Assembly (NCBI RefSeq): GCF_000194135.1
Contig: NC_015318.1
Coordinates: 1,006,501 to 1,070,500, forward strand
Direction of reading: 5' to 3'
DNA length: 64,000 nucleotides
From: Hippea maritima DSM 10411
GTDB lineage: Bacteria > Campylobacterota_A > Desulfurellia > Desulfurellales > Hippeaceae
The notes beneath the pieces are model-generated. The model made no database searches. It had not been told where the DNA came from and saw only the letters and a program-made list of their open reading frames with translations. The position numbers and the translations under genes are program-made. Positions 1-64,000 of the stretch are shown piece by piece. How positions within the stretch are numbered: the stretch's first letter is position 1; every line of letters begins with the position of its first letter.

Positions 1-485
1 TCCTTGTAAAGCTGAACAAAAACCTTTCTGACAGCCTTAGAAAGCTGCTCATCCATCGTAAAACGCAGGCGAGACCAATCACAGCTCAATCCTAACCTTT
101 TTATCTGATTAATGATTCTGTTGCCGTATTTTTCCTTCCACTCCCACACTTTCTCAACAAACTTCTCTCTTCCTAAATCCTCTTTCTTTATACCTTTGCT
201 TGCTAAATCCTTCTCCACCATGTTCTGGGTTGCAATACCGGCATGATCAGTTCCTGGCACCCACAAGACATTATAACCCTTCATCCTCTTGTATCTAACC
301 ATGATATCTTGCAGGGTGCCGTTTAAGGCATGACCAATGTGCAAAGCCCCGGTAACATTTGGTGGAGGTATAACTATGCTAAAATTCTCTTTACCTTCCT
401 TATTGGCAGGTTGAAAATATCCGTTCTTCTCCCAAAACTCATACCACTTTGTTTCAAAAGATGGCGAATATTTAGTCTCATCCAT
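1..485 (-). CDS. valS: Valine--tRNA ligase, N-terminal part (partial)
   Basis: Charges tRNA-Val with valine in the cytoplasm (class I synthetase). Only the first ~161 codons are in the window; the gene runs off the left edge. Reading the reverse strand from the ATG at 485 gives [18 protein letters not shown], then [16 protein letters not shown], which holds the class I HIGH signature in the PPPNVTG context typical of ValS, and later [21 protein letters not shown] Shine-Dalgarno lies 5-6 bases before the ATG. It follows iorB by 14 bases and is probably the last known gene of the queF-iorA-iorB-valS operon. IleS and LeuS were considered, but PNVTG and [10 protein letters not shown] favour ValS. 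Confidence 0.95.
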
Positions 486-499
486 CGTTTCACCCCTTT

Positions 500-1078
500 T
501 TATGCTAAGTCTTGTGATAGTTTTCTTCCATAACTAAAAGCCATAGCGTTTATCGTTCTGAGTTTCTCCGGCAGAACATTATCTATAGCCTGTAAGAAAT
601 ACTTCTCATCCACATCTAAAAACGCAGACAGAACACCCAACATCACAGTATTTACAATCTTATCATTGCCCAGCTTTAAGGCATCATCCAAAAACCTTCT
701 CTTTATTATCTTTGCCACCTTAACCTTTTCCATCATCATATCTATCTTCTGCTCATCTATCACTTGATTGATTATAGGCATAATCCTATCGTTTACTATA
801 ACAACAGATGACGGATTCAGATAACCAACCCACCTTAACATCTCCACCTTCTCTGTTGCAAACATGAAGGGAACCTGACCTTTCTTGTCTGTTGGCGAGT
901 AAACCCTCTCTCCAAACCTAACCGAGGCACTAACAGACCCGCCCCTCTGGCTCATACCGTGAATCTCACTCTTTTTAACATCAAAACCGGCAAGCATGCA
1001 CGCCTGCGCTACTATATTAGAAGCTGTGATTATTCCATCCCCTCCAACACCAACAAACAACACACTTTGAATGTTCAT
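500..1078 (-). CDS. iorB: Indolepyruvate:ferredoxin oxidoreductase, beta subunit
   Basis: Small (gamma-domain type) subunit of the cytoplasmic enzyme that oxidatively decarboxylates aryl pyruvates from aromatic amino acids to aryl-acetyl-CoA, reducing ferredoxin. The 192-residue protein starts [20 protein letters not shown], the glycine-rich start of the pyruvate ferredoxin/flavodoxin oxidoreductase gamma family, and carries [17 protein letters not shown], a hallmark of IorB. Length is normal. Its start overlaps the end of iorA by four bases, so the two subunits are translationally coupled. Its presence points to anaerobic amino-acid fermentation or reductive use of aryl acids. Confidence 0.95.
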
Positions 1079-2847
1079 TTCCCCTCCTTAACCACGATAG
1101 CACCTTCAACCGGGCAAACATTCTTGCACACCTCACAACCCGTGCACAACACCTCATCTATAACGGCCTTATTGTCTTTAAAGTCTATAGCCGGGCAAGC
1201 TATGCGCAGACACCTCTTGCAGCCGATACATTTATCAGCCACAACCACAAGGGGCGTATCCTTAATCTTCTTGGGAGCAAGAACACACGGCCTCTTTGCC
1301 ACAATTACGCTTAAGCCCTCTGTGTCTATCTGTTGATTTATAATCTCCTTTGTTGCGTTGTAATCGTATTGGTCAACCTCAAAAACACGCTCTATACCCA
1401 ATGCCTTTGCAAATCTTACAATATCCACAGGCTCAAACTCATCTCCAGATAAAGAAAATCCGCTGGATGGGTCTGGTTGACCTCCAGTCATAGCTGTAAT
1501 TCTATTATCCAATATAATTACAGTCATATTTGCCTTGTTTACATAGGCATCGATCAACGGTTGAATGCCCGTATGAAAGAAGGTTGAATCACCAATAACA
1601 GCTACAACCTTTTCCTTATCCTGAGTCTTTGCCATACCCACAGCAACGGAAATACTTGCACCCATGCAAATAGTGGTGTGCATAGCAGAAAGTGGAGGCA
1701 AAGCACCCAATGTATAACAACCTATATCCCCTGTTATAAAGATATCCTTCCTTGAATGCAGTATATCAAAAATCGGCCTGTGCGGACAGCCAGGACACAA
1801 AGCAGGCGGCCTTTTTGGCAATTCAAACTCCTCTGTAAACACCGCCGTGGTCTTCTCCTTCAACACACCTGCCTTATAAAGACCCTCTTCAACCACATCC
1901 AGGTTAAATTCGCCGTTATATGGAAAGTACTTCTTACCTTCAACATCAACACCTGCTATCTTTAGCTCCTCTTCCATAAACGGCTCAAGTTCCTCAACCA
2001 CCAAAACCCTATCAAAATCCTTCACAAACTTACTTAACTTGTTTGTAGGTAGAGGATAGCTAAAGCCTATTTTAAAGAAGTGAGCCTCAGGCAAAAGCTC
2101 CTTAACATAGTTGTATGCCATGCCGGCTGTAATTATACCGACATTTATAGAACCCTTCTCTATCCTGTTTATCGGTGTCTCCTCGCTAAATGCCTTTAGG
2201 CTTTCAAGCCTCTCTAAAACGGTTTTATGTCTTTCTATGGCGTTTGCAGGCAACATTACATACTTTCTAAAATTTTTATCCAAAGAGAGCTCCTTTTCGT
2301 TATCCAATGTCCTCGGATCAAACTGAACAACGCCCAAGGAGTGTGAAATCCTTGTGGTGGTTCTAAACAAAACCGGTGTATCAAACCTCTCGCTAACCAC
2401 AAAGGCATACTGCATATAGCCCATAGCCTCAAACGGGTCTGTAGGCTCTATCAATGGTATCTTTGCAAACTTAGCATACCTTCTATTATCCTGCTCATTT
2501 TGAGAGGAGTGCATACCTGGGTCATCTGCACTGACTACAACAAAACCGGCATTAACACCTGTATATGATGCGGTCATCAGAGGATCTGCCGCCACATTCA
2601 AACCTACATGCTTCATAGTGGCAAAGCTTCTAACACCTGCAATGGATGCGCCAAGGGCTGCCTCAAAACCCGCCTTTTCATTCGGTGCCCATTGGGCTAT
2701 AACATCGGGATAGCTTTTAAAATGTTCAAGTATCTCGCTGGATGGCGTTCCAGGATAACCGCTCGCAAAACGGGCATTACCTTTATAAGCTCCTATTGAA
2801 ATGGCTTCATTACCGCTCACTATCTTCTTTACAAGCTTTAAATCCAT
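1075..2847 (-). CDS. iorA: Indolepyruvate:ferredoxin oxidoreductase, alpha subunit
   Basis: Large catalytic subunit (590 residues) of the aryl-pyruvate:ferredoxin oxidoreductase. The N-terminal half is the pyrimidine-binding domain (GNEAISIGAYKG, then FASGYPGTPSSEI). The middle-C half is the thiamine-diphosphate domain, with CPGCPHRPIFDIL and TGDIGCYTLGALPPL, and VVAVIGDSTFFHTG as the Mg/ThDP-binding GDS motif. The C-terminus has two ferredoxin-type 4Fe-4S clusters: CIGCKRCLRIACP and CTGCEVCKNVCP. The first cluster reads CxxCxxCxxxxCP rather than CxxCxxCxxxCP, which is usual for IorA. It lies 10 bases after queF and overlaps iorB. Length and domain order are normal. Confidence 0.96.
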   Translation of the reverse strand: MDLKLVKKIVSGNEAISIGAYKGNARFASGYPGTPSSEILEHFKSYPDVIAQWAPNEKAGFEAALGASIAGVRSFATMKHVGLNVAADPLMTASYTGVNAGFVVVSADDPGMHSSQNEQDNRRYAKFAKIPLIEPTDPFEAMGYMQYAFVVSERFDTPVLFRTTTRISHSLGVVQFDPRTLDNEKELSLDKNFRKYVMLPANAIERHKTVLERLESLKAFSEETPINRIEKGSINVGIITAGMAYNYVKELLPEAHFFKIGFSYPLPTNKLSKFVKDFDRVLVVEELEPFMEEELKIAGVDVEGKKYFPYNGEFNLDVVEEGLYKAGVLKEKTTAVFTEEFELPKRPPALCPGCPHRPIFDILHSRKDIFITGDIGCYTLGALPPLSAMHTTICMGASISVAVGMAKTQDKEKVVAVIGDSTFFHTGIQPLIDAYVNKANMTVIILDNRITAMTGGQPDPSSGFSLSGDEFEPVDIVRFAKALGIERVFEVDQYDYNATKEIINQQIDTEGLSVIVAKRPCVLAPKKIKDTPLVVVADKCIGCKRCLRIACPAIDFKDNKAVIDEVLCTGCEVCKNVCPVEGAIVVKEGK

Positions 2848-2857
2848 AGTTAAACTC

Positions 2858-3217
2858 CTAAAATGCTATTCTTATTACCGTCTTTACATTACCACGAGGC
2901 GTAAAATCGCCTATAACCTCAAGATGCTTGGGCTTTAAAGCCTCCTTCAAAGCATTGAATATTTCATTTGTTGCATCCTCATGCGATATATACCTCTCCC
3001 TGTATTTATTCAAGAAAAGCTTTAGAGATTTTAACTCAATTACATACTTATCCGGAACATATTTTATTCTGATCGTTGCAAAGTCCGGATACCCGCTGCG
3101 TGGGCATTTGCAGGTAAATTCTGGAAACTCAATGCTTACCTGATAATCATTCTCAGGATGGTTGTTAGGCCAAGCTTCAAGTTGTGCCTTTTCAATTTCT
3201 TCTTCTCCGTATCTCAC
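2858..3217 (-). CDS. queF: NADPH-dependent 7-cyano-7-deazaguanine reductase (QueF, type I)
   Basis: Reduces preQ0 to preQ1 in queuosine biosynthesis. The 119-residue protein is the short, unimodular QueF form. It shows [14 protein letters not shown], where Cys38 matches the nucleophile that forms a thioimide with the nitrile and Asp43 the acid, and [13 protein letters not shown], the QueF NADPH-binding motif; GDFTPRGNV is near the end. Translation probably starts at a GTG (3217), preceded by a purine-rich GGGGGTAGAAG. queD, another queuosine gene, lies far away at 53454. It appears to be the first gene of the iorAB-valS operon. Confidence 0.95.
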
Positions 3218-3246
3218 CTTCTACCCCCAAATAAAAACTAACCCTA

Positions 3247-3275
3247 TTTTTAACATAAAGAGAAACTCATTACAA
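3247..3275 (-). promoter_or_regulatory. Possible sigma-70 promoter upstream of queF
   Basis: On the minus strand, TTGTAA (3270-3275) and TAAAAA (3247-3252) are separated by 17 bases, about 30 bases upstream of the queF start. The match to the consensus is moderate only; this is the only intergenic space where an operon promoter could sit. Confidence 0.4.
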
Positions 3276-3278
3276 GCA

Positions 3279-4790
3279 TTAGACATCCCAGTCTAGTATG
3301 CGATACGAGATGGCCTCTTTTATATGTGATGGTCTTATCTTACTCTCTTGCTCGATATCTGCTATAGTCCTAGCAATCTTCAATATCTTTGAATAGCTCC
3401 TTGCAGAAAAACCAAACCGCTCTGAAGCCAAATTTAATATGCGATAGGACTCATCATCCAAAGAACAAAATCTCTCAATGTGCATCTGCTCCATCTGAGC
3501 ATTGTAATCTATTGGCTCATCTTTAAACCTTTTTCTCTGAATATCAACAACACTCTCAACTATTTCTCTCATGGAGGCAGAGTCCATATCCTTATCTTTA
3601 AATGCTAATTTTTCATAATCAATTTCTGGCACATTTACTTGAAGGTCTATCCTATCCAAAATAGGGCCTGAGAGTTTTGCTCGATATTTATTTATCTGAG
3701 CAATAGTGCAGGAGCAGGTTCTCTTTTTAGAGCCATAATAGCCACACGGACAGGGATTCATGGCAGCAACAAGCAAAAATCGAGCAGGATATGTGACCTT
3801 TGCAGTTGCCCTCGATACAGTTATCTTGCCATCCTCAAGGGGCTGTCTCAAAGACTCTATCACATTGCGCTTAAATTCAGCAAACTCGTCCAAGAACAAA
3901 ACCCCGTTGTGTGCAAGCGTTATCTCACCAGGCAAAGCCTTCGCTCCGCCACCAATTAAGCTAACATCACTGGCGCCTGTATGGGGTGCTCTAAATGGAC
4001 GATGAAACATCAATGGCTTATCCTTATCCAATAGACCGCATACACTATAAATCTTGGTGGTTTCCAACACCTCTTTCTCATTCATTTTGGGCATTATGGA
4101 GGGAATTCTTTTGGCTATCATACTCTTTCCAACACCCGGTGGACCAACAAGTAAAATATTGTGAAAGCCAGCCACAGCTATGATCACAGCCCTTTTAACC
4201 TTTAGTTGGCCTTTGACCGAAGAGAAATCGGGCATATCATCATAGTTGGAGGCAAAATCTATATCAGTCTTCTCTGCATCCCTTTCTATTTCGCCCTTCA
4301 AAAAAGACAAAACCTCAAGCAAATGGTCAAAGCCAAACACACAAGCCCCTGTAAGGGCTGCCTCTTTTGCATTATCCTTACTAACAATAAGCTTTAAACC
4401 CTTCTCTTTAGCAAATACACCTATCGGGAATATGCCATTTATACCCCTAAGCTTGCCATCCAAGGACAGTTCTGAGGCAAAAAGATAACCATCAAGGTTA
4501 AGTTTCAAGTCCAAAGAAATTATAGAAAGACCAACAGCTATAGGTAAATCAAAACCTGAACCCTCTTTTTTTAAATCAGCGGGGGCTAAGCTTATTGTGA
4601 TTTTTTTGGGTGGAAGTTTTATGCCACTATTGGAAAGTGCATGTATCGCTCTATCCTTGCTCTCCTTAGCTGCACCTTGGGCAAGTCCTATAATATTCAA
4701 CGAAGGCAGACCTCGGGTTGCATCTATCTCTATGGTAACAGGTCTCGCCTCAATCCCTACAACAAGGGCGCTGTTTAGCTTAACAAACAT
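3279..4790 (-). CDS. comM: YifB/ComM-family Mg-chelatase-like AAA+ ATPase
   Basis: A 503-residue member of the YifB/ComM family, AAA+ ATPases related to magnesium chelatase. In naturally competent bacteria ComM is a branch-migration helicase that extends heteroduplex during transformation. The N-terminus (ALVVGIEARPVTIEID) is the ChlI-like domain; Walker A is LLVGPPGVGKSM, Walker B is GVLFLDEFAEF, and a cysteine cluster CPCGYYGSKKRTCSC follows, with the Mg-chelatase C-terminal domain last. The start ATG overlaps the stop of the FN3 lipoprotein gene as TGATG. Length matches the family. Whether this organism takes up DNA cannot be told from the sequence. Confidence 0.92.
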   Translation of the reverse strand: MFVKLNSALVVGIEARPVTIEIDATRGLPSLNIIGLAQGAAKESKDRAIHALSNSGIKLPPKKITISLAPADLKKEGSGFDLPIAVGLSIISLDLKLNLDGYLFASELSLDGKLRGINGIFPIGVFAKEKGLKLIVSKDNAKEAALTGACVFGFDHLLEVLSFLKGEIERDAEKTDIDFASNYDDMPDFSSVKGQLKVKRAVIIAVAGFHNILLVGPPGVGKSMIAKRIPSIMPKMNEKEVLETTKIYSVCGLLDKDKPLMFHRPFRAPHTGASDVSLIGGGAKALPGEITLAHNGVLFLDEFAEFKRNVIESLRQPLEDGKITVSRATAKVTYPARFLLVAAMNPCPCGYYGSKKRTCSCTIAQINKYRAKLSGPILDRIDLQVNVPEIDYEKLAFKDKDMDSASMREIVESVVDIQRKRFKDEPIDYNAQMEQMHIERFCSLDDESYRILNLASERFGFSARSYSKILKIARTIADIEQESKIRPSHIKEAISYRILDWDV

Positions 4791-6007
4791 CAGCGAACCT
4801 TTATCTTAACCTCTGGAGATGGTGGACTTTCTTGACCGTATTTATCAACAGCTTTAATATAGTAATAATATGTGGTGTTGGGCGATACCTCGTTGTCTGT
4901 GTAGTAAGTATTTTCAGTCTCTGCTATCTTACGGGTTAAAATAACAAAATGCCTTCTAAAAACCTCATATTTAACTGTATCAGGAGATGCTTTAGACCAG
5001 CTTATAACAACCGCATGTCCCACCTGTTTTACCGATATACCGGTTGGGGGTTCTGGTAGAGGCTTGGTTTCAAAACTATATATTTTTGTTGGTAGGCTCT
5101 CTATACCGTCCTTATCAACACTGGTTAAGTAATAGTAATATGTCTTACCAGGACTCAAGCCAGAGTCGATATAGCTTAAATTATCCGACGGCACCTCACC
5201 AACAAGACCTAAAGAGCCCTTTGTGGAACCTCTGTATATCCTATATTTCACTACATCAGCCGTTATGCTGGGCCACCAATAAATAGTAAGCTTTCCTGCG
5301 CCGCTGGGTTTAGCTGAAAGGTTCCTCGGTGGTGCTGGTTTGAATTTTGTTGTAGCCTTAGCAACAGCTAAAATATCACCCTCCACACCTTTATAATTTA
5401 CAGAAACGACAGAGTAGTAATAGGTTGAACCGTCTTTTAGTCCTTTGTCTATATATATTGTATTCACATAACCATTTACTCGCCCAACCTTTTTGAACGG
5501 GCCTTTAGGGTTTATGGATCTATAAATATTATACGCCACAACAGTATCATCCTGAGGTGGATACCATTTTATTACAACCATCCTAGCTAATCCAGAGGTT
5601 GCACTGATTTGTTTTGGTGAGTTTGGCGGAGGCAGGGTTTTTCCTTCAACTACCTGACTTGATGGGCCTATGCCACTATCAGAATAAACAGCAATCTTAT
5701 AATAGTAAATAGCATTATCCTCAAGATGTTTCAAAAAACCGCCTGTATCCTCATATGTTGTTTTTAGTTTATTGCTTATCTTGGTAATCTGCTTAAACTC
5801 ACCCGTAGGGGAGCTTGACCTAAAAACTACATAACCCTTAACTCTTTTATCCAAAACAGGTTTCCAACTCAACCCAACACTCCTGATTCCACTGTGGGTT
5901 TTTAGTCCCTCAACTATAGGAAGTGAGGTTATAACGGTCTGTTTAGTTTGAGGTATACATCCCCACATAAAAATAAAAACCAATAAAAACAAAAACGCCC
6001 TTTTCAT
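4790..6007 (-). CDS. Lipoprotein with four fibronectin type III domains
   Basis: Predicted surface or periplasmic lipoprotein of about 405 residues. The start is taken as the ATG at 6007, because an SD (GGAGG) lies just before it; a longer reading frame would begin inside that SD. The N-terminus MKRAFLFLLVFIFMWGC is a lipoprotein signal with Cys17 as the lipidated residue. Four consecutive repeats of about 90 residues follow, each with a tryptophan/proline start (for example VGLSWKPVLDKRVKGYVVFR), a YYYKI/YYYYI strand and a final ES or EG linker, as in FN3 domains. No catalytic domain is seen. FN3 modules usually bind proteins or carbohydrates; the partner is unknown. It sits between rluD and comM in a cell-wall/RNA operon. 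Confidence 0.85.
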   Translation of the reverse strand: MKRAFLFLLVFIFMWGCIPQTKQTVITSLPIVEGLKTHSGIRSVGLSWKPVLDKRVKGYVVFRSSSPTGEFKQITKISNKLKTTYEDTGGFLKHLEDNAIYYYKIAVYSDSGIGPSSQVVEGKTLPPPNSPKQISATSGLARMVVIKWYPPQDDTVVAYNIYRSINPKGPFKKVGRVNGYVNTIYIDKGLKDGSTYYYSVVSVNYKGVEGDILAVAKATTKFKPAPPRNLSAKPSGAGKLTIYWWPSITADVVKYRIYRGSTKGSLGLVGEVPSDNLSYIDSGLSPGKTYYYYLTSVDKDGIESLPTKIYSFETKPLPEPPTGISVKQVGHAVVISWSKASPDTVKYEVFRRHFVILTRKIAETENTYYTDNEVSPNTTYYYYIKAVDKYGQESPPSPEVKIKVR

Positions 6008-6008
6008 A

Positions 6009-6914
6009 CTAACCTCCAATTAAAACCCTCATATCCTCAGGCAGTTTAGAATAAAACTTTAAAAATTTACCACTCCATGGATGCCTAAAACCCAATACAA
6101 AAGCATGCAGGGCTTGTCTTTTAATTTCTTTCAAAACCCCACCATAAGTAGCATCACCGACAAGCGGGCAACCCAAATATTTCATATGAACCCTTATCTG
6201 ATGAGTTCTACCTGTTTGTAATTTAAACATAACCACATCGTAATTTTCAAGTCTTTTTAAAAGCTTGTAAAATGTTATTGCCTCTTTACCGTTTTCAACC
6301 ACGGCAAACAGTTTCCTGTTTTTTGGGTGTCTGCCAATGGGTTTATCTATTTCGCCACTATTTTGCTTAAGATGACAACCTACAACGCCAATATACCTTC
6401 TTTCTATTGAATGCTCAAAAAACTGTTTTGCAAGGAAAAAATGCGCCCTATCGTTTTTAGCAAGCACTATTACTCCACTTGTATCTTTGTCTATTCTATG
6501 CACTACACCACCCCTAAGAGGTGCTCCTATACTTGATAACCGAACCCCCCTATACTTCAAAGCAGAGACAACACTCACATCCTCACAGGCAGCCCCTGGA
6601 TGCACTACAATACCTGCAGGTTTTTCAACCACAACAACATCCTCATCCTCAAAAAGAATTTTTATTGGGGCGTCATTTGGCTCTATTTTGTTATTTTTTG
6701 GAGGTGGTATTATTATACTAAGGCAATCCCCATACTTTAGTTTATAGCTTTTAGATATAAACCTACTGCATACTTTTATAAAACCATCTTTTATATAATT
6801 CTGTACTTGATTTCTTGGAATTTCCAGAATCTCTGAGACTACTTTATCTACCCTTTTATCTACATAAACCTCATCAATTCTCTCTATAACTATTTCACTG
6901 GATTGCATTTTCAT
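6009..6914 (-). CDS. rluD: RluA/RluD-family large-subunit rRNA pseudouridine synthase
   Basis: Isomerises uridines to pseudouridine in structured RNA, most likely 23S rRNA. The 301-residue protein has an N-terminal S4 RNA-binding domain (VDKVVSEILEIPRNQVQNYI, residues ~18-75), followed by the synthase domain with the catalytic motif GGVVHRIDKDTSGVIVLAK (the Asp after HRI), and FKLQTGRTHQIRVHMKYLG near the C-terminus. S4 plus this motif fits RluD best, but RluC and other RluA relatives cannot be excluded, so the exact target uridines are inferred. It starts within the last codons of the PBP1A gene (20-base overlap). Confidence 0.88.
   Translation of the reverse strand: MKMQSSEIVIERIDEVYVDKRVDKVVSEILEIPRNQVQNYIKDGFIKVCSRFISKSYKLKYGDCLSIIIPPPKNNKIEPNDAPIKILFEDEDVVVVEKPAGIVVHPGAACEDVSVVSALKYRGVRLSSIGAPLRGGVVHRIDKDTSGVIVLAKNDRAHFFLAKQFFEHSIERRYIGVVGCHLKQNSGEIDKPIGRHPKNRKLFAVVENGKEAITFYKLLKRLENYDVVMFKLQTGRTHQIRVHMKYLGCPLVGDATYGGVLKEIKRQALHAFVLGFRHPWSGKFLKFYSKLPEDMRVLIGG
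6014..6018 (-). promoter_or_regulatory. Shine-Dalgarno embedded in the last codons of rluD
   Basis: The last two glycine codons of the RluD-type gene (GGA GGT, then stop TAG) form the GGAGG ribosome-binding site for the FN3 lipoprotein, whose ATG follows six bases later. This decides the lipoprotein start and implies coupled translation. Confidence 0.75.
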
Positions 6915-8847
6915 ACAACTGCTGGATTGTGGGTTTATCTTTCTGTAAATCCTCAGGGTTTTGTGGGGGTGAGTTTACCATATCTATGATATCTTTTGTT
7001 ATACCTCTGGGTATCGGAAAATCCTTAATCGGCTGACCTTCTAAGGCATTGGACATGAACTTTATCCATATTGGCAAAGCTGCCCTTGCCCCAGTGGCAC
7101 CCTTAAATATCATTCTATTATCATCATAACCCACCCAAACGCCGCATACCAAGTCGGGTGAATAACCTATAAACCATGCATCCCTATAGTTATTTGTCGT
7201 TCCAGTTTTTCCAGCCAAAGGCCTTTTTATAATACGTGCCGCCCTACCTGTACCATACAGAATCACATCTTTTAACATACCGGTTAAAATATATCCATCC
7301 ACATCATCAAAAACCCTTCTTAACCTGGGTTTCGCTTGATATATAACTCTACCATATTTATCTGTCACTTTGGTTACAAATATAGGCTTGGGAAGTAATC
7401 CATAATTATCGAAAGCAGCATAGGCCCTTACCATCTCTATTGGTTTTACACTCAAAGAACCCAATGCTATAGATAAATTGTGAGGAATTTTTTCTTCTAT
7501 CCCCAATTGATGTGCCATACTTACGACATTACCTATTCCAACACTATTGAGTAGATTAATCGTGGCAACGTTAACCGAGTGTGTCAGGGCATATTTTAGC
7601 GTAACTGTACCGTGGAACACACGTTCATAGTTTTGTGGCCTCCACTCCTTACCGTTAAATCTAAAAACAACCGGCATATCGGCTATAGTATCGTCTGGAA
7701 GATAACCCTCTGTTAATGCGGTAAGATAAATTATCGGCTTAAAGGAGCTACCAGGTTGCCTTTTTGCCTGCAATGCCCTGTTAAATTGACTTTTAGAGTA
7801 ATCAAAGCCGCCAACCAAAGCTTTAACATAGCCCGTTTTTGGATCCATAGCAACCAAAGCTGCCTGCAAACCGTCATATTTCTTTTTTATCGAAAGAACC
7901 CCGCTTTTTACAGCTATAAATGCAAAACGCTGGAGGGTTGTATTAAGGGTTGTATAAACACTTAGTCCACTTTTATATACAACTTCCTCACCATATTTAT
8001 CTATAAGCCAATTTCTTACATAATCGGTAAAATATGGAGCCACAATGAGTCCAAACAGATTGGCAGATGGTTTTATTAGGACAATCTTTGCATTCATGGC
8101 CTTTTTATACTGAGATAGGCTTATAAAATGATTTTCATACATCCTTCTTAAAACATATATAGTTCTTTTTCTTGCCCTTTGAGGATGTTTGTAGGGGTTA
8201 TAATAACTTGGTGCAGCTACCAAACCAGCAAGCATAGCAGACTCGCTAATTGTTAATTCCTTGGCATGTTTATCAAAGTACGTTCTTGCGGCAGCCTCAA
8301 CGCCCCAAGCTCCATCACCAAAGTAAACCGTATTTAGATAGAGCTGCAGTATCTTATCTTTGCTCATCTCCTTTTCTATCCTGTAGGCCAGTATTATCTC
8401 TTTAACCTTCCTATCAATGGTTCTTGCTGGTGTCAGATAGACATTTTTAACCAACTGCTGGGTTATGGTGCTTCCCCCTTGAACTATCTTTCCTTTCAAA
8501 ACATCTACAACCAAAGCCCTTGCGATACCAACTAAATCTATTGCACCATGTTCATAGAACCTTGCATCCTCTGCAGCCAAAATAGCATACCTCATCCAAG
8601 GTGAAACGTCTTTAAGTTTTACAGGAATTCTATTTTGAAGGCCAAACTTAGCTATAAGTTTTTTATCAGATGAGTAAACCTTTGTTGGAAGAGGAAGCAT
8701 ATTTACACTTACAACTTTATTAAAATCCTTTTTAACCCCCATATAGACCGAGCCAAAATATACACCACCGGCTACCAAAGCTATAAGAAAAACTATTAAA
8801 AACACGTATAAAAAAAACCTAAACAAGCCCTTTAAAAATCTTTTCAT
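6895..8847 (-). CDS. mrcA: Class A penicillin-binding protein (PBP1A type)
   Basis: Bifunctional peptidoglycan synthase anchored in the inner membrane: it polymerises glycan strands and cross-links peptides. The 650-residue protein has one N-terminal membrane segment (residues ~10-35). The GT51 transglycosylase domain has Glu93 in AAEDARFYEHG and GGSTITQQLVKN. The transpeptidase domain has the active-site serine in QPGSSFKP (S367-K370), THSVNVA as the SxN motif, and GKTGTTNNYRDAWF as KTG. All key residues are present. The start overlaps the stop of the TPR-protein gene as ATGA. A periplasmic C-terminal extension is short. Confidence 0.94.
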   Translation of the reverse strand: MKRFLKGLFRFFLYVFLIVFLIALVAGGVYFGSVYMGVKKDFNKVVSVNMLPLPTKVYSSDKKLIAKFGLQNRIPVKLKDVSPWMRYAILAAEDARFYEHGAIDLVGIARALVVDVLKGKIVQGGSTITQQLVKNVYLTPARTIDRKVKEIILAYRIEKEMSKDKILQLYLNTVYFGDGAWGVEAAARTYFDKHAKELTISESAMLAGLVAAPSYYNPYKHPQRARKRTIYVLRRMYENHFISLSQYKKAMNAKIVLIKPSANLFGLIVAPYFTDYVRNWLIDKYGEEVVYKSGLSVYTTLNTTLQRFAFIAVKSGVLSIKKKYDGLQAALVAMDPKTGYVKALVGGFDYSKSQFNRALQAKRQPGSSFKPIIYLTALTEGYLPDDTIADMPVVFRFNGKEWRPQNYERVFHGTVTLKYALTHSVNVATINLLNSVGIGNVVSMAHQLGIEEKIPHNLSIALGSLSVKPIEMVRAYAAFDNYGLLPKPIFVTKVTDKYGRVIYQAKPRLRRVFDDVDGYILTGMLKDVILYGTGRAARIIKRPLAGKTGTTNNYRDAWFIGYSPDLVCGVWVGYDDNRMIFKGATGARAALPIWIKFMSNALEGQPIKDFPIPRGITKDIIDMVNSPPQNPEDLQKDKPTIQQLYENAIQ

Positions 8848-11072
8848 TTCTTTAGCCTTATATCGTACGATAGAAATACATCTGTGTTAAGCCAAGCTAA
8901 TTTGGCCTCCTTTTTAAGTATAATCTTCAAATAATATTTAACACCAACAAGGCTTCCCTTAGATGCCTGAATAATAGCCTTGGCAACATATGCATTATAG
9001 AAATTATCTCCTTTCAAGATAGACTTTGTAAAGAAGTTGTCCGCTATTTCTGGATATCCGCTCAGCAAGTATGCCACACCAAGTTTGTAATAATCCTCTG
9101 CTGTATAAACTTTAACATTATACATTGCTTGATAGGCTTTTTGAGGCTGACCATTGAGTAAATACATGGTTGCCATAAGCCTCTTTATGAAATCATTATC
9201 GTAATTTTTAAAAAAATATTCACACAGGCTGACCAAACTACTCGGATTCCACCCAATTCCTATCGCCCTCTCAAATGCCTTTTCTATAGATAAATAATCC
9301 AAATCTTGCCCTAAAGCAGCCTCAAAAAGTAAAAACACCCTTTTCTGTGGTTGACTCAAAGCTTTAAGTTTTTCCTGGCTAAAGTTTATCCTGTCTATAA
9401 TATAATCCGAAAACACAGATAGAGCGTTAAGTTTCTTTTGAGTGGCGTAATCCAACGATTTTAATCTTTGAGAAAAGCTACCAAGGTATTTTATAGCATC
9501 CATATGTTTGCCTTCTATCTGTTTTACGATAAACATGCCTAAATAAGGCAAAGGAAAGGCAGGATAAGTTAATATAAGCTGGCTCAACATATCGCTTGCT
9601 GTCTTGATATCATGGTTTTTCAGGCTCATTATTGCAACATTGTAGATTAAAAGCGGGTTTGTTGGTGTTTTATCCAATGCTAATTTATAATATTTCAAAG
9701 ATTTTTTATAATCACCCAATGCATAGTATTTGCTTGCATATTGGCTCAAAAGAACAGCCTCCGAAAAAGAGGCAGCTTTATAAAATTCATTAGCGGCATC
9801 CTCAGATAATCCCAGATTCTGATAAACCATACCCAATTTTATGTTTGAATTTGCCTTCTCTGGTATTAGTTTTATTGGTTTCAGATACATATTGAGTATC
9901 TCTGCAGCCAATATAAAGTTAAAATTTGAACGGATGGAGTAGCTTGAAACATCCAAATCGGAATAAACCTTGGGTATTATCTCAAAATGCCTATAACAGC
10001 CATCAAAATATTGCTTGTTTAGATTTAGAAATCTATTGGCCGCATCGAATTTAGAGTCTCTAAGAAGAAGGAAAAATGCCATATAGTTTTTACACCGAAT
10101 CTTATCTATATCCATATAGTACATTTTTGGTATAAGTCTCAAAGCCGATTTATACCTGCCGTTTTGTGTATTTATTAAGGCTATATTATAATAAACACTG
10201 CCCAATGGATAAAGTCTTATAGCTTTTTCAAAGTATTTCAATGCCTCTTCCGGCTGATTGTTCTTTAGGTAATAATCACCAGCCAAACCCAAAAGTAAAG
10301 GTGAGTTTGGATATTGTTTAATAAGCTCAAAAATACTTTGAGAACTGTTATCTTTAACAAAGTTATAATATGCCTGCATAAGCTTCACATCCTTCTCATC
10401 CAACCCCTTAACCCTTAGCGCATTTATCATACTCAGGGCATCTTTGTAGTTTTTCTGAGCCATATATATTCTAAATAAGTTTACATAACCATTTATGTAG
10501 TTTGGATTATTATGAACAGCAAGTATTAAGTAGTTTTTAGTTTTATCAAATAAATATTCTTTTGCTTTTTCAACCTCGCCCATCTGTAAATACACATATG
10601 CAATGCCATAATATGAAATATACAAATCAACCGTTGCTTGTTTTAGTTGCTTCAGGGCCTCTTTATATTTACCTTTCTGTTGAAGTCTCATTGCTTTTAT
10701 AAAATGGGCATCAACTACAGGATTATAAGCTACAGGTTTTTTGGGTTTTAATTTGGGTTTGGGTTTTGGTTTGGATTTTTCAGTTTTTACTAAAGTTTTT
10801 TCTGGCTTCTTGGATTGTGGCTTTTTCTTATGGAGAGTAAAAAAAAGTGCAACCGCAACTATAATCAAAATAGCTGCGGCCACACCCACATAAACCCATA
10901 GATTGCTCTTTGGTTTTTCAAGCTCTTCTACTTCTTCTGCTTCTAAATGCTTCTCTTCTTCTTGCTCCGTCTCTTCAGGCTGCTCTTTTTGCTCTTCTTC
11001 ATCCTCAATAATTATTACTTCTTCATCATTATCAAAAGACTCTTGGTCTTTCAACCTGTCTTCGTCAGCCAT
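8844..11072 (-). CDS. Membrane-anchored TPR-repeat protein
   Basis: A 742-residue protein not recognised by name. The first ~55 residues are strikingly acidic (runs of D/E); then one transmembrane segment (residues ~59-82, WVYVGVAAAILIIVAVALFF); then a Lys/Pro-rich stretch (KPKPKPKLKPKKP). The remaining ~620 residues carry many tetratricopeptide-like repeats (for example NPNYINGYVNLFRIYMAQ and NNQPEEALKYFEKAIRLYP). The layout suggests a cytoplasmic acidic tail and a large periplasmic TPR scaffold. It overlaps PBP1A, so a role in assembling or guiding the wall-synthesis machinery is plausible but only inferred from position. Confidence 0.8.
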   Translation of the reverse strand: MADEDRLKDQESFDNDEEVIIIEDEEEQKEQPEETEQEEEKHLEAEEVEELEKPKSNLWVYVGVAAAILIIVAVALFFTLHKKKPQSKKPEKTLVKTEKSKPKPKPKLKPKKPVAYNPVVDAHFIKAMRLQQKGKYKEALKQLKQATVDLYISYYGIAYVYLQMGEVEKAKEYLFDKTKNYLILAVHNNPNYINGYVNLFRIYMAQKNYKDALSMINALRVKGLDEKDVKLMQAYYNFVKDNSSQSIFELIKQYPNSPLLLGLAGDYYLKNNQPEEALKYFEKAIRLYPLGSVYYNIALINTQNGRYKSALRLIPKMYYMDIDKIRCKNYMAFFLLLRDSKFDAANRFLNLNKQYFDGCYRHFEIIPKVYSDLDVSSYSIRSNFNFILAAEILNMYLKPIKLIPEKANSNIKLGMVYQNLGLSEDAANEFYKAASFSEAVLLSQYASKYYALGDYKKSLKYYKLALDKTPTNPLLIYNVAIMSLKNHDIKTASDMLSQLILTYPAFPLPYLGMFIVKQIEGKHMDAIKYLGSFSQRLKSLDYATQKKLNALSVFSDYIIDRINFSQEKLKALSQPQKRVFLLFEAALGQDLDYLSIEKAFERAIGIGWNPSSLVSLCEYFFKNYDNDFIKRLMATMYLLNGQPQKAYQAMYNVKVYTAEDYYKLGVAYLLSGYPEIADNFFTKSILKGDNFYNAYVAKAIIQASKGSLVGVKYYLKIILKKEAKLAWLNTDVFLSYDIRLKK

Positions 11073-11074
11073 AT

Positions 11075-12277
11075 TTACTTAATTTTCTCAACAAACTTCT
11101 TTAACCTTTCTACTCCTTCTTTTAGGTTTTCAAGGCTTGTAGCAAATGAAAATCTCATAAACCTATCATCGCCAAAGGCTATTCCTGGAACAACCGCTAT
11201 CAAAGCATGTTCAAGCAATAACTCAGCAAATTTCATCGAGCCTGTTATCTTTTTACCCTCATATTCCCTTCCAAAGAAAGCCGATATGTTGGGGAACACA
11301 TAAAATGCACCCTTAGGGTTAAAACATGTAATACCGTCTATCGAATTCAGTGCATTAACAATAAAGTTCCTTCTTTCCTCAAATTTAGTTCTCATCTTCT
11401 CGACACTATCTTGAGGACCCCTTAAAGCTTCCAAGGCAGCCATTTGGGCTATTGATGTTGGATTTGATGTGCTTTGAGACTGAAGCTTTATCATAGCAGC
11501 TACAACTTCCGAATCACCGCATGTATATCCTATTCTCCAGCCGGTCATGGAGTATGTTTTGCTTATACCGTTCACAACAAGTGTTCTTTCGTATGCATAA
11601 TCGGAAAGTGTAGCTATGCTAACAGGGTTATACCCATCAAAAACAATATCCTCATAAATCTCATCGGATATTATCCACAAATCGTGTTTCTCAGCCAATT
11701 TAGCTATGAATTCCAAATCACTTTTCTCGTAGGTGGCACCTGTTGGGTTTGAAGGGTTATTAATAAGAATCATTTTTGTGTTTGGAGTAATAGCCTTCTC
11801 CCAATCCTCATGAGTTGGTATAAATCCGTTCTCCTCTTTTGTTTCAATAATAACGGGTTTTGCTCCAACATATTTTGCTATAGCTTCATAAGTAACCCAG
11901 TAAGGCGCAGGAATTATGATCTCATCACCTTCTTCAAGCATAACAGCAGCTATGTTAAATAAAGCATGCTTTGCACCTACAGAGATACAGATATTCTCTC
12001 TTTTATAATCAAGTCCGTTCCTTCTTTTTTCCTTCTCAACAACAGCATCCCTAAGCTCGTTTATACCACCTGCTGCAGTATATTTTGTGAAACCATCAAC
12101 AGTAGCTTTGATGGCTGCTATTTTTATATTATCTGGGGTATCAAAATCCGGTTCTCCAGCAGAAAAACTCAAAACATCTAAACCAGCAGCACAAAGATCT
12201 TTGGCCTTCGCACTGATACCTATAGTCATGGAAGGCTCAATTCTGTTGATTCTTGCATTAAGCTTCGACCTACTCAT
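11075..12277 (-). CDS. aspC: Class I/II aminotransferase, aspartate aminotransferase type (Ib)
   Basis: PLP-dependent cytoplasmic transaminase, most likely aspartate:2-oxoglutarate. The 400-residue protein shows SFSAGEPDFDTPDNI, PAPYWVTYEAI, NNPSNPTGATY, the PLP-lysine motif VNGISKTYSMTGWRIGY and GIAFGDDRFMRFSFA. These are the patterns of subgroup Ib AspATs of thermophiles, some of which also transaminate prephenate to arogenate; substrate range cannot be read here. It is placed three bases upstream of the TPR gene and immediately downstream of coaD. Confidence 0.9.
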   Translation of the reverse strand: MSRSKLNARINRIEPSMTIGISAKAKDLCAAGLDVLSFSAGEPDFDTPDNIKIAAIKATVDGFTKYTAAGGINELRDAVVEKEKRRNGLDYKRENICISVGAKHALFNIAAVMLEEGDEIIIPAPYWVTYEAIAKYVGAKPVIIETKEENGFIPTHEDWEKAITPNTKMILINNPSNPTGATYEKSDLEFIAKLAEKHDLWIISDEIYEDIVFDGYNPVSIATLSDYAYERTLVVNGISKTYSMTGWRIGYTCGDSEVVAAMIKLQSQSTSNPTSIAQMAALEALRGPQDSVEKMRTKFEERRNFIVNALNSIDGITCFNPKGAFYVFPNISAFFGREYEGKKITGSMKFAELLLEHALIAVVPGIAFGDDRFMRFSFATSLENLKEGVERLKKFVEKIK

Positions 12278-12781
12278 CTATCCTCTCCTTTCGGACAATT
12301 TTTTCTTCATTGCTTTTATAACAATCTCTGGAACAAATTTAGATATATCTCCTCCGTTGAAAAACACATCCTTCACAATAGAAGAACTTAAAAATGAATA
12401 TTTTATATACGGCATCATGTAGACCATTTCAACCTCTTTATTAAGACGCCTATTCATAAATGCCATTTGAAGTTCGTATTCAAAATCCGATACAGCCCTT
12501 AAGCCCCTAACCACAACTTTAGCATTTTCTTTCTTTGCAAAATCAACCAAAAGCCCTTTCACCCCTGCAACCTCAACTCCATGAAGTTCTTCATCTAACT
12601 CAACTACTCTTTTGGTAAGCTCAACTCTTTCATCAAAATTAAAAAACGGATTTTTACCTGCATTCACAGCCACTGCAACAATAATTTTATCAAATATCTT
12701 TTTGGCTCTTTTTACGATGTCTATATGGCCGTTTGTAATAGGATCGAATGTTCCAGGCACCAAAGCTATAACTTCACTCAT
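12278..12781 (-). CDS. coaD: Phosphopantetheine adenylyltransferase
   Basis: Transfers AMP from ATP to 4'-phosphopantetheine, the penultimate step of coenzyme A synthesis. The 167-residue protein is a typical hexameric CoaD with PGTFDPITNGHIDIVKRA (the T/HxGH nucleotidyltransferase motif) near the N-terminus, RGLRAVSDFEYELQMAF in the middle and SSSIVKDVFFNGGD near the end. Overlaps rsmD by 8 bases, a common coaD-rsmD pairing. The pantothenate genes that supply this pathway are at 55-59 kb in the same window. Confidence 0.96.
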   Translation of the reverse strand: MSEVIALVPGTFDPITNGHIDIVKRAKKIFDKIIVAVAVNAGKNPFFNFDERVELTKRVVELDEELHGVEVAGVKGLLVDFAKKENAKVVVRGLRAVSDFEYELQMAFMNRRLNKEVEMVYMMPYIKYSFLSSSIVKDVFFNGGDISKFVPEIVIKAMKKKLSERRG

Positions 12782-13307
12782 CTACCACCCCAAAGTAATC
12801 CAGTGTATTTTTCCCAAAGTTTTTGCTTTTGAAACACTTAAATAACCCAAAATCACCCCTCAGATGTCTTTTTTTGTCATGCTCTACACACACTATAGCA
12901 TTTCTATTGACAACCTTAAACAGCTTCTCCAAAAATACCTCAACATCAAAGGCGTATGGAGGATCAACATAAACAACACCAGCGCTCCTTACAAGAGGAT
13001 TATCCAAAAACTTCTCTGCATCAGACTTTATAACATCAACATTATCAAAATTGTTTGTATTTTTTCTTATCAAGGAAACACTATCATTGGAACTATCAAC
13101 AAAAACAACCCTTTTTGCCCCCCTTGAAAGAGCTTCCATACCCACAGATCCGCTACCAGCAAACAAATCTAAAAATACACAACCCTCAATTAATCCCCTC
13201 ATGGTATCGAAGAACGATTTCTTTACAATATTACGTGTAGGTCTTAGATTTTGATTCTTTTTAAAATAAAGCCTTTTATATTTTAACTTACCTGCTATTA
13301 TTCTCAT
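12774..13307 (-). CDS. rsmD: 16S rRNA (guanine(966)-N(2))-methyltransferase
   Basis: SAM-dependent methyltransferase that modifies G966 of 16S rRNA. The protein (~177 residues from the ATG at 13307; a GTG one codon earlier is possible) starts MRIIAGKLKYKRL and shows motif I VFLDLFAGSGSVGMEAL and the catalytic DPPY in VVYVDPPYAFDVEVF. Adjacent coaD supports the call. An AAGG SD sits inside the end of the upstream U32 gene, which it overlaps by 20 bases. Confidence 0.93.
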   Translation of the reverse strand: MRIIAGKLKYKRLYFKKNQNLRPTRNIVKKSFFDTMRGLIEGCVFLDLFAGSGSVGMEALSRGAKRVVFVDSSNDSVSLIRKNTNNFDNVDVIKSDAEKFLDNPLVRSAGVVYVDPPYAFDVEVFLEKLFKVVNRNAIVCVEHDKKRHLRGDFGLFKCFKSKNFGKNTLDYFGVVDE

Positions 13308-14490
13308 CACACCTTCTTAACAAACTCAATTCCTCTAAGTCTTCAGGTAACCTAATATACAAAATTTCATTGGGATTTCCATATTTTTTTTTGCTACCAT
13401 CAGACTCCTCAAAGACATCTATGCAAATGTTTTTTATCTTTAATCCTCTACTAAAAACCTCATATCTACCAGTTTCCATTTTATCACGCACGCCAACTAT
13501 ATAAAGATCACCCTTTTTACCCAACACAACCCCAGAAAATCTACACTTCCTTATATACCCTGAGCTTTTTAAGTATTGCTTTGGATGTCCAAGATAAAAC
13601 CCAAAAGAATAAGGTCTATGGCTAACCTTTTTAAGCTCTTCCATGTAAAATGGAATCTTTGACTTGAAGTCACCTCCGTTTAATATCGTATCTATAGCAT
13701 CCCTATAAATGGCAGTGGTTATGGCCACATAGTAGAGGCTCTTCATCCTCCCCTCAATCTTAAAAGAGCTAATTCCGGCATCTATTAATTTATCCAATAT
13801 AGGCAAAGCGCACATATCGTATGAGTTAAATATAAAACTACCCTCTGGGTGTTCCTCAATTTCAAAAACCTCATCAGGTCTTTTTGATTCTACAACGGAA
13901 TAGTTCCACCTGCAACTTTGAACACAATCCCCCCTATTTGCACTTCTTCCTGTAAGATAAGCACTAATAAAACACCTACCTGAGTAAGACATACACATAG
14001 CACCATGGACAAAAGCTTCAAGTTCAACATCACTGTTCTTCTTGAACACCTTTATATCACCAATCGTCAATTCTCTTGCAAGCACCACCCTTTCAACTCT
14101 AAACTGTTTTAGTAAGTTTATTGCCTCTGAGTTTGTTATATTGGCTTGAGTGCTTATATGAACGGGTATATTGGTATATTTATTAACCATAGATAAAACG
14201 CCTAAATCAGAAACAATAACAGCATCTGGCGGATATTTATTCAAAAAATCCAACAACCCTTTTAACTCATTTAGTTCCCTATCAAAGATATATGAATTAA
14301 GCGTTAAATACAATCTCTTGGAGCGGGATTTAACAAAGTCTATGGCCTTTAAATATTCATCAAAGCTTAAATTCGGGGCACGTGAGCGAAGAGAGAAGCT
14401 TTTTAAGGCTGTATATACGGCATCAGCGCCGTATTCAATGGCAAATTTAAGTTTCTCTAAATTCCCTGCAGGACTTAAAAGCTCCACCAT
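13288..14490 (-). CDS. U32-family peptidase-like protein (TrhP/YegQ type)
   Basis: Belongs to the U32 family, now known mainly for RNA hydroxylation (TrhP/YegQ in tRNA wobble ho5U synthesis; RlhA on 23S rRNA) rather than proteolysis. The protein starts at the ATG giving MVELLSPAGNLEKLKFAIEY (about 400 residues; an in-frame TTG at 14529 would add 13). It has EAFVHGAMCMSYSGRCFISAY, SANRGDCVQSCRWNY and SSFKIEGRMKSLYYVA, the cysteine-bearing U32 signature. Prephenate-dependent ho5U synthesis in other bacteria would fit TrhP. No clear SD precedes the ATG. Whether it acts on tRNA or rRNA is not decided here. Confidence 0.85.
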   Translation of the reverse strand: MVELLSPAGNLEKLKFAIEYGADAVYTALKSFSLRSRAPNLSFDEYLKAIDFVKSRSKRLYLTLNSYIFDRELNELKGLLDFLNKYPPDAVIVSDLGVLSMVNKYTNIPVHISTQANITNSEAINLLKQFRVERVVLARELTIGDIKVFKKNSDVELEAFVHGAMCMSYSGRCFISAYLTGRSANRGDCVQSCRWNYSVVESKRPDEVFEIEEHPEGSFIFNSYDMCALPILDKLIDAGISSFKIEGRMKSLYYVAITTAIYRDAIDTILNGGDFKSKIPFYMEELKKVSHRPYSFGFYLGHPKQYLKSSGYIRKCRFSGVVLGKKGDLYIVGVRDKMETGRYEVFSRGLKIKNICIDVFEESDGSKKKYGNPNEILYIRLPEDLEELSLLRRCDENNSR

Positions 14491-14529
14491 AACGGGTGGA
14501 ACTTTATCATCTCTATGCGTTTTTAACAA

Positions 14530-14553
14530 GAAAAAAGAGGGCCAATGCCCTCT
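14530..14553 (-). terminator. Rho-independent terminator after the MBL-fold gene
   Basis: On the minus strand AGAGGGC, loop ATTG, GCCCTCT (14536-14553) is a perfect 7-bp stem followed by a run of six T. It begins 3 bases after the stop codon of the metallo-hydrolase gene. Confidence 0.88.
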
Positions 14554-14556
14554 AAA

Positions 14557-15258
14557 TTACAACTCCAAGCTTTCGCCTGGCTTTATAGCTTTAACGGTAG
14601 CTTTATCGCCTACAAGCTTTGCAAATTCGTCTGGGTTTTGTTTTATCAAATCCCAGGCCAGATAGTGTATTGGCATAACCATCTTAGGTTTTAAGAATTC
14701 AACAGCCTTAGCGGCATCCTCAGGACCCATTGTAAAGTTATCGCCTATTGGCAGAATAGCAAGGTCAATATCTTTCATCTGGCCTATAAGTTGCATATCC
14801 AAAAATAAGCCTGTATCACCGGCATGGTATATAACCTTACCATCAAGCTCAACCAAAAAGCCGCATGGATTGCCCGTATAAACAATCCCCTCCTCATCGT
14901 TTATTACAGCGCTACCGTGATGTGCAATAGTAAGTTTAATCCACAAATCATCACTAAATCTATGGGAACCACCTATATGCATGGGATGAGCATTTTCAAC
15001 ACCTTTACCCATGCAATAATTAACAAGCTCAAATGGAGCCACCAAAGTAGCTTTTGTTCTTTTTGCTATATCAATAGCATCTCCTAAATGATCCCAATGC
15101 CCATGAGTTACAAGAACATAATTAACATTGATATCTTCTGACTTAAAAGTTCCCTCCTTGACATCTGGATTACCTGTTATAAACGGATCAATGACGAGCT
15201 TCGTATTTTTACCCTCAATCAATACAGCAGATTGGCCTATCCATGTTACCTTTGGCAT
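14557..15258 (-). CDS. Metallo-beta-lactamase-fold metal-dependent hydrolase (UPF0173 type)
   Basis: Cytoplasmic MBL-fold hydrolase of about 233 residues, unknown substrate. Start is the ATG at 15258, with AAGGAGG five bases upstream; an in-frame GTG at 15264 overlaps that SD. The metal ligands are visible: VTHGHWDHLGD (HxHxDH), a histidine in AIAHHGSA, the Asp in VIYHAGDTGLFLDM and the last His in MVMPIHYLAWD. Length and motif order match the UPF0173/YtkL-like group. It is a single-gene unit with its own promoter (15298-15326) and terminator. Confidence 0.88.
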   Translation of the reverse strand: MPKVTWIGQSAVLIEGKNTKLVIDPFITGNPDVKEGTFKSEDINVNYVLVTHGHWDHLGDAIDIAKRTKATLVAPFELVNYCMGKGVENAHPMHIGGSHRFSDDLWIKLTIAHHGSAVINDEEGIVYTGNPCGFLVELDGKVIYHAGDTGLFLDMQLIGQMKDIDLAILPIGDNFTMGPEDAAKAVEFLKPKMVMPIHYLAWDLIKQNPDEFAKLVGDKATVKAIKPGESLEL

Positions 15259-15297
15259 AAGCACCTCCTTTTTAACTTTTTCTTTTAGACTAGAATA

Positions 15298-15326
15298 ATA
15301 ATATATTCAACAGCAAAAAATATCAA
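15298..15326 (-). promoter_or_regulatory. Sigma-70-type promoter of the MBL-fold gene
   Basis: Minus strand TTGATA (15321-15326), 17-base spacer, TATTAT (15298-15303), about 40 bases upstream of the start codon. Both boxes are one mismatch or less from the strong consensus. Confidence 0.75.
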
Positions 15327-15345
15327 GTGCCACTACATTTTTTAG

Positions 15346-17043
15346 TTAATTTTTATCCTGAGGTATGCCGTAGTAGTGAAGAACAAACTCCATAATCTTG
15401 GCAAATAGAGGAGCTGCAACGCTTCCCCCGTAAAAACCACCTCTTTTAGGATTAAATATAGATACAACAACAACAAATCGAGGGTTATCAAAGGGGGCAA
15501 AACCCGCAAAAGAGGCAACATATTCCTTTTGATATTTTCCGTGTTTTGCAATTTGAGCCGTACCCGTTTTGCCAGCCGTTTTATAATCCTTTAACGCTGC
15601 ATTCTTTCCTGTTCCGTAAACAACAACATCCCTAAGAATCTTTTTAACCTTATTCACAGTTGAGCCCTTTAAAATTTTTCGTTTCTCAATTTTATAACCC
15701 TGAGTAGAATTATCTCCAAATAGGTTTATCATAAAATGCGGCCTTACCCAATAACCACCATTTGCTATAACACTATACATGCTGGCAAGTTGAATCTCAC
15801 TTACACTTATACCTTGCCCAAATGCCATGTTGGCCAAATCAACATCTCCAACATTGAAAATATCCTTAACTATACCTTTAGTCTCGGATATTGTATCAAT
15901 GCCTGTTTTTCTTCCAAGACCAAACCTATTCAAATACTTATAGAAAATTTTCTTTCCAATTCTTAAAGCTATTTTTGCACTACCTATATTGCTAGAGTAG
16001 ACAAAAATCTCCTCGAAATTCAAGGTTTTAAATCTATGTACATCATGAATTACTTTATTATGAAGTCTCCATCTACCTTTTTCGCAATATACCGCTTCAT
16101 TGCCTTTAAAAACACCACTATCTAATGCCGCAGACATTGTAATCAACTTAAATACACTACCAGGTTCAAAGGCGTCGCTAACAGCCCTGTTTTTTATAAA
16201 CGCATAGGAATATCTACTATAATGATTGTTATCATAAAAAGGATAAGAATCCATTGCTATTATCTGGCCATTATAAGGATTCATAACAATTACAGCACCT
16301 TTATCAGCCTGAAATAACTCTATTGTTCTCTTAAGGTTTTCATGAACAAAGTCTTGAATATCCCTATTGAGTGAAATTTTTAGGTTCAATCCATCAGTAG
16401 GTTTTATAGCCACTCTGCTTTTGTAAACATCAAGACCTATTTTCTCCTTCATAGTAAGACCGGACAAAAACTTATCGTAATACCGCTCAATGCCTTCGGC
16501 ACCTTTATTGGAAGAGAAACAGAAACCCAGAACATGCGAAGAAAACTCACCATCAGGATAAAACCTCCTAAAGTGCTTTACAAAACCAAAAGCTTTTATG
16601 AAGTTATCATCTTCTTTTATTAGTTTATATTTATCTAAGGGTATATTTTTCTTAAGGACTATAAACCTAGAGTTCGGATTTGAATACAAGATTCCAAGTA
16701 GCCTTTTTTTATTTATAAGAAAAACCTTACCCAAATCATTAAAGAAAGCCTTTTCTTTCTCAAGGTAATATTCATCCTGACTGTATTTTTTATGCAACAT
16801 AAAAAAATATTTTGGATCAACAAATAGATCAAAAACAGGGTAATTTATGGCAATGGGTCTGCCTTTGCAGTCGTATATCCAACCCCTCTTACCTTCAACT
16901 GTTATTGTCCTAACCAGTTTATTCAGGTATTCCTTTTTGTATTGAGAACCCTTTATTAGTTGAATATAAAAAGATTTTGCAACTACTGCAAGGAAGGATG
17001 CAAATATAAAAAAAACTACGAACCAATAGCGAACACGATTCAA
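15346..17043 (-). CDS. ftsI: Septal peptidoglycan transpeptidase FtsI (PBP3)
   Basis: Class B penicillin-binding protein that cross-links septal peptidoglycan within the divisome. The 565-residue protein has one N-terminal membrane segment (residues ~7-27), a dimerisation domain, and a transpeptidase domain: active-site FEPGSVFKLITMSAAL (S296, K299), FVYSSNIGSAK (SxN) and YKTAGKTGTAQIAKHG (KTG). No PASTA domains. It is 3 bases downstream of ftsL in the mraZ-rsmH-ftsL-ftsI cluster. The usual next genes (murE, murF and so on) are absent; a solitary MBL-fold gene follows. Confidence 0.93.
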   Translation of the reverse strand: MNRVRYWFVVFFIFASFLAVVAKSFYIQLIKGSQYKKEYLNKLVRTITVEGKRGWIYDCKGRPIAINYPVFDLFVDPKYFFMLHKKYSQDEYYLEKEKAFFNDLGKVFLINKKRLLGILYSNPNSRFIVLKKNIPLDKYKLIKEDDNFIKAFGFVKHFRRFYPDGEFSSHVLGFCFSSNKGAEGIERYYDKFLSGLTMKEKIGLDVYKSRVAIKPTDGLNLKISLNRDIQDFVHENLKRTIELFQADKGAVIVMNPYNGQIIAMDSYPFYDNNHYSRYSYAFIKNRAVSDAFEPGSVFKLITMSAALDSGVFKGNEAVYCEKGRWRLHNKVIHDVHRFKTLNFEEIFVYSSNIGSAKIALRIGKKIFYKYLNRFGLGRKTGIDTISETKGIVKDIFNVGDVDLANMAFGQGISVSEIQLASMYSVIANGGYWVRPHFMINLFGDNSTQGYKIEKRKILKGSTVNKVKKILRDVVVYGTGKNAALKDYKTAGKTGTAQIAKHGKYQKEYVASFAGFAPFDNPRFVVVVSIFNPKRGGFYGGSVAAPLFAKIMEFVLHYYGIPQDKN

Positions 17044-17046
17044 TTT

Positions 17047-17373
17047 TTAGCGTACTATTACTATGTTTTTGTCTGTTGCATACAGAAGTTTTTTGTCTTT
17101 TAAAACAGCAGAGTAATTTATGATTTGTTGCTTTTTCTTAACAAGTTGCTGTTGTTTTAGCATTAATGTGTGAATTTGTATTTGTTTCTTGCTAATCTCG
17201 TGTTTGACTTGGGCTATACTAATATTTTGATAACCTATTATATACAAAAATAAGGCAACTGACACAGTTATAACAAGATAGACAGGATTAATCCTCAAAG
17301 ATCTTACACGTGTTCTCTCTTTGGCTAATTCGCCGCTTTGAGCCATAATCTTTACATTTGCATAATCATACAT
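17047..17373 (-). CDS. ftsL: FtsL-like cell-division protein
   Basis: Small (108-residue) bitopic protein between rsmH and ftsI, where ftsL normally lies. A basic cytoplasmic N-terminus (ERTRVRSLRIN) is followed by one membrane segment (PVYLVITVSVALFLYIIGY, residues ~31-49) and a periplasmic coiled-coil-like part rich in K/Q/I (ISKKQIQIHTLMLKQQQ). FtsL sequences diverge strongly, so the call rests on size, topology and position. Overlaps rsmH by eight bases. Confidence 0.75.
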   Translation of the reverse strand: MYDYANVKIMAQSGELAKERTRVRSLRINPVYLVITVSVALFLYIIGYQNISIAQVKHEISKKQIQIHTLMLKQQQLVKKKQQIINYSAVLKDKKLLYATDKNIVIVR

Positions 17374-18259
17374 TACTATCCTCCCTTGTAAGCTTTAAAG
17401 CGCATCTCAGCTTGGCTGAGCGAGAGTGTTTATTGCTCTTTACCTCTTGAGGCGTTGGACGTATGGGTTTCTTATTCAAAAGCCTCAAGACACCTTTTTG
17501 CTTATAATCTCTGAGGATATTCTTAACTATTCTGTCTTCTAAGGAATGAAAAGATATAGCACAAATAATACCATTCTCCTTCAAAGCTTCAATAGCACCT
17601 TTTAAACCCTTTTGGAGACTTTCAAGTTCATCATTTACAACTATTCTCAAAGCTTGAAATGTCCTTGTGGCTGGGTGAATCCTTCTTGATACACTCCGTG
17701 GCACAGTCAATTCTATAAGTTCAGCAAGTTCTTTAGTGGTGTGTATGGGTCTGTTTTTTACTATAGCTTTAGCTATCCTCCTTGCAAAATTTTCTTCTCC
17801 ATATAGCCTTATAATCCTCTCAAGCTCCTCCATATCCCAATGGTTTACTATTTTTTCTGCTGTTAAGGGCTTGTTCTTATCCATTCTCATATCCAAAGGG
17901 GCATCAATATTAAAGGAAAATCCTCTATCCGATTTTAACTGATCTAAAGACACGCCCAGGTCCATAATCACACCATCAACCTCATCTATCTCCAATCTCC
18001 TCAGGTGTTCTTTAATATTGGCATAATCATCGTTTATAAGTATAAGTCTATCACCATAAGTCTCCTTGAGTTTCTCCTGAGCATGCTTTATTGCATCTTG
18101 ATCTTTATCAAATGCAATGACGATACCACTTGGTGATGAAAGTTTGAGCAATTTTTCTGTATGGCCTGCAGCACCCAAAGTCATATCTATATATATCCCA
18201 CCGTTTCTTGGCTGTAATGTTGTTATAGTCTCTTTAAGCAGGACACTTTTATGTTTCAT
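17366..18259 (-). CDS. rsmH: 16S rRNA (cytosine(1402)-N(4))-methyltransferase
   Basis: SAM-dependent methyltransferase (formerly MraW) that acts on C1402 of 16S rRNA. The 297-residue protein starts MKHKSVLLKETITTL and carries YIDMTLGAAGHTEKLL (SAM motif), DGVIMDLGVSLDQLKSDRGFSF, THPATRTFQALRI-type RRIHPATRTFQALRIVVN and CAISFHSLEDRIVKN. All are RsmH signatures. The start ATG overlaps the mraZ stop by one base. Confidence 0.96.
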   Translation of the reverse strand: MKHKSVLLKETITTLQPRNGGIYIDMTLGAAGHTEKLLKLSSPSGIVIAFDKDQDAIKHAQEKLKETYGDRLILINDDYANIKEHLRRLEIDEVDGVIMDLGVSLDQLKSDRGFSFNIDAPLDMRMDKNKPLTAEKIVNHWDMEELERIIRLYGEENFARRIAKAIVKNRPIHTTKELAELIELTVPRSVSRRIHPATRTFQALRIVVNDELESLQKGLKGAIEALKENGIICAISFHSLEDRIVKNILRDYKQKGVLRLLNKKPIRPTPQEVKSNKHSRSAKLRCALKLTREDSNV

Positions 18260-18702
18260 TAAAATATCCCTAATTTCTCTATTTCCTCAGCAAGTTCTTC
18301 TTCAGCTTCCCTTAGAGCTTTGGACTCCTCATCCCACCTCTGTTTAGACCATATTTCTATATGGTCTAAGTTACCTAAAATCACAACATCTTTATCTATC
18401 TGGGCATCATCTCTCAAAACAGAGGGAATTAAAATTCTGCCCTGTTTATCTATAGAAACATCTTGAGCAGACGAGAAAAACATTCTTTTAAATCTTCTTG
18501 CAGCCTTATTTGTTAAGGGCAGATTTACTGCTTTTTTCTCAAGTTCTTCCCACACATCATAGGGGTATGCGTATATACATTCATCAAAGACAGTAAGAAC
18601 CAAACTACTCTGATGCTTGTCCTTTAAAACCTCTTTAAATCGAGGAGGGATTTTAACCCTTCCTTTATCATCCAAAGCATACTCAAACCTACCCCTAAAC
18701 AT
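18259..18702 (-). CDS. mraZ: Transcriptional regulator MraZ
   Basis: DNA-binding repressor of the division and cell-wall (dcw) cluster. The 147-residue protein contains two SpoVT/AbrB-like MraZ domains: FRGRFEYALDDKGRVKIPPRF (residues ~2-21) and a second near residue 80, VSIDKQGRILIPSVLRDDA. Length is standard. It is the first gene of the cluster and has direct repeats matching the known MraZ operator layout right upstream, so autoregulation is likely. Confidence 0.95.
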   Translation of the reverse strand: MFRGRFEYALDDKGRVKIPPRFKEVLKDKHQSSLVLTVFDECIYAYPYDVWEELEKKAVNLPLTNKAARRFKRMFFSSAQDVSIDKQGRILIPSVLRDDAQIDKDVVILGNLDHIEIWSKQRWDEESKALREAEEELAEEIEKLGIF

Positions 18703-18726
18703 CCACTTTCACCCACATTTAACCAC
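18703..18726 (-). promoter_or_regulatory. MraZ operator: three GTGG repeats with 10-bp period
   Basis: Reading the minus strand toward mraZ, GTGG occurs at 18726-18723, 18716-18713 and 18706-18703, exactly 10 bases apart. MraZ is known to bind TGGG-type direct repeats spaced by 5 bases (10-bp period) in its own promoter. The last repeat abuts the ATG, so the array also covers the ribosome-binding region. Confidence 0.75.
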
Positions 18727-18755
18727 TTTTACCTAATTACTATATCGGTTGTCAA
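18727..18755 (-). promoter_or_regulatory. Probable mraZ promoter
   Basis: A perfect -35 TTGACA at 18750-18755 (minus strand) is followed after 17 bases by GTAAAA (18727-18732), a weak -10. The operator repeats start directly downstream, so MraZ would block initiation or early elongation. Confidence 0.5.
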
Positions 18756-18785
18756 GAAAAAAAGCTAAAAACAGTGATTTTTTTC

Positions 18786-18813
18786 TTGACTATCTAACTA
18801 AGATAGGTATATT
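18786..18813 (+). promoter_or_regulatory. Promoter of the degenerate-receiver/GTPase operon
   Basis: TTGACT (18786-18791), 16-base spacer, TATATT (18808-18813), 35 bases upstream of the ATG at 18848. It is divergent from the mraZ promoter, about 30 bases between the two -35 boxes. Confidence 0.65.
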
Positions 18814-18847
18814 ACAATTAAATTTCTCGGTAAGTTATGGGGTACCA

Positions 18848-19852
18848 ATGTCTGAAAAAAGAGTGTTAATAGTATGCGACGAAGCTATACTGAATGACAT
18901 AATTAAATTTTTCTTTGAAAAGATGTCCTACAAAGTAGATATGGTTGATAATCCAAAAGATGCAGTAAACAAAGTAGAGACTTTCAACTATCAGTTGCTC
19001 ATAATAGGAAAAAACAAAGGCACTATAGTAAAACCAAAGCTCGCAGATATACTCTACTCAAAAGCAAGCCATAAACCGCACATTATCGTTTTTAAAGACC
19101 CAGGAGAGATAATTCCAAAAGAATTCTACATAACACCTATACCAAGGCCAACTTTCATTCAAGATATAATGAAGGTTTTAGAAAAAGAAGGCATTAAGGT
19201 ACAGAATGGCTATTCAAAAGAAGAGATAAACCTGGAAAACTTCATTGAAAATCCGAATTACAGGCAAACCAGCACTTTTGATTTTTTTAAGAACCTAAAA
19301 GGAAACATAAAATTTATAATAAAAAAAGGAAACTCAAGGTTACTTGGTTTGACAATGGGAACAGACCTCTACATAATATCATCTGACCTAGAAGAGCCCT
19401 ATGATATAATTAAGCTCAAGAATACGGAAATAGCTTATGAACCACTCAACCTCAATGAATTTTTATCTATGCCTCTTTCAAAGGTATTTAAGGCAAATTT
19501 TAGGGAATTTATAGTAAAAGCTATAGACAGAATAAACGACAAAAATCTACTCCTATCATTTTTACCCAAATTGGATTACTATATAAAACTGAAAGCGCCA
19601 GTATATGTATTAAAACAAATAGATCTTATAGTGGAAAACATAGACATCGATAGAATTTCCTCAAAGGATGAAAATATAACACTTAGGGATGCAATAGAAA
19701 ACGGTTCCAGTTTAAGTAAGGTAAAGGCAGTTGTATGTATGTATATACTCAACATGATAGACATAGAAGAGAACATTGAAAGCAATAAGTTTGATGTAAA
19801 GATAAAAAAGAGCTTCTTGAAAAAAATTATAGACAAGATAAGGGGTTTATGA
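18848..19852 (+). CDS. Degenerate receiver-domain protein with DUF4388/PatA-like C-terminal part
   Basis: Not recognised by name; 334 residues from the ATG at 18848 (an upstream in-frame start at 18749 lies before the promoter and is rejected). The first ~110 residues resemble a CheY receiver (KRVLIVCDEAILNDIIKFFF), but the phosphoacceptor position reads LLIIGKNKG with no Asp and the conserved Lys is Arg (PIPRPTF), so it should not be phosphorylated in the usual way. The C-terminal part (residues ~145-334) resembles the DUF4388/PatA-type region of gliding-motility and type IV pilus regulators, ending in SLSKVKAVVCMYILNMIDIEE. Its stop overlaps the GTPase start (ATGA), so the two are probably partners. 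Confidence 0.6.
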   Translation: MSEKRVLIVCDEAILNDIIKFFFEKMSYKVDMVDNPKDAVNKVETFNYQLLIIGKNKGTIVKPKLADILYSKASHKPHIIVFKDPGEIIPKEFYITPIPRPTFIQDIMKVLEKEGIKVQNGYSKEEINLENFIENPNYRQTSTFDFFKNLKGNIKFIIKKGNSRLLGLTMGTDLYIISSDLEEPYDIIKLKNTEIAYEPLNLNEFLSMPLSKVFKANFREFIVKAIDRINDKNLLLSFLPKLDYYIKLKAPVYVLKQIDLIVENIDIDRISSKDENITLRDAIENGSSLSKVKAVVCMYILNMIDIEENIESNKFDVKIKKSFLKKIIDKIRGL

Positions 19853-20397
19853 TGATATTCAAAATAATAATCACAGGTAGCTTTAATGCCGGAAAAACCG
19901 AATTTATAAGACAGATAAGCGAAATAGATCCTATAACGACAGATAAGCCTGTTACAGAGAAGGAACTTAAAGAAATAAAGGCCTTCACTACTGTGGCTAT
20001 GGATTTTGGAAGGCTTACAATAGACAGCGACCTTGTAATACACCTTTACGCAACACCAGGCCAGGAGAGATTTGACTTTATCTACCCACTGCTTGTAAAA
20101 AATGCATTGGCATTGATAATATTGGGTGATATAACGGATAAGAAATCCCTGAAAGCCGTGCCACACTACTATAAAAAATTTATAACACTAAAACGTATAC
20201 CTACTGTCGTAGCCTTAACAAAAAACGACTTGGAAAACAAAGTTCCCGAAGAAAAAATTAAGCAGATATTATCAGAACTACCAGATGATATACCCATCAT
20301 AAGAATAAATGCAACAGATAAAGAAGACGTAAAAAAAGCTGTCTTGTTTGCTTTGGAACAACTCGATTCCGATGAAGACATAGAAGAGGTAGTTTAG
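19849..20397 (+). CDS. Small Ras-like GTPase (COG2229/MglA-like)
   Basis: A 182-residue single-domain GTPase of the prokaryotic small-GTPase group. Visible motifs: P-loop GSFNAGKT (residues 10-17), switch II ATPGQERF (68-75) with Gln72, and G4 TKND (124-127). No membrane segment. COG2229-type GTPases usually travel with a partner such as a roadblock protein or a regulator; here the partner is the overlapping degenerate-receiver protein. In Myxococcus MglA sets polarity and motility; a similar role here is inference only. An alternative start one codon later (19852) is possible. Confidence 0.8.
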   Translation: MMIFKIIITGSFNAGKTEFIRQISEIDPITTDKPVTEKELKEIKAFTTVAMDFGRLTIDSDLVIHLYATPGQERFDFIYPLLVKNALALIILGDITDKKSLKAVPHYYKKFITLKRIPTVVALTKNDLENKVPEEKIKQILSELPDDIPIIRINATDKEDVKKAVLFALEQLDSDEDIEEVV

Positions 20398-20418
20398 TTT
20401 CATCTTACTTTCTTATTC

Positions 20419-20447
20419 TTGACAAATCCCCTAAACACACCTATTAT
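20419..20447 (+). promoter_or_regulatory. Promoter of trxA-trxB
   Basis: TTGACA (20419-20424), 17-base spacer, TATTAT (20442-20447), 36 bases before the trxA ATG. Near-perfect sigma-70 boxes, so thioredoxin is expected to be well expressed independently of the GTPase operon. Confidence 0.8.
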
Positions 20448-20483
20448 TCAATGGCAAATTAAAACGGTAAAAGGGAGGGAAGA

Positions 20484-20804
20484 ATGGCAGAAATACAGCT
20501 AACTCAAGCTAACTGGGAAGACGAGGTATTGGGTTCTGATATTCCGGTACTTGTGGATTTCTGGGCCCCCTGGTGCGGACCTTGTAGAATGGTAGCACCT
20601 GTAGTTGCAGAGATAGCAGACGAATATGCAGGCAAACTAAAAGTGGGGAAGCTCAACACGGACGAAGAACCTGAGATAGCAGTAAGATACGGAATAATGA
20701 GTATACCAACGCTCATGATATTTAAAAATGGCGAAGTGGCCGACCAAATCATAGGAGCAGTACCGAAAGAGTACATAGTAGAGAAACTTCAGCAGGTACT
20801 ATAA
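20484..20804 (+). CDS. trxA: Thioredoxin
   Basis: Small cytoplasmic disulfide reductase, 106 residues. The redox site is [17 protein letters not shown] (WCGPC), and the cis-proline is in [13 protein letters not shown]. Canonical length. A strong SD (GGGAGGGAAG) precedes the ATG. It is followed 47 bases later by trxB, its reductase, and shares the promoter at 20419-20447. Confidence 0.97.
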
Positions 20805-20851
20805 AAATATTTTTCTTTATATAATATAAACAACCAGAATTGGAGGAATAA

Positions 20852-21769
20852 ATGTACGACGTTGTCATAATCGGTGGAGGTCCGGCTGGATTAGCTGCAG
20901 GTATTTATGCTGCAAGAGGCGGCCTAAAAACCATTATCTGCGAAGAGAAGGTCTTTGGCGGCCAAATCGTTATGTCTTACGAGGTAGAAAACTACCCAGG
21001 TTTTCCCAAAGGCATTAGCGGCATGGAGTTAATGGATAACTTCATAAAACAAGCTGAGAGATTCGGCGTAGAGATGAATTACGATGGCGTGAAAAGTATA
21101 GAAGATGAAGGTAAAACCAAATGCGTAACATTATCAAACGACACAAAGCTTACTACAAAGACAATAATAATAGCTGCTGGTGCCTCACCAAATAAACTCA
21201 ATTGCCCAGGTGAGAAGAAATTTACAGGAAGAGGCGTATCCTATTGCGCAACATGCGATGGTGCATTTTTCAGAGGAAAACCCGTAGCAGTCATAGGTGG
21301 CGGTGACTCAGCTTTAGAGGAAGCCTTATATTTAGCAAATCTTGCATCCAAGGTTTACATAATTCACAGAAGGGATCAGCTCAGAGCTGTTAAAATACTC
21401 CAAGATAGAGCATTTGAAAATAAAAAAATAGAGTTCATTTTTAATCATGTTGTAAAAGAGATTCAAGGCGATAAATTTGTAAATGGGATATTGATAGAAA
21501 ACGTAAAAACAGGGGAGCTTTCAAGAGTAGAGGTTGATGGTGTTTTTATATATGTAGGATTAACACCAAATACTGAATTTGTATCCGATATAATAAAACT
21601 TGATGAAGAGGGTTATATAATCACAAACGAAAGAATGGAAACAAATATTCCCGGTATATTTGCGGCTGGTGATATAAGGGTAACACCACTAAGACAGGTT
21701 CTAACGGCCGCATCAGATGGAGCAATAGCCGCATCCTGTGCCCAGAAATACATAGAAATGAAGTGCTAA
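20852..21769 (+). CDS. trxB: Thioredoxin-disulfide reductase
   Basis: FAD enzyme that reduces thioredoxin with NADPH; 305 residues. It starts MYDVVIIGGGPAGLAAGIYA (FAD GxGxxG), has the redox-active SYCATCDGAFF (CxxC), the second nucleotide fold VAVIGGGDSALEEALYL, HRRDQLRA for NADPH, and the FAD-binding GIFAAGDIR at the end. The stop overlaps the convergent znuB stop by four bases. Confidence 0.96.
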   Translation: MYDVVIIGGGPAGLAAGIYAARGGLKTIICEEKVFGGQIVMSYEVENYPGFPKGISGMELMDNFIKQAERFGVEMNYDGVKSIEDEGKTKCVTLSNDTKLTTKTIIIAAGASPNKLNCPGEKKFTGRGVSYCATCDGAFFRGKPVAVIGGGDSALEEALYLANLASKVYIIHRRDQLRAVKILQDRAFENKKIEFIFNHVVKEIQGDKFVNGILIENVKTGELSRVEVDGVFIYVGLTPNTEFVSDIIKLDEEGYIITNERMETNIPGIFAAGDIRVTPLRQVLTAASDGAIAASCAQKYIEMKC

Positions 21770-22557
21770 CTCCTCAGTAATTTTACAAAAAAACTTAACA
21801 GCCACAGCAAAACATAAACTAAAACTATAGTGGCACCTGTGGGGGCGTTAAAAACATAAGAAACAAAAACGCCCCCTGCTATGCTGATAATAGAAGAAAT
21901 AACTGCGGTGGCTATTATGCCTCTATAATTTCTTGATAAATTTAGACCGACAAGCGTAGGCAAAACCAAAAATGCATTAACCAAAATTATTCCTATAAGT
22001 TTTATAGAGAAAACAACAGTCAAAGACAAAACTGCCCAAAAAGCATAGTACAAAAAATCTGTATTTATACCTCTAATCTTTGCAAGCTCTTCATTATAAG
22101 TAGCCAGATGTAAATGCGAGAAAAAAAATGATACAAATACAACACCCACAAAAAATACACCTAATGCCGCAAAAACATCACCCCTTCCTACTGATAAAAT
22201 ATCCCCAAATAAAATACCTAAAATATTTGCAGAATATCCCTCAGACAAGCTTAAAATAAACACACCAAATGCCATTGAAAACACAAATATTACATCTATA
22301 ATACTATCCTCACTAAAACCTCCCTTTCTATACATAAAACCTATAAACAGAGAAGCCAAAAGACAAAAAACAACAGGAAAAAGAAAACTGCTAAAACCTA
22401 ACAAAAAATTTAAAGCCACGCCTCCAAAGGCAGAATGAGCTATACCAACACCGGCAAATGTCATCTTTCTCATAACTACAAAGTAAGACATTATAGACAA
22501 AGGTATAGCAAGCAAAACTCCAACTATGGCAGCCCTAAAAAGCAATCCTTCAACCAT
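21766..22557 (-). CDS. znuB: Metal ABC transporter permease (ZnuB/MntB family)
   Basis: Inner-membrane permease of the ABC-3 family for Zn2+ or Mn2+ import, about 263 residues from the ATG at 22557 (a GTG at 22563 would add two). It is strongly hydrophobic with around eight membrane segments, including RAAIVGVLLAIPLSIMSYFV and the family motif GIGIAHSAFGGVAL-like GVGIAHSAFGGVALNF after helix 2. Last gene of the eleven-gene thiC train; its start overlaps znuC by a few bases. Zinc or manganese specificity cannot be decided from the permease. Confidence 0.9.
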   Translation of the reverse strand: MVEGLLFRAAIVGVLLAIPLSIMSYFVVMRKMTFAGVGIAHSAFGGVALNFLLGFSSFLFPVVFCLLASLFIGFMYRKGGFSEDSIIDVIFVFSMAFGVFILSLSEGYSANILGILFGDILSVGRGDVFAALGVFFVGVVFVSFFFSHLHLATYNEELAKIRGINTDFLYYAFWAVLSLTVVFSIKLIGIILVNAFLVLPTLVGLNLSRNYRGIIATAVISSIISIAGGVFVSYVFNAPTGATIVLVYVLLWLLSFFVKLLRS

Positions 22558-23320
22558 TACCACCCCATTTGCAATTTTTACACGCCTCAGAATGAAGCAT
22601 AATATTCATTCCATCACCATAGACCGTTTTTAACATGTGAGAATAATCTATTGTTGATGGTTTACCGTGGCAGTGAAGTTTAACATTGAGACACATTACT
22701 TCATCAACGTAGGCACTAACAGCACCTATATCGTGCGTTACCATGATAATAGTTATATTGTTTTGCGAGCTTAGATCCCTTAGAATTTCGTATATCATTG
22801 AATTATAAACAGCATCTATGGCCGTATTCGGCTCATCTAAGACTAAAATCTCTGGGGAGTTTATCATGCACCTTGCAAGGGAAACCCTTTGCTGTTGCCC
22901 TCCAGATAAATCCCTTATATAGGAGAAGGCCTTATCCTCAACTCCAAACCTGCTAAGCCAATGCATTGCAGCTTCTATATCCTTCTTTGTGTAACCCCTA
23001 AATAAACCAAAAGGCTTAAGTCTCTCTATTAAAACAACATCCAATACCCGTAATGGCATGCTCCAATTTACTATAGCTTTCTGAGGCAAATATCCTATTC
23101 CATTTTTTAATTTTATGTATTCATCAGGTAATAATCCACTTATTTTTACATCTCCTCGGGTTGGCCTTATAAGACCCAATAATGTCTTAATGAGAGTTGT
23201 TTTACCTGCACCATTAGGACCTATTATTGCAACAAACTCGCCCTTTTTTACCTCAAAACTAACACCATCCAATATAATTTTGTTGCCTATTTTTACAGTT
23301 AAGTTTTTAGCGATTATCAT
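22550..23320 (-). CDS. znuC: Metal ABC transporter ATP-binding protein
   Basis: Cytoplasmic ATPase (256 residues) of the metal importer. Walker A IIGPNGAGKTTLIKTL, Q-loop YLPQKAIV, ABC signature DLSGGQQQRVSLARCM, Walker B ILVLDEPNTAID and the H-loop VTHD are all intact. The C-terminal tail is unusual in carrying Cys/His (VKLHCHGKP, HSEACKNCKWGG), possibly a metal-sensing or metal-binding tail. It overlaps znuA by four bases. Confidence 0.93.
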   Translation of the reverse strand: MIIAKNLTVKIGNKIILDGVSFEVKKGEFVAIIGPNGAGKTTLIKTLLGLIRPTRGDVKISGLLPDEYIKLKNGIGYLPQKAIVNWSMPLRVLDVVLIERLKPFGLFRGYTKKDIEAAMHWLSRFGVEDKAFSYIRDLSGGQQQRVSLARCMINSPEILVLDEPNTAIDAVYNSMIYEILRDLSSQNNITIIMVTHDIGAVSAYVDEVMCLNVKLHCHGKPSTIDYSHMLKTVYGDGMNIMLHSEACKNCKWGGNG

Positions 23321-24165
23321 CTAATAAGAGATTCCCTCAGAAGTCCTATATCGTAAGATAAAAGCTTAACATAAGAATTAGTTTTATCATCATCTGGCGA
23401 CCCAAGCGGATTTAAACACACAGGTTTATAGTTAAGTCTTTTGGCCAACACCTCTGCTAAATGCTTGTCAGAAACATATATAACTACTCCCTTTTTACAC
23501 CTACAATGCTTAAATACCCTCTTTAAATCCCCCACAGTGGGACTTTGATTACCCTTTTCTATTACAACACTACAACTCTTTAAACCTAAACTCTTTAATA
23601 AATATTCAAAAGCGGGTTTTACATCAACAATACAGATATTTTTAAATCTACTAAATCCCCTACTAAAACCACTCAATGACTCCTCTAAAGAGCGCGCATT
23701 AGCCCTATAAAATCCACAATTTTTCTCATCCAGATTACACATATTCTGAACTATATAGGGTATGCCGAGTTCTTTCATAAAATTCACATCCAACCATATA
23801 TGTGGATTGGCTATGATTTTGTTGCCTATTCTTTTTGCATTCAGGGGGCTCTTATATATATCACTGAGGAAAATATTCCTCTTGTTATCCCTTAAAAAAG
23901 CCACTCTATCATACCAACTCTCAAATCCAAAACCTACACCAACAAACAAATCGGCCTTTTCAAAATTTATCAACTCTTTTGGTTTCGGAGAAAAAACATG
24001 CGGATTGGACGAAGATGGAATAACATAAGAAACATTGACCCTATCACCCCCTATTTGTTTAATCAACGAAGAAACGATAAAAATACTACTTGAGACATTT
24101 AAACGGGCAAAAGCATTAAAACCAATAAAAAGAAAAAGAAAAATAGCTAAAATGGTCTTTTTCAT
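23317..24165 (-). CDS. znuA: Metal ABC transporter substrate-binding protein
   Basis: Periplasmic zinc/manganese-binding protein of the A-1 cluster family, 282 residues. A cleavable signal peptide (MKKTILAIFLFLFIGFNAFA) comes first. Metal-ligand histidines are seen at SNPHVFSPKPKEL and ANPHIWLDV; a third ligand position is in the region IYVSDKHLAEVLAKRL. The acidic/His-rich loop typical of high-affinity E. coli ZnuA is absent. It ends 4 bases inside znuC and starts right after the IMPase stop. Confidence 0.88.
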   Translation of the reverse strand: MKKTILAIFLFLFIGFNAFARLNVSSSIFIVSSLIKQIGGDRVNVSYVIPSSSNPHVFSPKPKELINFEKADLFVGVGFGFESWYDRVAFLRDNKRNIFLSDIYKSPLNAKRIGNKIIANPHIWLDVNFMKELGIPYIVQNMCNLDEKNCGFYRANARSLEESLSGFSRGFSRFKNICIVDVKPAFEYLLKSLGLKSCSVVIEKGNQSPTVGDLKRVFKHCRCKKGVVIYVSDKHLAEVLAKRLNYKPVCLNPLGSPDDDKTNSYVKLLSYDIGLLRESLIR

Positions 24166-24954
24166 CTACTTAAGCCTCTCATTTATAATACCCAAAACCT
24201 TTACATTTCCCACACCAATAAACCTACGGGTCTTGTCAGTTGATATTTCACATTCGAACGGCTTATCCTCCAACCACTCAAATAAGCCGCCACCCGCCTC
24301 TTCTAATATAACCTTACCAGCTGCATAATCAATAACCCTTGCATCATCTAAATGTAAAAACGCATCAAAGCCGCCTGTTGCCGTATAACACATATCCAGC
24401 GCTGTAGAGCCGTTTTGCCTGACCCTGTAAAAAGAGCGTGCTATACCCAAAACCTCATCCCCATCACTCTGCCTTTTTATGCCCTCAACAGCAACAACAT
24501 TGGCCTCTTTGGTATAGTTTTTAATCCTATTACCATTAAAAAAAGCCCCTTTACCCTTCAAAGCCCAAAATTCATCGCCATTTGATAAATTCATTACATA
24601 GCCACACGCAAGATTGCCCACAGAAGGACCATCAGCAAGACCTATAGATAAAGCATAATAAGGAATACCTCTTTTTGCATTGAGACTGCCATCAATAGGA
24701 TCAACTATTATTAAAGGGAATTTCTCTCCCAATTTAACCCACCCCTTCTCCTCAGTTAAGATGGAGCAGCTCCTTTTGGTATTACATAGAGCATCTATTA
24801 CTATATCCTCTGCGAGTTTATCTATAAAAACCGTATTATCGCCAAATTCCCCTATTCCAAGCTTCTTTCTGGCCTTGGATGTTCCAACCACACCCTTTAT
24901 CTGCTCAAAAACCTGCCTACCTATAAATCTAAATATATCTATCCACTCATCCAT
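24166..24954 (-). CDS. Inositol-monophosphatase-family phosphatase
   Basis: Mg2+-dependent sugar-phosphate phosphatase, 262 residues. Metal-binding motifs are present: LTEEKGW, IIVDPIDGSLNAKRG (DPIDG/S) and ARVIDYAAGKVILEEAGG (the second Asp and the EAGG motif). The family includes inositol-1-phosphatase (SuhB), fructose-1,6-bisphosphatase and CysQ. The archaeal-like dual IMPase/FBPase is a possibility given the form of the C-terminus, but substrate is not decidable. Overlaps ispH by eight bases. Confidence 0.85.
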   Translation of the reverse strand: MDEWIDIFRFIGRQVFEQIKGVVGTSKARKKLGIGEFGDNTVFIDKLAEDIVIDALCNTKRSCSILTEEKGWVKLGEKFPLIIVDPIDGSLNAKRGIPYYALSIGLADGPSVGNLACGYVMNLSNGDEFWALKGKGAFFNGNRIKNYTKEANVVAVEGIKRQSDGDEVLGIARSFYRVRQNGSTALDMCYTATGGFDAFLHLDDARVIDYAAGKVILEEAGGGLFEWLEDKPFECEISTDKTRRFIGVGNVKVLGIINERLK

Positions 24955-25780
24955 TTACAATATCCCTTATGGCTTTATAAACCCTTTCTATGATGTAAGA
25001 CGGCGTTGAAGCTCCGGCTGTTATGCCGATATTCTCAATCCCATCAAACCAATTTTTCTCTAACTCTATCTCTGTTTCAATATGATATGCATTTCTTGAA
25101 TTCTCTTTGCATATTTCATACAACTTTCTTGTATTTGCTGAGTTTTTACCACCTATAACTATCATTATATCTGAGCGTTTAGCAAGCTCTTTGGCAGCTT
25201 CTTGTCTTTTTTCAGTTGCATCACATATGGTATTAAATACCTTGAGTTCTCTAATCCTTTTTGCAAGTTCCCCTATGGTTAAACCAAATCTTTCTACAGA
25301 TTGAGTAGTTTGACAGACAACGCCAACCCTTGATGCTTTAATTGAAGCTGCAGTTTTAGGCGAGTTTATCACTGAAGCTGTATAATTTGTATACCCCAAA
25401 TGTGCTTTGACCTCAGGGTGTTCATTATCACCAAATATAACAACCTTATAGCCCTCATCATACAGTTGCTTTGCATAACGCTGAGCCTCTTTAACAAAAG
25501 GACAGGTAGCATCTATGACCTTTAACCCTCTTTTTTCTATATCTTCATAGACCTTCGGTGGAACCCCATGAGATCTGATAAGCACAGGACCATCCGCCTC
25601 ATCCAAAGTCTCAATCACTTTTAACCCCTTTTTTTCATACTCTTCCACCACTTGAGGATTATGGATTATAGGTCCAAAGGAATACAAGCTTTTATACTCT
25701 TTTAATGCTCTATTGGCTATCTCTATAGCTCTCATAACACCATAACAAAAACCTGCATTTTCAGCTATTTCTATCTTCAT
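24947..25780 (-). CDS. ispH: 4-hydroxy-3-methylbut-2-enyl diphosphate reductase
   Basis: Iron-sulfur enzyme that makes IPP and DMAPP in the last step of the MEP isoprenoid pathway. The protein (277 residues, ATG at 25780) carries the three cluster-ligand cysteines: C12 in AGFCYGVMRA, C93 in DATCPFVKEA and C186 in TICDATEKRQ. RSHGVPP and the catalytic Glu in the GDNEHPEV context are also present. It is the short form without the S1 fusion. The start overlaps cmk, making a cmk-ispH pair seen in many bacteria. Confidence 0.95.
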   Translation of the reverse strand: MKIEIAENAGFCYGVMRAIEIANRALKEYKSLYSFGPIIHNPQVVEEYEKKGLKVIETLDEADGPVLIRSHGVPPKVYEDIEKRGLKVIDATCPFVKEAQRYAKQLYDEGYKVVIFGDNEHPEVKAHLGYTNYTASVINSPKTAASIKASRVGVVCQTTQSVERFGLTIGELAKRIRELKVFNTICDATEKRQEAAKELAKRSDIMIVIGGKNSANTRKLYEICKENSRNAYHIETEIELEKNWFDGIENIGITAGASTPSYIIERVYKAIRDIVNG

Positions 25781-26405
25781 CACTCTTCCCCATTAAAGAC
25801 TTTATCCTTTTATAAACCCCTTCTATATCAAGTTTAGTTGAATCTATCTCAAAGGCACCATAAGGCTTCACAAGTGGGGCAATCTCTCTATTTTTATCCT
25901 GCTCATCCCTGTCTTTTATCTCCTTCAGAACAAAATCATAATCTTCATTTGTTTGTGCAGCCCTTCTTCTTGCCCTCTCCTCAGCAGAGGCAGTCAGATA
26001 TATCTTAAGATCAGCATCTTTAAACATAACACTGCCGCAATCCCTGCCATCCACCACAAACATGCCATTCATTGCGACTTTTCTTATCGTCGAATTAACA
26101 AAATCCCTAACAAAACTAAGTTTTGCAATCTTGGAAGCTATCCTTCCTATGCTTTCTGCCTGTAATTTATCATCTATTCTCTCACCATTATAAAACACAA
26201 TCATCTTTCCATCTTTAATCCTAACATCAAGCTTGAGTTTTTTAAGTTCCTCATCTGTAGGTTTATCACCTAAGATAAAGGCAATGCTTCTGTAAAATGC
26301 GCCGCTGTTTATATGAACAAAACCATCCCTTTTACTTAAAAGTTCGGCTATAGAGCTCTTACCGCTTCCAGCCGGCCCATCTATGGTTATCACAAACCTA
26401 CCCAT
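25761..26405 (-). CDS. cmk: Cytidylate kinase
   Basis: Phosphorylates CMP/dCMP with ATP; 214 residues. Starts MGRFVITIDGPAGSGKSS (P-loop), and contains NSGAFYRSIAFIL, VDGRDCGSVMFKDADLK (the RDxG-type CMP-binding motif, with C in place of the usual I/V) and ARRRAAQTNEDYDFVLKEI. Length is normal. It overlaps tyrA by 8 bases and ispH by 20. Confidence 0.95.
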   Translation of the reverse strand: MGRFVITIDGPAGSGKSSIAELLSKRDGFVHINSGAFYRSIAFILGDKPTDEELKKLKLDVRIKDGKMIVFYNGERIDDKLQAESIGRIASKIAKLSFVRDFVNSTIRKVAMNGMFVVDGRDCGSVMFKDADLKIYLTASAEERARRRAAQTNEDYDFVLKEIKDRDEQDKNREIAPLVKPYGAFEIDSTKLDIEGVYKRIKSLMGKSDEDRNS

Positions 26406-27237
26406 CCAAGCTCTCCCTAAATAAACGGGCCATTTTCAAATACTCAATTACACCGTCATAGTCGTTTTTTTCAATTTTATTTTTCAACTTAAAAAGTTCA
26501 CCTATAAAATCCTCTATAGAAGCTATTAAGTTGACCTTATTCATAAAAAATATATCACTCCACATTTTCTCAGACGATGATGCGACACGTGTATAATCTC
26601 TAAAACCACCACCTATAAACCTGTAGTTTTCATTCTTTTTTGCAGCCAAACCAACAAGTGTGTATGCTATAGCATGGGGTAAATGACTAACAAAACCAAA
26701 CACTTCATCATGTAGCTTAGGCTCCATGAATATAAGTTTCATGCCGAGTTTTTCTAAAAATTCACCTACTATATTTGCTTTTTCTTTATTCATCCCATTA
26801 AACGGGGTTATAATGCAATAGGCGTTTCTAAACAAGCCATTAGTTGCCGCATTAATACCAAATCTCTCAATGCCAGCTATAGGATGAACAGGCACATAAT
26901 ACACATTTTCTTCTAAAAATTCTGTAACACTATCTACAATAGGTTTTTTGACACTGCCAACATCTATTACAATAGATCCATCTTTTGCTTTACCAAAAAC
27001 ATCCCTCAAAACGCTCGGAATACTTCTTACAGGGGTTGCAACAATTACTAAATCACACTCCCCAACATCAAACCCATCACCTTTCTTGTCAATCACGCCA
27101 AGTTGTAATGCTCTATCTAAAACACCCTCATCTTTATCAAAACCTAAAATCTTTTTAGTTAAACCCAATGACTTTGCATCTAAGGCAATACTTCCACCAA
27201 TTAAACCAACGCCTACTATTCCTATAGCATCAAACAT
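26398..27237 (-). CDS. tyrA: Prephenate dehydrogenase
   Basis: NAD(P)-dependent oxidative decarboxylation of prephenate (or arogenate) in tyrosine synthesis; 279 residues. Starts FDAIGIVGVGLIGGSIALD (GxGxxG), followed by VPVHPIAGIERFGINAAT (HPIAG, the substrate His region) and GFVSHLPHAIAYTLVG (SHLPH). Monofunctional: no chorismate mutase domain. It is next to hisC, an aminotransferase that often serves tyrosine and phenylalanine as well as histidine. Confidence 0.94.
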   Translation of the reverse strand: MFDAIGIVGVGLIGGSIALDAKSLGLTKKILGFDKDEGVLDRALQLGVIDKKGDGFDVGECDLVIVATPVRSIPSVLRDVFGKAKDGSIVIDVGSVKKPIVDSVTEFLEENVYYVPVHPIAGIERFGINAATNGLFRNAYCIITPFNGMNKEKANIVGEFLEKLGMKLIFMEPKLHDEVFGFVSHLPHAIAYTLVGLAAKKNENYRFIGGGFRDYTRVASSSEKMWSDIFFMNKVNLIASIEDFIGELFKLKNKIEKNDYDGVIEYLKMARLFRESLDG

Positions 27238-28330
27238 CCAACACTTCTCTTAGATTTTTTATGAATATCTCATTTTCTCTAGGTGTCCCTATTGTTACTC
27301 TAAGCATACTTTTATACCCATAACCCGCCATTGAGCGTACTATGACGCCCCTTTTTAGTAGTTCCCCATACACATAGTTAGCGTCCTTCTTTGCATCAAA
27401 CAGAATGAAATTTGCATAGGTTTTTATATATGTTATGCCCATATTATCAAATTCACGGTATAGGTATTCCTTGCCAGCCCTGTTAACCTCAACACTCCTT
27501 CTTATATGCTCCTCATCATCCAATGCAGCCAAAGCAGCATGCTGGGCAACTAAATTAACATTAAAAGGCGGGCGCACCCTGTTTAGATAATCTATTATCT
27601 CCTCACCTGCAATTCCATAACCAATTCTCAATCCCGCAAGACCGTAAGCCTTGGAAAATGTTCTCAATATAACAACATTGCCTTTTTTATAAAGATCAAG
27701 CAGCTCCTCATAATCATCCTCAGCAATGGCGTATTCATAATACGCCTCATCTATAACAACAAGCGTCTTATTGCTATCTGTAGCCTCTATAACCCTCTCT
27801 ATATCGCTCCTTTTTATAATCGTACCTGTAGGGTTATTGGGTGTGTTAAGGAATATAATGCGCGTATTGCTATTTATTGCCTTGATTAATTCATCTATAT
27901 CGTATGAGAACCCCTTAAGCGGCACCTCAACTAATTTTTTGTTAAAAGAGCTGCCTATGATTTTATACTCAACAAACGAAGGATAGCAATACAGGATTTC
28001 ATCCCCATTTTTTGTCGCAAATGTTCTAAAAATAAGCTCAAGCAGTTCATCTGAACCATTACCAAATACAAGGTTGTCTCTCGATACACCAAGTTTATTT
28101 GACAATTTCTCCTTTAGATAATAGCAATCACCATCAGGATAAAGATTGACACTTTCGGCTATTTTTTTTATGGCTTTTATGGCCTTCTTTGATGGGCCAA
28201 GTGGGTTTTCGTTCGAGGCAAGCTTTATTATCTCACCCTTAATACCCAACTCCCTTCTCAGTTCCTCTATTGGTTTTCCACCCTCGTATGGTTTTAGCTT
28301 TGTTATGTATTCCTCAACAAACATAAACAT
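27230..28330 (-). CDS. hisC: Histidinol-phosphate aminotransferase
   Basis: PLP-dependent aminotransferase of histidine synthesis, often also used for aromatic amino acids. About 366 residues from the ATG at 28330, which overlaps the GGDEF stop as TGATG (a GTG at 28333 is possible). Motifs: IKLASNENPLGPSKKA near the N-terminus, GNGSDELLEL, LNTPNNPTGTIIKR, VIDEAYYEYA and the PLP-lysine ILRTFSKAYGLAGLRIGYG. Position beside tyrA suggests a role in tyrosine/phenylalanine transamination. Confidence 0.9.
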   Translation of the reverse strand: MFMFVEEYITKLKPYEGGKPIEELRRELGIKGEIIKLASNENPLGPSKKAIKAIKKIAESVNLYPDGDCYYLKEKLSNKLGVSRDNLVFGNGSDELLELIFRTFATKNGDEILYCYPSFVEYKIIGSSFNKKLVEVPLKGFSYDIDELIKAINSNTRIIFLNTPNNPTGTIIKRSDIERVIEATDSNKTLVVIDEAYYEYAIAEDDYEELLDLYKKGNVVILRTFSKAYGLAGLRIGYGIAGEEIIDYLNRVRPPFNVNLVAQHAALAALDDEEHIRRSVEVNRAGKEYLYREFDNMGITYIKTYANFILFDAKKDANYVYGELLKRGVIVRSMAGYGYKSMLRVTIGTPRENEIFIKNLREVLDV

Positions 28331-29280
28331 CACTCCACAACACTTATTTCGCCTTTTTGACTGTTTTTTGTCTGATACAATGCCTTATCCACCCTCTCAA
28401 GCAGGGACTCTACCGTATCTCCTTCTCTTACCTGGGTTATACCTATAGAAGCTGTACACTTAAACTCTATTTTATCTTTTTTAAAAGTTATAGATGCTAT
28501 CTTATCTTTTATCTTTTTTGCAACTATCATGGCATCTTCGAGTTTAGTTTCAGGCAATATAACGATGAATTCATCACCGCCATACCTAATAGGTATATCG
28601 CTTCTTCGTGTAATCCTTTTCAAAACTGATCCTACAACTTTCAAAACCTCATCTCCAGCCAAATGGCCATATGTATCATTTATCTTTTTAAAATCATCTA
28701 AATCTAACATTATAATGCTAAATACCTTAGAGTATCTATTGAAGTTATACAGTGCTGAATCCAAAACTTCATTCATATATTTTCTCAAGTATAGGCCTGT
28801 TAAATGATCTTTGAGAGAAAGATCCTTTATATTCTCTATGGCTTTTCTCTGTTTTTCAAGTACATTCCTTGCAGCCTCAAGCTCTGCTTTTAAAGATGAA
28901 TTTATATATTTTATTTTTTCAAGCTCTGAAGCTATACTATTATCAACCTTACTCCTATACTCATCTATATTCTTTACAGTCATATCATAGGTAGCTTCAC
29001 TCTCTTGAAGTGTTCTCTCCATATTTACCGTAACATCTTTTACGTTAGTTGAAATCTCAAGCACTCTTTTCTTTAAATCCTCAAGTTCTGAGGCAGAAAC
29101 ATCAGCCATTCCATAAAGCATTTTATGAACTTCAGATTCATCAAGACCATACTCTAAAGCTACTTCCGTAAAAACCTTGTAGTAGTTAAACGGCGTCAAA
29201 ACCATATTTCTTTTTGTAGCCCTATATAGAGCCTCTTTTATTATAGCAGAAAGCTTATCCGATTCTCTTCTTTGACTCAT
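28330..29280 (-). CDS. Diguanylate cyclase (GGDEF) with coiled-coil N-terminus
   Basis: Makes cyclic di-GMP from two GTP. The 316-residue protein has no membrane segment. Residues ~1-60 form a small helical domain of unknown fold (VLTPFNYYKVFTEVA), ~62-155 a long coiled coil, and the GGDEF domain follows (DHLTGLYLRKYMNEVL onward). The active-site GGDEF is intact (residues 234-238), and an RxxD inhibitory site (RRSD, 225-228) lies five residues before it, so product feedback is expected. The input signal is unknown. It sits between birA and hisC, overlapping both by 1-4 bases. Confidence 0.92.
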   Translation of the reverse strand: MSQRRESDKLSAIIKEALYRATKRNMVLTPFNYYKVFTEVALEYGLDESEVHKMLYGMADVSASELEDLKKRVLEISTNVKDVTVNMERTLQESEATYDMTVKNIDEYRSKVDNSIASELEKIKYINSSLKAELEAARNVLEKQRKAIENIKDLSLKDHLTGLYLRKYMNEVLDSALYNFNRYSKVFSIIMLDLDDFKKINDTYGHLAGDEVLKVVGSVLKRITRRSDIPIRYGGDEFIVILPETKLEDAMIVAKKIKDKIASITFKKDKIEFKCTASIGITQVREGDTVESLLERVDKALYQTKNSQKGEISVVE

Positions 29281-30251
29281 TCAACAAACCTCACACTTTC
29301 AGCTGTTATAACTTTTTTTATATTGCCCCCTATATCAACAAGCAAAAAGCCATTTTCATCTATGTCTTTAGCGAACCCACTGAAGTTTTCTTTGTCACTT
29401 AAAACTTCAACTTTCCTGCCTAACGTATTATTATATTTTCTCCAAAGATCAAAAATGGCCTTTTTCCCATCTCTATCCAACATCTTTATTAAATTCTCAA
29501 AATAAAAAAGTATATTCGAAAGAAGCGTTGCCCTGTCAACATGTATACCTGTTTCTATTTTAATGCTTGTTGCTTTATCTTTTAATTCATCTGGCATATG
29601 CTCCATATTTACATTTATGCCAAAACCTATTATGGCGTGACTTAAAATTCCAGATTCACTCTTAGTTTCAACCAAAACGCCAGCTATCTTTTTATCATTA
29701 ACCATTACATCGTTTGGCCATTTTATTTTTGCATCCTCAACCCCAAAGTCACTCAATGCTTCTTTGATTGCAATCGAAATGGCAAACATCAGAGCTATAG
29801 AATCAGATACATTCATACCCTTTGGTTTAAATATCAAAGACACATAAACATTTTCACCCTGCGGCGAAAGCCATTTCCTCTTTTGTCTACCTCTGCCAGA
29901 GGTTTGCTCTTCTGCAATTACTATGGCACCATCTACATTTTCATCCTTTTCTATCAAATATTCAGCTTCATCCATAGTAGATGATGTAAGCCTAAAATAC
30001 TCAATACGCCTACCAAATATCTCTGTATTAAGCCTTCTTCGTATTTCGTATGGAATCAAGATATCTTTAGCCTCTTCCTTTAAGATATAGCCGACACTGC
30101 GTTTACCTTCGATCTTGTAGCCTAATTTCTGTAGGTTTTTTATTCTATTCCAAATAGCTATTCTACTAATGCCCAGTTTTTTACACATCTTATCGCTGGT
30201 TATGTATTTACCTAAATTCTTGTACAACTCATCTAATATTATACTATTCAT
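29277..30251 (-). CDS. birA: Biotin--protein ligase / biotin operon repressor
   Basis: Attaches biotin to carboxyl-carrier proteins, and the N-terminal helix-turn-helix can repress biotin genes. The start is the ATG at 30251, overlapping the thiC stop as ATGA; an upstream extension is rejected. About 324 residues: HTH at ~18-60 (DKMCKKLGISRIAIWNRIKNL), catalytic SGRGRQKRKWLSPQGENVY (GRGRxxR), KWPNDVMVNDKKIAGVLVE and GFGINVN. This is the class II form. No bio genes occur in the window. Confidence 0.93.
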   Translation of the reverse strand: MNSIILDELYKNLGKYITSDKMCKKLGISRIAIWNRIKNLQKLGYKIEGKRSVGYILKEEAKDILIPYEIRRRLNTEIFGRRIEYFRLTSSTMDEAEYLIEKDENVDGAIVIAEEQTSGRGRQKRKWLSPQGENVYVSLIFKPKGMNVSDSIALMFAISIAIKEALSDFGVEDAKIKWPNDVMVNDKKIAGVLVETKSESGILSHAIIGFGINVNMEHMPDELKDKATSIKIETGIHVDRATLLSNILFYFENLIKMLDRDGKKAIFDLWRKYNNTLGRKVEVLSDKENFSGFAKDIDENGFLLVDIGGNIKKVITAESVRFVE

Positions 30252-31534
30252 CTCTGATTCCTTAATGCTTTGTTTAGAAGTTTTATTGCACAGAATTTCC
30301 CGCACATCGTACAAACATCATCTTCATCTGGCAGTGATGATTGTCTCTGTTTCCTTGTGTACTCTGGATCAATAGAAAGTTCTATCATCTTATCCCAGTT
30401 AAGAGATTTCCTAGCCTTACTCATCTGTAAATCCCACTCCAAAGCGTTAGGGATCTTTTTGGCAATATCAGCAGCATGAGCGGCTATACGTGTAACAATA
30501 ACCCCTTCCCTAACATCTTCAGGTGTTGGAAGTCTAACATGCTCAGCCTTCGTTACATAACAGAGAAAATCCGCACCATATGCAGCCATTAATGCGCCAC
30601 CTATAGCACTTGTTATGTGGTCATAACCCGGAGCAATGTCAGTAACCACAGGTCCTAAAACATAAAAAGGAGCCCCATCACACAAACTCTTTTCTATTTT
30701 TGCATTTGTGATAACCTCATCAATAGGAACATGTCCTGGTCCCTCTATCATTGACTGAACGCCTGCCTCTAAAGCCTTCTTGTGTAATTCGCCAAGCAGT
30801 ATAAGCTCATGGATTTGAGCTCTGTCGGTTGCATCAACAATAGCACCAGGCCTAAAACCATCGCCCAAAGAGAGCGTAACGTCATATTCCCTTGCTATCT
30901 CCAACACCCTATCAAAATGTTCAAATAACGGATTTTGCTTTTTATTGTGAAGCATCCATACACTCAAAAACGAACCACCCCTTGAAACAATATCCTCTAC
31001 TCTGCCTTGTCTTATGAGCCTTTCTAAGCTTTCAAGCGTAACGCCACAATGCAACGTCATGTAATCTATACCGTCTTCTGCCTGTTTTTCTATTGTCTCG
31101 AATATATCATCTTCTGTCATATATACTATTGACCCCTTTTGCTGAGCAATCTCAACAGCCGTTTGATATATAGGAACATTACCCACTACAATAGGGGAGC
31201 GTTTTAAGATCTCTCTCCTTATATAATCCAAATCACCGCCTGTTGATAAATCCATTACTGAATCGGCCTTTGCCTCTACAGCCGCATCAAGCTTTTTAAG
31301 CTCATTCTCCAGTTGAACAATATCGGATGATGTACCTATATTAGCATTAACCTTGGTTCTTAACCCCTCACCTATACCAACTGCTTTTATGTTATGATTT
31401 TTGTTTTTTGGTATTACTATCGTTCCTTTTTTTAAACCCTCCATTATGAATTCAACAGGCCTACTCTCCGCCTTGGCCACTTCTTCCATTTCTTTAGTCA
31501 CAATGCCTTTTCTTGCAGCCTCTATCTGGGTCAT
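30248..31534 (-). CDS. thiC: Phosphomethylpyrimidine synthase
   Basis: Radical SAM enzyme that converts AIR to HMP-P for thiamine; 428 residues. It has IGTSSDIVQLENELKKLDAA, TLHCGVT, SRGGSFLSVWMLH, MIEGPGHVPIDEV and APFYVLGPVVTDIAPGYDHI, and the C-terminal CTMCGKFCAIK, a CxxCxxxxC 4Fe-4S binding motif. It is the head gene of the eleven-gene train, with its own promoter at 31570-31598. The leader (31535-31569) is too short for, and does not show, a TPP riboswitch. Confidence 0.97.
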   Translation of the reverse strand: MTQIEAARKGIVTKEMEEVAKAESRPVEFIMEGLKKGTIVIPKNKNHNIKAVGIGEGLRTKVNANIGTSSDIVQLENELKKLDAAVEAKADSVMDLSTGGDLDYIRREILKRSPIVVGNVPIYQTAVEIAQQKGSIVYMTEDDIFETIEKQAEDGIDYMTLHCGVTLESLERLIRQGRVEDIVSRGGSFLSVWMLHNKKQNPLFEHFDRVLEIAREYDVTLSLGDGFRPGAIVDATDRAQIHELILLGELHKKALEAGVQSMIEGPGHVPIDEVITNAKIEKSLCDGAPFYVLGPVVTDIAPGYDHITSAIGGALMAAYGADFLCYVTKAEHVRLPTPEDVREGVIVTRIAAHAADIAKKIPNALEWDLQMSKARKSLNWDKMIELSIDPEYTRKQRQSSLPDEDDVCTMCGKFCAIKLLNKALRNQR

Positions 31535-31569
31535 AACACTCTCCTTCTTACCACCAAATAGTTACGGAA

Positions 31570-31598
31570 ACTATACAAAACTAAAACCCATTTATCAA
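31570..31598 (-). promoter_or_regulatory. Promoter upstream of thiC
   Basis: Minus strand TTGATA (31593-31598), 17-base spacer, TATAGT (31570-31575), 36 bases upstream of the thiC start. It probably drives the whole thiC-znuB train. Confidence 0.7.
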
Positions 31599-31662
31599 CA
31601 ATATTTGTTAAGGTTATAGATAATAAAGGATAACTTTATAAAACAAATGGAAGATTAATATA

Positions 31663-32439
31663 TCAGAGATTGTTTAGAAGGTTTACAAGCTCTTTTTTAG
31701 CCTCTTCTATTCTTTTTTTTGCCTCATCTTCTGTCTGTGCGTATGCTGTAAATCTAACACTCATTATAGAGGATTCAAAACCAATAGGTAAGGATTTTAT
31801 ATAAACGGGGTATTTTTTCATAACCTTATCTATGGCTTCACCCAAAACACTCTCATCATTTATAGGAACATCATAATTCTTAACAATCATAGTAGAATTA
31901 CTAAGTTTCCTCAAAACAGGCAAAACCTCTTTTTCAAACATAGGCTTCATCTCTTTCGGAATGCCGGGTAGGCAAAATAGATGTTTTTTATCTTGTTTAA
32001 CATAGACCCCCCAGGCAGCCCCTATACTGTTTTTCAGTGGTTTACAACCTTCTATTAAATAAGCCATCTTCATTCTTTTTTCATTTATGCCACCTGTTTC
32101 AATCTTGCCTTCTTGGTAAAGTTTGGTATAAAAATCATGTATAAACTTCAACGCCTCCGAATCCAGATACAGTCCTTTGCCTAAAGCTGTAGCTACAGAT
32201 TCTATTGTTATATCATCAAATGTAGGCCCAAGACCACCTGTTGTTATAACAATATCAACCTTATTAAGGCAAAATTTTACCGTATCTATTATATCTTGAG
32301 CCTTATCATCACAAGATAAAACGAAACGGTTATATATACCTATTCTGGATAAGCAAGAGGAAATAAAATAGGAATTCGTATCCTGCGTTATACCTGATAC
32401 TATTTCTTTGCCTACAGAGATAACAGCTGATTTAAGCAT
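31663..32439 (-). CDS. CinA N-terminal-type (molybdopterin-binding fold) protein
   Basis: A 258-residue protein of the CinA/MoCF family. The MoCF fold signature is present: VDIVITTGGLGPTFDDITIE, and GKEIVSGITQDTNSYFISS near the N-terminus, KNSIGAAWG and LFCLPGIPKEMKPMFE. It lacks the C-terminal NMN amidohydrolase domain found in full-length CinA, so it is the stand-alone COG1058 form. Reported activity in the family is ADP-ribose pyrophosphatase; the role here is unknown. It follows the tRNA/HU cluster by 16 bases. Confidence 0.85.
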   Translation of the reverse strand: MLKSAVISVGKEIVSGITQDTNSYFISSCLSRIGIYNRFVLSCDDKAQDIIDTVKFCLNKVDIVITTGGLGPTFDDITIESVATALGKGLYLDSEALKFIHDFYTKLYQEGKIETGGINEKRMKMAYLIEGCKPLKNSIGAAWGVYVKQDKKHLFCLPGIPKEMKPMFEKEVLPVLRKLSNSTMIVKNYDVPINDESVLGEAIDKVMKKYPVYIKSLPIGFESSIMSVRFTAYAQTEDEAKKRIEEAKKELVNLLNNL

Positions 32440-32455
32440 TCATTAAAAATAAAAA

Positions 32456-32532
32456 TGGCGGAGCCGACGAGACTTGAACTCGCGACCTCTGGCGTGACAG
32501 GCCAGCGTTCTAACCAGCTGAACTACGGCTCC
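32456..32532 (-). tRNA. tRNA-Asp (anticodon GTC)
   Basis: 77 bases including an encoded CCA. Acceptor GGAGCCG/CGGCTCC, anticodon stem CTGGC/GCCAG enclosing CTGTCAC, T-arm with GTTCAAGTC. Last tRNA of the Lys-Glu-hup-Val-Asp cluster. Confidence 0.95.
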
Positions 32533-32546
32533 GCAAGAAAACTCCA

Positions 32547-32622
32547 TGGTGGGCGCAGCAGGACTTGAACCTACGACCCCCTGCTTGTAAGGCAGGTGCT
32601 CTTCCAGCTGAGCTATGCGCCC
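32547..32622 (-). tRNA. tRNA-Val (anticodon TAC)
   Basis: 76 bases with encoded CCA. Acceptor GGGCGCA/TGCGCCC, anticodon stem CCTGC/GCAGG around CTTACAA, T-loop GTTCAAGTC. It lies 14 bases from tRNA-Asp and 13 bases after the hup stop codon. Confidence 0.95.
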
Positions 32623-32635
32623 TATTCTTAAGCTA

Positions 32636-32911
32636 CTACTTGTTGACCTTTTCCTTAAAGATTCTGCCGCATTTAAAACTTGGCAAGTTGAAAGCCTCTA
32701 TTTGAAGCTTCTCACCCGTTCTTGGGTTTCTACCCATTCTTGCTGATCTTTTGCTTACATAGAAAGTACCAAATCCCGCAAAACCAACCTTCTCCCCAGC
32801 TGCCACAGCGTCCATGATGGTTTCCAAGGCTGCGTCAATAACCTTCTTCGTCTGACTCTTGGTAGCTCCTGTTTTTTCTGCTACCTTTTCTATTAGCTCA
32901 GCCTTTGTCAT
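32636..32911 (-). CDS. hup: DNA-binding protein HU
   Basis: Histone-like nucleoid protein, 91 residues, binding and bending DNA as a dimer. Starts MTKAELIEKVAEKTGATKSQ, with VGFAGFGTFYVSKRSARMGR and the beta-arm sequence RNPRTGEKLQIEAFNLPSF, where the conserved proline is present. SD GGAGGGAG precedes the ATG by 4-5 bases. It is embedded between tRNA-Glu and tRNA-Val in one tRNA cluster, so its mRNA is presumably released by tRNA processing. Confidence 0.96.
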   Translation of the reverse strand: MTKAELIEKVAEKTGATKSQTKKVIDAALETIMDAVAAGEKVGFAGFGTFYVSKRSARMGRNPRTGEKLQIEAFNLPSFKCGRIFKEKVNK

Positions 32912-32932
32912 AAACTCCCTCCATTTTTAAAA

Positions 32933-33009
32933 TGGCGTCCCCAGCGGGATTTGAACCCACGTTACCGCCGTGAAAGGGCGGTGTCCTTGGCCTACTAGAC
33001 GATGGGGAC
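32933..33009 (-). tRNA. tRNA-Glu (anticodon TTC)
   Basis: 77 bases with encoded CCA. Acceptor GTCCCC/GGGGAC, anticodon stem CCGCC/GGCGG around CTTTCAC, T-loop GTTCAAATC. Confidence 0.95.
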
Positions 33010-33020
33010 TTCTAAAACAA

Positions 33021-33096
33021 TGGTGGGTCGTGCAGGAATCGAACCTGCGGCCAATAGCTTAAAAGGCTACTGCTCTACCGACTGAGCTAACGACCC
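33021..33096 (-). tRNA. tRNA-Lys (anticodon TTT)
   Basis: 76 bases with encoded CCA. Acceptor GGGTCGT/ACGACCC, anticodon stem GTAGC/GCTAT around CTTTTAA, T-loop GTTCGATTC. First gene of the cluster. Confidence 0.95.
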
Positions 33097-33097
33097 A

Positions 33098-33111
33098 CGC
33101 CTCTTGAGGCG
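33098..33111 (-). other. Short perfect inverted repeat just upstream of tRNA-Lys
   Basis: CGCCTC-AA-GAGGCG immediately 5' of tRNA-Lys, in the transcribed leader of the cluster. It could be a processing signal for the pre-tRNA; no U tract follows, so it is not a terminator. Confidence 0.4.
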
Positions 33112-33144
33112 CCTCACTTAAGCAACCTCAAATTTGCGAGAGTG

Positions 33145-33173
33145 ATAATACACATTTAAGTCTTGCTTGTCAA
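33145..33173 (-). promoter_or_regulatory. Strong promoter of the tRNA/HU cluster
   Basis: Minus strand TTGACA (33168-33173), 17-base spacer, TATTAT (33145-33150). It starts 7 bases after the stop of thrC and drives tRNA-Lys, tRNA-Glu, hup, tRNA-Val and tRNA-Asp. Confidence 0.88.
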
Positions 33174-33180
33174 CAAAATT

Positions 33181-34548
33181 TTAACCCTTTTGCAATTTTT
33201 TCTCTATAAATTTCTTAACCTCATCAACGCTGTTACCAAGCACCCACATGCGTTTATTTTTATCTTCAAGCTCAGAAATTGCTCTGGGTTTTTCGGGATA
33301 GGCACCTATAGCATCCATAATGGCATCTGGGAACTTTGCAGGGTGAGCGGTTGATAAACATATAACATCACGATATCCAGCCTTAATGGCTGCAAAAACA
33401 CCAGCTGCTGTATGAGGGTCCACAATATAACCTGTCTCTTCGTAAAACCGTTTTATCGTTGCGAGTGTATCCTCAACACCGGCCCTGTATGACTCAAAAT
33501 CTAATTGAACCTTTTTAAGCAAATCACCTTCAAATTTAAGTTTTTTTGTCCTTGTGAACTCATCCATCAGCTCTTTAACTCTAATTGAATTTTCATCAGA
33601 CAGATAATAAAGATATCTCTCAAAGTTGCTTGCAACCTGAATATCCATAGACGGAGAAAGTGTTTTTACCACCTTACCGGTTGAGTAATCGCCGTAATTA
33701 ACAAACCTGTAGAGTATATCGTTTGAGTTTGTGGCCAAAATAAGCTTTTCGATAGGCAAACCCATTCTTTTTGCCATGTAGCCTGCAAATATATCACCAA
33801 AATTACCTGTCGGAACACTAAAGTAAGCTTTATCTACGCCGCTTTTAAAGTAGGCATAAAAATAGTAAACGATTTGGGCTAAAATTCGAGCCCAATTTAT
33901 CGAGTTTACAGCAGCCAGATGATATTTTTCTTTAAACTTAAGATCGTTAAATATGCTTTTAACAATCGCCTGACAGTCGTCAAAAGTGCCTTCAATGGCT
34001 AAATTGTATACATTTACATCTTCAACAGTGGTCATTTGAAGCTCTTGAACCTTGCTAACCTTATTATGCGGGTGAAGTATAAATATGTTTATATTTTCTT
34101 TGCCCTTTAATCCATATATGGCAGCAGAACCCGTATCTCCACTTGTAGCACCCAAAACATTAACATAGGTATTCCTTTTCTTTAAAACATACTCAAATAG
34201 GTTACCCAGAAACTGTAGTGCTACATCTTTAAAGGCAAATGTAGGTCCATGGAATAATTCAAGTATAAACAGGCCATTCTTCTTTACAACAGGTGTCACT
34301 TCTTGTGTATCAAACGTCGAATAGCTCTTACCAATAAGGGTTCTTAAATCATTATATGGAATGTCATCAATAAATAGCCTAAATATCTCAAAAGCAAGAT
34401 TGTTATAATCTAAATCTCTTAGATTATCCAAGTCAACATTTGGAATGGTCTGAGGAACTATCAAACCACCATCTGTAGCAAGACCCATTAAAAAGGCATC
34501 AGTAAAATTCAAATCACTAACGCCACCTCGAGTGCTCTTATACTTCAT
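33181..34548 (-). CDS. thrC: Threonine synthase
   Basis: PLP enzyme converting O-phosphohomoserine to threonine; 455 residues. The start is the ATG at 34548, overlapping the upstream flavoprotein stop as ATGA; a longer frame to 34698 lies inside that gene and is rejected. Residues: KYKSTRGGVSDLNF at the N-terminus, the PLP lysine in FHGPTFAFKDVALQF, GATSGDTGSAAIYGL and the phosphate-binding NSINWARILAQIVYY. Length fits the type 1 (long) ThrC. It is the last gene of the mutase operon. Confidence 0.95.
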   Translation of the reverse strand: MKYKSTRGGVSDLNFTDAFLMGLATDGGLIVPQTIPNVDLDNLRDLDYNNLAFEIFRLFIDDIPYNDLRTLIGKSYSTFDTQEVTPVVKKNGLFILELFHGPTFAFKDVALQFLGNLFEYVLKKRNTYVNVLGATSGDTGSAAIYGLKGKENINIFILHPHNKVSKVQELQMTTVEDVNVYNLAIEGTFDDCQAIVKSIFNDLKFKEKYHLAAVNSINWARILAQIVYYFYAYFKSGVDKAYFSVPTGNFGDIFAGYMAKRMGLPIEKLILATNSNDILYRFVNYGDYSTGKVVKTLSPSMDIQVASNFERYLYYLSDENSIRVKELMDEFTRTKKLKFEGDLLKKVQLDFESYRAGVEDTLATIKRFYEETGYIVDPHTAAGVFAAIKAGYRDVICLSTAHPAKFPDAIMDAIGAYPEKPRAISELEDKNKRMWVLGNSVDEVKKFIEKKLQKG

Positions 34549-35891
34549 TTTCTCACCTGTTTTATGGCTTGATTTGCGCATACAAGAATTGGATCCCAAA
34601 CAGGGGCAAACGGTGGGGAATAAGCCAAATCTAACCCTTGAATATCTTTTATTGCAAGATTGGAATATAAAGCAGTTGCCAGTATATCTATTCTCCACAC
34701 TCCCTCGCTATCTCCAACAATCTGCCCCCCTAACAGGCGTCCAGAACCTTTCTCAGCCACAAGACATATCTTAACCTTGCCCTGATGAGGGAAACCATGC
34801 GCTGTGGTCGGTGCTTCTATTATAGTTTTAAAGGCATCAAAACCGTTATCAATTGCCTCCCTCAGAGACAGCCCGGTCTTTGCAACACCTTTATCAAAAA
34901 TCCTAAATAAAATAGTTCCAACAATACCGGCAAACTCCTCATTAGCCCCTGCCATATTGGCACCGCCAATCCTACCTGCCTTGTTTGCATTTGTGCCAAG
35001 CGGCATATAAACATTCCTGTTTAGAATTCTGTGGTATATCAGGGCGCAATCACCACCAGCATAAACACTCTCCATATTCGTCCTGAAATACCTATCAACC
35101 ACGATGGCGCCTTTTTCCAATTCAATAGGTGTGCCGACCAAAAAATCTGTGTTGGGTTTTACACCTGCAGCTATGTTGACAAAATCAGCCTCAAACTCAC
35201 CTTTGTTAGTCTTAACCTTCAAAGAGCCATCTATTTTCTCAATATCAACACCTGTGATGAGTTCAACCCCATTCCTGGACAACTCCTCTTTAACAACCTC
35301 TGAAAACTCATCCTCAAAGTTGAGCAATATGCCATCAAGCTTCTCTAAAATGACCACTTCCATGCTAAGCCTTTTTAAATTCTCAGCAAGTTCCAAATTT
35401 ATAAAGCCTGCTCCTATCAAAACAGCTTTTTTGGGTTTTTTATCCTCTATATACGCTTTTATCCTTCTTGCATCATCGAGCACCTTAAGTTTAAATACAC
35501 CCTCGTTAGCTGCTCCTTCTATAGGAGGCAGAAACGCTTCGGCGCCACTGCCTATAAAAAGTTTATCATAAACAAGCTCATATTCTCTATCGCTCGCAAG
35601 ACTTCTAACCTTCACCTTCCTATTATTGAAGTCAACCCCAACAGCCTCGCTCAAAAGCCTAACATCTATTCCTCTTTTGGTTTTGAATTCATCAGCAGTT
35701 AAAACAACAAGTTCATCTATATCAGCCTGGTATCCAATATTATAAGGCATACCGCAAGCACCATAAGAAACATCCCTTCCCTTCTCAACAACTATAACCT
35801 CTGCTGACTTTATTCTTCTTTTCACCTGACTTGCTGCACTCATTCCTGCAGCATCACCACCTATAACGACAACTTTAAGCGGTCTTTCCAT
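34545..35891 (-). CDS. CoA-disulfide reductase-like FAD/NAD(P) oxidoreductase
   Basis: Flavoprotein disulfide reductase of 448 residues in the family of CoA-disulfide reductase, NADH oxidase and NAD(P)H:elemental-sulfur oxidoreductase. It begins VVVIGGDAAGMSAASQV (FAD), has a single redox cysteine in SYGACGMPYNIGY (C43-44 region), a NAD fold KAVLIGAGFINLELAENL and FAD motif VYAGGDCAL. A second rhodanese-like domain is absent. In sulfur-respiring organisms such enzymes reduce sulfur with CoA. Function inferred from the family; NADH oxidase or polysulfide reductase activity cannot be told apart here. Confidence 0.82.
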   Translation of the reverse strand: MERPLKVVVIGGDAAGMSAASQVKRRIKSAEVIVVEKGRDVSYGACGMPYNIGYQADIDELVVLTADEFKTKRGIDVRLLSEAVGVDFNNRKVKVRSLASDREYELVYDKLFIGSGAEAFLPPIEGAANEGVFKLKVLDDARRIKAYIEDKKPKKAVLIGAGFINLELAENLKRLSMEVVILEKLDGILLNFEDEFSEVVKEELSRNGVELITGVDIEKIDGSLKVKTNKGEFEADFVNIAAGVKPNTDFLVGTPIELEKGAIVVDRYFRTNMESVYAGGDCALIYHRILNRNVYMPLGTNANKAGRIGGANMAGANEEFAGIVGTILFRIFDKGVAKTGLSLREAIDNGFDAFKTIIEAPTTAHGFPHQGKVKICLVAEKGSGRLLGGQIVGDSEGVWRIDILATALYSNLAIKDIQGLDLAYSPPFAPVWDPILVCANQAIKQVRK

Positions 35892-36293
35892 CTACTCCCC
35901 CTTGGATACAAGCTCTGTAAGAACAATAGATGACTTTGGATGAACAAAGGCTATCATTGTATTGGAAGAACCTTTTACAGGCTCGTTGTTTATAAGCTGT
36001 ATCCCGCCTTCTTTCAGTTTCTTAAGTTCACCATCTATATCGTCTGTAAAGTAAGCTATATGGTGCAAGCCTTCACCCTTTTTATCAATATATTTATAGA
36101 TAGGGCTTTCCTCGGATGTAGGCTCTAAAAACTCTATATGTACACCATTTATATCGAATTTTGCCACCCTAACCTTTTGAGAGTCAACCTCCTCTATCTC
36201 GAGCAACTCAAATCCTAAAACATCCCGATAAAGGGCGATAGCTTTATCTAAACTTTTGACTGCTACACCTATATGGTCTACCTTTTTTATCAT
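35892..36293 (-). CDS. mce: Methylmalonyl-CoA epimerase
   Basis: VOC-fold metalloenzyme that racemises (2S)- and (2R)-methylmalonyl-CoA; 133 residues. It starts KKVDHIGVAVKSLDKAIALY and has metal-ligand positions HIGVAV, EFLEPTS, GEGLHHIAYF and the final SIVLTELV. Length and motifs match MCEE. It shares the operon with the mutase and MeaB, which confirms the role. It ends one base before the flavoprotein gene starts. Confidence 0.94.
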   Translation of the reverse strand: MIKKVDHIGVAVKSLDKAIALYRDVLGFELLEIEEVDSQKVRVAKFDINGVHIEFLEPTSEESPIYKYIDKKGEGLHHIAYFTDDIDGELKKLKEGGIQLINNEPVKGSSNTMIAFVHPKSSIVLTELVSKGE

Positions 36294-36303
36294 AAAATCA
36301 CCT

Positions 36304-36750
36304 CTAATACGTGTTTGTCTCTTTATACCCCTTACATACTTCTTTTACTGTATCCTTTATTATCTTCCCATTTCTATACTCACGTACATGAACCTTTTGG
36401 CAACTTGTATGTTCATTTGGATTAACAACAGGTTGGCCAACCGGCTCGGCTTCAATCCTTTCCCATCCACCGTTTTGTGTTTGTCTTTGATAAACAACAG
36501 GTTTTTGATTGGCCATAGCTTCGTTAATTGCCCTTTGCTGTATTTGATACATAGCTTCACCAGCCACAGCACCCAATATTCCACCTATTACTGCGCCCTT
36601 CCAACTGTTCTTTGTGGTTGCAGCACCCACACCTGCTCCAACAGCTGTGCCTAAGGCAACATTTTCACTCTCTGTTGTACAAGAAGAAATAGAAAATCCT
36701 ATAAAAATAAATAAAACAAACACCACAACAAAATACTTCAACTTCTCCAC
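36304..36750 (-). CDS. Glycine-zipper lipoprotein (YMGG/17-kDa antigen type)
   Basis: Small envelope lipoprotein, 148 residues, start GTG at 36750 after GGGGGTG. The signal peptide ends in FSISSC, with Cys at residue ~24 lipidated. Then a glycine-zipper hydrophobic hairpin: LGTAVGAGVGAATT and GAVIGGILGAVAGEAMY, as in the SlyB/17-kDa surface antigen group. The C-terminal half is Gln-rich and polar (QIQQRAINEAMANQKPVV). It sits between meaB and mce and overlaps meaB by 13 bases; a metabolic role is doubtful, so this is an odd insertion into the mutase operon. Confidence 0.8.
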   Translation of the reverse strand: MEKLKYFVVVFVLFIFIGFSISSCTTESENVALGTAVGAGVGAATTKNSWKGAVIGGILGAVAGEAMYQIQQRAINEAMANQKPVVYQRQTQNGGWERIEAEPVGQPVVNPNEHTSCQKVHVREYRNGKIIKDTVKEVCKGYKETNTY

Positions 36751-37742
36751 GGAACACCCCCTTCACATAAAGTTTCTTTAAATCTATTCAATATATACTC
36801 AGCAGCAAGCGACGGCGTTGTCACCTGATTAACAACAGCTTTTTCCATATCCTTAGCTACAGATGCAACCTTTTGATTGTTATCAAGCAAGGCTTTAAGC
36901 CCCTCCATAACAACTGACCACATCCAATCTACAGCTTGTCTTTTTCTCTTTTCAAAGAAAGTGCCGTTTAATTTTTTAATTCTAACATATTTTTCTATAG
37001 TTGAAAAGACAACATCTATCCCCCGCTTTTCCAGGGCACTAACAAGAATCACAGGAGTTTGCCAATCTTTATCCTGCTTTTTTAGAATACTTAATGCATT
37101 TTCGAGCTGTTTTTTTGCAAGCTCTGCTACTTTTAGGTTATCAGAATCGGCTTTATTTATAATTATAGCATCAGCAACCTCCATAATGCCACGCTTTATA
37201 CCCTGAAGCTCATCTCCGGCATTGGGTAGTTGCATCAACAAAAACATATCCACCATAGAGGCGACACTTATCTCAGATTGACCTACACCAACAGTCTCAA
37301 TAATTATCACATCATAACCTGCAGCCTCGCAAAGAAATATACTTTCTCTACTCCTACGGGCAACGCCACCTAAAGAATCCCCAGAAGGCGAAGGTCTGAT
37401 AAAAGCCTCCTGCCTTCTGGATAGCTCCTCCATCCTTGTCTTATCACCCAAAACCGAACCGCCCGTTATCTGGGAAGAAGGATCAACGGCTAAAACTGCC
37501 ACCTTATGACCCTTCTCTATCAAATAGAGTCCAAAAGCCTCTATAAAAGTACTTTTACCCACACCAGGGACACCACTTATGCCAATTCTTATAGAATTGC
37601 CCGTATAGGGCAGTATGCCCTCAAGCAACTCTTTGGCGTATTTTTTATGTTTTTCGTTTTTGCTTTCAATAAGCGTTATAGCCTTAGCGAGCGCTCTTCT
37701 TTTGCCGTTTAACAGGTCTTCTTTAAGCTTTTTCAAATCCAC
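36738..37742 (-). CDS. meaB: MeaB/ArgK-type G3E GTPase (mutase chaperone)
   Basis: P-loop GTPase that protects and reactivates methylmalonyl-CoA mutase and gates its B12 loading; 334 residues. Motifs: IGISGVPGVGKSTFIEAFG (P-loop), VLAVDPSSQITGGSVLGDKTRM, FIRPSPSGDSLGGVARRS, VIIIETVGVGQSE and IINKADSDNL (NKAD). All MeaB signatures are intact. It follows the mutase gene by two bases. Confidence 0.95.
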   Translation of the reverse strand: MDLKKLKEDLLNGKRRALAKAITLIESKNEKHKKYAKELLEGILPYTGNSIRIGISGVPGVGKSTFIEAFGLYLIEKGHKVAVLAVDPSSQITGGSVLGDKTRMEELSRRQEAFIRPSPSGDSLGGVARRSRESIFLCEAAGYDVIIIETVGVGQSEISVASMVDMFLLMQLPNAGDELQGIKRGIMEVADAIIINKADSDNLKVAELAKKQLENALSILKKQDKDWQTPVILVSALEKRGIDVVFSTIEKYVRIKKLNGTFFEKRKRQAVDWMWSVVMEGLKALLDNNQKVASVAKDMEKAVVNQVTTPSLAAEYILNRFKETLCEGGVPWRS

Positions 37743-37744
37743 TG

Positions 37745-39916
37745 TTATTTGCCCTCTAAAATCCTTCTTGGTGTCTTTCTTTCCTTTATTGCCCTAAGAA
37801 GTTCTTTTGCAGACTTCAATAAGGACGTACCGGGGCCAAATACAGCCGCAACACCTTTAGAGTAGAGGAAATCGTAATCCTTTTTAGGTATAACCCCGCC
37901 CACTGTTACGACTATATCATCATCAGCCTCAAGTTTTTTAAGCTCCTCTATAAGCTGAGGTACCAATGTATTATGTCCCGCTGCTAAGCTTGATGCACCT
38001 ATAGCATGCACATCGTTTTCTACGGCCATCTTAGCAGCTTCCTCAGGCGTCTGGAACATCGGTCCAACATCAACATCAAATCCCATATCGGCATATCCTG
38101 TTGCTACAACCTTTGCACCTCTATCATGTCCATCTTGACCCATCTTTACAATTAGAACTCTTGGCCTTCTACCTTCCTGCTTTTCAAACTCTTCTATTTC
38201 TTTTTGAATTTCTTTAAATTCATCGCTATCCTCAAATAAGCTTCCGTATGCCCCACTAACAAGTTTAATCTCTGGCTGATATCTGCCAAAAACCTTTTCC
38301 ATAGCATAGGATATCTCACCAAGAGTTGCTCTAAGCCTTGCAGCCTCAACAGCTGCCTCAAGCAGGTTGCCACCCTCTTGCGCCACTTTGGTTATCTTAT
38401 CTAAAGCCTTTTGAACCTTATCGTTATCCCTTGTTTGCTTTATCTTTTTTATTCTTTCAATCTGTTTATTCCTTACAGCCGTATTGTCGATATCTAAAAC
38501 TTCTACTGGCTCATCCTCTTCTTCTGGTATAACGTATTTATTCACGCCCACTATCACATATTCACCCTTATCAATCATAGCCTGCCTTTTTGCTGCAGAT
38601 TCCTCTATCCTTAATTTTGGCATGCCAGTCTCTATAGCTTTAGTCATACCACCCATCTCTTCAATTTCATCAATTATCTTGGATGCCTCTCTAATCAAAG
38701 CATGGGTTAGAGACTCTATGAAGTATGAACCCGCTAATGGGTCAACCGTTTTTGTTATATTACTCTCTTCTTGAAGTATTATCTGCGTGTTCCTTGCGAT
38801 ACGCGCAGAAAACTCTGTCGGTAAGGCTATTGCCTCGTCCAAAGCGTTTGTATGAAGGGATTGTGTCCCACCTAAAACAGCAGCTAAAGCCTCAATCGTT
38901 GTTCTTATAATATTGTTGTACGGCTGCTGAGCCGTCAAACTCCACCCGGATGTTTGACAATGCGTCCTTAAGGCCATTGAGCGAGGATTCTTTGGATTGA
39001 ATTGACTCATAAGTTTGGCCCATAAAAATCTTGCAGCCCTAAGTTTGGCAATTTCTGTAAAGAAATTCATACCAATTCCAAAGAAAAACGACAATCTAGG
39101 GGCAAAAGAGTCTATATCCAAACCCCTTGCCAGGGCCGTTTTTACATACTCAAGACCATCTGCAAGCGTAAAAGCAAGCTCCAAAACAGCATTGGCACCA
39201 GCTTCCTGGATGTGATAACCACTTATACTAATTGAATTAAATTTCGGCATGTATTTGCTAGTATATTCAATTATATCAGCAATTATCCTCATTGAAGGCT
39301 GTGGAGGATATATATAGGTGTTTCTAACCATAAACTCCTTTAGGATATCATTCTGAATTGTCCCTGAAAGTTGTTCTTGCTTTACCCCTTGCTCCTCAGC
39401 GGCAACGATATAAAAGGCCATTACAGGAATTACAGCACCGTTCATCGTCATAGAAACAGAGACTTTATCAAGCGGTATTCCATCAAACAATATTTTCATA
39501 TCCTCAACAGTGTCTATTGCAACGCCTGCCTTTCCCACATCACCAACAACCCTTGGGTGATCTGAGTCATAACCCCTATGGGTTGCAAGGTCAAAAGCAA
39601 CGGATAAACCTTGCTGACCGAGTGCCAACGCTTTTTTATAAAATGCATTTGATTCCTCAGCCGTAGAAAATCCTGCATACTGCCTAATAGTCCAGGGCCT
39701 TACTGTATACATCGTGGCCCTTGGACCTCTAATGAAAGGAGGAAAACCAGGAAAAGTATCCAAATACTCAAGTTTTTCTATATCTTCAGCCGTATAAAGT
39801 GGATAAACATCTATTCCCTCAGGCGAATGCCACACTAATTCAGACACATTTTTTCCTTTTAGTTCCTTTTTAGCCAATTCTTCCCAATCTTTTTTTGTAA
39901 TCTTTTTAAATTCCAT
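37745..39916 (-). CDS. mcm: Methylmalonyl-CoA mutase, large (B12-binding) subunit
   Basis: Adenosylcobalamin-dependent interconversion of methylmalonyl-CoA and succinyl-CoA, used in propionate metabolism. The start is the ATG at 39916 with AGGAGG seven bases before it; about 723 residues. The N-terminal TIM-barrel domain includes [20 protein letters not shown] and [12 protein letters not shown]-like [15 protein letters not shown]. The C-terminal B12 domain has the base-off DxHxxG motif, [18 protein letters not shown] (His near residue 597), and GGVIP. Length matches a homodimeric or MutB-type subunit; no small MutA subunit gene is seen nearby. Confidence 0.96.
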
Positions 39917-39956
39917 TGCATAGACCTCCTTAACAATTATCTTATTAACTGTGCAC

Positions 39957-39985
39957 ATTTTAAAAAGAATTTAACTATATTGCAA
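39957..39985 (-). promoter_or_regulatory. Promoter of the methylmalonyl-CoA mutase operon
   Basis: Minus strand TTGCAA (39980-39985), 17-base spacer, TAAAAT (39957-39962), about 40 bases upstream of the mutase ATG. Confidence 0.6.
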
Positions 39986-40003
39986 CCATAAATAAAGATT
40001 TAA

Positions 40004-40888
40004 TTAGCGAATTTTCTTACATATCTCTTCTGATAGCTCGTATACTGCCATGGCATAGTTCTTTGTTCCATTATACTTTTTCAAGGCCCAAAAGTTATCA
40101 TAGGCAACGAAACATCTAACACCAGAACCGTAGTTGAAGGTAATGACTTTGCCACCATTCAAATTCTTTGCATTTAACCTTCTACACAACTTACTATCAT
40201 TAGATAAAAACTTAACTACAGGTTTATCTTTCTTCCAGCCGTGCTTAAGGAGGTAATTTGCAATGCTTGCTGTAGCATCATCCACTTCGTTTAAATTTAA
40301 ACCATTACCATTGAAATCAACACCGTAGCGGTCTATATTAGAAGGCATAAACTGAGGAATACCTAAAGCTCCGGTAATCGAACCCTTTACAGAAAACGGA
40401 TTGACCCTATGTCTAAAAGTGTAAACAATAAAACTTTCAAGTTCTGACAAAAAATATCTCTTTCTTTTTGAATACAGCGATAAGGTATAGAGAGCATCGA
40501 GTGCGTTTGTAGTGAGTTTAATTCTGCCAAAGTTGGTTTCAATACTAAGAATTGCAACAACTACACATGGGTCTACCCCAAACTCTTGATAAACCCTGTT
40601 TAAGAGCTTCCTATGGCTTTTGTAAAACTCAACTCCTTCCTTTATCCTTCTCTTATTTACAAAGAACTTTACAAAATCGCCAAAAACAAACGTTTTCTCT
40701 GGGGAATTTGCAACCCTCTCTACAAATGACCTAACATTATCAACCACCTTAGCTTTGGATAAAACATAATGCGTATATTCCACTGGCACGTTGTATCTGG
40801 CATTGAGTTTTACAGCAATCTCATCAATATTAAAACCATAAACTGGATAACTCAATACTATAATTAAAGTCACTAAAATAAATCGCAT
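40004..40888 (-). CDS. Lytic murein transglycosylase (MltB family)
   Basis: Cleaves peptidoglycan glycan strands to 1,6-anhydro-muropeptides; 294 residues. Signal peptide MRFILVTLIIVLSYPVYGF comes first with no lipobox cysteine, so it is soluble or periplasmic. The SLT_2 domain carries catalytic Glu117 in VVAILSIETNFGRIKL, and ITGALGIPQFMPSNIDRYGVDFNG downstream. No peptidoglycan-binding C-terminal domain. Adjacent genes do not suggest a fixed partner; it is transcribed alone, divergent from purH. Confidence 0.88.
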   Translation of the reverse strand: MRFILVTLIIVLSYPVYGFNIDEIAVKLNARYNVPVEYTHYVLSKAKVVDNVRSFVERVANSPEKTFVFGDFVKFFVNKRRIKEGVEFYKSHRKLLNRVYQEFGVDPCVVVAILSIETNFGRIKLTTNALDALYTLSLYSKRKRYFLSELESFIVYTFRHRVNPFSVKGSITGALGIPQFMPSNIDRYGVDFNGNGLNLNEVDDATASIANYLLKHGWKKDKPVVKFLSNDSKLCRRLNAKNLNGGKVITFNYGSGVRCFVAYDNFWALKKYNGTKNYAMAVYELSEEICKKIR

Positions 40889-40915
40889 ATTTCATTTTAG
40901 CACAACAATGCCAGC

Positions 40916-40944
40916 TTGACAAAGAACTTTAATTAAACTACATT
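40916..40944 (+). promoter_or_regulatory. Promoter of the purH-queD operon
   Basis: TTGACA (40916-40921), 17-base spacer, TACATT (40939-40944), 30 bases before the purH ATG. A GGGAGGAG SD precedes the ATG at 40975. Confidence 0.8.
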
Positions 40945-40974
40945 ACAACTAAATAACCAGTGTCGGGAGGAGCA

Positions 40975-42480
40975 ATGAAAAAGGCTGCGCTAATAAGCGT
41001 TTCAGACAAAAAAGGCATTGTTGAATTTGCCAGATTCCTGCAAAACAAAGGATTTTTAATACTCTCTACAGGCTCAACAGGAAAACTATTAAAGGACAAC
41101 GGGATAGATGTTGAGTTTGTAGAGGATTACACACAAGCAAAGGAAATGTTGGATGGTAGAGTAAAAACCCTTCATCCCAAAGTTCATGGAGGCATTCTAT
41201 ATAGGCGAGATATCCAAGAACATAGACAAACGGTTAACGAGCTTGATATATACTCCATAGATGTCGTGGTTGTTAATCTATATCCCTTTGAAGAGACAGC
41301 TTTAAAAACAAATAATGAAGAGGATTTAATTGAAAATATAGATATAGGAGGGCCAACGCTCATCAGGGCTGCAGCCAAAAATTATAAAGATGTACTTATT
41401 ATTTGTGATCCAGATGATTATAAGACTGTAATGGAGAATTTTGATTCAATAGACAAAGACAAAAGAAGGGAGTATGCCTTAAAGGCGTTTGCAAAGACAT
41501 CGTATTATGACGGTTTAATCGTAGAAAAAATGTCAGGTAATTTATCATTCAAAGAAACAGCAATTCCATTCAAAATAGAAAAACAACTAAGATACGGTGA
41601 GAACCCACATCAATTGGCCTTTTTTGCTAAGTCACCTCTGAAAGATGGTATATCCAACCTTATCCAACTAAACGGCAAAGAACTGTCATACAACAATCTT
41701 CTTGATATAGACGTAGTATACAGAATGATGGTAGAGTTTGATCAGACAATCTGTGTTATAGTAAAACACAATACTCCGTGTGGGGCAGCCACATCAAATA
41801 ACCAATTAAAAGCCTACGAAGACGCCCTTGCATGTGATCCAGTAAGCGCATTTGGTGGCATTATAGGTATAAATTCAACATTAAACAAAGAAACTGCTGA
41901 AGCTATAATCAAAAGGTTCTATGAGGTTGTTGTAGCGTTTGACTTTGATAAGGATGCGCTGGAAGTTTTGAAAAGCAAAAAGAACTTAAGGGTAATAAAA
42001 CTACCAAAAGTAAACTATAAATTCTATGAAATCAAAAGCCTGCTGGGCGGGTATCTTATTCAAGAGAATGATTATAAAAACGATTTTACCTATGAAGTAG
42101 TATCAAAAGCTAAGCCTAATCCACAGCAACTCAAAGATCTTGAATTTGCTTTTAAAGTAGCCAAGTTCGTAAAGTCAAATGCAATAGTATACGCAAAAGA
42201 TGGCAAAACACTTGCCATAGGAGGTGGTCAAACCTCAAGAGTGGATTCAGCTAAATTTGCCATAGCAAGGGCAAAAGAGTTAAATATAGATCTAAATGGA
42301 TGTGTTATGGCATCGGATGGATTTTTCCCATTTAGAGATAGCGTCGATGAGGCGGCTAAAGCAGGAGTAAAAGCCATTGTTGAGCCAGGTGGCTCTATAA
42401 GGGACAAAGAGGTTATAGAAGCCGCAGATGAATACAATATACCTCTTTTATTCACACGCATAAGACATTTTAGACATTAA
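40975..42480 (+). CDS. purH: Bifunctional AICAR transformylase / IMP cyclohydrolase
   Basis: Last two steps of IMP synthesis. 501 residues from the ATG at 40975 (a GTG at 40960 lies before the SD and is rejected). The IMP cyclohydrolase domain: ALISVSDKKGIVEFARFL, LDGRVKTLHPKVHGGIL. The transformylase domain: LRYGENPHQLAFF, LNGKELSYNNLLDIDV, VKHNTPCGAA (catalytic His in KHNTPCG), and the C-terminal FTRIRHFRH. First gene of the ten-gene plus-strand operon. Confidence 0.97.
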   Translation: MKKAALISVSDKKGIVEFARFLQNKGFLILSTGSTGKLLKDNGIDVEFVEDYTQAKEMLDGRVKTLHPKVHGGILYRRDIQEHRQTVNELDIYSIDVVVVNLYPFEETALKTNNEEDLIENIDIGGPTLIRAAAKNYKDVLIICDPDDYKTVMENFDSIDKDKRREYALKAFAKTSYYDGLIVEKMSGNLSFKETAIPFKIEKQLRYGENPHQLAFFAKSPLKDGISNLIQLNGKELSYNNLLDIDVVYRMMVEFDQTICVIVKHNTPCGAATSNNQLKAYEDALACDPVSAFGGIIGINSTLNKETAEAIIKRFYEVVVAFDFDKDALEVLKSKKNLRVIKLPKVNYKFYEIKSLLGGYLIQENDYKNDFTYEVVSKAKPNPQQLKDLEFAFKVAKFVKSNAIVYAKDGKTLAIGGGQTSRVDSAKFAIARAKELNIDLNGCVMASDGFFPFRDSVDEAAKAGVKAIVEPGGSIRDKEVIEAADEYNIPLLFTRIRHFRH

Positions 42481-42491
42481 GGAGAAAAAGC

Positions 42492-43850
42492 ATGGAAGCT
42501 GTAATATTGGCAGCAGGTAAATCAACACGCATGAAATCTAAAACCAGTAAGATTTTTCATTCCATTTGCGGAAAGCCAATGATATTTTACGTGGTTGAAG
42601 CTTTAAAGAGGTATAAAATCCACATAGTTGCAAACACAGAAACATATCAAACATTACAACATCTATTTCCTCAAGCTCAAATTCATATACAAAAAAATCA
42701 AAAGGGGACAGCAGATGCGTTAAATTCTGTAATAGACTATATAAAAGATGAAAATTTTGTTGTAGTAAATGGTGATATGCCCCTGATCAATACAGACGAC
42801 ATAGAAAGCGCCAAAGGTATTTTAGAAGGGCAAAAATTTGAGTGTGTCCTACTAACAGCAGAACTAGAGAATCCAACAGGTTACGGTCGTATTGTAAGGG
42901 ACAATTACTGTATTGAGATTATTGAGGAAAAAAATGCATCCGATGAAGTAAAAAAGATAAAAGAGGTAAATTCAGGTATTTACATATTTAATACCAAAGC
43001 TGCCAAGCTTGCCCTACCTAAAATTCAAATGGACACCATAAGTGGCGAGTACTATCTAACAGATATTTTAAAGCATCTAAAAAAGGTGGAAGCAGTAAGA
43101 GTTGACAGTGAAAATATACTTGGTGTAAATACAAGAAAGCAACTCTCTCAGGCAAGAAAGATACTCCAAAAAAGAATAATAGAAAGATTTGACAATGTAA
43201 CTTTTGTTGATGATGAAAACACCTATGTAAATTATGATGTAACCATAGGCGATGACACTGTAATTTTTCCCAACGTCCATTTAAAAGGAAACACCACAGT
43301 AGGCAGAAATTGCATAATAGAGAATGGATCAATTATAGAAAACTCCGTTATAAAGGACAATGTTCACATAAAACCATACTCTGTAATTGAAGAAAGCCTA
43401 ATAAAGAGCAACTGCGAAATTGGTCCATTTGCTCATCTAAGACCACTAAGTGAATTAGGAGAAAACGTAAGGATAGGTAATTTTGTAGAAACAAAGAAGG
43501 TAAAAATAGGTAAAAACACAAAAGCAAGTCATTTAACGTATTTAGGTGATGCCACACTGGGTGAGGATGTCAATGTAGGATGCGGTACAATTACTTGCAA
43601 CTACGATGGCTACAGGAAGAACGAAACAATCATTGGAGACAGGGTTTTTATAGGCTCAGATGTCCAGCTTGTTGCACCAGTAGAGATAGGAAACGACGCC
43701 CTAATAGCCGCAGGCACAACCGTGACCAAAAACGTTGAAGAGTTTGCTTTGGCCATTTCTAGGGTCCCTCAAACAAATAAGCCAGGCTGGGTTAAGAAAT
43801 TCAGGGAAACTATGGAAAAGAAGCTAAAAGAGGAGAAAAATGCTAAATAA
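42492..43850 (+). CDS. glmU: Bifunctional UDP-GlcNAc pyrophosphorylase / GlcN-1-P acetyltransferase
   Basis: Makes UDP-GlcNAc for cell wall and LPS; 452 residues. The N-terminal uridyltransferase: MEAVILAAGKSTRMKSKTSK and VVVNGDMPLINTDDI. The C-terminal left-handed beta-helix acetyltransferase has hexapeptide repeats (VTIGDDTVIFPNVHLKG and FGPFAHLRPLSELGENVRIGNF-type), and THLGD-like SHLTYLGDATLGEDVN. Its stop lies 11 bases inside the first CLC gene, and glmS follows that CLC, so glmU and glmS share an operon split by a transporter. Confidence 0.96.
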   Translation: MEAVILAAGKSTRMKSKTSKIFHSICGKPMIFYVVEALKRYKIHIVANTETYQTLQHLFPQAQIHIQKNQKGTADALNSVIDYIKDENFVVVNGDMPLINTDDIESAKGILEGQKFECVLLTAELENPTGYGRIVRDNYCIEIIEEKNASDEVKKIKEVNSGIYIFNTKAAKLALPKIQMDTISGEYYLTDILKHLKKVEAVRVDSENILGVNTRKQLSQARKILQKRIIERFDNVTFVDDENTYVNYDVTIGDDTVIFPNVHLKGNTTVGRNCIIENGSIIENSVIKDNVHIKPYSVIEESLIKSNCEIGPFAHLRPLSELGENVRIGNFVETKKVKIGKNTKASHLTYLGDATLGEDVNVGCGTITCNYDGYRKNETIIGDRVFIGSDVQLVAPVEIGNDALIAAGTTVTKNVEEFALAISRVPQTNKPGWVKKFRETMEKKLKEEKNAK

Positions 43851-45627
43851 GTTAATGCTAACTTTTAAGCCGACCAAAGATGTCATAGAAGAAGGCAAAC
43901 TCCTCCTCTATGCGAGTGTGGTCGGTGTAATAACTGGATTTGGCGCGGTAGTATTTCTTGTTGCCACACATTTTTTTAGTGTTTATGTGCTTCATAACAT
44001 AGCAGGCTACCCTATAATAGAACCCAGGGGTGAGCCTGAGCTATTTGAAAAACTCAACAAAAACTTCAACCCCATACTTTTAGTAATAATTACAACTGTA
44101 GGTGGACTTATATCCGGAATTTTAGTTTACACATTTGCCCCTGAAGCTGAGGGTCACGGTACAGATGGAGCGATAGATGCCTATCATAGAAAAAATGGCA
44201 TAATAAGACCTATGGTTCCTATAATAAAAATGATAGCAAGTGCCGTAACATTAGGTAGTGGAGGCTCTGGTGGTAGAGAAGGCCCCATAGCCCAAATAGG
44301 GGCAGGTTTTGGTTCATTCTTTGCATCCAGACTCAATCTATCGGCAAGACAGAGAAGGATACTCCTTGTAAGCGGCATGGGGGCTGGTGTGGGTGCAATA
44401 TTCCATGCACCTATGGCTGGTGCTATATTTGGAAGTGAAGTCTTATACAAAGAACCTGAAATGGAAGGCGAGGTATTTATATACACCGTTGTTGCATCCA
44501 TTGTAGCCTACTCCACATTTTCTCTCTTTTTTGGCTGGAAACCGCTATTTTTCACACCCGTTTTTAGATTTACAAACCCCCTTGAGCTTATCTCTTATAC
44601 AATTTTGGCACTAACCGTTGGCTTTTTTGCTGTCTTTTATGTAAAGGTATTTTACGGCGTTAGAGATTTATTTAAAAAAATCAAACTCATTCCCCACATA
44701 AAGCCCGCTATTGGCGGACTCTTGGTTGGAGTAATTGGAGTATTTGTGCCAGACGCCATATCAAGTGGTTATGGATTGCTTCAAAAAGCTATAGATGGAA
44801 CAGCGCCGATAAAACTTCTACTTCTTGTGGCAGTATTAAAGGTGATAGCAACATCCTTAACAATTTCAAGTGGCGGCTCTGCTGGTGTTTTCGGACCTTC
44901 TATGGTTATAGGTGGTTCCTTAGGGGGAGCAATTGGTTTAATCTTGCACAATCTATCCCCATCGTTGGTAAGCCAACCCGCATCGTTTGTGTTGGTTGGA
45001 ATGGTAGGGTTTTTCAGCGCTGCAGCCAATACACCGTTATCAACAATCGTTATGGTCACAGAAATGACAGGCAGTTATCATTTAATAGTACCTGCAATAT
45101 GGACAGCAACAATAGGTTATATAGTGGCTCAAAAATGGACAATATATGAAAAACAGGTAAAAAACAGGAAAAACTCACCCGCCCATGTTTTAGAATACAA
45201 AAGAGACCTTCTTGAGGAGGTAATCATAAAGGACATAATGAGAAAGGAATTTACAAGTGTAAGCCCCTTTACATCCCTTCAAGAGATATTTAGGATATTC
45301 TCAACAATAAGTGACGACGATATACTTGTATTGGATACAAATGACAAACTTAAAGGCATAATTACCTTAAGGGTATTGAAATCACTCCTTGGGCAAGAAC
45401 AATTGCCACCTATTTTGATAGCAGATGATGTAGCAAACACCACATTAATTACAACAACACCAGATGAAAATCTACACAATCTAATGCACAAAATAGGCCT
45501 AAAAGATATTAACCTTGTGCCGGTTGTAGACAAAAACGATCCAACAAAGGTATTGGGAGTTGTAAAGAGGAGTGATATTATAAAAATGTACAATGAAATA
45601 ATTCAAAAACTAAACAAGAGTGTTTGA
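43840..45627 (+). CDS. CLC-family chloride channel/transporter with CBS domains (1)
   Basis: Integral membrane anion transporter, 595 residues, about 10-12 membrane segments and a C-terminal CBS pair (residues ~465-590, IKDIMRKEFTSVSPFTS). The start overlaps glmU; GAGGAG SD. The gating motif GSGGSGGREGP has Glu147. The usual Ser motif GSGIP reads GHGT. The position matching the E. coli proton glutamate (Glu203) appears as Val in FGSEVLYKE, as in some channel-type CLCs. Paralogous to the gene at 47470. Anion specificity is not decidable from sequence alone. Confidence 0.9.
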   Translation: MLNKLMLTFKPTKDVIEEGKLLLYASVVGVITGFGAVVFLVATHFFSVYVLHNIAGYPIIEPRGEPELFEKLNKNFNPILLVIITTVGGLISGILVYTFAPEAEGHGTDGAIDAYHRKNGIIRPMVPIIKMIASAVTLGSGGSGGREGPIAQIGAGFGSFFASRLNLSARQRRILLVSGMGAGVGAIFHAPMAGAIFGSEVLYKEPEMEGEVFIYTVVASIVAYSTFSLFFGWKPLFFTPVFRFTNPLELISYTILALTVGFFAVFYVKVFYGVRDLFKKIKLIPHIKPAIGGLLVGVIGVFVPDAISSGYGLLQKAIDGTAPIKLLLLVAVLKVIATSLTISSGGSAGVFGPSMVIGGSLGGAIGLILHNLSPSLVSQPASFVLVGMVGFFSAAANTPLSTIVMVTEMTGSYHLIVPAIWTATIGYIVAQKWTIYEKQVKNRKNSPAHVLEYKRDLLEEVIIKDIMRKEFTSVSPFTSLQEIFRIFSTISDDDILVLDTNDKLKGIITLRVLKSLLGQEQLPPILIADDVANTTLITTTPDENLHNLMHKIGLKDINLVPVVDKNDPTKVLGVVKRSDIIKMYNEIIQKLNKSV

Positions 45628-45661
45628 AAAAATGCAAAATAGGTGTTATAAGAGGTAGGCT

Positions 45662-47473
45662 ATGTGTGGAATTGTGGGCTACTGTGGAAATCAAGAGGCC
45701 TTAAAGATACTACTACAAGGGCTTCAGGCTTTAGAATATAGAGGCTATGATTCTGCCGGTATATCGTTAAAATCTACTCATCGAATAGAAACCCTAAAAA
45801 CAAAAGGAAAGGTAATAGATCTCATTACGTTAATAACGGAAAGCAATATAGACACTAAAGCCAGAATGGGAATAGGCCACACACGATGGGCAACACACGG
45901 CATACCCAGTTCAGAAAACGCTCATCCCCATTTTACAGATAATGTTTCTGTTGTGCATAACGGCATAATAGAGAACTACAGAGAACTTGAAGTTTTCCTA
46001 AATCAAAGAGGACTAAAAAGAAAAACACAGACAGACACAGAAATCATAGCATTGCTAATAGACTTCTTTTTGAAAGACAAAACCTTTGAAGAGGCTTTCA
46101 AAGAAACAGTTAAACTTCTAAAGGGAAGTTTCGCCATAGCTTCTATTTCAAAAGATGAGAATTTCATAATGGCTGCAAAGCATGAAAGCCCCCTTGTTAT
46201 AGGTTTATCTGATAATCAAATATTTATAGCAAGTGATGTGTCTGCTATGATAGAATATACAAATGAATTCATATTCTTAGAAGACGGGGATACAGCAAAA
46301 ATCTCAGCCAAGGGTATAACCATTTGGGATAAAGACGGACAAAAAGTTAAAAGAGAGCCAATAACGATAAATTGGTCTAAGCAAACAGCCCAAAAAAGCG
46401 GATATAAGCACTTTATGCTAAAGGAAATAGCAGAAGAGGACGAATCAGTTAGAAACACTATTCAATCAAGGATATCAGAAAACGGAAAAATTTTACTTGA
46501 TGATGAGATAAGCATAGATAAAGGGTTTATTAAAAACATAGATAGAATAACCATAGTGGCTTGCGGCACAAGTTTTTATGCAGGCCTAACCGCAAAACCA
46601 ATATTAGAAAAATACACAGGTGTAAAAGTGGATGTTGAAATAGGCAGCGAGTTTAGATATTACAATTATATATACTCAAAAAATAACCTCTTTATTGCAA
46701 TATCCCAATCTGGTGAGACAGCGGATACAAAAGAACCTCTGCGCATGGCAAAAGAAAAGGGTATAAAGACACTCTCCATCGTTAACGTCAAAGAATCCGC
46801 AATTGCACGTATGGCAGACTCATGCATCTATACCTTGGCGGGACCTGAAATAAGTGTGGCTTCAACAAAAGCCTTTGTAAGTCAATTAGCAGTTTTGTAT
46901 ATGCTTGCTTTCTATGTAGGGCAAATCAAAGGAAAGCAGATAGAAAAGAAAGCTAAAATGTTGTTATCCATACCAAAGCTCATAAAAACAACATTCAACA
47001 ATACAGTCGAAGCAGCAAAAAAACTTGCTGAAGAATACCATAGATACAAGAACTTTTTGTACTTGGGTAGGGGGCTTTGCTATCCTTTAGCCTTAGAGGG
47101 CGCACTAAAACTTAAAGAAATTTCATACATTCACGCCGAAGGATACCCAGCCGGTGAGATGAAACACGGCCCAATAGCATTAATTGACGAAAACACACCA
47201 ACTGTGGTAGTTGCTCATTCAAAAGAACCGCTGTATTCAAAAAGCTTATCAAACTGCGAAGAGATAAAATCAAGGGATGGAAAAATTATATTAATCAGCG
47301 ACAAACAGGCAGATATAGTAGATGAAACAATAAAAATGCCTGAAGTAGACTATGAGCTTTTACCGTTTATCTACGTAGTTCCCCTACAGCTTTTCGCTTA
47401 TTATATGGCATTGTTTTTGGGCTATGATATAGACCAACCAAGAAATCTTGCAAAGAGCGTGACGGTAGAATGA
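45662..47473 (+). CDS. glmS: Glutamine--fructose-6-phosphate aminotransferase
   Basis: Makes glucosamine-6-phosphate from fructose-6-P and glutamine, the first step toward UDP-GlcNAc; 603 residues. Ntn glutaminase domain starts MCGIVGYCGNQEALKIL with Cys at position 2, and contains RGYDSAGISL and HTRWATHGIPS. The C-terminal SIS isomerase domains follow (IVACGTSFYAGLTAKPI and the ISQSGETADTKEPL phosphate-binding loops; LEGALKLKEISYIHAEGYPAGEMKHG near the end). It lies between two CLC genes; no glmS ribozyme could be seen in the 34-base gap before it. Confidence 0.97.
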   Translation: MCGIVGYCGNQEALKILLQGLQALEYRGYDSAGISLKSTHRIETLKTKGKVIDLITLITESNIDTKARMGIGHTRWATHGIPSSENAHPHFTDNVSVVHNGIIENYRELEVFLNQRGLKRKTQTDTEIIALLIDFFLKDKTFEEAFKETVKLLKGSFAIASISKDENFIMAAKHESPLVIGLSDNQIFIASDVSAMIEYTNEFIFLEDGDTAKISAKGITIWDKDGQKVKREPITINWSKQTAQKSGYKHFMLKEIAEEDESVRNTIQSRISENGKILLDDEISIDKGFIKNIDRITIVACGTSFYAGLTAKPILEKYTGVKVDVEIGSEFRYYNYIYSKNNLFIAISQSGETADTKEPLRMAKEKGIKTLSIVNVKESAIARMADSCIYTLAGPEISVASTKAFVSQLAVLYMLAFYVGQIKGKQIEKKAKMLLSIPKLIKTTFNNTVEAAKKLAEEYHRYKNFLYLGRGLCYPLALEGALKLKEISYIHAEGYPAGEMKHGPIALIDENTPTVVVAHSKEPLYSKSLSNCEEIKSRDGKIILISDKQADIVDETIKMPEVDYELLPFIYVVPLQLFAYYMALFLGYDIDQPRNLAKSVTVE

Positions 47474-49254
47474 AGGTATCGGCACTATCTGAGTTGATGT
47501 TTATCATAAAGGGCTTAAAACACTCCCAAACTAGCAAAATGTTGATATATGCATCAATTGTTGGTGTATTAGCCGGTGTTGGTGCTATCTTATTCTTTGT
47601 ATTGCTTGATTTAACATCTGTGACACTCCTAAACCACATAGCCGGCTTCCCTTTAAGCCACCCTACCAACGAAGAACCACTAATCCCATTGATTCACAAG
47701 CCTTTCAATCGCATAGCGTTCCTTATAATCATCACTGTAGGCGGGTTTTTAAGTGGTCTACTCATACATCTTTTGGCTGAGGAGACAAAAGGTGGCGGAA
47801 CTGGTGAGGTTGTAAAGGCATATCACAATAATCAGCCTATAAGAAAAAGGGTGCCCTTTGTAAAGCTTATCGTATCAGTTATATCATTAGGTGTAGGTGG
47901 AGCAGGCGGTAGAGAGGGGCCTGCAGCCCAGATTGGTGCAGGTTTTGGCTACCAAATAGGTAATTTCCTGAAACTAACAGACAAAGAAAAGCGCATTCTG
48001 ATGATCGCCGGGCTTGCCGGTGGTGTTGGTGCAATATTTAGGAGTCCTATGGGTGCTGCAATATACGCAGTTGAGGTTTTATACAAAGACATAGACTTTG
48101 AGTATGAAGCACTTCTACCTGCTGCCATATCCTCAATCATTGCCTACTCCATATTTTCAGCAAAATTTGGCTGGATTCACATGTTCTCAACACCGCCTCT
48201 TGTATTCCACAATCTAAGGGAATTCTCCTCCTACACAGTTTTAGCTGTTGTGTGCGCATTGAGTGCGATAGCTTTTATCAATATATTCAACACATCCTCA
48301 AATATGTTCTCAAAATTGAAAACTCCACTTTACATAAAAACTGCTTTGGGTGGGCTTTTGGTTGGCCTATTTGCCATGTTTATCCCAGATAGCGCAGGTA
48401 TGGGATACGGCATAATGCAGAACGCCTTTTTAAACAAAACGGGTTTTCAGTTGCTTCTGCTTTTGGGTTTAGTAAGAATGTTTACAACATCCATAACCTT
48501 AGGAAGTGGTAATTCTGTTGGTTTATTTGCACCTACACTTGTTATAGGAACGGCAATTGGGGGCGGAATTGGTGGGCTGATAAAAAACATATTCCCAATG
48601 ATGGTTGATAATCCCGCATCTTTTGCTATCGTGGGAATGGCAGGTTTTTTTGCAGCAACAAACAAAACGCCGCTTTCAATTATTATAGTAGTTGCAGAAA
48701 TTACCGGAAACTACGAACTCATAGTACCGTCAATGTGGGTTGTAGCCATAAGCTTCCTTCTGACAACCCGTTATAGCATTGAAAGAAACCAGGTTAAAAA
48801 TAGAGCTCACTCCCCTATTCACAAATACGAGTTCGTTAGAGATGTGCTTGAGGGTATAAAGGTAAAAGAATTGATGAAAAAGGACTTTGTTAGCGTTTCA
48901 GGTTCAACAAGCCTTGCTAAAATATTTGAAATACTTTCCGAGGCAAAACAAACAGATATACCAGTAATAGATAACTCAAATAAACTACAAGGGATTGTAA
49001 CACTTCATGTACTCAAATCTATTTTGGGCGAAGGTGAATTGGCGGATTTTCTTGTGGCAGAGGATGTAGCAAATAAAAATGTTATAACAACAACACAGGA
49101 AGAAAACCTAAATACGCTTATGCATAAGATAGGCTTTAGGGAGATAAACACCATTCCTGTTGTAAACGACCAAGGTCAAATAATAGGTATAATTACAAGA
49201 AAGGATATAATAAAGGCGTATAACGATGCAACAGAAAAACTACATAATAGATGA
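47470..49254 (+). CDS. CLC-family chloride channel/transporter with CBS domains (2)
   Basis: Second CLC paralogue, 594 residues, overlapping the glmS stop by four bases. Gate motif GVGGAGGREGP with Glu139; the Ser-motif position reads GGGT; the proton-glutamate position appears as Val in YAVEVLYKD, as in copy 1. A C-terminal CBS pair starts near residue 462 (VKELMKKDFVSVSGSTS). The two copies share the same architecture and several exact motifs (VLYKD/E, ITTT). A tandem duplication flanking glmS is the simplest origin. Confidence 0.9.
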   Translation: MKVSALSELMFIIKGLKHSQTSKMLIYASIVGVLAGVGAILFFVLLDLTSVTLLNHIAGFPLSHPTNEEPLIPLIHKPFNRIAFLIIITVGGFLSGLLIHLLAEETKGGGTGEVVKAYHNNQPIRKRVPFVKLIVSVISLGVGGAGGREGPAAQIGAGFGYQIGNFLKLTDKEKRILMIAGLAGGVGAIFRSPMGAAIYAVEVLYKDIDFEYEALLPAAISSIIAYSIFSAKFGWIHMFSTPPLVFHNLREFSSYTVLAVVCALSAIAFINIFNTSSNMFSKLKTPLYIKTALGGLLVGLFAMFIPDSAGMGYGIMQNAFLNKTGFQLLLLLGLVRMFTTSITLGSGNSVGLFAPTLVIGTAIGGGIGGLIKNIFPMMVDNPASFAIVGMAGFFAATNKTPLSIIIVVAEITGNYELIVPSMWVVAISFLLTTRYSIERNQVKNRAHSPIHKYEFVRDVLEGIKVKELMKKDFVSVSGSTSLAKIFEILSEAKQTDIPVIDNSNKLQGIVTLHVLKSILGEGELADFLVAEDVANKNVITTTQEENLNTLMHKIGFREINTIPVVNDQGQIIGIITRKDIIKAYNDATEKLHNR

Positions 49255-51229
49255 GCTAAATCCTCAGCAGAGGCAAGCCGTTTTAGAAAACAGCTGCAAC
49301 TTACTTATATTGGCTGGTGCAGGAAGTGGAAAAACTAAGACACTAACACACAAGATAGCATTTATACTCAACGAAGGCTTGGCAAAACCCTATCAGATTT
49401 TAGCTTTGACCTTTACAAACAAAGCAGCGGGTGAAATGAAAGAAAGAATAGGAAAACTCATAGGTAGTCAGGCTTCTGATATGTGGATTGGAACATTCCA
49501 CTCCATAGCATTAAAAATATTAAGAAAAGAAGGTTTCAGGCCCACTATTTACGACTCTAAGGATCAGGAAAATTTAATCAAAGAGATATTAAAGAAACTC
49601 AACATAGACTCAAAAAAATACACACCAAGAGCCTTCTGCTCCTCCATTTCTTCATTGAAATTAAAATTAACAAAACCCGAAGATTTAAAAGTTAACTCTC
49701 CATTTGAAAAATACCTGAAGAGTGTTTATAGGCTGTATGAGGAGAGTCTTGCTAAGGCAAACGCAGTGGATTTTGATAATATAATACTGAGGGTCATAGA
49801 ACTTTTAGAAGAAAATGAAGATGTAAGAAAAAAATATTCAAATAAGTTTAAATACATATTTATAGACGAATATCAAGATACAAACTATCCACAGTACCTA
49901 TTTGTCAGGCTACTTTACAACAGCTCAAATATAGTTTGTGCTGTTGGTGATGAAGACCAATCTATCTATGGATTCAGGGGTGCTCAAATTGACAACATAC
50001 TAAAGTTCGATAGGGAATACGAAAACTGTAAAATCATAAAGCTTGAAAAAAACTACCGCTCGGCTCAAGAAATACTAAACATAGCAAATACATTAATATC
50101 AAAAAACAATCTAAGAAAAGAAAAGAGGCTTTATTCAGACAAAATAGGAGGCAGGATAAGTATAGTAAATTTAGCAACAGAAACTGAAGAGGCTAAATTT
50201 GTAGCAGAACAAATTCAAAAACTTAAATTAGAGGGCGAAAACCTATACGACATTGCTGTGTTGTATAGAACAAATTTTCAGTCTCGAACAATTGAAGAAG
50301 CCTTAATAAGATACAGCATCCCATACAATATAATAGGTTCAAAAAGGTTTTTAGAAAGAAAAGAGATAAAGGACGTAATTGCATATCTAAAACTTTTAGT
50401 TAACCCGAATGACGATATAGCGTTTTTAAGGGCTATAGGCTCACACCCTAGGGGCATAGGTGCTAAGTTTTTGGAGGTTATATCCAAAGCAAAAGACAGT
50501 CTAAATACATCGATGTTTGAAGCATCAAAATGGTTGATAGAAAAAAAGAAAGTCACTCCAAGGCAGGAAAAAGCACTAAAGCAATTTCTAAGCGTATTTG
50601 ATATAAACACGGCTAAAAGCGTAGACAAGATTATAGATGAGATAATTCAAATAAGTGGCCTTAAAAATCATCTTGAACAAACGGACGATTTTGATAGAAT
50701 AGCCAACATCATGGAACTAAAGAACACAGGCAACTTAAACAACCTTGAGTCCTTTTTAGAGGATTTGTCCCTTTTGGACTATTCAAATGAACTAGAAGAA
50801 CAAAAAGAGAGTGTGAGATTAATGACAATCCATGCATCCAAAGGGCTTGAGTTTAACACTGTCTTTATTGTAGGGGTTGAAGAGGGTTTATTTCCAAACG
50901 AGAATCTAAAGAGGGATGAGTTGGATATAGAGGAAGAACGCAGGTTGTTTTATGTGGCTATAACAAGAGCAAAAACAAACCTATTTATCAGCCACGCCTC
51001 ATCAAGAAGAAGAGGAATAGACTATCAAAGATCAAAACCATCGAGATTTTTACTTGAGATAAAGGAAAAGATAAAGCACAAACCATTAAAAAGGGGCGAT
51101 AAAATAAGGCACTCTATATATGGAGAAGGGGTGGTTTTAAGTAAAGACGGTCAACTTTTAACCGTAAATTTTTCAGAAAATGGGATAAAAAAGATTTTAG
51201 AAAAAGATAGAAATTTAAGTGTAGTATAG
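49226..51229 (+). CDS. UvrD/PcrA/Rep-type superfamily 1 DNA helicase
   Basis: 3'-5' DNA helicase in repair and replication restart, 667 residues. Motif Q/I: ELNPQQRQAVLENSCNLLILAGAGSGKTKTL-type AGAGSGKT; motif Ia TFTNKAAGEMKERI; II FIDEYQDTNYPQYLF; III VGDEDQSIYGFRGA; IV EKNYRSAQEILN; V VRLMTIHASKGLEFNTVFI; VI FYVAITRAK. The C-terminal segment ends HSIYGEGVV-type, as in UvrD. Start ATG lies 29 bases inside the upstream CLC gene with a weak SD. PcrA, UvrD and Rep are not told apart. Confidence 0.93.
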   Translation: MQQKNYIIDELNPQQRQAVLENSCNLLILAGAGSGKTKTLTHKIAFILNEGLAKPYQILALTFTNKAAGEMKERIGKLIGSQASDMWIGTFHSIALKILRKEGFRPTIYDSKDQENLIKEILKKLNIDSKKYTPRAFCSSISSLKLKLTKPEDLKVNSPFEKYLKSVYRLYEESLAKANAVDFDNIILRVIELLEENEDVRKKYSNKFKYIFIDEYQDTNYPQYLFVRLLYNSSNIVCAVGDEDQSIYGFRGAQIDNILKFDREYENCKIIKLEKNYRSAQEILNIANTLISKNNLRKEKRLYSDKIGGRISIVNLATETEEAKFVAEQIQKLKLEGENLYDIAVLYRTNFQSRTIEEALIRYSIPYNIIGSKRFLERKEIKDVIAYLKLLVNPNDDIAFLRAIGSHPRGIGAKFLEVISKAKDSLNTSMFEASKWLIEKKKVTPRQEKALKQFLSVFDINTAKSVDKIIDEIIQISGLKNHLEQTDDFDRIANIMELKNTGNLNNLESFLEDLSLLDYSNELEEQKESVRLMTIHASKGLEFNTVFIVGVEEGLFPNENLKRDELDIEEERRLFYVAITRAKTNLFISHASSRRRGIDYQRSKPSRFLLEIKEKIKHKPLKRGDKIRHSIYGEGVVLSKDGQLLTVNFSENGIKKILEKDRNLSVV

Positions 51230-51240
51230 TGGAGGTAAAA

Positions 51241-51684
51241 ATGGCTACTTTAGAGGAAAGGTACAATCAGTTCAATAACGGTCTTGCTCTGGTAAACATA
51301 AGAACCAAGAAGCTCGTATGCGAATTTGATGATGAGAAATTGGACATTCCACCAGAAACTCAGAAGGTATACATAGATAAAAGTTCCTATTATCAGGTCC
51401 TGGCAGATAATTTTGTAAGGGTTTTTCAAGATTACACGCTAAAGATTGCAAACAAAGAAAATGAGGAGGATGTATTTGTTAAAATAGATATAACATTCCT
51501 GCTTGACTTCCAGGTTGGAGGACCAATAGACGATGAAATATTTAACATCTTCTCAGAATCAACTGTATTAATAGATAGCTGGCCATACTTTAGAGAGCTT
51601 GTCCAAAATTCTCTTTTAAGGATGGGGCTTGCACCGGTGATTATTCCACCAATTCAATTCACGCCACCGCAGCAGCAAAATTAA
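51241..51684 (+). CDS. SecB-like chaperone-fold protein
   Basis: A 147-residue protein from the ATG at 51241, where GGAGG is 6 bases upstream; a GTG at 51229 is too close to the uvrD stop. The pattern is a SecB-like beta-sheet domain: an FRVFQDYTLKIANKENEED-type strand, then DIEIFNIFSESTV-like and the SecB C-terminal helix signature SWPYFRELVQNSLLRMGLAPVIIPPIQF (compare SecB's 'xPYAREIxxxLxxRGGFPPLxLxPVNF'). It is divergent and lacks full-length SecB's N-terminus, so it could be a toxin-antitoxin SecB-like chaperone or an unrelated member of the fold. No toxin gene is next to it. Confidence 0.55.
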   Translation: MATLEERYNQFNNGLALVNIRTKKLVCEFDDEKLDIPPETQKVYIDKSSYYQVLADNFVRVFQDYTLKIANKENEEDVFVKIDITFLLDFQVGGPIDDEIFNIFSESTVLIDSWPYFRELVQNSLLRMGLAPVIIPPIQFTPPQQQN

Positions 51685-51687
51685 GTA

Positions 51688-52251
51688 ATGGTAAGCTTGG
51701 TAATAGATGGAAGCAATACATTTTTAGATTTATCCATATTCAACAAAAAAGAGCTTTTATACTGTTCTTTTCTAAAAGGAGGTAGAACATTTTCTGAAAT
51801 CTTAATAAAGCTGATTGACAACGCCTTGTATTACACTAACAATACCCTTGAGGATATTGAAAGTATCTATTGTGTTGCAGGGCCTGGGAGGCACACCTCG
51901 TTGCGTGTCGTCATATCTACCCTTAAGGGATTATTTTTCTCAAAAAAGGTAAAAGCATATAAACTCAACGCTATGGACCTTACAGCAGCAGCTTTTGGGG
52001 GTCCAAAATTCAGGGTCGTAAGTGAGACTTTCTCATCTTATGCCTATTTTTGCGATTACACTTACGATTCTAAAAAGTTAAAAAGACTAAATTACTCAAT
52101 TGAAAGGGTAAAAGAAGAAGAAATTTACAAAACAAACTTACCAATTGTAAAAACAAACGATGAAAGACTTACACCAAAAACAAAACATATATTTACCATT
52201 GAAGACTATGCAGAAAAGGTTGATTTAATAAACCTAAACCCCATCTATTGA
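51688..52251 (+). CDS. tsaB: TsaB-like tRNA threonylcarbamoyladenosine factor
   Basis: Non-catalytic ASKHA-fold partner in t6A37 tRNA modification, 187 residues. Motifs are divergent but readable: SLVIDGSNTFLDLSIF at the start and YCVAGPGRHTSLRVVISTLKGLFF, matching the family's GPGSFTGLRVGLATAKGL. The C-terminal tail is shorter than in E. coli TsaB. It lies 3 bases after the SecB-like gene with no strong SD. The partner TsaC-type protein is at 61082 in this window. Confidence 0.75.
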   Translation: MVSLVIDGSNTFLDLSIFNKKELLYCSFLKGGRTFSEILIKLIDNALYYTNNTLEDIESIYCVAGPGRHTSLRVVISTLKGLFFSKKVKAYKLNAMDLTAAAFGGPKFRVVSETFSSYAYFCDYTYDSKKLKRLNYSIERVKEEEIYKTNLPIVKTNDERLTPKTKHIFTIEDYAEKVDLINLNPIY

Positions 52252-52261
52252 AGGAGTTTTT

Positions 52262-53461
52262 ATGGCACAAATTTACCCTTTTAGAGGCATTTTATACAGA
52301 CAAGATTTAAGAGATAACTCAATTATGGCACCACCATATGATGTTATAAGCAAAAACTATAAAGCCAAATTGAAAAAAAAGAGTCCTTACAATGTGGTGA
52401 AATTAACACTTCCAGAGGTTTATGAGAACGCAAAAGAATTCCTAAATAATTGGCTTAATGAAGGTATTTTGGGTTTTGATAACAACTGTTGTTTTTACGG
52501 CTATGCATGCGATTACGAATTCAACGGCAAAAAAAGACAACTCAAAGGATTTCTTGCAGCATTAAAACTTGAGGAATTCGGAAAACACATAAGACCACAC
52601 GAGAAAACATTAAAAGGGCCAAAAATAGATAGATTTAACCTCATCACAACCACAAATGCAAGCTTCTGTCCTATTATGGGTTTATATGATAAAAGCCCAG
52701 AAATAAAAGAGGAGTTAAGTAAGTCTTTAGAGGAAAAACCCTTTTTTGAAGCTACATTTGAAAACCAACTTCATAGACTATTCAAAATATCAGACAGCAA
52801 TTCAATTAAAACTATGCAAGATGCATTTAAAGACAAGATAGTCATTATTGCAGATGGACACCATAGATACGAAACGGCCCTGATGATAAAAGAGCATTAC
52901 AATAAACAAGGTCTTAGAGAAGGTGGGTTTGACTATATAATGATACTACTTGTAGAGGCTGAGGATGGAGGCTTGAGTCTTGAGGCTATACATAGGCTTA
53001 TAAAAAAACTTGATGAGCCTGAAAGATTCAAAGAAAAACTCAAGGAATACTTCTACATAAAAGAAGGCAAAGATAAAAATGCAGATTTTATCATGTATAT
53101 AGACAAAAGCTTTTATTCTTTAACCCTAAAAAGTGAAAAACCAAAAGGTGTGTTAGAAAGCCTCGATTCAAAGATATTTGAGGATATAATATACAAAGAA
53201 ATTTTAGGTTTAACTGATGAAGATATAAAAAATCAAATTGTATCGGGCTATGCCCATTCCGAAGAAGAAACCATAGAGCTGGTAGACAAAAAAGAGGCAA
53301 AAGTCGGCTTCATCTTAAAACCCATGAGTTTCGAGCAGCTTGTAAAGATAACCGAGGAAGGTCTAACTGTTCCACAAAAATCAACCTTTTTCTATCCCAA
53401 AATACCATCCGGTCTTGTAGGGTATCACTTCAAGAGTATCGAGGGGTGCCTAAATGTTTGA
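52262..53461 (+). CDS. DUF1015-family protein
   Basis: Cytoplasmic protein of 399 residues in the DUF1015 family, function unknown. Signature stretches: IMAPPYDVISKNYK (YDV near the N-terminus), IRPHEKTLKGPKIDRF, IIADGHHRYETALMI (GHHRYE) and KSTFFYPKIPSGLVGYHF near the C-terminus. Length is normal. Its stop overlaps queD by eight bases. DUF1015 genes appear with assorted metabolic genes; no specific link to queD can be drawn. Confidence 0.9.
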   Translation: MAQIYPFRGILYRQDLRDNSIMAPPYDVISKNYKAKLKKKSPYNVVKLTLPEVYENAKEFLNNWLNEGILGFDNNCCFYGYACDYEFNGKKRQLKGFLAALKLEEFGKHIRPHEKTLKGPKIDRFNLITTTNASFCPIMGLYDKSPEIKEELSKSLEEKPFFEATFENQLHRLFKISDSNSIKTMQDAFKDKIVIIADGHHRYETALMIKEHYNKQGLREGGFDYIMILLVEAEDGGLSLEAIHRLIKKLDEPERFKEKLKEYFYIKEGKDKNADFIMYIDKSFYSLTLKSEKPKGVLESLDSKIFEDIIYKEILGLTDEDIKNQIVSGYAHSEEETIELVDKKEAKVGFILKPMSFEQLVKITEEGLTVPQKSTFFYPKIPSGLVGYHFKSIEGCLNV

Positions 53462-53828
53462 AATAACTATAACTGATGATTTTGCCGCAGCCCACAGATT
53501 AAACAACTATAATGGCGCATGTGAAAATTTGCATGGCCACAACTTCATAGTAGAAGTTAGCGTTTTATGCGATAAATTAGACAAAGCATATATAGCTATC
53601 GATTTTAAGGAACTTAAATCGCTTACAAAAGAGATAGTATCTAAACTAGACCATAGATACCTAAATGAACTAGAACCATTCAAGAGCACAAACCCCACAT
53701 CAGAGATGATAGCAAAATACATATTTGAAGAATTGAAAAAAGCACTAAAAGACAGAAGCTGCAAACCATCAAAGGTCTCGGTTTTTGAATCACTAAAGGC
53801 TAAGGCCACATATTTTGAAACTCAATAA
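53454..53828 (+). CDS. queD: 6-carboxy-5,6,7,8-tetrahydropterin synthase
   Basis: Zn-dependent QueD/PTPS-family enzyme of queuosine (preQ0) synthesis; 124 residues. Zinc ligands: first His in FAAAHRLNNY and two in NLHGHNF; the catalytic Cys is in GACENLHGH. DHRYLNEL and the C-terminal SVFESLKAKATYF (acid Glu) complete the pattern. The reductase QueF is at 2858 in the same window. Last gene of the plus-strand operon, convergent with tonB and overlapping its stop by seven bases. Confidence 0.93.
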   Translation: MFEITITDDFAAAHRLNNYNGACENLHGHNFIVEVSVLCDKLDKAYIAIDFKELKSLTKEIVSKLDHRYLNELEPFKSTNPTSEMIAKYIFEELKKALKDRSCKPSKVSVFESLKAKATYFETQ

Positions 53829-54676
53829 ATAAAATAGTTGCTTAGCCTGTACTCAAAGGTGGCATAGATGTTAAGTACATCTATGCCAAACCGTTTTGGC
53901 AAAGGTGCAAATGGAGAAGCATCCTTAATCGCCTGCAATGCAGCATTATCAAGTATAGGATAACCGCTTGAGCGTATAAGCTTTAACCTAACCAATCTAC
54001 CATCTTTACCTATACTGAATAAAATAAGTAATGCCCCTTGTTGGCCTGTTTGTATAGCCTGTTGAGGATAAACCCAAACATCCTGAATTTTGTTTTTTAG
54101 TTTCGCCATATAAGATGCATATTTCAATTCTTGAGTTCCTATGCTTATTGTAGCTTCTTTTTTTGCATTTTTATATTTATATTGATTAGATGTGCCAGAA
54201 GAAAAGCCTCGTTTAGATAAATCAGACAAAAGCTTTTCGTTAAATAAGCCGCCTTTTAGTTTTACAAGATTACTCTTTTTCGGTCTGCTTAGTCCCACTG
54301 CTTTTGACTTTGATGTCTTATTTTTGGCTATCTTTGGTTTGGTTTTGACCTTTTGTTTTGAAGATTCTGGATGCGGCTTAACTTTTTCCAGCCTCGGCTT
54401 AGCCTCACCATAAGGTATCTTTTCTTCTTTTGAGTAAACCCTTGCCCTACCCTCACGCTGGATGTTTGCCGCTATTTTGTGTTCTTCCTGCTTCTTTTTT
54501 TGCACTTTTATCTTTGGTTTTGGCAGTCTAATTATATCAACAAATACCTGTTTTGGAAGTGGAGGAGTTGGAAGTTTTTTAGGTTTTAAAAATTGAAATA
54601 CTAAAAAAAACAGAATACTGTGTAAAAAAAGGGAAAATATTATGGAGATAATAACAAATCGCTTGAACCTTTTCAT
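53822..54676 (-). CDS. TonB-family energy transducer
   Basis: Inner-membrane protein linking proton motive force to outer-membrane receptors, 284 residues. One N-terminal membrane segment (FVIISIIFSLFLHSILFFLV, residues ~7-26), a long Pro/Lys-rich periplasmic spacer (PKPKIKVQKKKQEEHK), and a C-terminal TonB domain (residues ~195-284) with GKDGRLVRLKLIRSSGYPILDNAALQAIK. No ExbB/ExbD genes in the window. TolA-like function is possible. It is 43 bases after panE, with no clear promoter. Confidence 0.85.
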   Translation of the reverse strand: MKRFKRFVIISIIFSLFLHSILFFLVFQFLKPKKLPTPPLPKQVFVDIIRLPKPKIKVQKKKQEEHKIAANIQREGRARVYSKEEKIPYGEAKPRLEKVKPHPESSKQKVKTKPKIAKNKTSKSKAVGLSRPKKSNLVKLKGGLFNEKLLSDLSKRGFSSGTSNQYKYKNAKKEATISIGTQELKYASYMAKLKNKIQDVWVYPQQAIQTGQQGALLILFSIGKDGRLVRLKLIRSSGYPILDNAALQAIKDASPFAPLPKRFGIDVLNIYATFEYRLSNYFIY

Positions 54677-54719
54677 CGAAAGAGAATATATAATTAAACA
54701 GCTTAATTTACAAGAAAAG

Positions 54720-55658
54720 TTAAGGTTCTATCGCCTTAATGAGTTCAACAATAAATTCATTGTAAGGTGCAGCAAGACCTTTTTTCTTGGCAAGCTCAAC
54801 AACTACCCCATTTAAAGAATCAATTTCTGTCTTTTGAGAGTTCTCTATATCCTGCAACATAGATGAACGATGGGAATAGGTAGAAGGTACTAACTTTGAA
54901 TAGAAAACATCTTTATATTCATTGGCATTCTTGAAAAATGTTTCATACCCATAGGCCCTCATTACGTCGAATATCTCATTTATAATCCTATCCATAATCT
55001 TTCTTGTTTGGGATTTTTCAGCCAATTTGCCGTATTCAACTCTCAAGATAGCGCCCAATGGATTCAATGCACAGTTGTAAAGCAACTTAGCCCATAGGTG
55101 TTTATCTACATCTTCTGAAACTAAAGCATCAAAACCACCATTATTTAAAGCATCAACAACCTCTTGCGTTTGACCTGATAACTCCTTTCTAAAAATATTA
55201 CCCAGAACCATCTTATCCGCATGGACTGTAATCTCAACCTCATTCGGTGCTTTTCTGTAAAAACCTGTAATTATACGAGCCGAGAAAACACTTTCTTTAT
55301 CAAAGCATCTTAGAAACTTCTCAGCATTACCCCATCCATTCTGAACAACAACTAAGTTAACCCCACCAAGTTTATCTTTAAAGTCACATAGCTGTCTGGC
55401 TATATCCTCATTGGCATATGTTTTGGTAGTTATCAAAACCCAATCAAACTTGTCCCTAAGATTTTCAAAACTATCAATTACATCATACTGACCGTATTTA
55501 AAAGTAAAATCTCCAAAGATTCCATCCACTTTAAAGTAATTTGTTAGAGAATTAAAACTCCTCCTTGTGGAAAACAGGCATACCTCACATCCTGCTTTCA
55601 AAAGAAAGGCAGAAAGCCCTAAACCTACACCACCACTACCAATAACCAAAAACCTCAT
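54720..55658 (-). CDS. panE: 2-dehydropantoate 2-reductase
   Basis: NADPH-dependent reduction of ketopantoate to pantoate, 312 residues. Rossmann motif RFLVIGSGGVGLGLSAFLLK, then TKTYANEDIARQL, VVVQNGWGNAEKFL and KLLYNCALNPLGAILRVEYG (with KxxxNxxxN, the catalytic Lys and substrate Asn region). SSMLQDIENSQKTEID closes it. It completes pantoate synthesis begun by panB, and its start overlaps the DUF4387 gene by four bases. Confidence 0.92.
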   Translation of the reverse strand: MRFLVIGSGGVGLGLSAFLLKAGCEVCLFSTRRSFNSLTNYFKVDGIFGDFTFKYGQYDVIDSFENLRDKFDWVLITTKTYANEDIARQLCDFKDKLGGVNLVVVQNGWGNAEKFLRCFDKESVFSARIITGFYRKAPNEVEITVHADKMVLGNIFRKELSGQTQEVVDALNNGGFDALVSEDVDKHLWAKLLYNCALNPLGAILRVEYGKLAEKSQTRKIMDRIINEIFDVMRAYGYETFFKNANEYKDVFYSKLVPSTYSHRSSMLQDIENSQKTEIDSLNGVVVELAKKKGLAAPYNEFIVELIKAIEP

Positions 55659-55945
55659 ATCTCTACATCCAGAAGCGGAATATAAAAATTAGCGCCCAAA
55701 CAATCCGTATCGGACAAAGAACCTGCTGATGCATCTCTTAAGAACGACACCTTAAGCGTGTTAATGCCATCGCACTCAAAATACATCAGGTCTTCCCTTT
55801 TGTAAAGCTTTTTAAAAAAATCCCGATTCAGCCTAAGCTTTGCCCTTTCATAAAGTTCTTCACTCTTAAACACAATATCTATCGTTATATGCCACACACC
55901 TGCATTCTTGCTCCTTAAGACCTTAACAGCTTCTTTCAGCCTCAA
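55655..55945 (-). CDS. DUF4387-family protein
   Basis: Small cytoplasmic protein, 96 residues, not known in function. Features match DUF4387: VLRSKNAGVWHITIDIVF near the N-terminus, and GSLSDTDCLGANFYIPLLDVEI at the C-terminus. DUF4387 proteins usually lie next to a DUF1446/AtuA gene, as here, and are thought to act with it. Overlaps both neighbours by four bases. Confidence 0.85.
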   Translation of the reverse strand: MRLKEAVKVLRSKNAGVWHITIDIVFKSEELYERAKLRLNRDFFKKLYKREDLMYFECDGINTLKVSFLRDASAGSLSDTDCLGANFYIPLLDVEI

Positions 55946-57276
55946 AACTCTATCTCCTCTATGTAAAATTTATCCTCGATAGCCTCATCCTCTGCTATAT
56001 GATACACACTAAACTCATAAACACCACCCATATCCACCTCAGCCGGCGAATATGGAAAAGCCACATTAGCACCTGTTGCTATCCTACCCTTATAATCGTA
56101 ATGCTGCAGGTGAGCCTTAACAACCGAACAAATCCTGTGGGCAAACTGCTGTTCTTCGGCTACAACATCCACAATCAAACCTATCTCATAAACATTGCTT
56201 TTAAACTCAAGCCCGCCTAAAACACCGTTTCTGCCGTATTGTCTAAAAGTCAGGCTAAACCCACTGCCAAACTCCCTTGTTGCTCTACTCCTAACATCAT
56301 CAAGTATATCATCAAGTTGAGCTATCATATCGGGGTTTCTTATACCCATTATCGCGATTGTTCTATAACCGGAAAACTTAGCACCCTCAAGTTTGAAGCT
56401 TTTTTTTGCCCTATCCTTCCATCTTGCCCCATAAACCTTAACCGTTTTCTCATCATACTGCTCATAGGAAGCATTATCCAGAAACAGCGTCCCATCCGGC
56501 TCCTCTATAACATAAGGATCCGTATTCTCATAAAGCGAATGAGCCAAAGCCGACTCCGGTGTGCAAGTCCTTAAAGGGTTGGGAGGTTTTAGATAAAACG
56601 CATCCTCATCAATAAAGCCCAACAGCGCATCGGATGGGCTTGCAGGTTTTGCGCACAAAGCACCGCATTCGATGATCTTGGACATATGCCAAACCAAAGC
56701 AGGATCATATCCAACAAGAAGAGGATATGCTGCATAGATAGAAGCATCGGTCGCCCTGCCTGCAACAATCAGATCCGCGCCGTTTTTTAGCGCTTCGATA
56801 AACTTAGAAACGCCCATCTGTGCAACGATATGGGAAGAGGAAAGCAGATCCTCCTCTGTAAGTGGTGGGTTTCCTTCATAACTTTTAATCTTGCCTTTTC
56901 TTAGAAGGGAAATCACATACTCCTTTTCAAGCTCCGAATGGATTACAGCAACCCTGAAGTGCAGTTTGTTGTCTTTTGCTATATCCTCCACTATCTCCAT
57001 AAACCTTCCAAGATGGACATCAGCGCCTGCATAACCAGCAGAGCCAATGATAAACGGAATCTTTCTCCTTAAGGCTTCAATCAAAGGATGCTCTAAATCG
57101 TTTCGCGTTGCCTCATAGTTTGCCTTCATGCTTCCAGAGCCCAAAAAGAAAGGGCCTGAGTCGATAGAACCAGCATCAACACCAATATAATCGACACCCT
57201 CAGTTATAGCCCTATCAAACGAATCCCTGTTATACCCGTAACCCAGCTGACCCATTAGCGAGAGTGCCTTTATCAT
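55942..57276 (-). CDS. DUF1446 / AtuA-like protein
   Basis: A 444-residue member of the DUF1446 family that includes AtuA of acyclic terpene degradation; the chemistry is unknown. Motifs: YIGVDAGSIDSGPFFLGSG at the start, FIIGSAGYAGADVHLGRF, IVAGRATDASIYAAYPL and GIRNPDMIAQL, all family-typical. It lies between panD and panE, with panD overlapping its start by one base, and DUF4387 follows. No atu pathway genes occur nearby, so a terpene role is doubtful here. Confidence 0.88.
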   Translation of the reverse strand: MIKALSLMGQLGYGYNRDSFDRAITEGVDYIGVDAGSIDSGPFFLGSGSMKANYEATRNDLEHPLIEALRRKIPFIIGSAGYAGADVHLGRFMEIVEDIAKDNKLHFRVAVIHSELEKEYVISLLRKGKIKSYEGNPPLTEEDLLSSSHIVAQMGVSKFIEALKNGADLIVAGRATDASIYAAYPLLVGYDPALVWHMSKIIECGALCAKPASPSDALLGFIDEDAFYLKPPNPLRTCTPESALAHSLYENTDPYVIEEPDGTLFLDNASYEQYDEKTVKVYGARWKDRAKKSFKLEGAKFSGYRTIAIMGIRNPDMIAQLDDILDDVRSRATREFGSGFSLTFRQYGRNGVLGGLEFKSNVYEIGLIVDVVAEEQQFAHRICSVVKAHLQHYDYKGRIATGANVAFPYSPAEVDMGGVYEFSVYHIAEDEAIEDKFYIEEIEF

Positions 57277-57641
57277 TACATACCCCTATGTTGCTCTATT
57301 ATCTTATTATTATCGTCGACTATAACAACATTAGGTTGATAACCTTCAAGTTTTTCCTCCTCCATCATGCCAAATGCAGCTATGATCACCTTATCACCCA
57401 CAGACACCTTCCTTGCAGCTGCACCGTTTAAACATATCACGCCACTTCCACGTTTTCCCTTTATAGTATAGGTTTGAAAACGTTCCCCATTGTCTATATT
57501 CCATATGTGAACAAGCTCGAACTCCCTCATGTTGGCAGCTTCCATCAACTCCTCATCGATCGTTATGCTGCCAACATAGTTCAGGTCAGCCTCTGTTACA
57601 GTAGCCCTGTGGATCTTACCGATCAACACTTCCCTTAACAT
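57276..57641 (-). CDS. panD: Aspartate 1-decarboxylase
   Basis: Pyruvoyl enzyme making beta-alanine for pantothenate; 121 residues. The self-cleavage site Gly24-Ser25 is in [13 protein letters not shown], preceded by [31 protein letters not shown] fits the C-terminus. It needs autoprocessing; no PanZ-like maturation factor is in the window. Confidence 0.96.
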
Positions 57642-57666
57642 CTATTCAAACCTCCAAACGTTTTAT

Positions 57667-58509
57667 TCAAAACCACATATTATCGATAAGCCTTGTTGAG
57701 CCCAAAAAGACAGCCAAAGAAACAAGTGTATCACCCTCTTTGACCTGCTTTAGCTGCTCAAGAGTGCTCAAGCTATTTATGTCTATATAATCTATTTTTG
57801 CAAGTGGATAGCCCTCTATAACCTTCTTCATCTCTTCCTTAATCACATCTGCATCCCTTTGGCCAGTCTCTATAAGCTCTTTAGCCTTCATAAGCGCTTT
57901 ATATAAGCATACAGCCTGCTCTCTTTCCTTTTGATTTAGGTATTTATTGCGCGAACTTAACGCAAGCCCATCGCTTTCCCTGACAATAGGCATGCCGATT
58001 ATCTCTATATCCATATTCAAATCTTTAACCATACGCTTTATAACTATTAGCTGCTGAGCATCCTTTTTGCCAAAATAAGCCCTGTGGGGTTTTGCTATGT
58101 TGAACAGCTTTGCAACAACGGTAGTAACCCCTCTAAAATGTGTAGGCCTGCTTTTGCCTTCTAAAACCTTCGTTAGCTTATCAACCTCAACATAGGTCTG
58201 AAATCCATCCGGATACATATCCTCAACAGATGGATAGAAAACAAAATCAACCCCTTCTTTATTCAATAAAGACTCATCCCTTTCTATATCCCTCGGGTAT
58301 TTATCCAAATCCTCGTTTGGTGCAAACTGGAGCGGATTTACAAATATACTCACAAACACAACATCGTTGTCCTGTTTTGCCTGCCTTACCAAAGACAGAT
58401 GACCCTCATGCAGATAACCCATAGTAGGAACAAAACCTATCCTTTTGCCCCACTCCCTGTATTTATTGGCGATCGCCTGCATCTCAGAAGCAGAATAAAC
58501 TATCCTCAT
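57667..58509 (-). CDS. panC: Pantothenate synthetase
   Basis: ATP-dependent ligation of pantoate and beta-alanine, about 280 residues from the ATG at 58509 (a GTG at 58521 would add four residues). Contains [20 protein letters not shown] (HIGH-like HEGH), [36 protein letters not shown] and [16 protein letters not shown] (the KMSKS-like SSRN region). Length is normal. Confidence 0.96.
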
Positions 58510-58517
58510 ATTCCACC

Positions 58518-59312
58518 TCACAGATATGAATGCTCATCCGTTGGAAACTCACCAGCCTTAACCTCTTTTATGTATTGTTTTACACCGTCAAGCGCATCTT
58601 TTTTCAGATGTGCGTATCTTTTTACAAACTTCGGTTTAAAATCATCAAATAGACCCAGCATATCATGAAAAACAAGCACCTGACCGTCGGTGTGAACACC
58701 AGCACCTATGCCAATAGTAGGAACATTTACAGACTCGGTAATCTCTTTTGCAAGCTGCTTTGGAACAGATTCAAGCACTATCGAAAATACACCAGCCTCC
58801 TGCAAAAACTTTGCATCCTCTTTAATTTTGGTGGCTTCAGCCTCATCCTTGCCCCTGGCTTTATATGATCCAAATATATTTATAGACTGAGGTGTCAGTC
58901 CAAGATGGCCCATAACCGGGATTCCCGCTGCCACTATACTGCTTATGGTAGGCACAAACTCCCTTCCACCTTCAAGTTTTACCGCATCGCAGCCAGTTTC
59001 TTTCAATATTCTGCCAGCATTCCTTATGGCTTCAACATAATCTGCTTGATAGCTCATAAACGGCATATCAACAACGATTAACGCATTCTTTGCACCCTGG
59101 CGCACCATCTTTGCATGATAGATCACCTCATCAACCGTTACAGGTATGGTTGAGCTTTTACCCTGCATAACCATAGCCAAAGAATCACCAACCAATATAA
59201 TATCGATGCCTGCCTCATCCGCTATCCTTGCCGATGTATAATCGTATGCCGTTATCATGCTGATCTTTTCTTTGTCTTTCATATCCTTGATTTTAGGAAC
59301 AGTAATAGCCAT
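58518..59312 (-). CDS. panB: 3-methyl-2-oxobutanoate hydroxymethyltransferase
   Basis: First step of pantothenate synthesis, transferring a hydroxymethyl group from methylene-THF to ketoisovalerate; 264 residues. Motifs: [40 protein letters not shown] and [13 protein letters not shown]-type [26 protein letters not shown] precedes the ATG. Its leader holds a terminator hairpin and a pan-motif-like hairpin, so panB expression is probably attenuated. Confidence 0.96.
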
Positions 59313-59333
59313 AAAACCTCCCTTTTAAGAAAT

Positions 59334-59375
59334 AAAAAAAGCCTGAAAATGCACCCTTGAGGTACATCTCCAGGC
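59334..59375 (-). terminator. Terminator hairpin in the panB leader
   Basis: On the minus strand: stem GCCTG/CAGGC, an internal GA/TT loop, then eight paired bases GATGTACC with GGTGCATT and a small loop, followed by seven T. It ends 21 bases before the panB ATG. It may end the folK transcript, act as an attenuator of panB, or both. Confidence 0.85.
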
Positions 59376-59395
59376 GATTTTGTTTGTGTTATAGT

Positions 59396-59426
59396 GGCTC
59401 AAAGCCCCAAACAGGGGTCTTCTGCC
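59396..59426 (-). ncRNA. Candidate pan RNA motif (cis-regulatory leader of panB)
   Basis: Minus-strand hairpin with two bulged adenines: GGC/GCC pair, an A opposite GA, then GAAG/CTTT, a bulged A, then CCCC/GGGG closing a TGTTT loop. The pan motif is known upstream of pan genes as a stem with two conserved bulged adenines. Identification is by fold only; the consensus was not aligned. It sits 20 bases before the terminator hairpin. Confidence 0.6.
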
Positions 59427-59452
59427 TATTAACAGCAAATAAAATACTCCTT

Positions 59453-59935
59453 TTAGCAAGTCTTGAGGCTCTGTATGCCTTCAAGCTTGCTTTTAAGTTC
59501 TTCTAAACTTAAGCCGTTCAACTTAAGCTCTGCCCCCACATCCAACAGAGGGACAACAACAAAGAGCCTCTCAGCTGCCCACCTATGAGGAAGCCAGAGA
59601 TTTTTCGTTCTTAGAATTATATTTTGATAAGCAATAATGTCAATGTCTACCGTGCGCGGCCCCCACTTAAATTTCTTATTTCTACCTAATTTTCTTTCTA
59701 TTTGTTTAGCAAACCTAAGTAACTCATAAGGTTTTAAATTTGACTTAACCCTAAGCGCAAGATTGCAAAAATTCTTCTGTTTTTTATATCCCCACGGCTC
59801 ACTCTCATAGATCTTCGAAGACGTCACAACTATTAATCGCCTCTTTAGATAAGAAACCGCCTTTTTTAGATTGGTTTTTCTGTTACCTACATTACTACCA
59901 ACAGAAAGGTATACCCATCGATTAAAGGGCCGCAC
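59453..59935 (-). CDS. folK: 2-amino-4-hydroxy-6-hydroxymethyldihydropteridine pyrophosphokinase
   Basis: HPPK of folate synthesis, 160 residues. Motifs: [40 protein letters not shown] and [17 protein letters not shown] (the signature with two Mg-binding Asp of D-x-D), then [19 protein letters not shown]. Monofunctional. It overlaps dapL by 14 bases. The pan leader follows 27 bases after its stop. Confidence 0.93.
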
Positions 59936-61079
59936 TCCTTATCCTCTCAACAGCCTCTTCAATTCTTGGATTTGTTATACTTATCCTAAAATAACCCTCT
60001 CCTGCATCACCAAAACCATTACCCGGTGTCACGACGATTCCCTTCTCCTGAAGGAGTTTTTTGGTAAATTCGGCCGAGCTAAATCCCTTTGGCACTTTAA
60101 CCCAAAAATAGAATGTTGCCTTTGGTGTGTTAAACTCAAAACCAGCCTTTCTTAGTGCCTCATCCATCTGATCCCTTCTTTTTTGGAATGTCTTTATTAT
60201 CTGAGCATTTAGACGCTCTGCATTATCCAAAGCATAAGCCCCTGCCTCCTGAATGGCCTGGAATATGCCTGAGTCTATATTTGTTTTAACCTTACCCAAA
60301 GCAGCAATAACATCCCTGTTGCCCACTGCAAACCCTATCCTCCAACCAGTCATATTGAAGGTCTTTGAAAGGGAATGAAACTCTATCCCCACATCCTTTG
60401 CCCCTTCCACCTCAAGGAAACTGATTGGCTTATATCCATCATAGCAGATCTCCGAATACGCATTATCGCTTGCAACAACAAAACCATACTCCTTTGCAAG
60501 CTCAACCACCCTTTTGTAAAAATCCTTATCGGCAACAGCAGATGTCGGATTGTTTGGATAGCCCAAAAACATCAACTTCGCTTTTTTAAGAACATCCTTA
60601 TCGATACTATCCAGATCTATTAAGAACCCGTTTTCCTCCTTAAGAGGCATCTTATAAACCTCTCCACCGGCAAACATAACGGCAACCGGATAAACCGGAT
60701 AGCCCGGATCTGGAACAAGCGCATAATCGGACGGGTTTATGTAAGCCAACGGAAGATGGGCAATACCCTCTTTTGAGCCTATAAGGCTTACAACCTCTGT
60801 TGACGGGTCAAGCTCAACACCAAATCTCCTTTTATACCAGTTAGCAACAGACTCTCTAAACTTAAGCATACCCACATAGCTTGGGTATTGATGGTTTTTT
60901 GGGTTTTCTATGGCCTTCTTTGCAACCTCAACGATCTCATTTGGCGTTGGTATATCGGGATCACCAACCCCAAGATCAATAATATCCACACCTTTTTTTG
61001 CAACTTCTTCTTTTAGCCTATCAATCTCTGCAAACAGATAAGGCGGCAATTGTTTTATCCTGTCTGCCAACTCTGTCAT
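59922..61079 (-). CDS. dapL: LL-diaminopimelate aminotransferase (DapL type)
   Basis: Converts tetrahydrodipicolinate directly to LL-DAP for lysine and peptidoglycan; 385-386 residues from the ATG at 61079 with AGGAGG six bases upstream (a TTG at 61085 is less likely). Motifs: [61 protein letters not shown], and the PLP lysine in [19 protein letters not shown]. DapL and its close AlaC-type relatives are hard to separate; DapL is favoured. Confidence 0.85.
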
Positions 61080-61081
61080 AA

Positions 61082-61660
61082 TCAACCTCCTATCACTTCT
61101 AACTTTTCTATATTAAAACCCCTTCTTAGAACAGTAATTACGCCACGGTTAAGTTCGACAATAGTGGAACCTACACCTTTTACCTTGCCTAAAACTATAC
61201 CATTAACCCGATTTTTGTAAAGTTTTACTATTTGAAGAGGAGAATTTATCTCGCCTGAATTTGATATGTTAACGCTGGTCGATGTAATAGGCCCAACAGA
61301 ACAAACCTTCTTTAAAAATTCCGTATTTGCAAGCCTGAAAACCGTCTTAGAAGAAAAAGATGCCCAGTGCGGCAATTTGATTTTTGTCTTAATCAGAACG
61401 CTAAAACCATTATCAAGCAAAAACGCAAGCTTATCCTTGTCAGCCTCAAAAGCCACATCCAGGATAAAATCCTTATGAGCTATCACTATAAACGGCTTAT
61501 TTATGCTTCTTCTTTTGAGAAGGAAGATTCGTTTATTTGCCGCTTTACTAAACAGGAATGCACTGAAACCGTAAATCGTAAAAGCCGGACAGATAATTAC
61601 ACCACCTGCTTTAAGAAGCGCTATGGCTGGATTTGGATTCTTTTCATTTATGATTATCAT
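61082..61660 (-). CDS. TsaC/Sua5/YrdC-domain protein
   Basis: Threonylcarbamoyl-AMP synthase-like protein, 192 residues. The fold pattern is present but divergent: the usual PTDTVYG reads [10 protein letters not shown], the KxR motif reads [12 protein letters not shown], and the SANxSG region reads [11 protein letters not shown]. TsaC would supply TC-AMP for t6A; TsaB at 51688 would be its downstream partner. Divergence leaves YciO/YrdC paralogue status open. Start overlaps nothing; it ends three bases before dapL's start. Confidence 0.7.
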
Positions 61661-61683
61661 TCAACGATTACCTTCAAAAAAGA

Positions 61684-61760
61684 TGGGGTGAGTAGTGGGA
61701 CTTGAACCCACGGCCACCAGGGCCACAACCTGGTGCTCTGCCAACTGAGCTATACTCACC
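61684..61760 (-). tRNA. tRNA-His (anticodon GTG)
   Basis: 77 bases including an encoded CCA and the extra 5' G (G-1) paired opposite C73, the tRNA-His identity element. Acceptor GTGAGTA/TACTCAC; anticodon stem CCAGG/CCTGG around TTGTGGC. Confidence 0.95.
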
Positions 61761-61784
61761 ATAAGGAAAAAATAAAAAAGAAAA

Positions 61785-61860
61785 TGGTGAGCCGCGTAGG
61801 GGTCGAACCTACGACCGACGGATTAAGAGTCCGTTGCTCTACCAACTGAGCTAGCGGCCC
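61785..61860 (-). tRNA. tRNA-Lys (anticodon CTT)
   Basis: 76 bases with encoded CCA. Acceptor GGGCCGC/GCGGCTC (one G-U), anticodon stem ACGGA/TCCGT around CTCTTAA. Second Lys isoacceptor in the window; the other is TTT at 33021. Confidence 0.95.
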
Positions 61861-61871
61861 ACTCGCCAATG

Positions 61872-61900
61872 AATATACTCATCTTATACCGATTAGTCAA
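61872..61900 (-). promoter_or_regulatory. Promoter of the tRNA-Lys(CTT)/tRNA-His/tsaC operon
   Basis: Minus strand TTGACT (61895-61900), 17-base spacer, TATATT (61872-61877), 11 bases before the tRNA. The insertion sequence begins just upstream of the -35 box. Confidence 0.8.
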
Positions 61901-61904
61901 GAGT

Positions 61905-61918
61905 AAATTAACAATTTT
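61905..61918 (+). repeat. 14-bp direct repeat, left copy
   Basis: AAATTAACAATTTT, identical to 63314-63327. Probably the target-site duplication of the insertion sequence. Confidence 0.55.
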
Positions 61919-61926
61919 ACCAGATA

Positions 61927-61948
61927 GGTCCAAACATACTTACCACCT
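61927..61948 (+). repeat. Left terminal inverted repeat of the IS
   Basis: GGTCCAAACATACTTACCAC followed by CT. One mismatch to the right repeat (63285-63306). It lies 8 bases in from the left direct repeat. Confidence 0.75.
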
Positions 61949-61970
61949 AAAGCAAATAGAGGTAATATCT

Positions 61971-62207
61971 ATGTCTGAGAATGAGAATGATAGAAAAGAG
62001 AGTGGAGGCACCAACATGGAAGTGAAGAGAATAAGAAAGATAGTAGGGGCAGAAAACCTGAAAGTAGGTTTTCTGCCCGTTAAATCTTTCTCTTTCTCAA
62101 GGGCTGATGCAGCCCACATCCTCTTTTGCATATTCAAATCACTGGATTTGAATATAATAGGAAGACCCATAAAACTCCTAAAGGGATGGAGGCTGCATCA
62201 TGGATAG
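61971..62207 (+). CDS. Small open frame inside the IS (uncertain)
   Basis: Would encode 78 residues (MSENENDRKESGGTNMEVKR...) with an AGAGGT SD-like box, and overlaps the transposase start by eight bases. It resembles nothing I recognise. Much of it is covered by three perfect inverted repeats at 62047-62155, so the sequence may be constrained as structured RNA or DNA instead of protein. Confidence 0.3.
   Translation: MSENENDRKESGGTNMEVKRIRKIVGAENLKVGFLPVKSFSFSRADAAHILFCIFKSLDLNIIGRPIKLLKGWRLHHG
62047..62078 (+). other. Perfect 12-bp hairpin inside the IS
   Basis: GGGCAGAAAACC, an 8-base loop, GGTTTTCTGCCC. No T run follows, so a simple terminator is unlikely. It may insulate the transposase gene from outside transcription. 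Confidence 0.7.
62101..62115 (+). other. Short 5-bp hairpin inside the IS
   Basis: GGGCT, loop GATGC, AGCCC. Third element of the hairpin series upstream of the transposase gene. Confidence 0.5.
62130..62155 (+). other. Perfect 11-bp hairpin inside the IS
   Basis: ATATTCAAATC, loop ACTG, GATTTGAATAT. Lies 45 bases upstream of the transposase ATG. Confidence 0.65.
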
Positions 62208-63348
62208 TATATACCACACTTTGAGAAAATCAAACCCTGCAAGTGCAAGAATTTTGGTCAGAAAGGTTTTAGAGAAAAACAACGGCAATGTCTCAAAAAC
62301 AGCAAGAATACTTGGCATATCAAGGGCTACAGTGAGAAGGGCAAGGGATGGAGAACTAAATGACTTATCAAGAAGACCAAAGAACATAAGAAAAAAGATA
62401 GACTGTTCTCTTGAAAAACTCATTGTTGAAGAGGCAAAAAGCACAGGGTACAGATACAGGCTTCTAAGCTATTACCTAAAGAACAAATACTCCATAGAGA
62501 TAAGCGAAAACACAATAAAGAAGGTTTTAAAGAGAAACAGGGTGAGGAAAAAGAAAATAAGGACTCTAAACAAAAACAGAAGGCATCTTTATGATTATGA
62601 ACACCTGACGCCCTTTAGCCACCTTCAGATAGACACAAAACACATACTGTATGAAACATCTCTACCAAAGAGCGTGTATAGACACATAGAGAAATACGAC
62701 CTGCCAAAATATGAATGGAACGCAATAGATGTAAAAACGAGAATGAGATTTACAGCTTACTCCCATACTCTTTCTGCATCCTTTGGATTTGCTTTTATCC
62801 TTTTTGTCGTACTGTGGTTAAAGCTGCACAATGTAAGGGGAAAAATAAACATAAGGTTGGACAACGGTTCTGAATTTGCATCCTCAAGCAGAAGAAAATT
62901 GGATGAATACAACGAATTCTTTTCAAAACTGAATGTAGAGTTAAAACCCATACCACCAGGTGCAAAACACCTCCAGGCTATAGTTGAAAACTCACACAGA
63001 AAAGACGATGAATCATTTTTCTCCATTCATCCAGAAAGGTGCAGGAATGACGCTGAGTTCTTGCTCAAAGCTCAACAATGGCAGGATACATGGAATACAG
63101 CAAGGCCTCACTATGGCATAGACATGAACGGCCTAACGCCTTTTGAGAAACTGAAATCAACAAAAGCTATGATATCTGAAAACATAGTAAGGTTTCCAAC
63201 CTTACTACTGGAAGATATCATAAGGGTAGCAGGCTACCCTTATGAATGGTTGAGTAAGTTTGTGAACCTGTATATATTTAGTAGAGGTGGTAAGTATGTG
63301 TGGACCACTTACCAAATTAACAATTTTCCTATTGCCTTTTTCTTATAA
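62200..63348 (+). CDS. DDE transposase (HTH plus rve integrase domain)
   Basis: Catalyses cut-and-paste or copy movement of this IS; 382 residues. HTH at ~25-60 (NVSKTARILGISRATVRRA, followed by DLSRRPK as in IS481). Catalytic triad: D145 (LQIDTKHIL), D221 (IRLDNGSEF) and E263 (QAIVENSHR); D-to-E spacing of 41 residues is longer than the usual 35. SD GGATGGAGG is nine bases before the ATG. The frame continues through the right inverted repeat and the direct repeat, ending at a TAA in flanking DNA (63346). Confidence 0.88.
   Translation: MDSIYHTLRKSNPASARILVRKVLEKNNGNVSKTARILGISRATVRRARDGELNDLSRRPKNIRKKIDCSLEKLIVEEAKSTGYRYRLLSYYLKNKYSIEISENTIKKVLKRNRVRKKKIRTLNKNRRHLYDYEHLTPFSHLQIDTKHILYETSLPKSVYRHIEKYDLPKYEWNAIDVKTRMRFTAYSHTLSASFGFAFILFVVLWLKLHNVRGKINIRLDNGSEFASSSRRKLDEYNEFFSKLNVELKPIPPGAKHLQAIVENSHRKDDESFFSIHPERCRNDAEFLLKAQQWQDTWNTARPHYGIDMNGLTPFEKLKSTKAMISENIVRFPTLLLEDIIRVAGYPYEWLSKFVNLYIFSRGGKYVWTTYQINNFPIAFFL
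63285..63306 (-). repeat. Right terminal inverted repeat of the IS
   Basis: Inverse of the left repeat at 61927-61948 with one mismatch. It is inside the transposase reading frame. Confidence 0.75.
63314..63327 (+). repeat. 14-bp direct repeat, right copy
   Basis: AAATTAACAATTTT, identical to 61905-61918. It lies 7 bases after the right inverted repeat. Confidence 0.55.
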
Positions 63349-63388
63349 AATTTGTAAGTTTTCAAAAACCACTCTTTGAGGAGGAGAA

Positions 63389-64000
63389 ATGCTAAAGGAC
63401 AAAATTATAGGTATCATAGGTGTAGGTAAAATGGGCTCTGCCCTTTTAACGGGGCTTTTGAACGTGGGAATAGATAAGAAAAATATCTTGGTAAGTGATG
63501 CCTACATACCCAAAGAGACAGTGGAGGAAAGATTTGGTGTGAAGTTTTTAGAAAACCCACAATTAGCAAAAGAGTCAGATATTATTATATTGGCCGTTCA
63601 ACCCATTGACATACCTGAATGCCTCCAGGAGATATACCCGTTTATAGATAACAGCAAACTCATCATATCGATCGCCGCTGGCATAAAAGTTGAGGTTATG
63701 CGTTCTATATTGAAAAAAGGAAGATTTATACGAGTTATGCCAAACATTGCAGCTATAGTAAAACAGGCTGCAAGCGCCATCTATTGTGGACCAAGAACAA
63801 CGAAGGAAGATGAAGAGATAGCAATGGCAATTTTAGGAGTTGTTGGTGAGGTTGTGGTTATACACAATGAACGCTTTATGGATGCCGTAACTGGTCTTTC
63901 AGGCAGTGGACCTGCTTATATATTTGAGGTAATAGAAGCCTTAGCAGACGGTGGTGTAAAGGTTGGCCTCAGGCGTGAGGATGCCTTAAAATTAGCTGCC
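63389..64000 (+). CDS. proC: Pyrroline-5-carboxylate reductase (partial)
   Basis: Last step of proline synthesis, NAD(P)H-dependent. About 204 residues are in the window and the gene continues past its right edge. Start MLKDKIIGIIGVGKMGSALL (Rossmann GxGxMG), then IIILAVQPIDIPE, FIRVMPNIAAIVKQAASAIY and VTGLSGSGPAYIFEVIEALADGGVKVG (the ProC C-terminal signature). SD GAGGAGG precedes the ATG at 63389. The IS lies between it and the tRNA operon, which runs the other way. Confidence 0.96.
   Translation, partial: MLKDKIIGIIGVGKMGSALLTGLLNVGIDKKNILVSDAYIPKETVEERFGVKFLENPQLAKESDIIILAVQPIDIPECLQEIYPFIDNSKLIISIAAGIKVEVMRSILKKGRFIRVMPNIAAIVKQAASAIYCGPRTTKEDEEIAMAILGVVGEVVVIHNERFMDAVTGLSGSGPAYIFEVIEALADGGVKVGLRREDALKLAA

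Follow-up and report, generated by a model that had tools for sequence, protein, structure and literature searches.

Hairpins of the pan motif, which were reportedly described in 2010, occur in Chloroflexi, Firmicutes, and deltaproteobacteria. The Rfam consensus of these RNAs (RF01749), CuG.CCUgG[A]UCc..gGA.CcGGG[A]CaG (bulged A in square brackets), has a single bulged A on each strand, the two being five pairs apart, and ends in AaGG. Most pan RNAs are tandem and located upstream of pan genes, and a dimeric protein has been suggested to be involved (Weinberg et al. 2010, PMC2864571). In the literature searched, no partner or ligand was reported for pan RNAs. Leader-peptide attenuators of the trp and thr type consist of a short ORF with a ribosome site, a hairpin, and then a terminator, while PyrR-type protein-binding leaders consist of a hairpin element, an intrinsic terminator, and then a biosynthetic operon.

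The panB leader of Hippea maritima resembles each of these systems in layout and is probably a divergent tandem pan RNA that attenuates panBCD, with two hairpins, a 28-nt linker between them, and a terminator. The window, meaning the whole 64,000-nucleotide stretch of DNA that was analyzed, contains the following features at the folK-panB junction.

59453..59935, minus strand: folK, the upstream gene, whose 3' end overlaps hairpin 1 (NCBIfam TIGR01498, 135.9 bits)
59616..59643, minus strand: candidate sigma-70 promoter TTGACA-16-TATAAT within folK, 5' of both hairpins (12/12 consensus match)
59455..59491, minus strand: hairpin 1, with pan geometry, AGCAAG.CUUGA[A]GGC..GCC.UCAAG[A]CUUGCU, in which the bulges are A59480 and A59461 (descriptor and fold)
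59427..59454, minus strand: linker of 28 nt, 3' of hairpin 1, containing the ribosome-site-like AAAAGGAG (read from the sequence)
59325..59438, minus strand: possible leader ORF of 37 codons, starting at UUG 59438, spanning hairpin 2 and the terminator, with its stop at 59327-59325
59396..59426, minus strand: hairpin 2, with pan geometry, GGC.AGAAG[A]CCCC..GGGG.CUUUG[A]GCC, in which the bulges are A59418 and A59399
59334..59375, minus strand: intrinsic terminator, a 16-pair stem (59341-59375) and seven U (59334-59340)
58518..59312, minus strand: panB (TIGR00222, 349.6 bits), with its ATG at 59312
57667..58521, minus strand: panC (TIGR00018, 366 bits)
57276..57641, minus strand: panD (TIGR00223, 177.7 bits)

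On the minus strand, hairpin 1 is followed by the 28-nt linker, hairpin 2, 20 nt, the terminator, 21 nt, and the panB ATG; panBCD lie downstream of the hairpin pair (NCBIfam), with panE farther along. The stem GGC-A-GAAG-A-CCCC/GGGG-CTTT-GA-GCC of the original prediction is present at 59396-59426 of the minus strand and proved to be real and conserved with compensatory changes. The terminator that it had described was recovered as a 16-pair stem with seven T, and the gaps of 20 nt from the hairpin and 21 nt to the panB ATG agreed. The prediction had described one hairpin only; another of the same kind lies upstream at 59455-59491, overlapping the end of folK. The 140-nt leader folded with an energy of -50.1 kcal/mol (z = -5.0), and none of 200 shuffles was equally stable. 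The interval between panD and panE (55655-57276, minus strand) contains two ORFs (444 and 96 aa) that NCBIfam does not match; the larger looks AtuA-like.

In both hairpins, each strand contributes one of the two bulged A residues, at a distance of five positions, which is the geometry of RF01749. The original prediction had placed two bulged A on one strand of hairpin 2; the better reading puts one on each strand, five positions from the other. The fifth position of hairpin 2 departs from the pan plan in being an A-G or A-A mismatch (A-G in H. maritima). The same position is a true A-U pair in leaders L008 (AAAAG/CUUUU) and L100 (AAGAG/CUUUU), which supports the one-bulge-per-strand register. 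A descriptor of this geometry, requiring at least seven G-C pairs in the window (both strands) and at least six in panB loci, returned exactly two sites in the window, namely hairpins 1 and 2, and no sites in 40 random sequences of the window's length and nearest-neighbor make-up, searched on one strand each. When 80 named panB loci from many phyla were searched, four leaders fit the descriptor, all of them deltaproteobacterial or Chloroflexi according to their record titles.

To assess conservation, we compared panB leaders from relatives and built a model of hairpin 2 (R1). Hairpin 2 preceded panB in all of the genomes of the order that were searched (19/19), whereas R1 gave just one marginal match in six other genomes of the class. 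Both bulged A of hairpin 2 were invariant in 17 aligned distinct sequences, so the retention of these positions in relatives' panB leaders, named as a test in the original prediction, was borne out. In this alignment, 94.7% of cells were paired, four pairs had changed on both sides, and the covariation score was 0.328 (0.189 for shuffled alignments). For hairpin 1, half of the pairs (7/14) had changed on both sides among eight Hippea-clade leaders, and all four bulged A of the two hairpins were invariant in these leaders. The tandem arrangement was seen in the window and in the eight aligned Hippea-clade leaders and was indistinct in genera g2-g4, where the hairpin 1 site held a plain stem that was not recognizable as pan; f2 had a reduced stem there. 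Hairpin 1 lies within folK in most relatives, and it is retained in L011, where folK terminates immediately ahead of it, and in L006, where the folK stop falls in the hairpin loop.

An R1 match in genome G218 (35.8 bits) lay inside a sigma-factor-like gene and was discarded as chance, and no panB lay near any of the further weak R1 matches inspected beyond the order. Leader L018, from a genome of the same class and another family (G021), contains a hairpin of pan geometry, TGC.ATCCC[A]TCTC.gaa.GAGA.GGGAT[A]GCA, located in folK, 153-182 nt upstream of panB. The single-hairpin model R3 described below gave no match to this hairpin, which may be due to chance or may be a sign that the element predates the order.

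Rfam scans of the window and leaders turned up no pan: the Rfam pan model, proposed as a check in the original prediction, had no match in H. maritima even at E<=10 and none in the relatives at E<=2. The core GGAUCC..GGACC of known pan RNAs is also absent from the H. maritima panB leader. Because of these two results, we regard the element as a divergent variant and not as a standard pan member. Even in a phylum with recognized pan RNAs, most of the pan leaders scored below the Rfam cut-off. Rfam matches to patAB, Thr_leader, and trpB were weak, fell far under their cut-offs, and covered the terminator region; they were rejected.

We built R3 from a training set of 16 pan hairpins belonging to other phyla, with loops padded with N to equal length; four of the 16 were second hairpins of pan leaders that had been picked after hairpin 2 was seen, and two of these four (L076 and L087) have the same A-purine mismatch as hairpin 2. 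In the 64-kb window, hairpin 2 was the top R3 site, with 21.5 bits (E 0.003), followed by a site of 13.2 bits; hairpin 1 scored just 9.5 bits. With this model, the scores of pan-type sites among the 80 panB loci were about 18-34 bits. Hairpin 2 was the best site in each of the 15 leaders of family f1, and the f2 leaders were not found.

The leader thus shares with RF01749 the two invariant opposite-strand bulged A five positions apart, the tandem arrangement, and the position upstream of panBCD; hairpin 1 is likewise followed by a purine AaGG tail, and a terminator follows, as in most of the pan leaders examined. It differs from pan RNAs in the missing Rfam match and core, in the A-G or A-A mismatch within the five-pair segment of hairpin 2, in its occurrence in the order Desulfurellales, and in the location of hairpin 1 in the end of folK. 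The reading as a pan attenuator of pantothenate synthesis accordingly stands as to geometry, tandem copies, downstream panBCD, and a read-through terminator, but not as to the family model or the sequence core. The comparison widens the range of the pan architecture to include the Desulfurellales, which the Rfam model misses, and separates the features that are conserved (two opposite bulged A five apart, tandem arrangement, terminator) from a sequence core that is not.

Second hairpins resembling hairpin 2 of Hippea were also observed in four pan leaders of another phylum (L076, L087, L096, and L033), where AGGAG[A]CC..GG.CUCUR[A], or a version with CGAGG/CCUCA, lies downstream of the first hairpin and departs from the known pan sequence.

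Since the 21 nt between the T-run and panB are too few to accommodate a promoter, any transcript of panB has to pass through the terminator. This distance bears on a simpler account, in which an ordinary terminator serves just to end transcription of folK, and the hairpins arose by chance and have no role. Terminators are common after genes, and hairpin 1 is coding sequence in most relatives, but the covariation with invariant bulges, the absence of sites in the random-window control, and the persistence of hairpin 1 where folK ends before it all argue against this account, which we consider highly improbable. Terminators were present in the leaders of relatives (those of L014 and L016 were judged by eye). 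A strict terminator search was positive for 15 of the 22 pan leaders from outside Hippea, not all of which are independent, compared with 2 of 76 panB leaders without pan. Given this enrichment, pan RNAs in general look like attenuators, although the association is not proof.

The original prediction had found no convincing promoter between folK and the hairpin and had invoked read-through from folK. The 12/12 sigma-70 match lies inside folK itself (59643-59616, minus strand), and a match at the same place was found in f2, L100, and 8/9 Hippea-clade leaders. Conservation of this promoter may be due to coding, because its -35 box is made in part by conserved FolK codons. Judging from these motifs, the panB transcript likely starts at the sigma-70 match inside folK or at the folK operon promoter.

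For a divergent tandem pan RNA, regulation would proceed through a partner that binds both hairpins and signals the state of pantothenate or CoA. By analogy with the proposal for pan, this partner would most likely be a dimeric protein, and its binding would tip the balance between termination and read-through into panBCD. In folds halted before the 3' arm of the terminator, the 5' arm did not pair consistently with any other segment. As no conserved antiterminator was found, contact with RNA polymerase and control of leader translation are the candidate routes by which binding could be linked to termination. The leader differs in this respect from PyrR sites, in that no antiterminator competing with the hairpins was found; a protein partner, as in the PyrR-type leaders, is only suspected. 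The bulged A are the bases to mutate in a search for the factor controlling synthesis of vitamin B5.

A conserved, structured leader in a vitamin pathway with a terminator close by would also suit a metabolite riboswitch, in which the hairpins, singly or together, would form an aptamer for a compound of the pantothenate pathway and act directly on the terminator. The hairpins are, however, small and simple, without a junction or pseudoknot, and no alternative pairing with the terminator was found; moreover, a simple tandem structure has been taken as a hint of protein binding (PMC2864571). A riboswitch is therefore quite unlikely in our estimation.

The possible leader ORF suggests a further route. 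AGGAG, together with a UUG whose frame continues through hairpin 2, was found in all 18 leaders of the order that were examined, with indels that preserve the frame, and the ORF was open through the terminator in 6/8 Hippea leaders (1.3 expected). These observations, together with the lack of antiterminator pairing as another route, favor leader-peptide attenuation, in which translation of the ORF from UUG 59438 would cross hairpin 2 and the terminator, so that ribosome progress blocks termination, stalling or poor initiation permits it, and the hairpins act mainly via the ribosome. Such an ORF is nonetheless expected by chance in about 6 to 23% of cases per clade, and L100 retains hairpin 2 but loses the frame. 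The pairs also survive amino-acid changes (Gly to Glu and Ser to Asn), and the ORF has no run of regulatory codons, in which it differs, as in the missing antiterminator and the frame lost in one relative, from the trp and thr attenuators. Among other pan leaders, 6/20 had an ORF open through the terminator (4.3 expected); with no enrichment beyond Hippea, we dropped this ORF as a general pan feature. We accordingly judge leader-peptide attenuation to be unlikely, if less so than a riboswitch.

The leader ORF is possibly a local addition in the Hippea lineage, and possibly, though unproven, a coupling device. In Hippea, the putative ribosome site of this ORF lies between the two pan hairpins, and a pan-binding factor might switch its translation, with passage of the ribosome blocking termination. 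We put forward this translation-coupled version of the pan attenuator only tentatively and consider it rather unlikely.

The position of pan-type hairpins relative to panB varied among the loci compared. In L116, L127, L158, L176, and L182, the distance from these hairpins to panB, downstream of them, is about 1 kb or more. L158, a Firmicute MAG, shares the upstream folK with Hippea and has the order folK, pan, and pan-operon genes, with a dehydrogenase-like ORF between the hairpins and panB.
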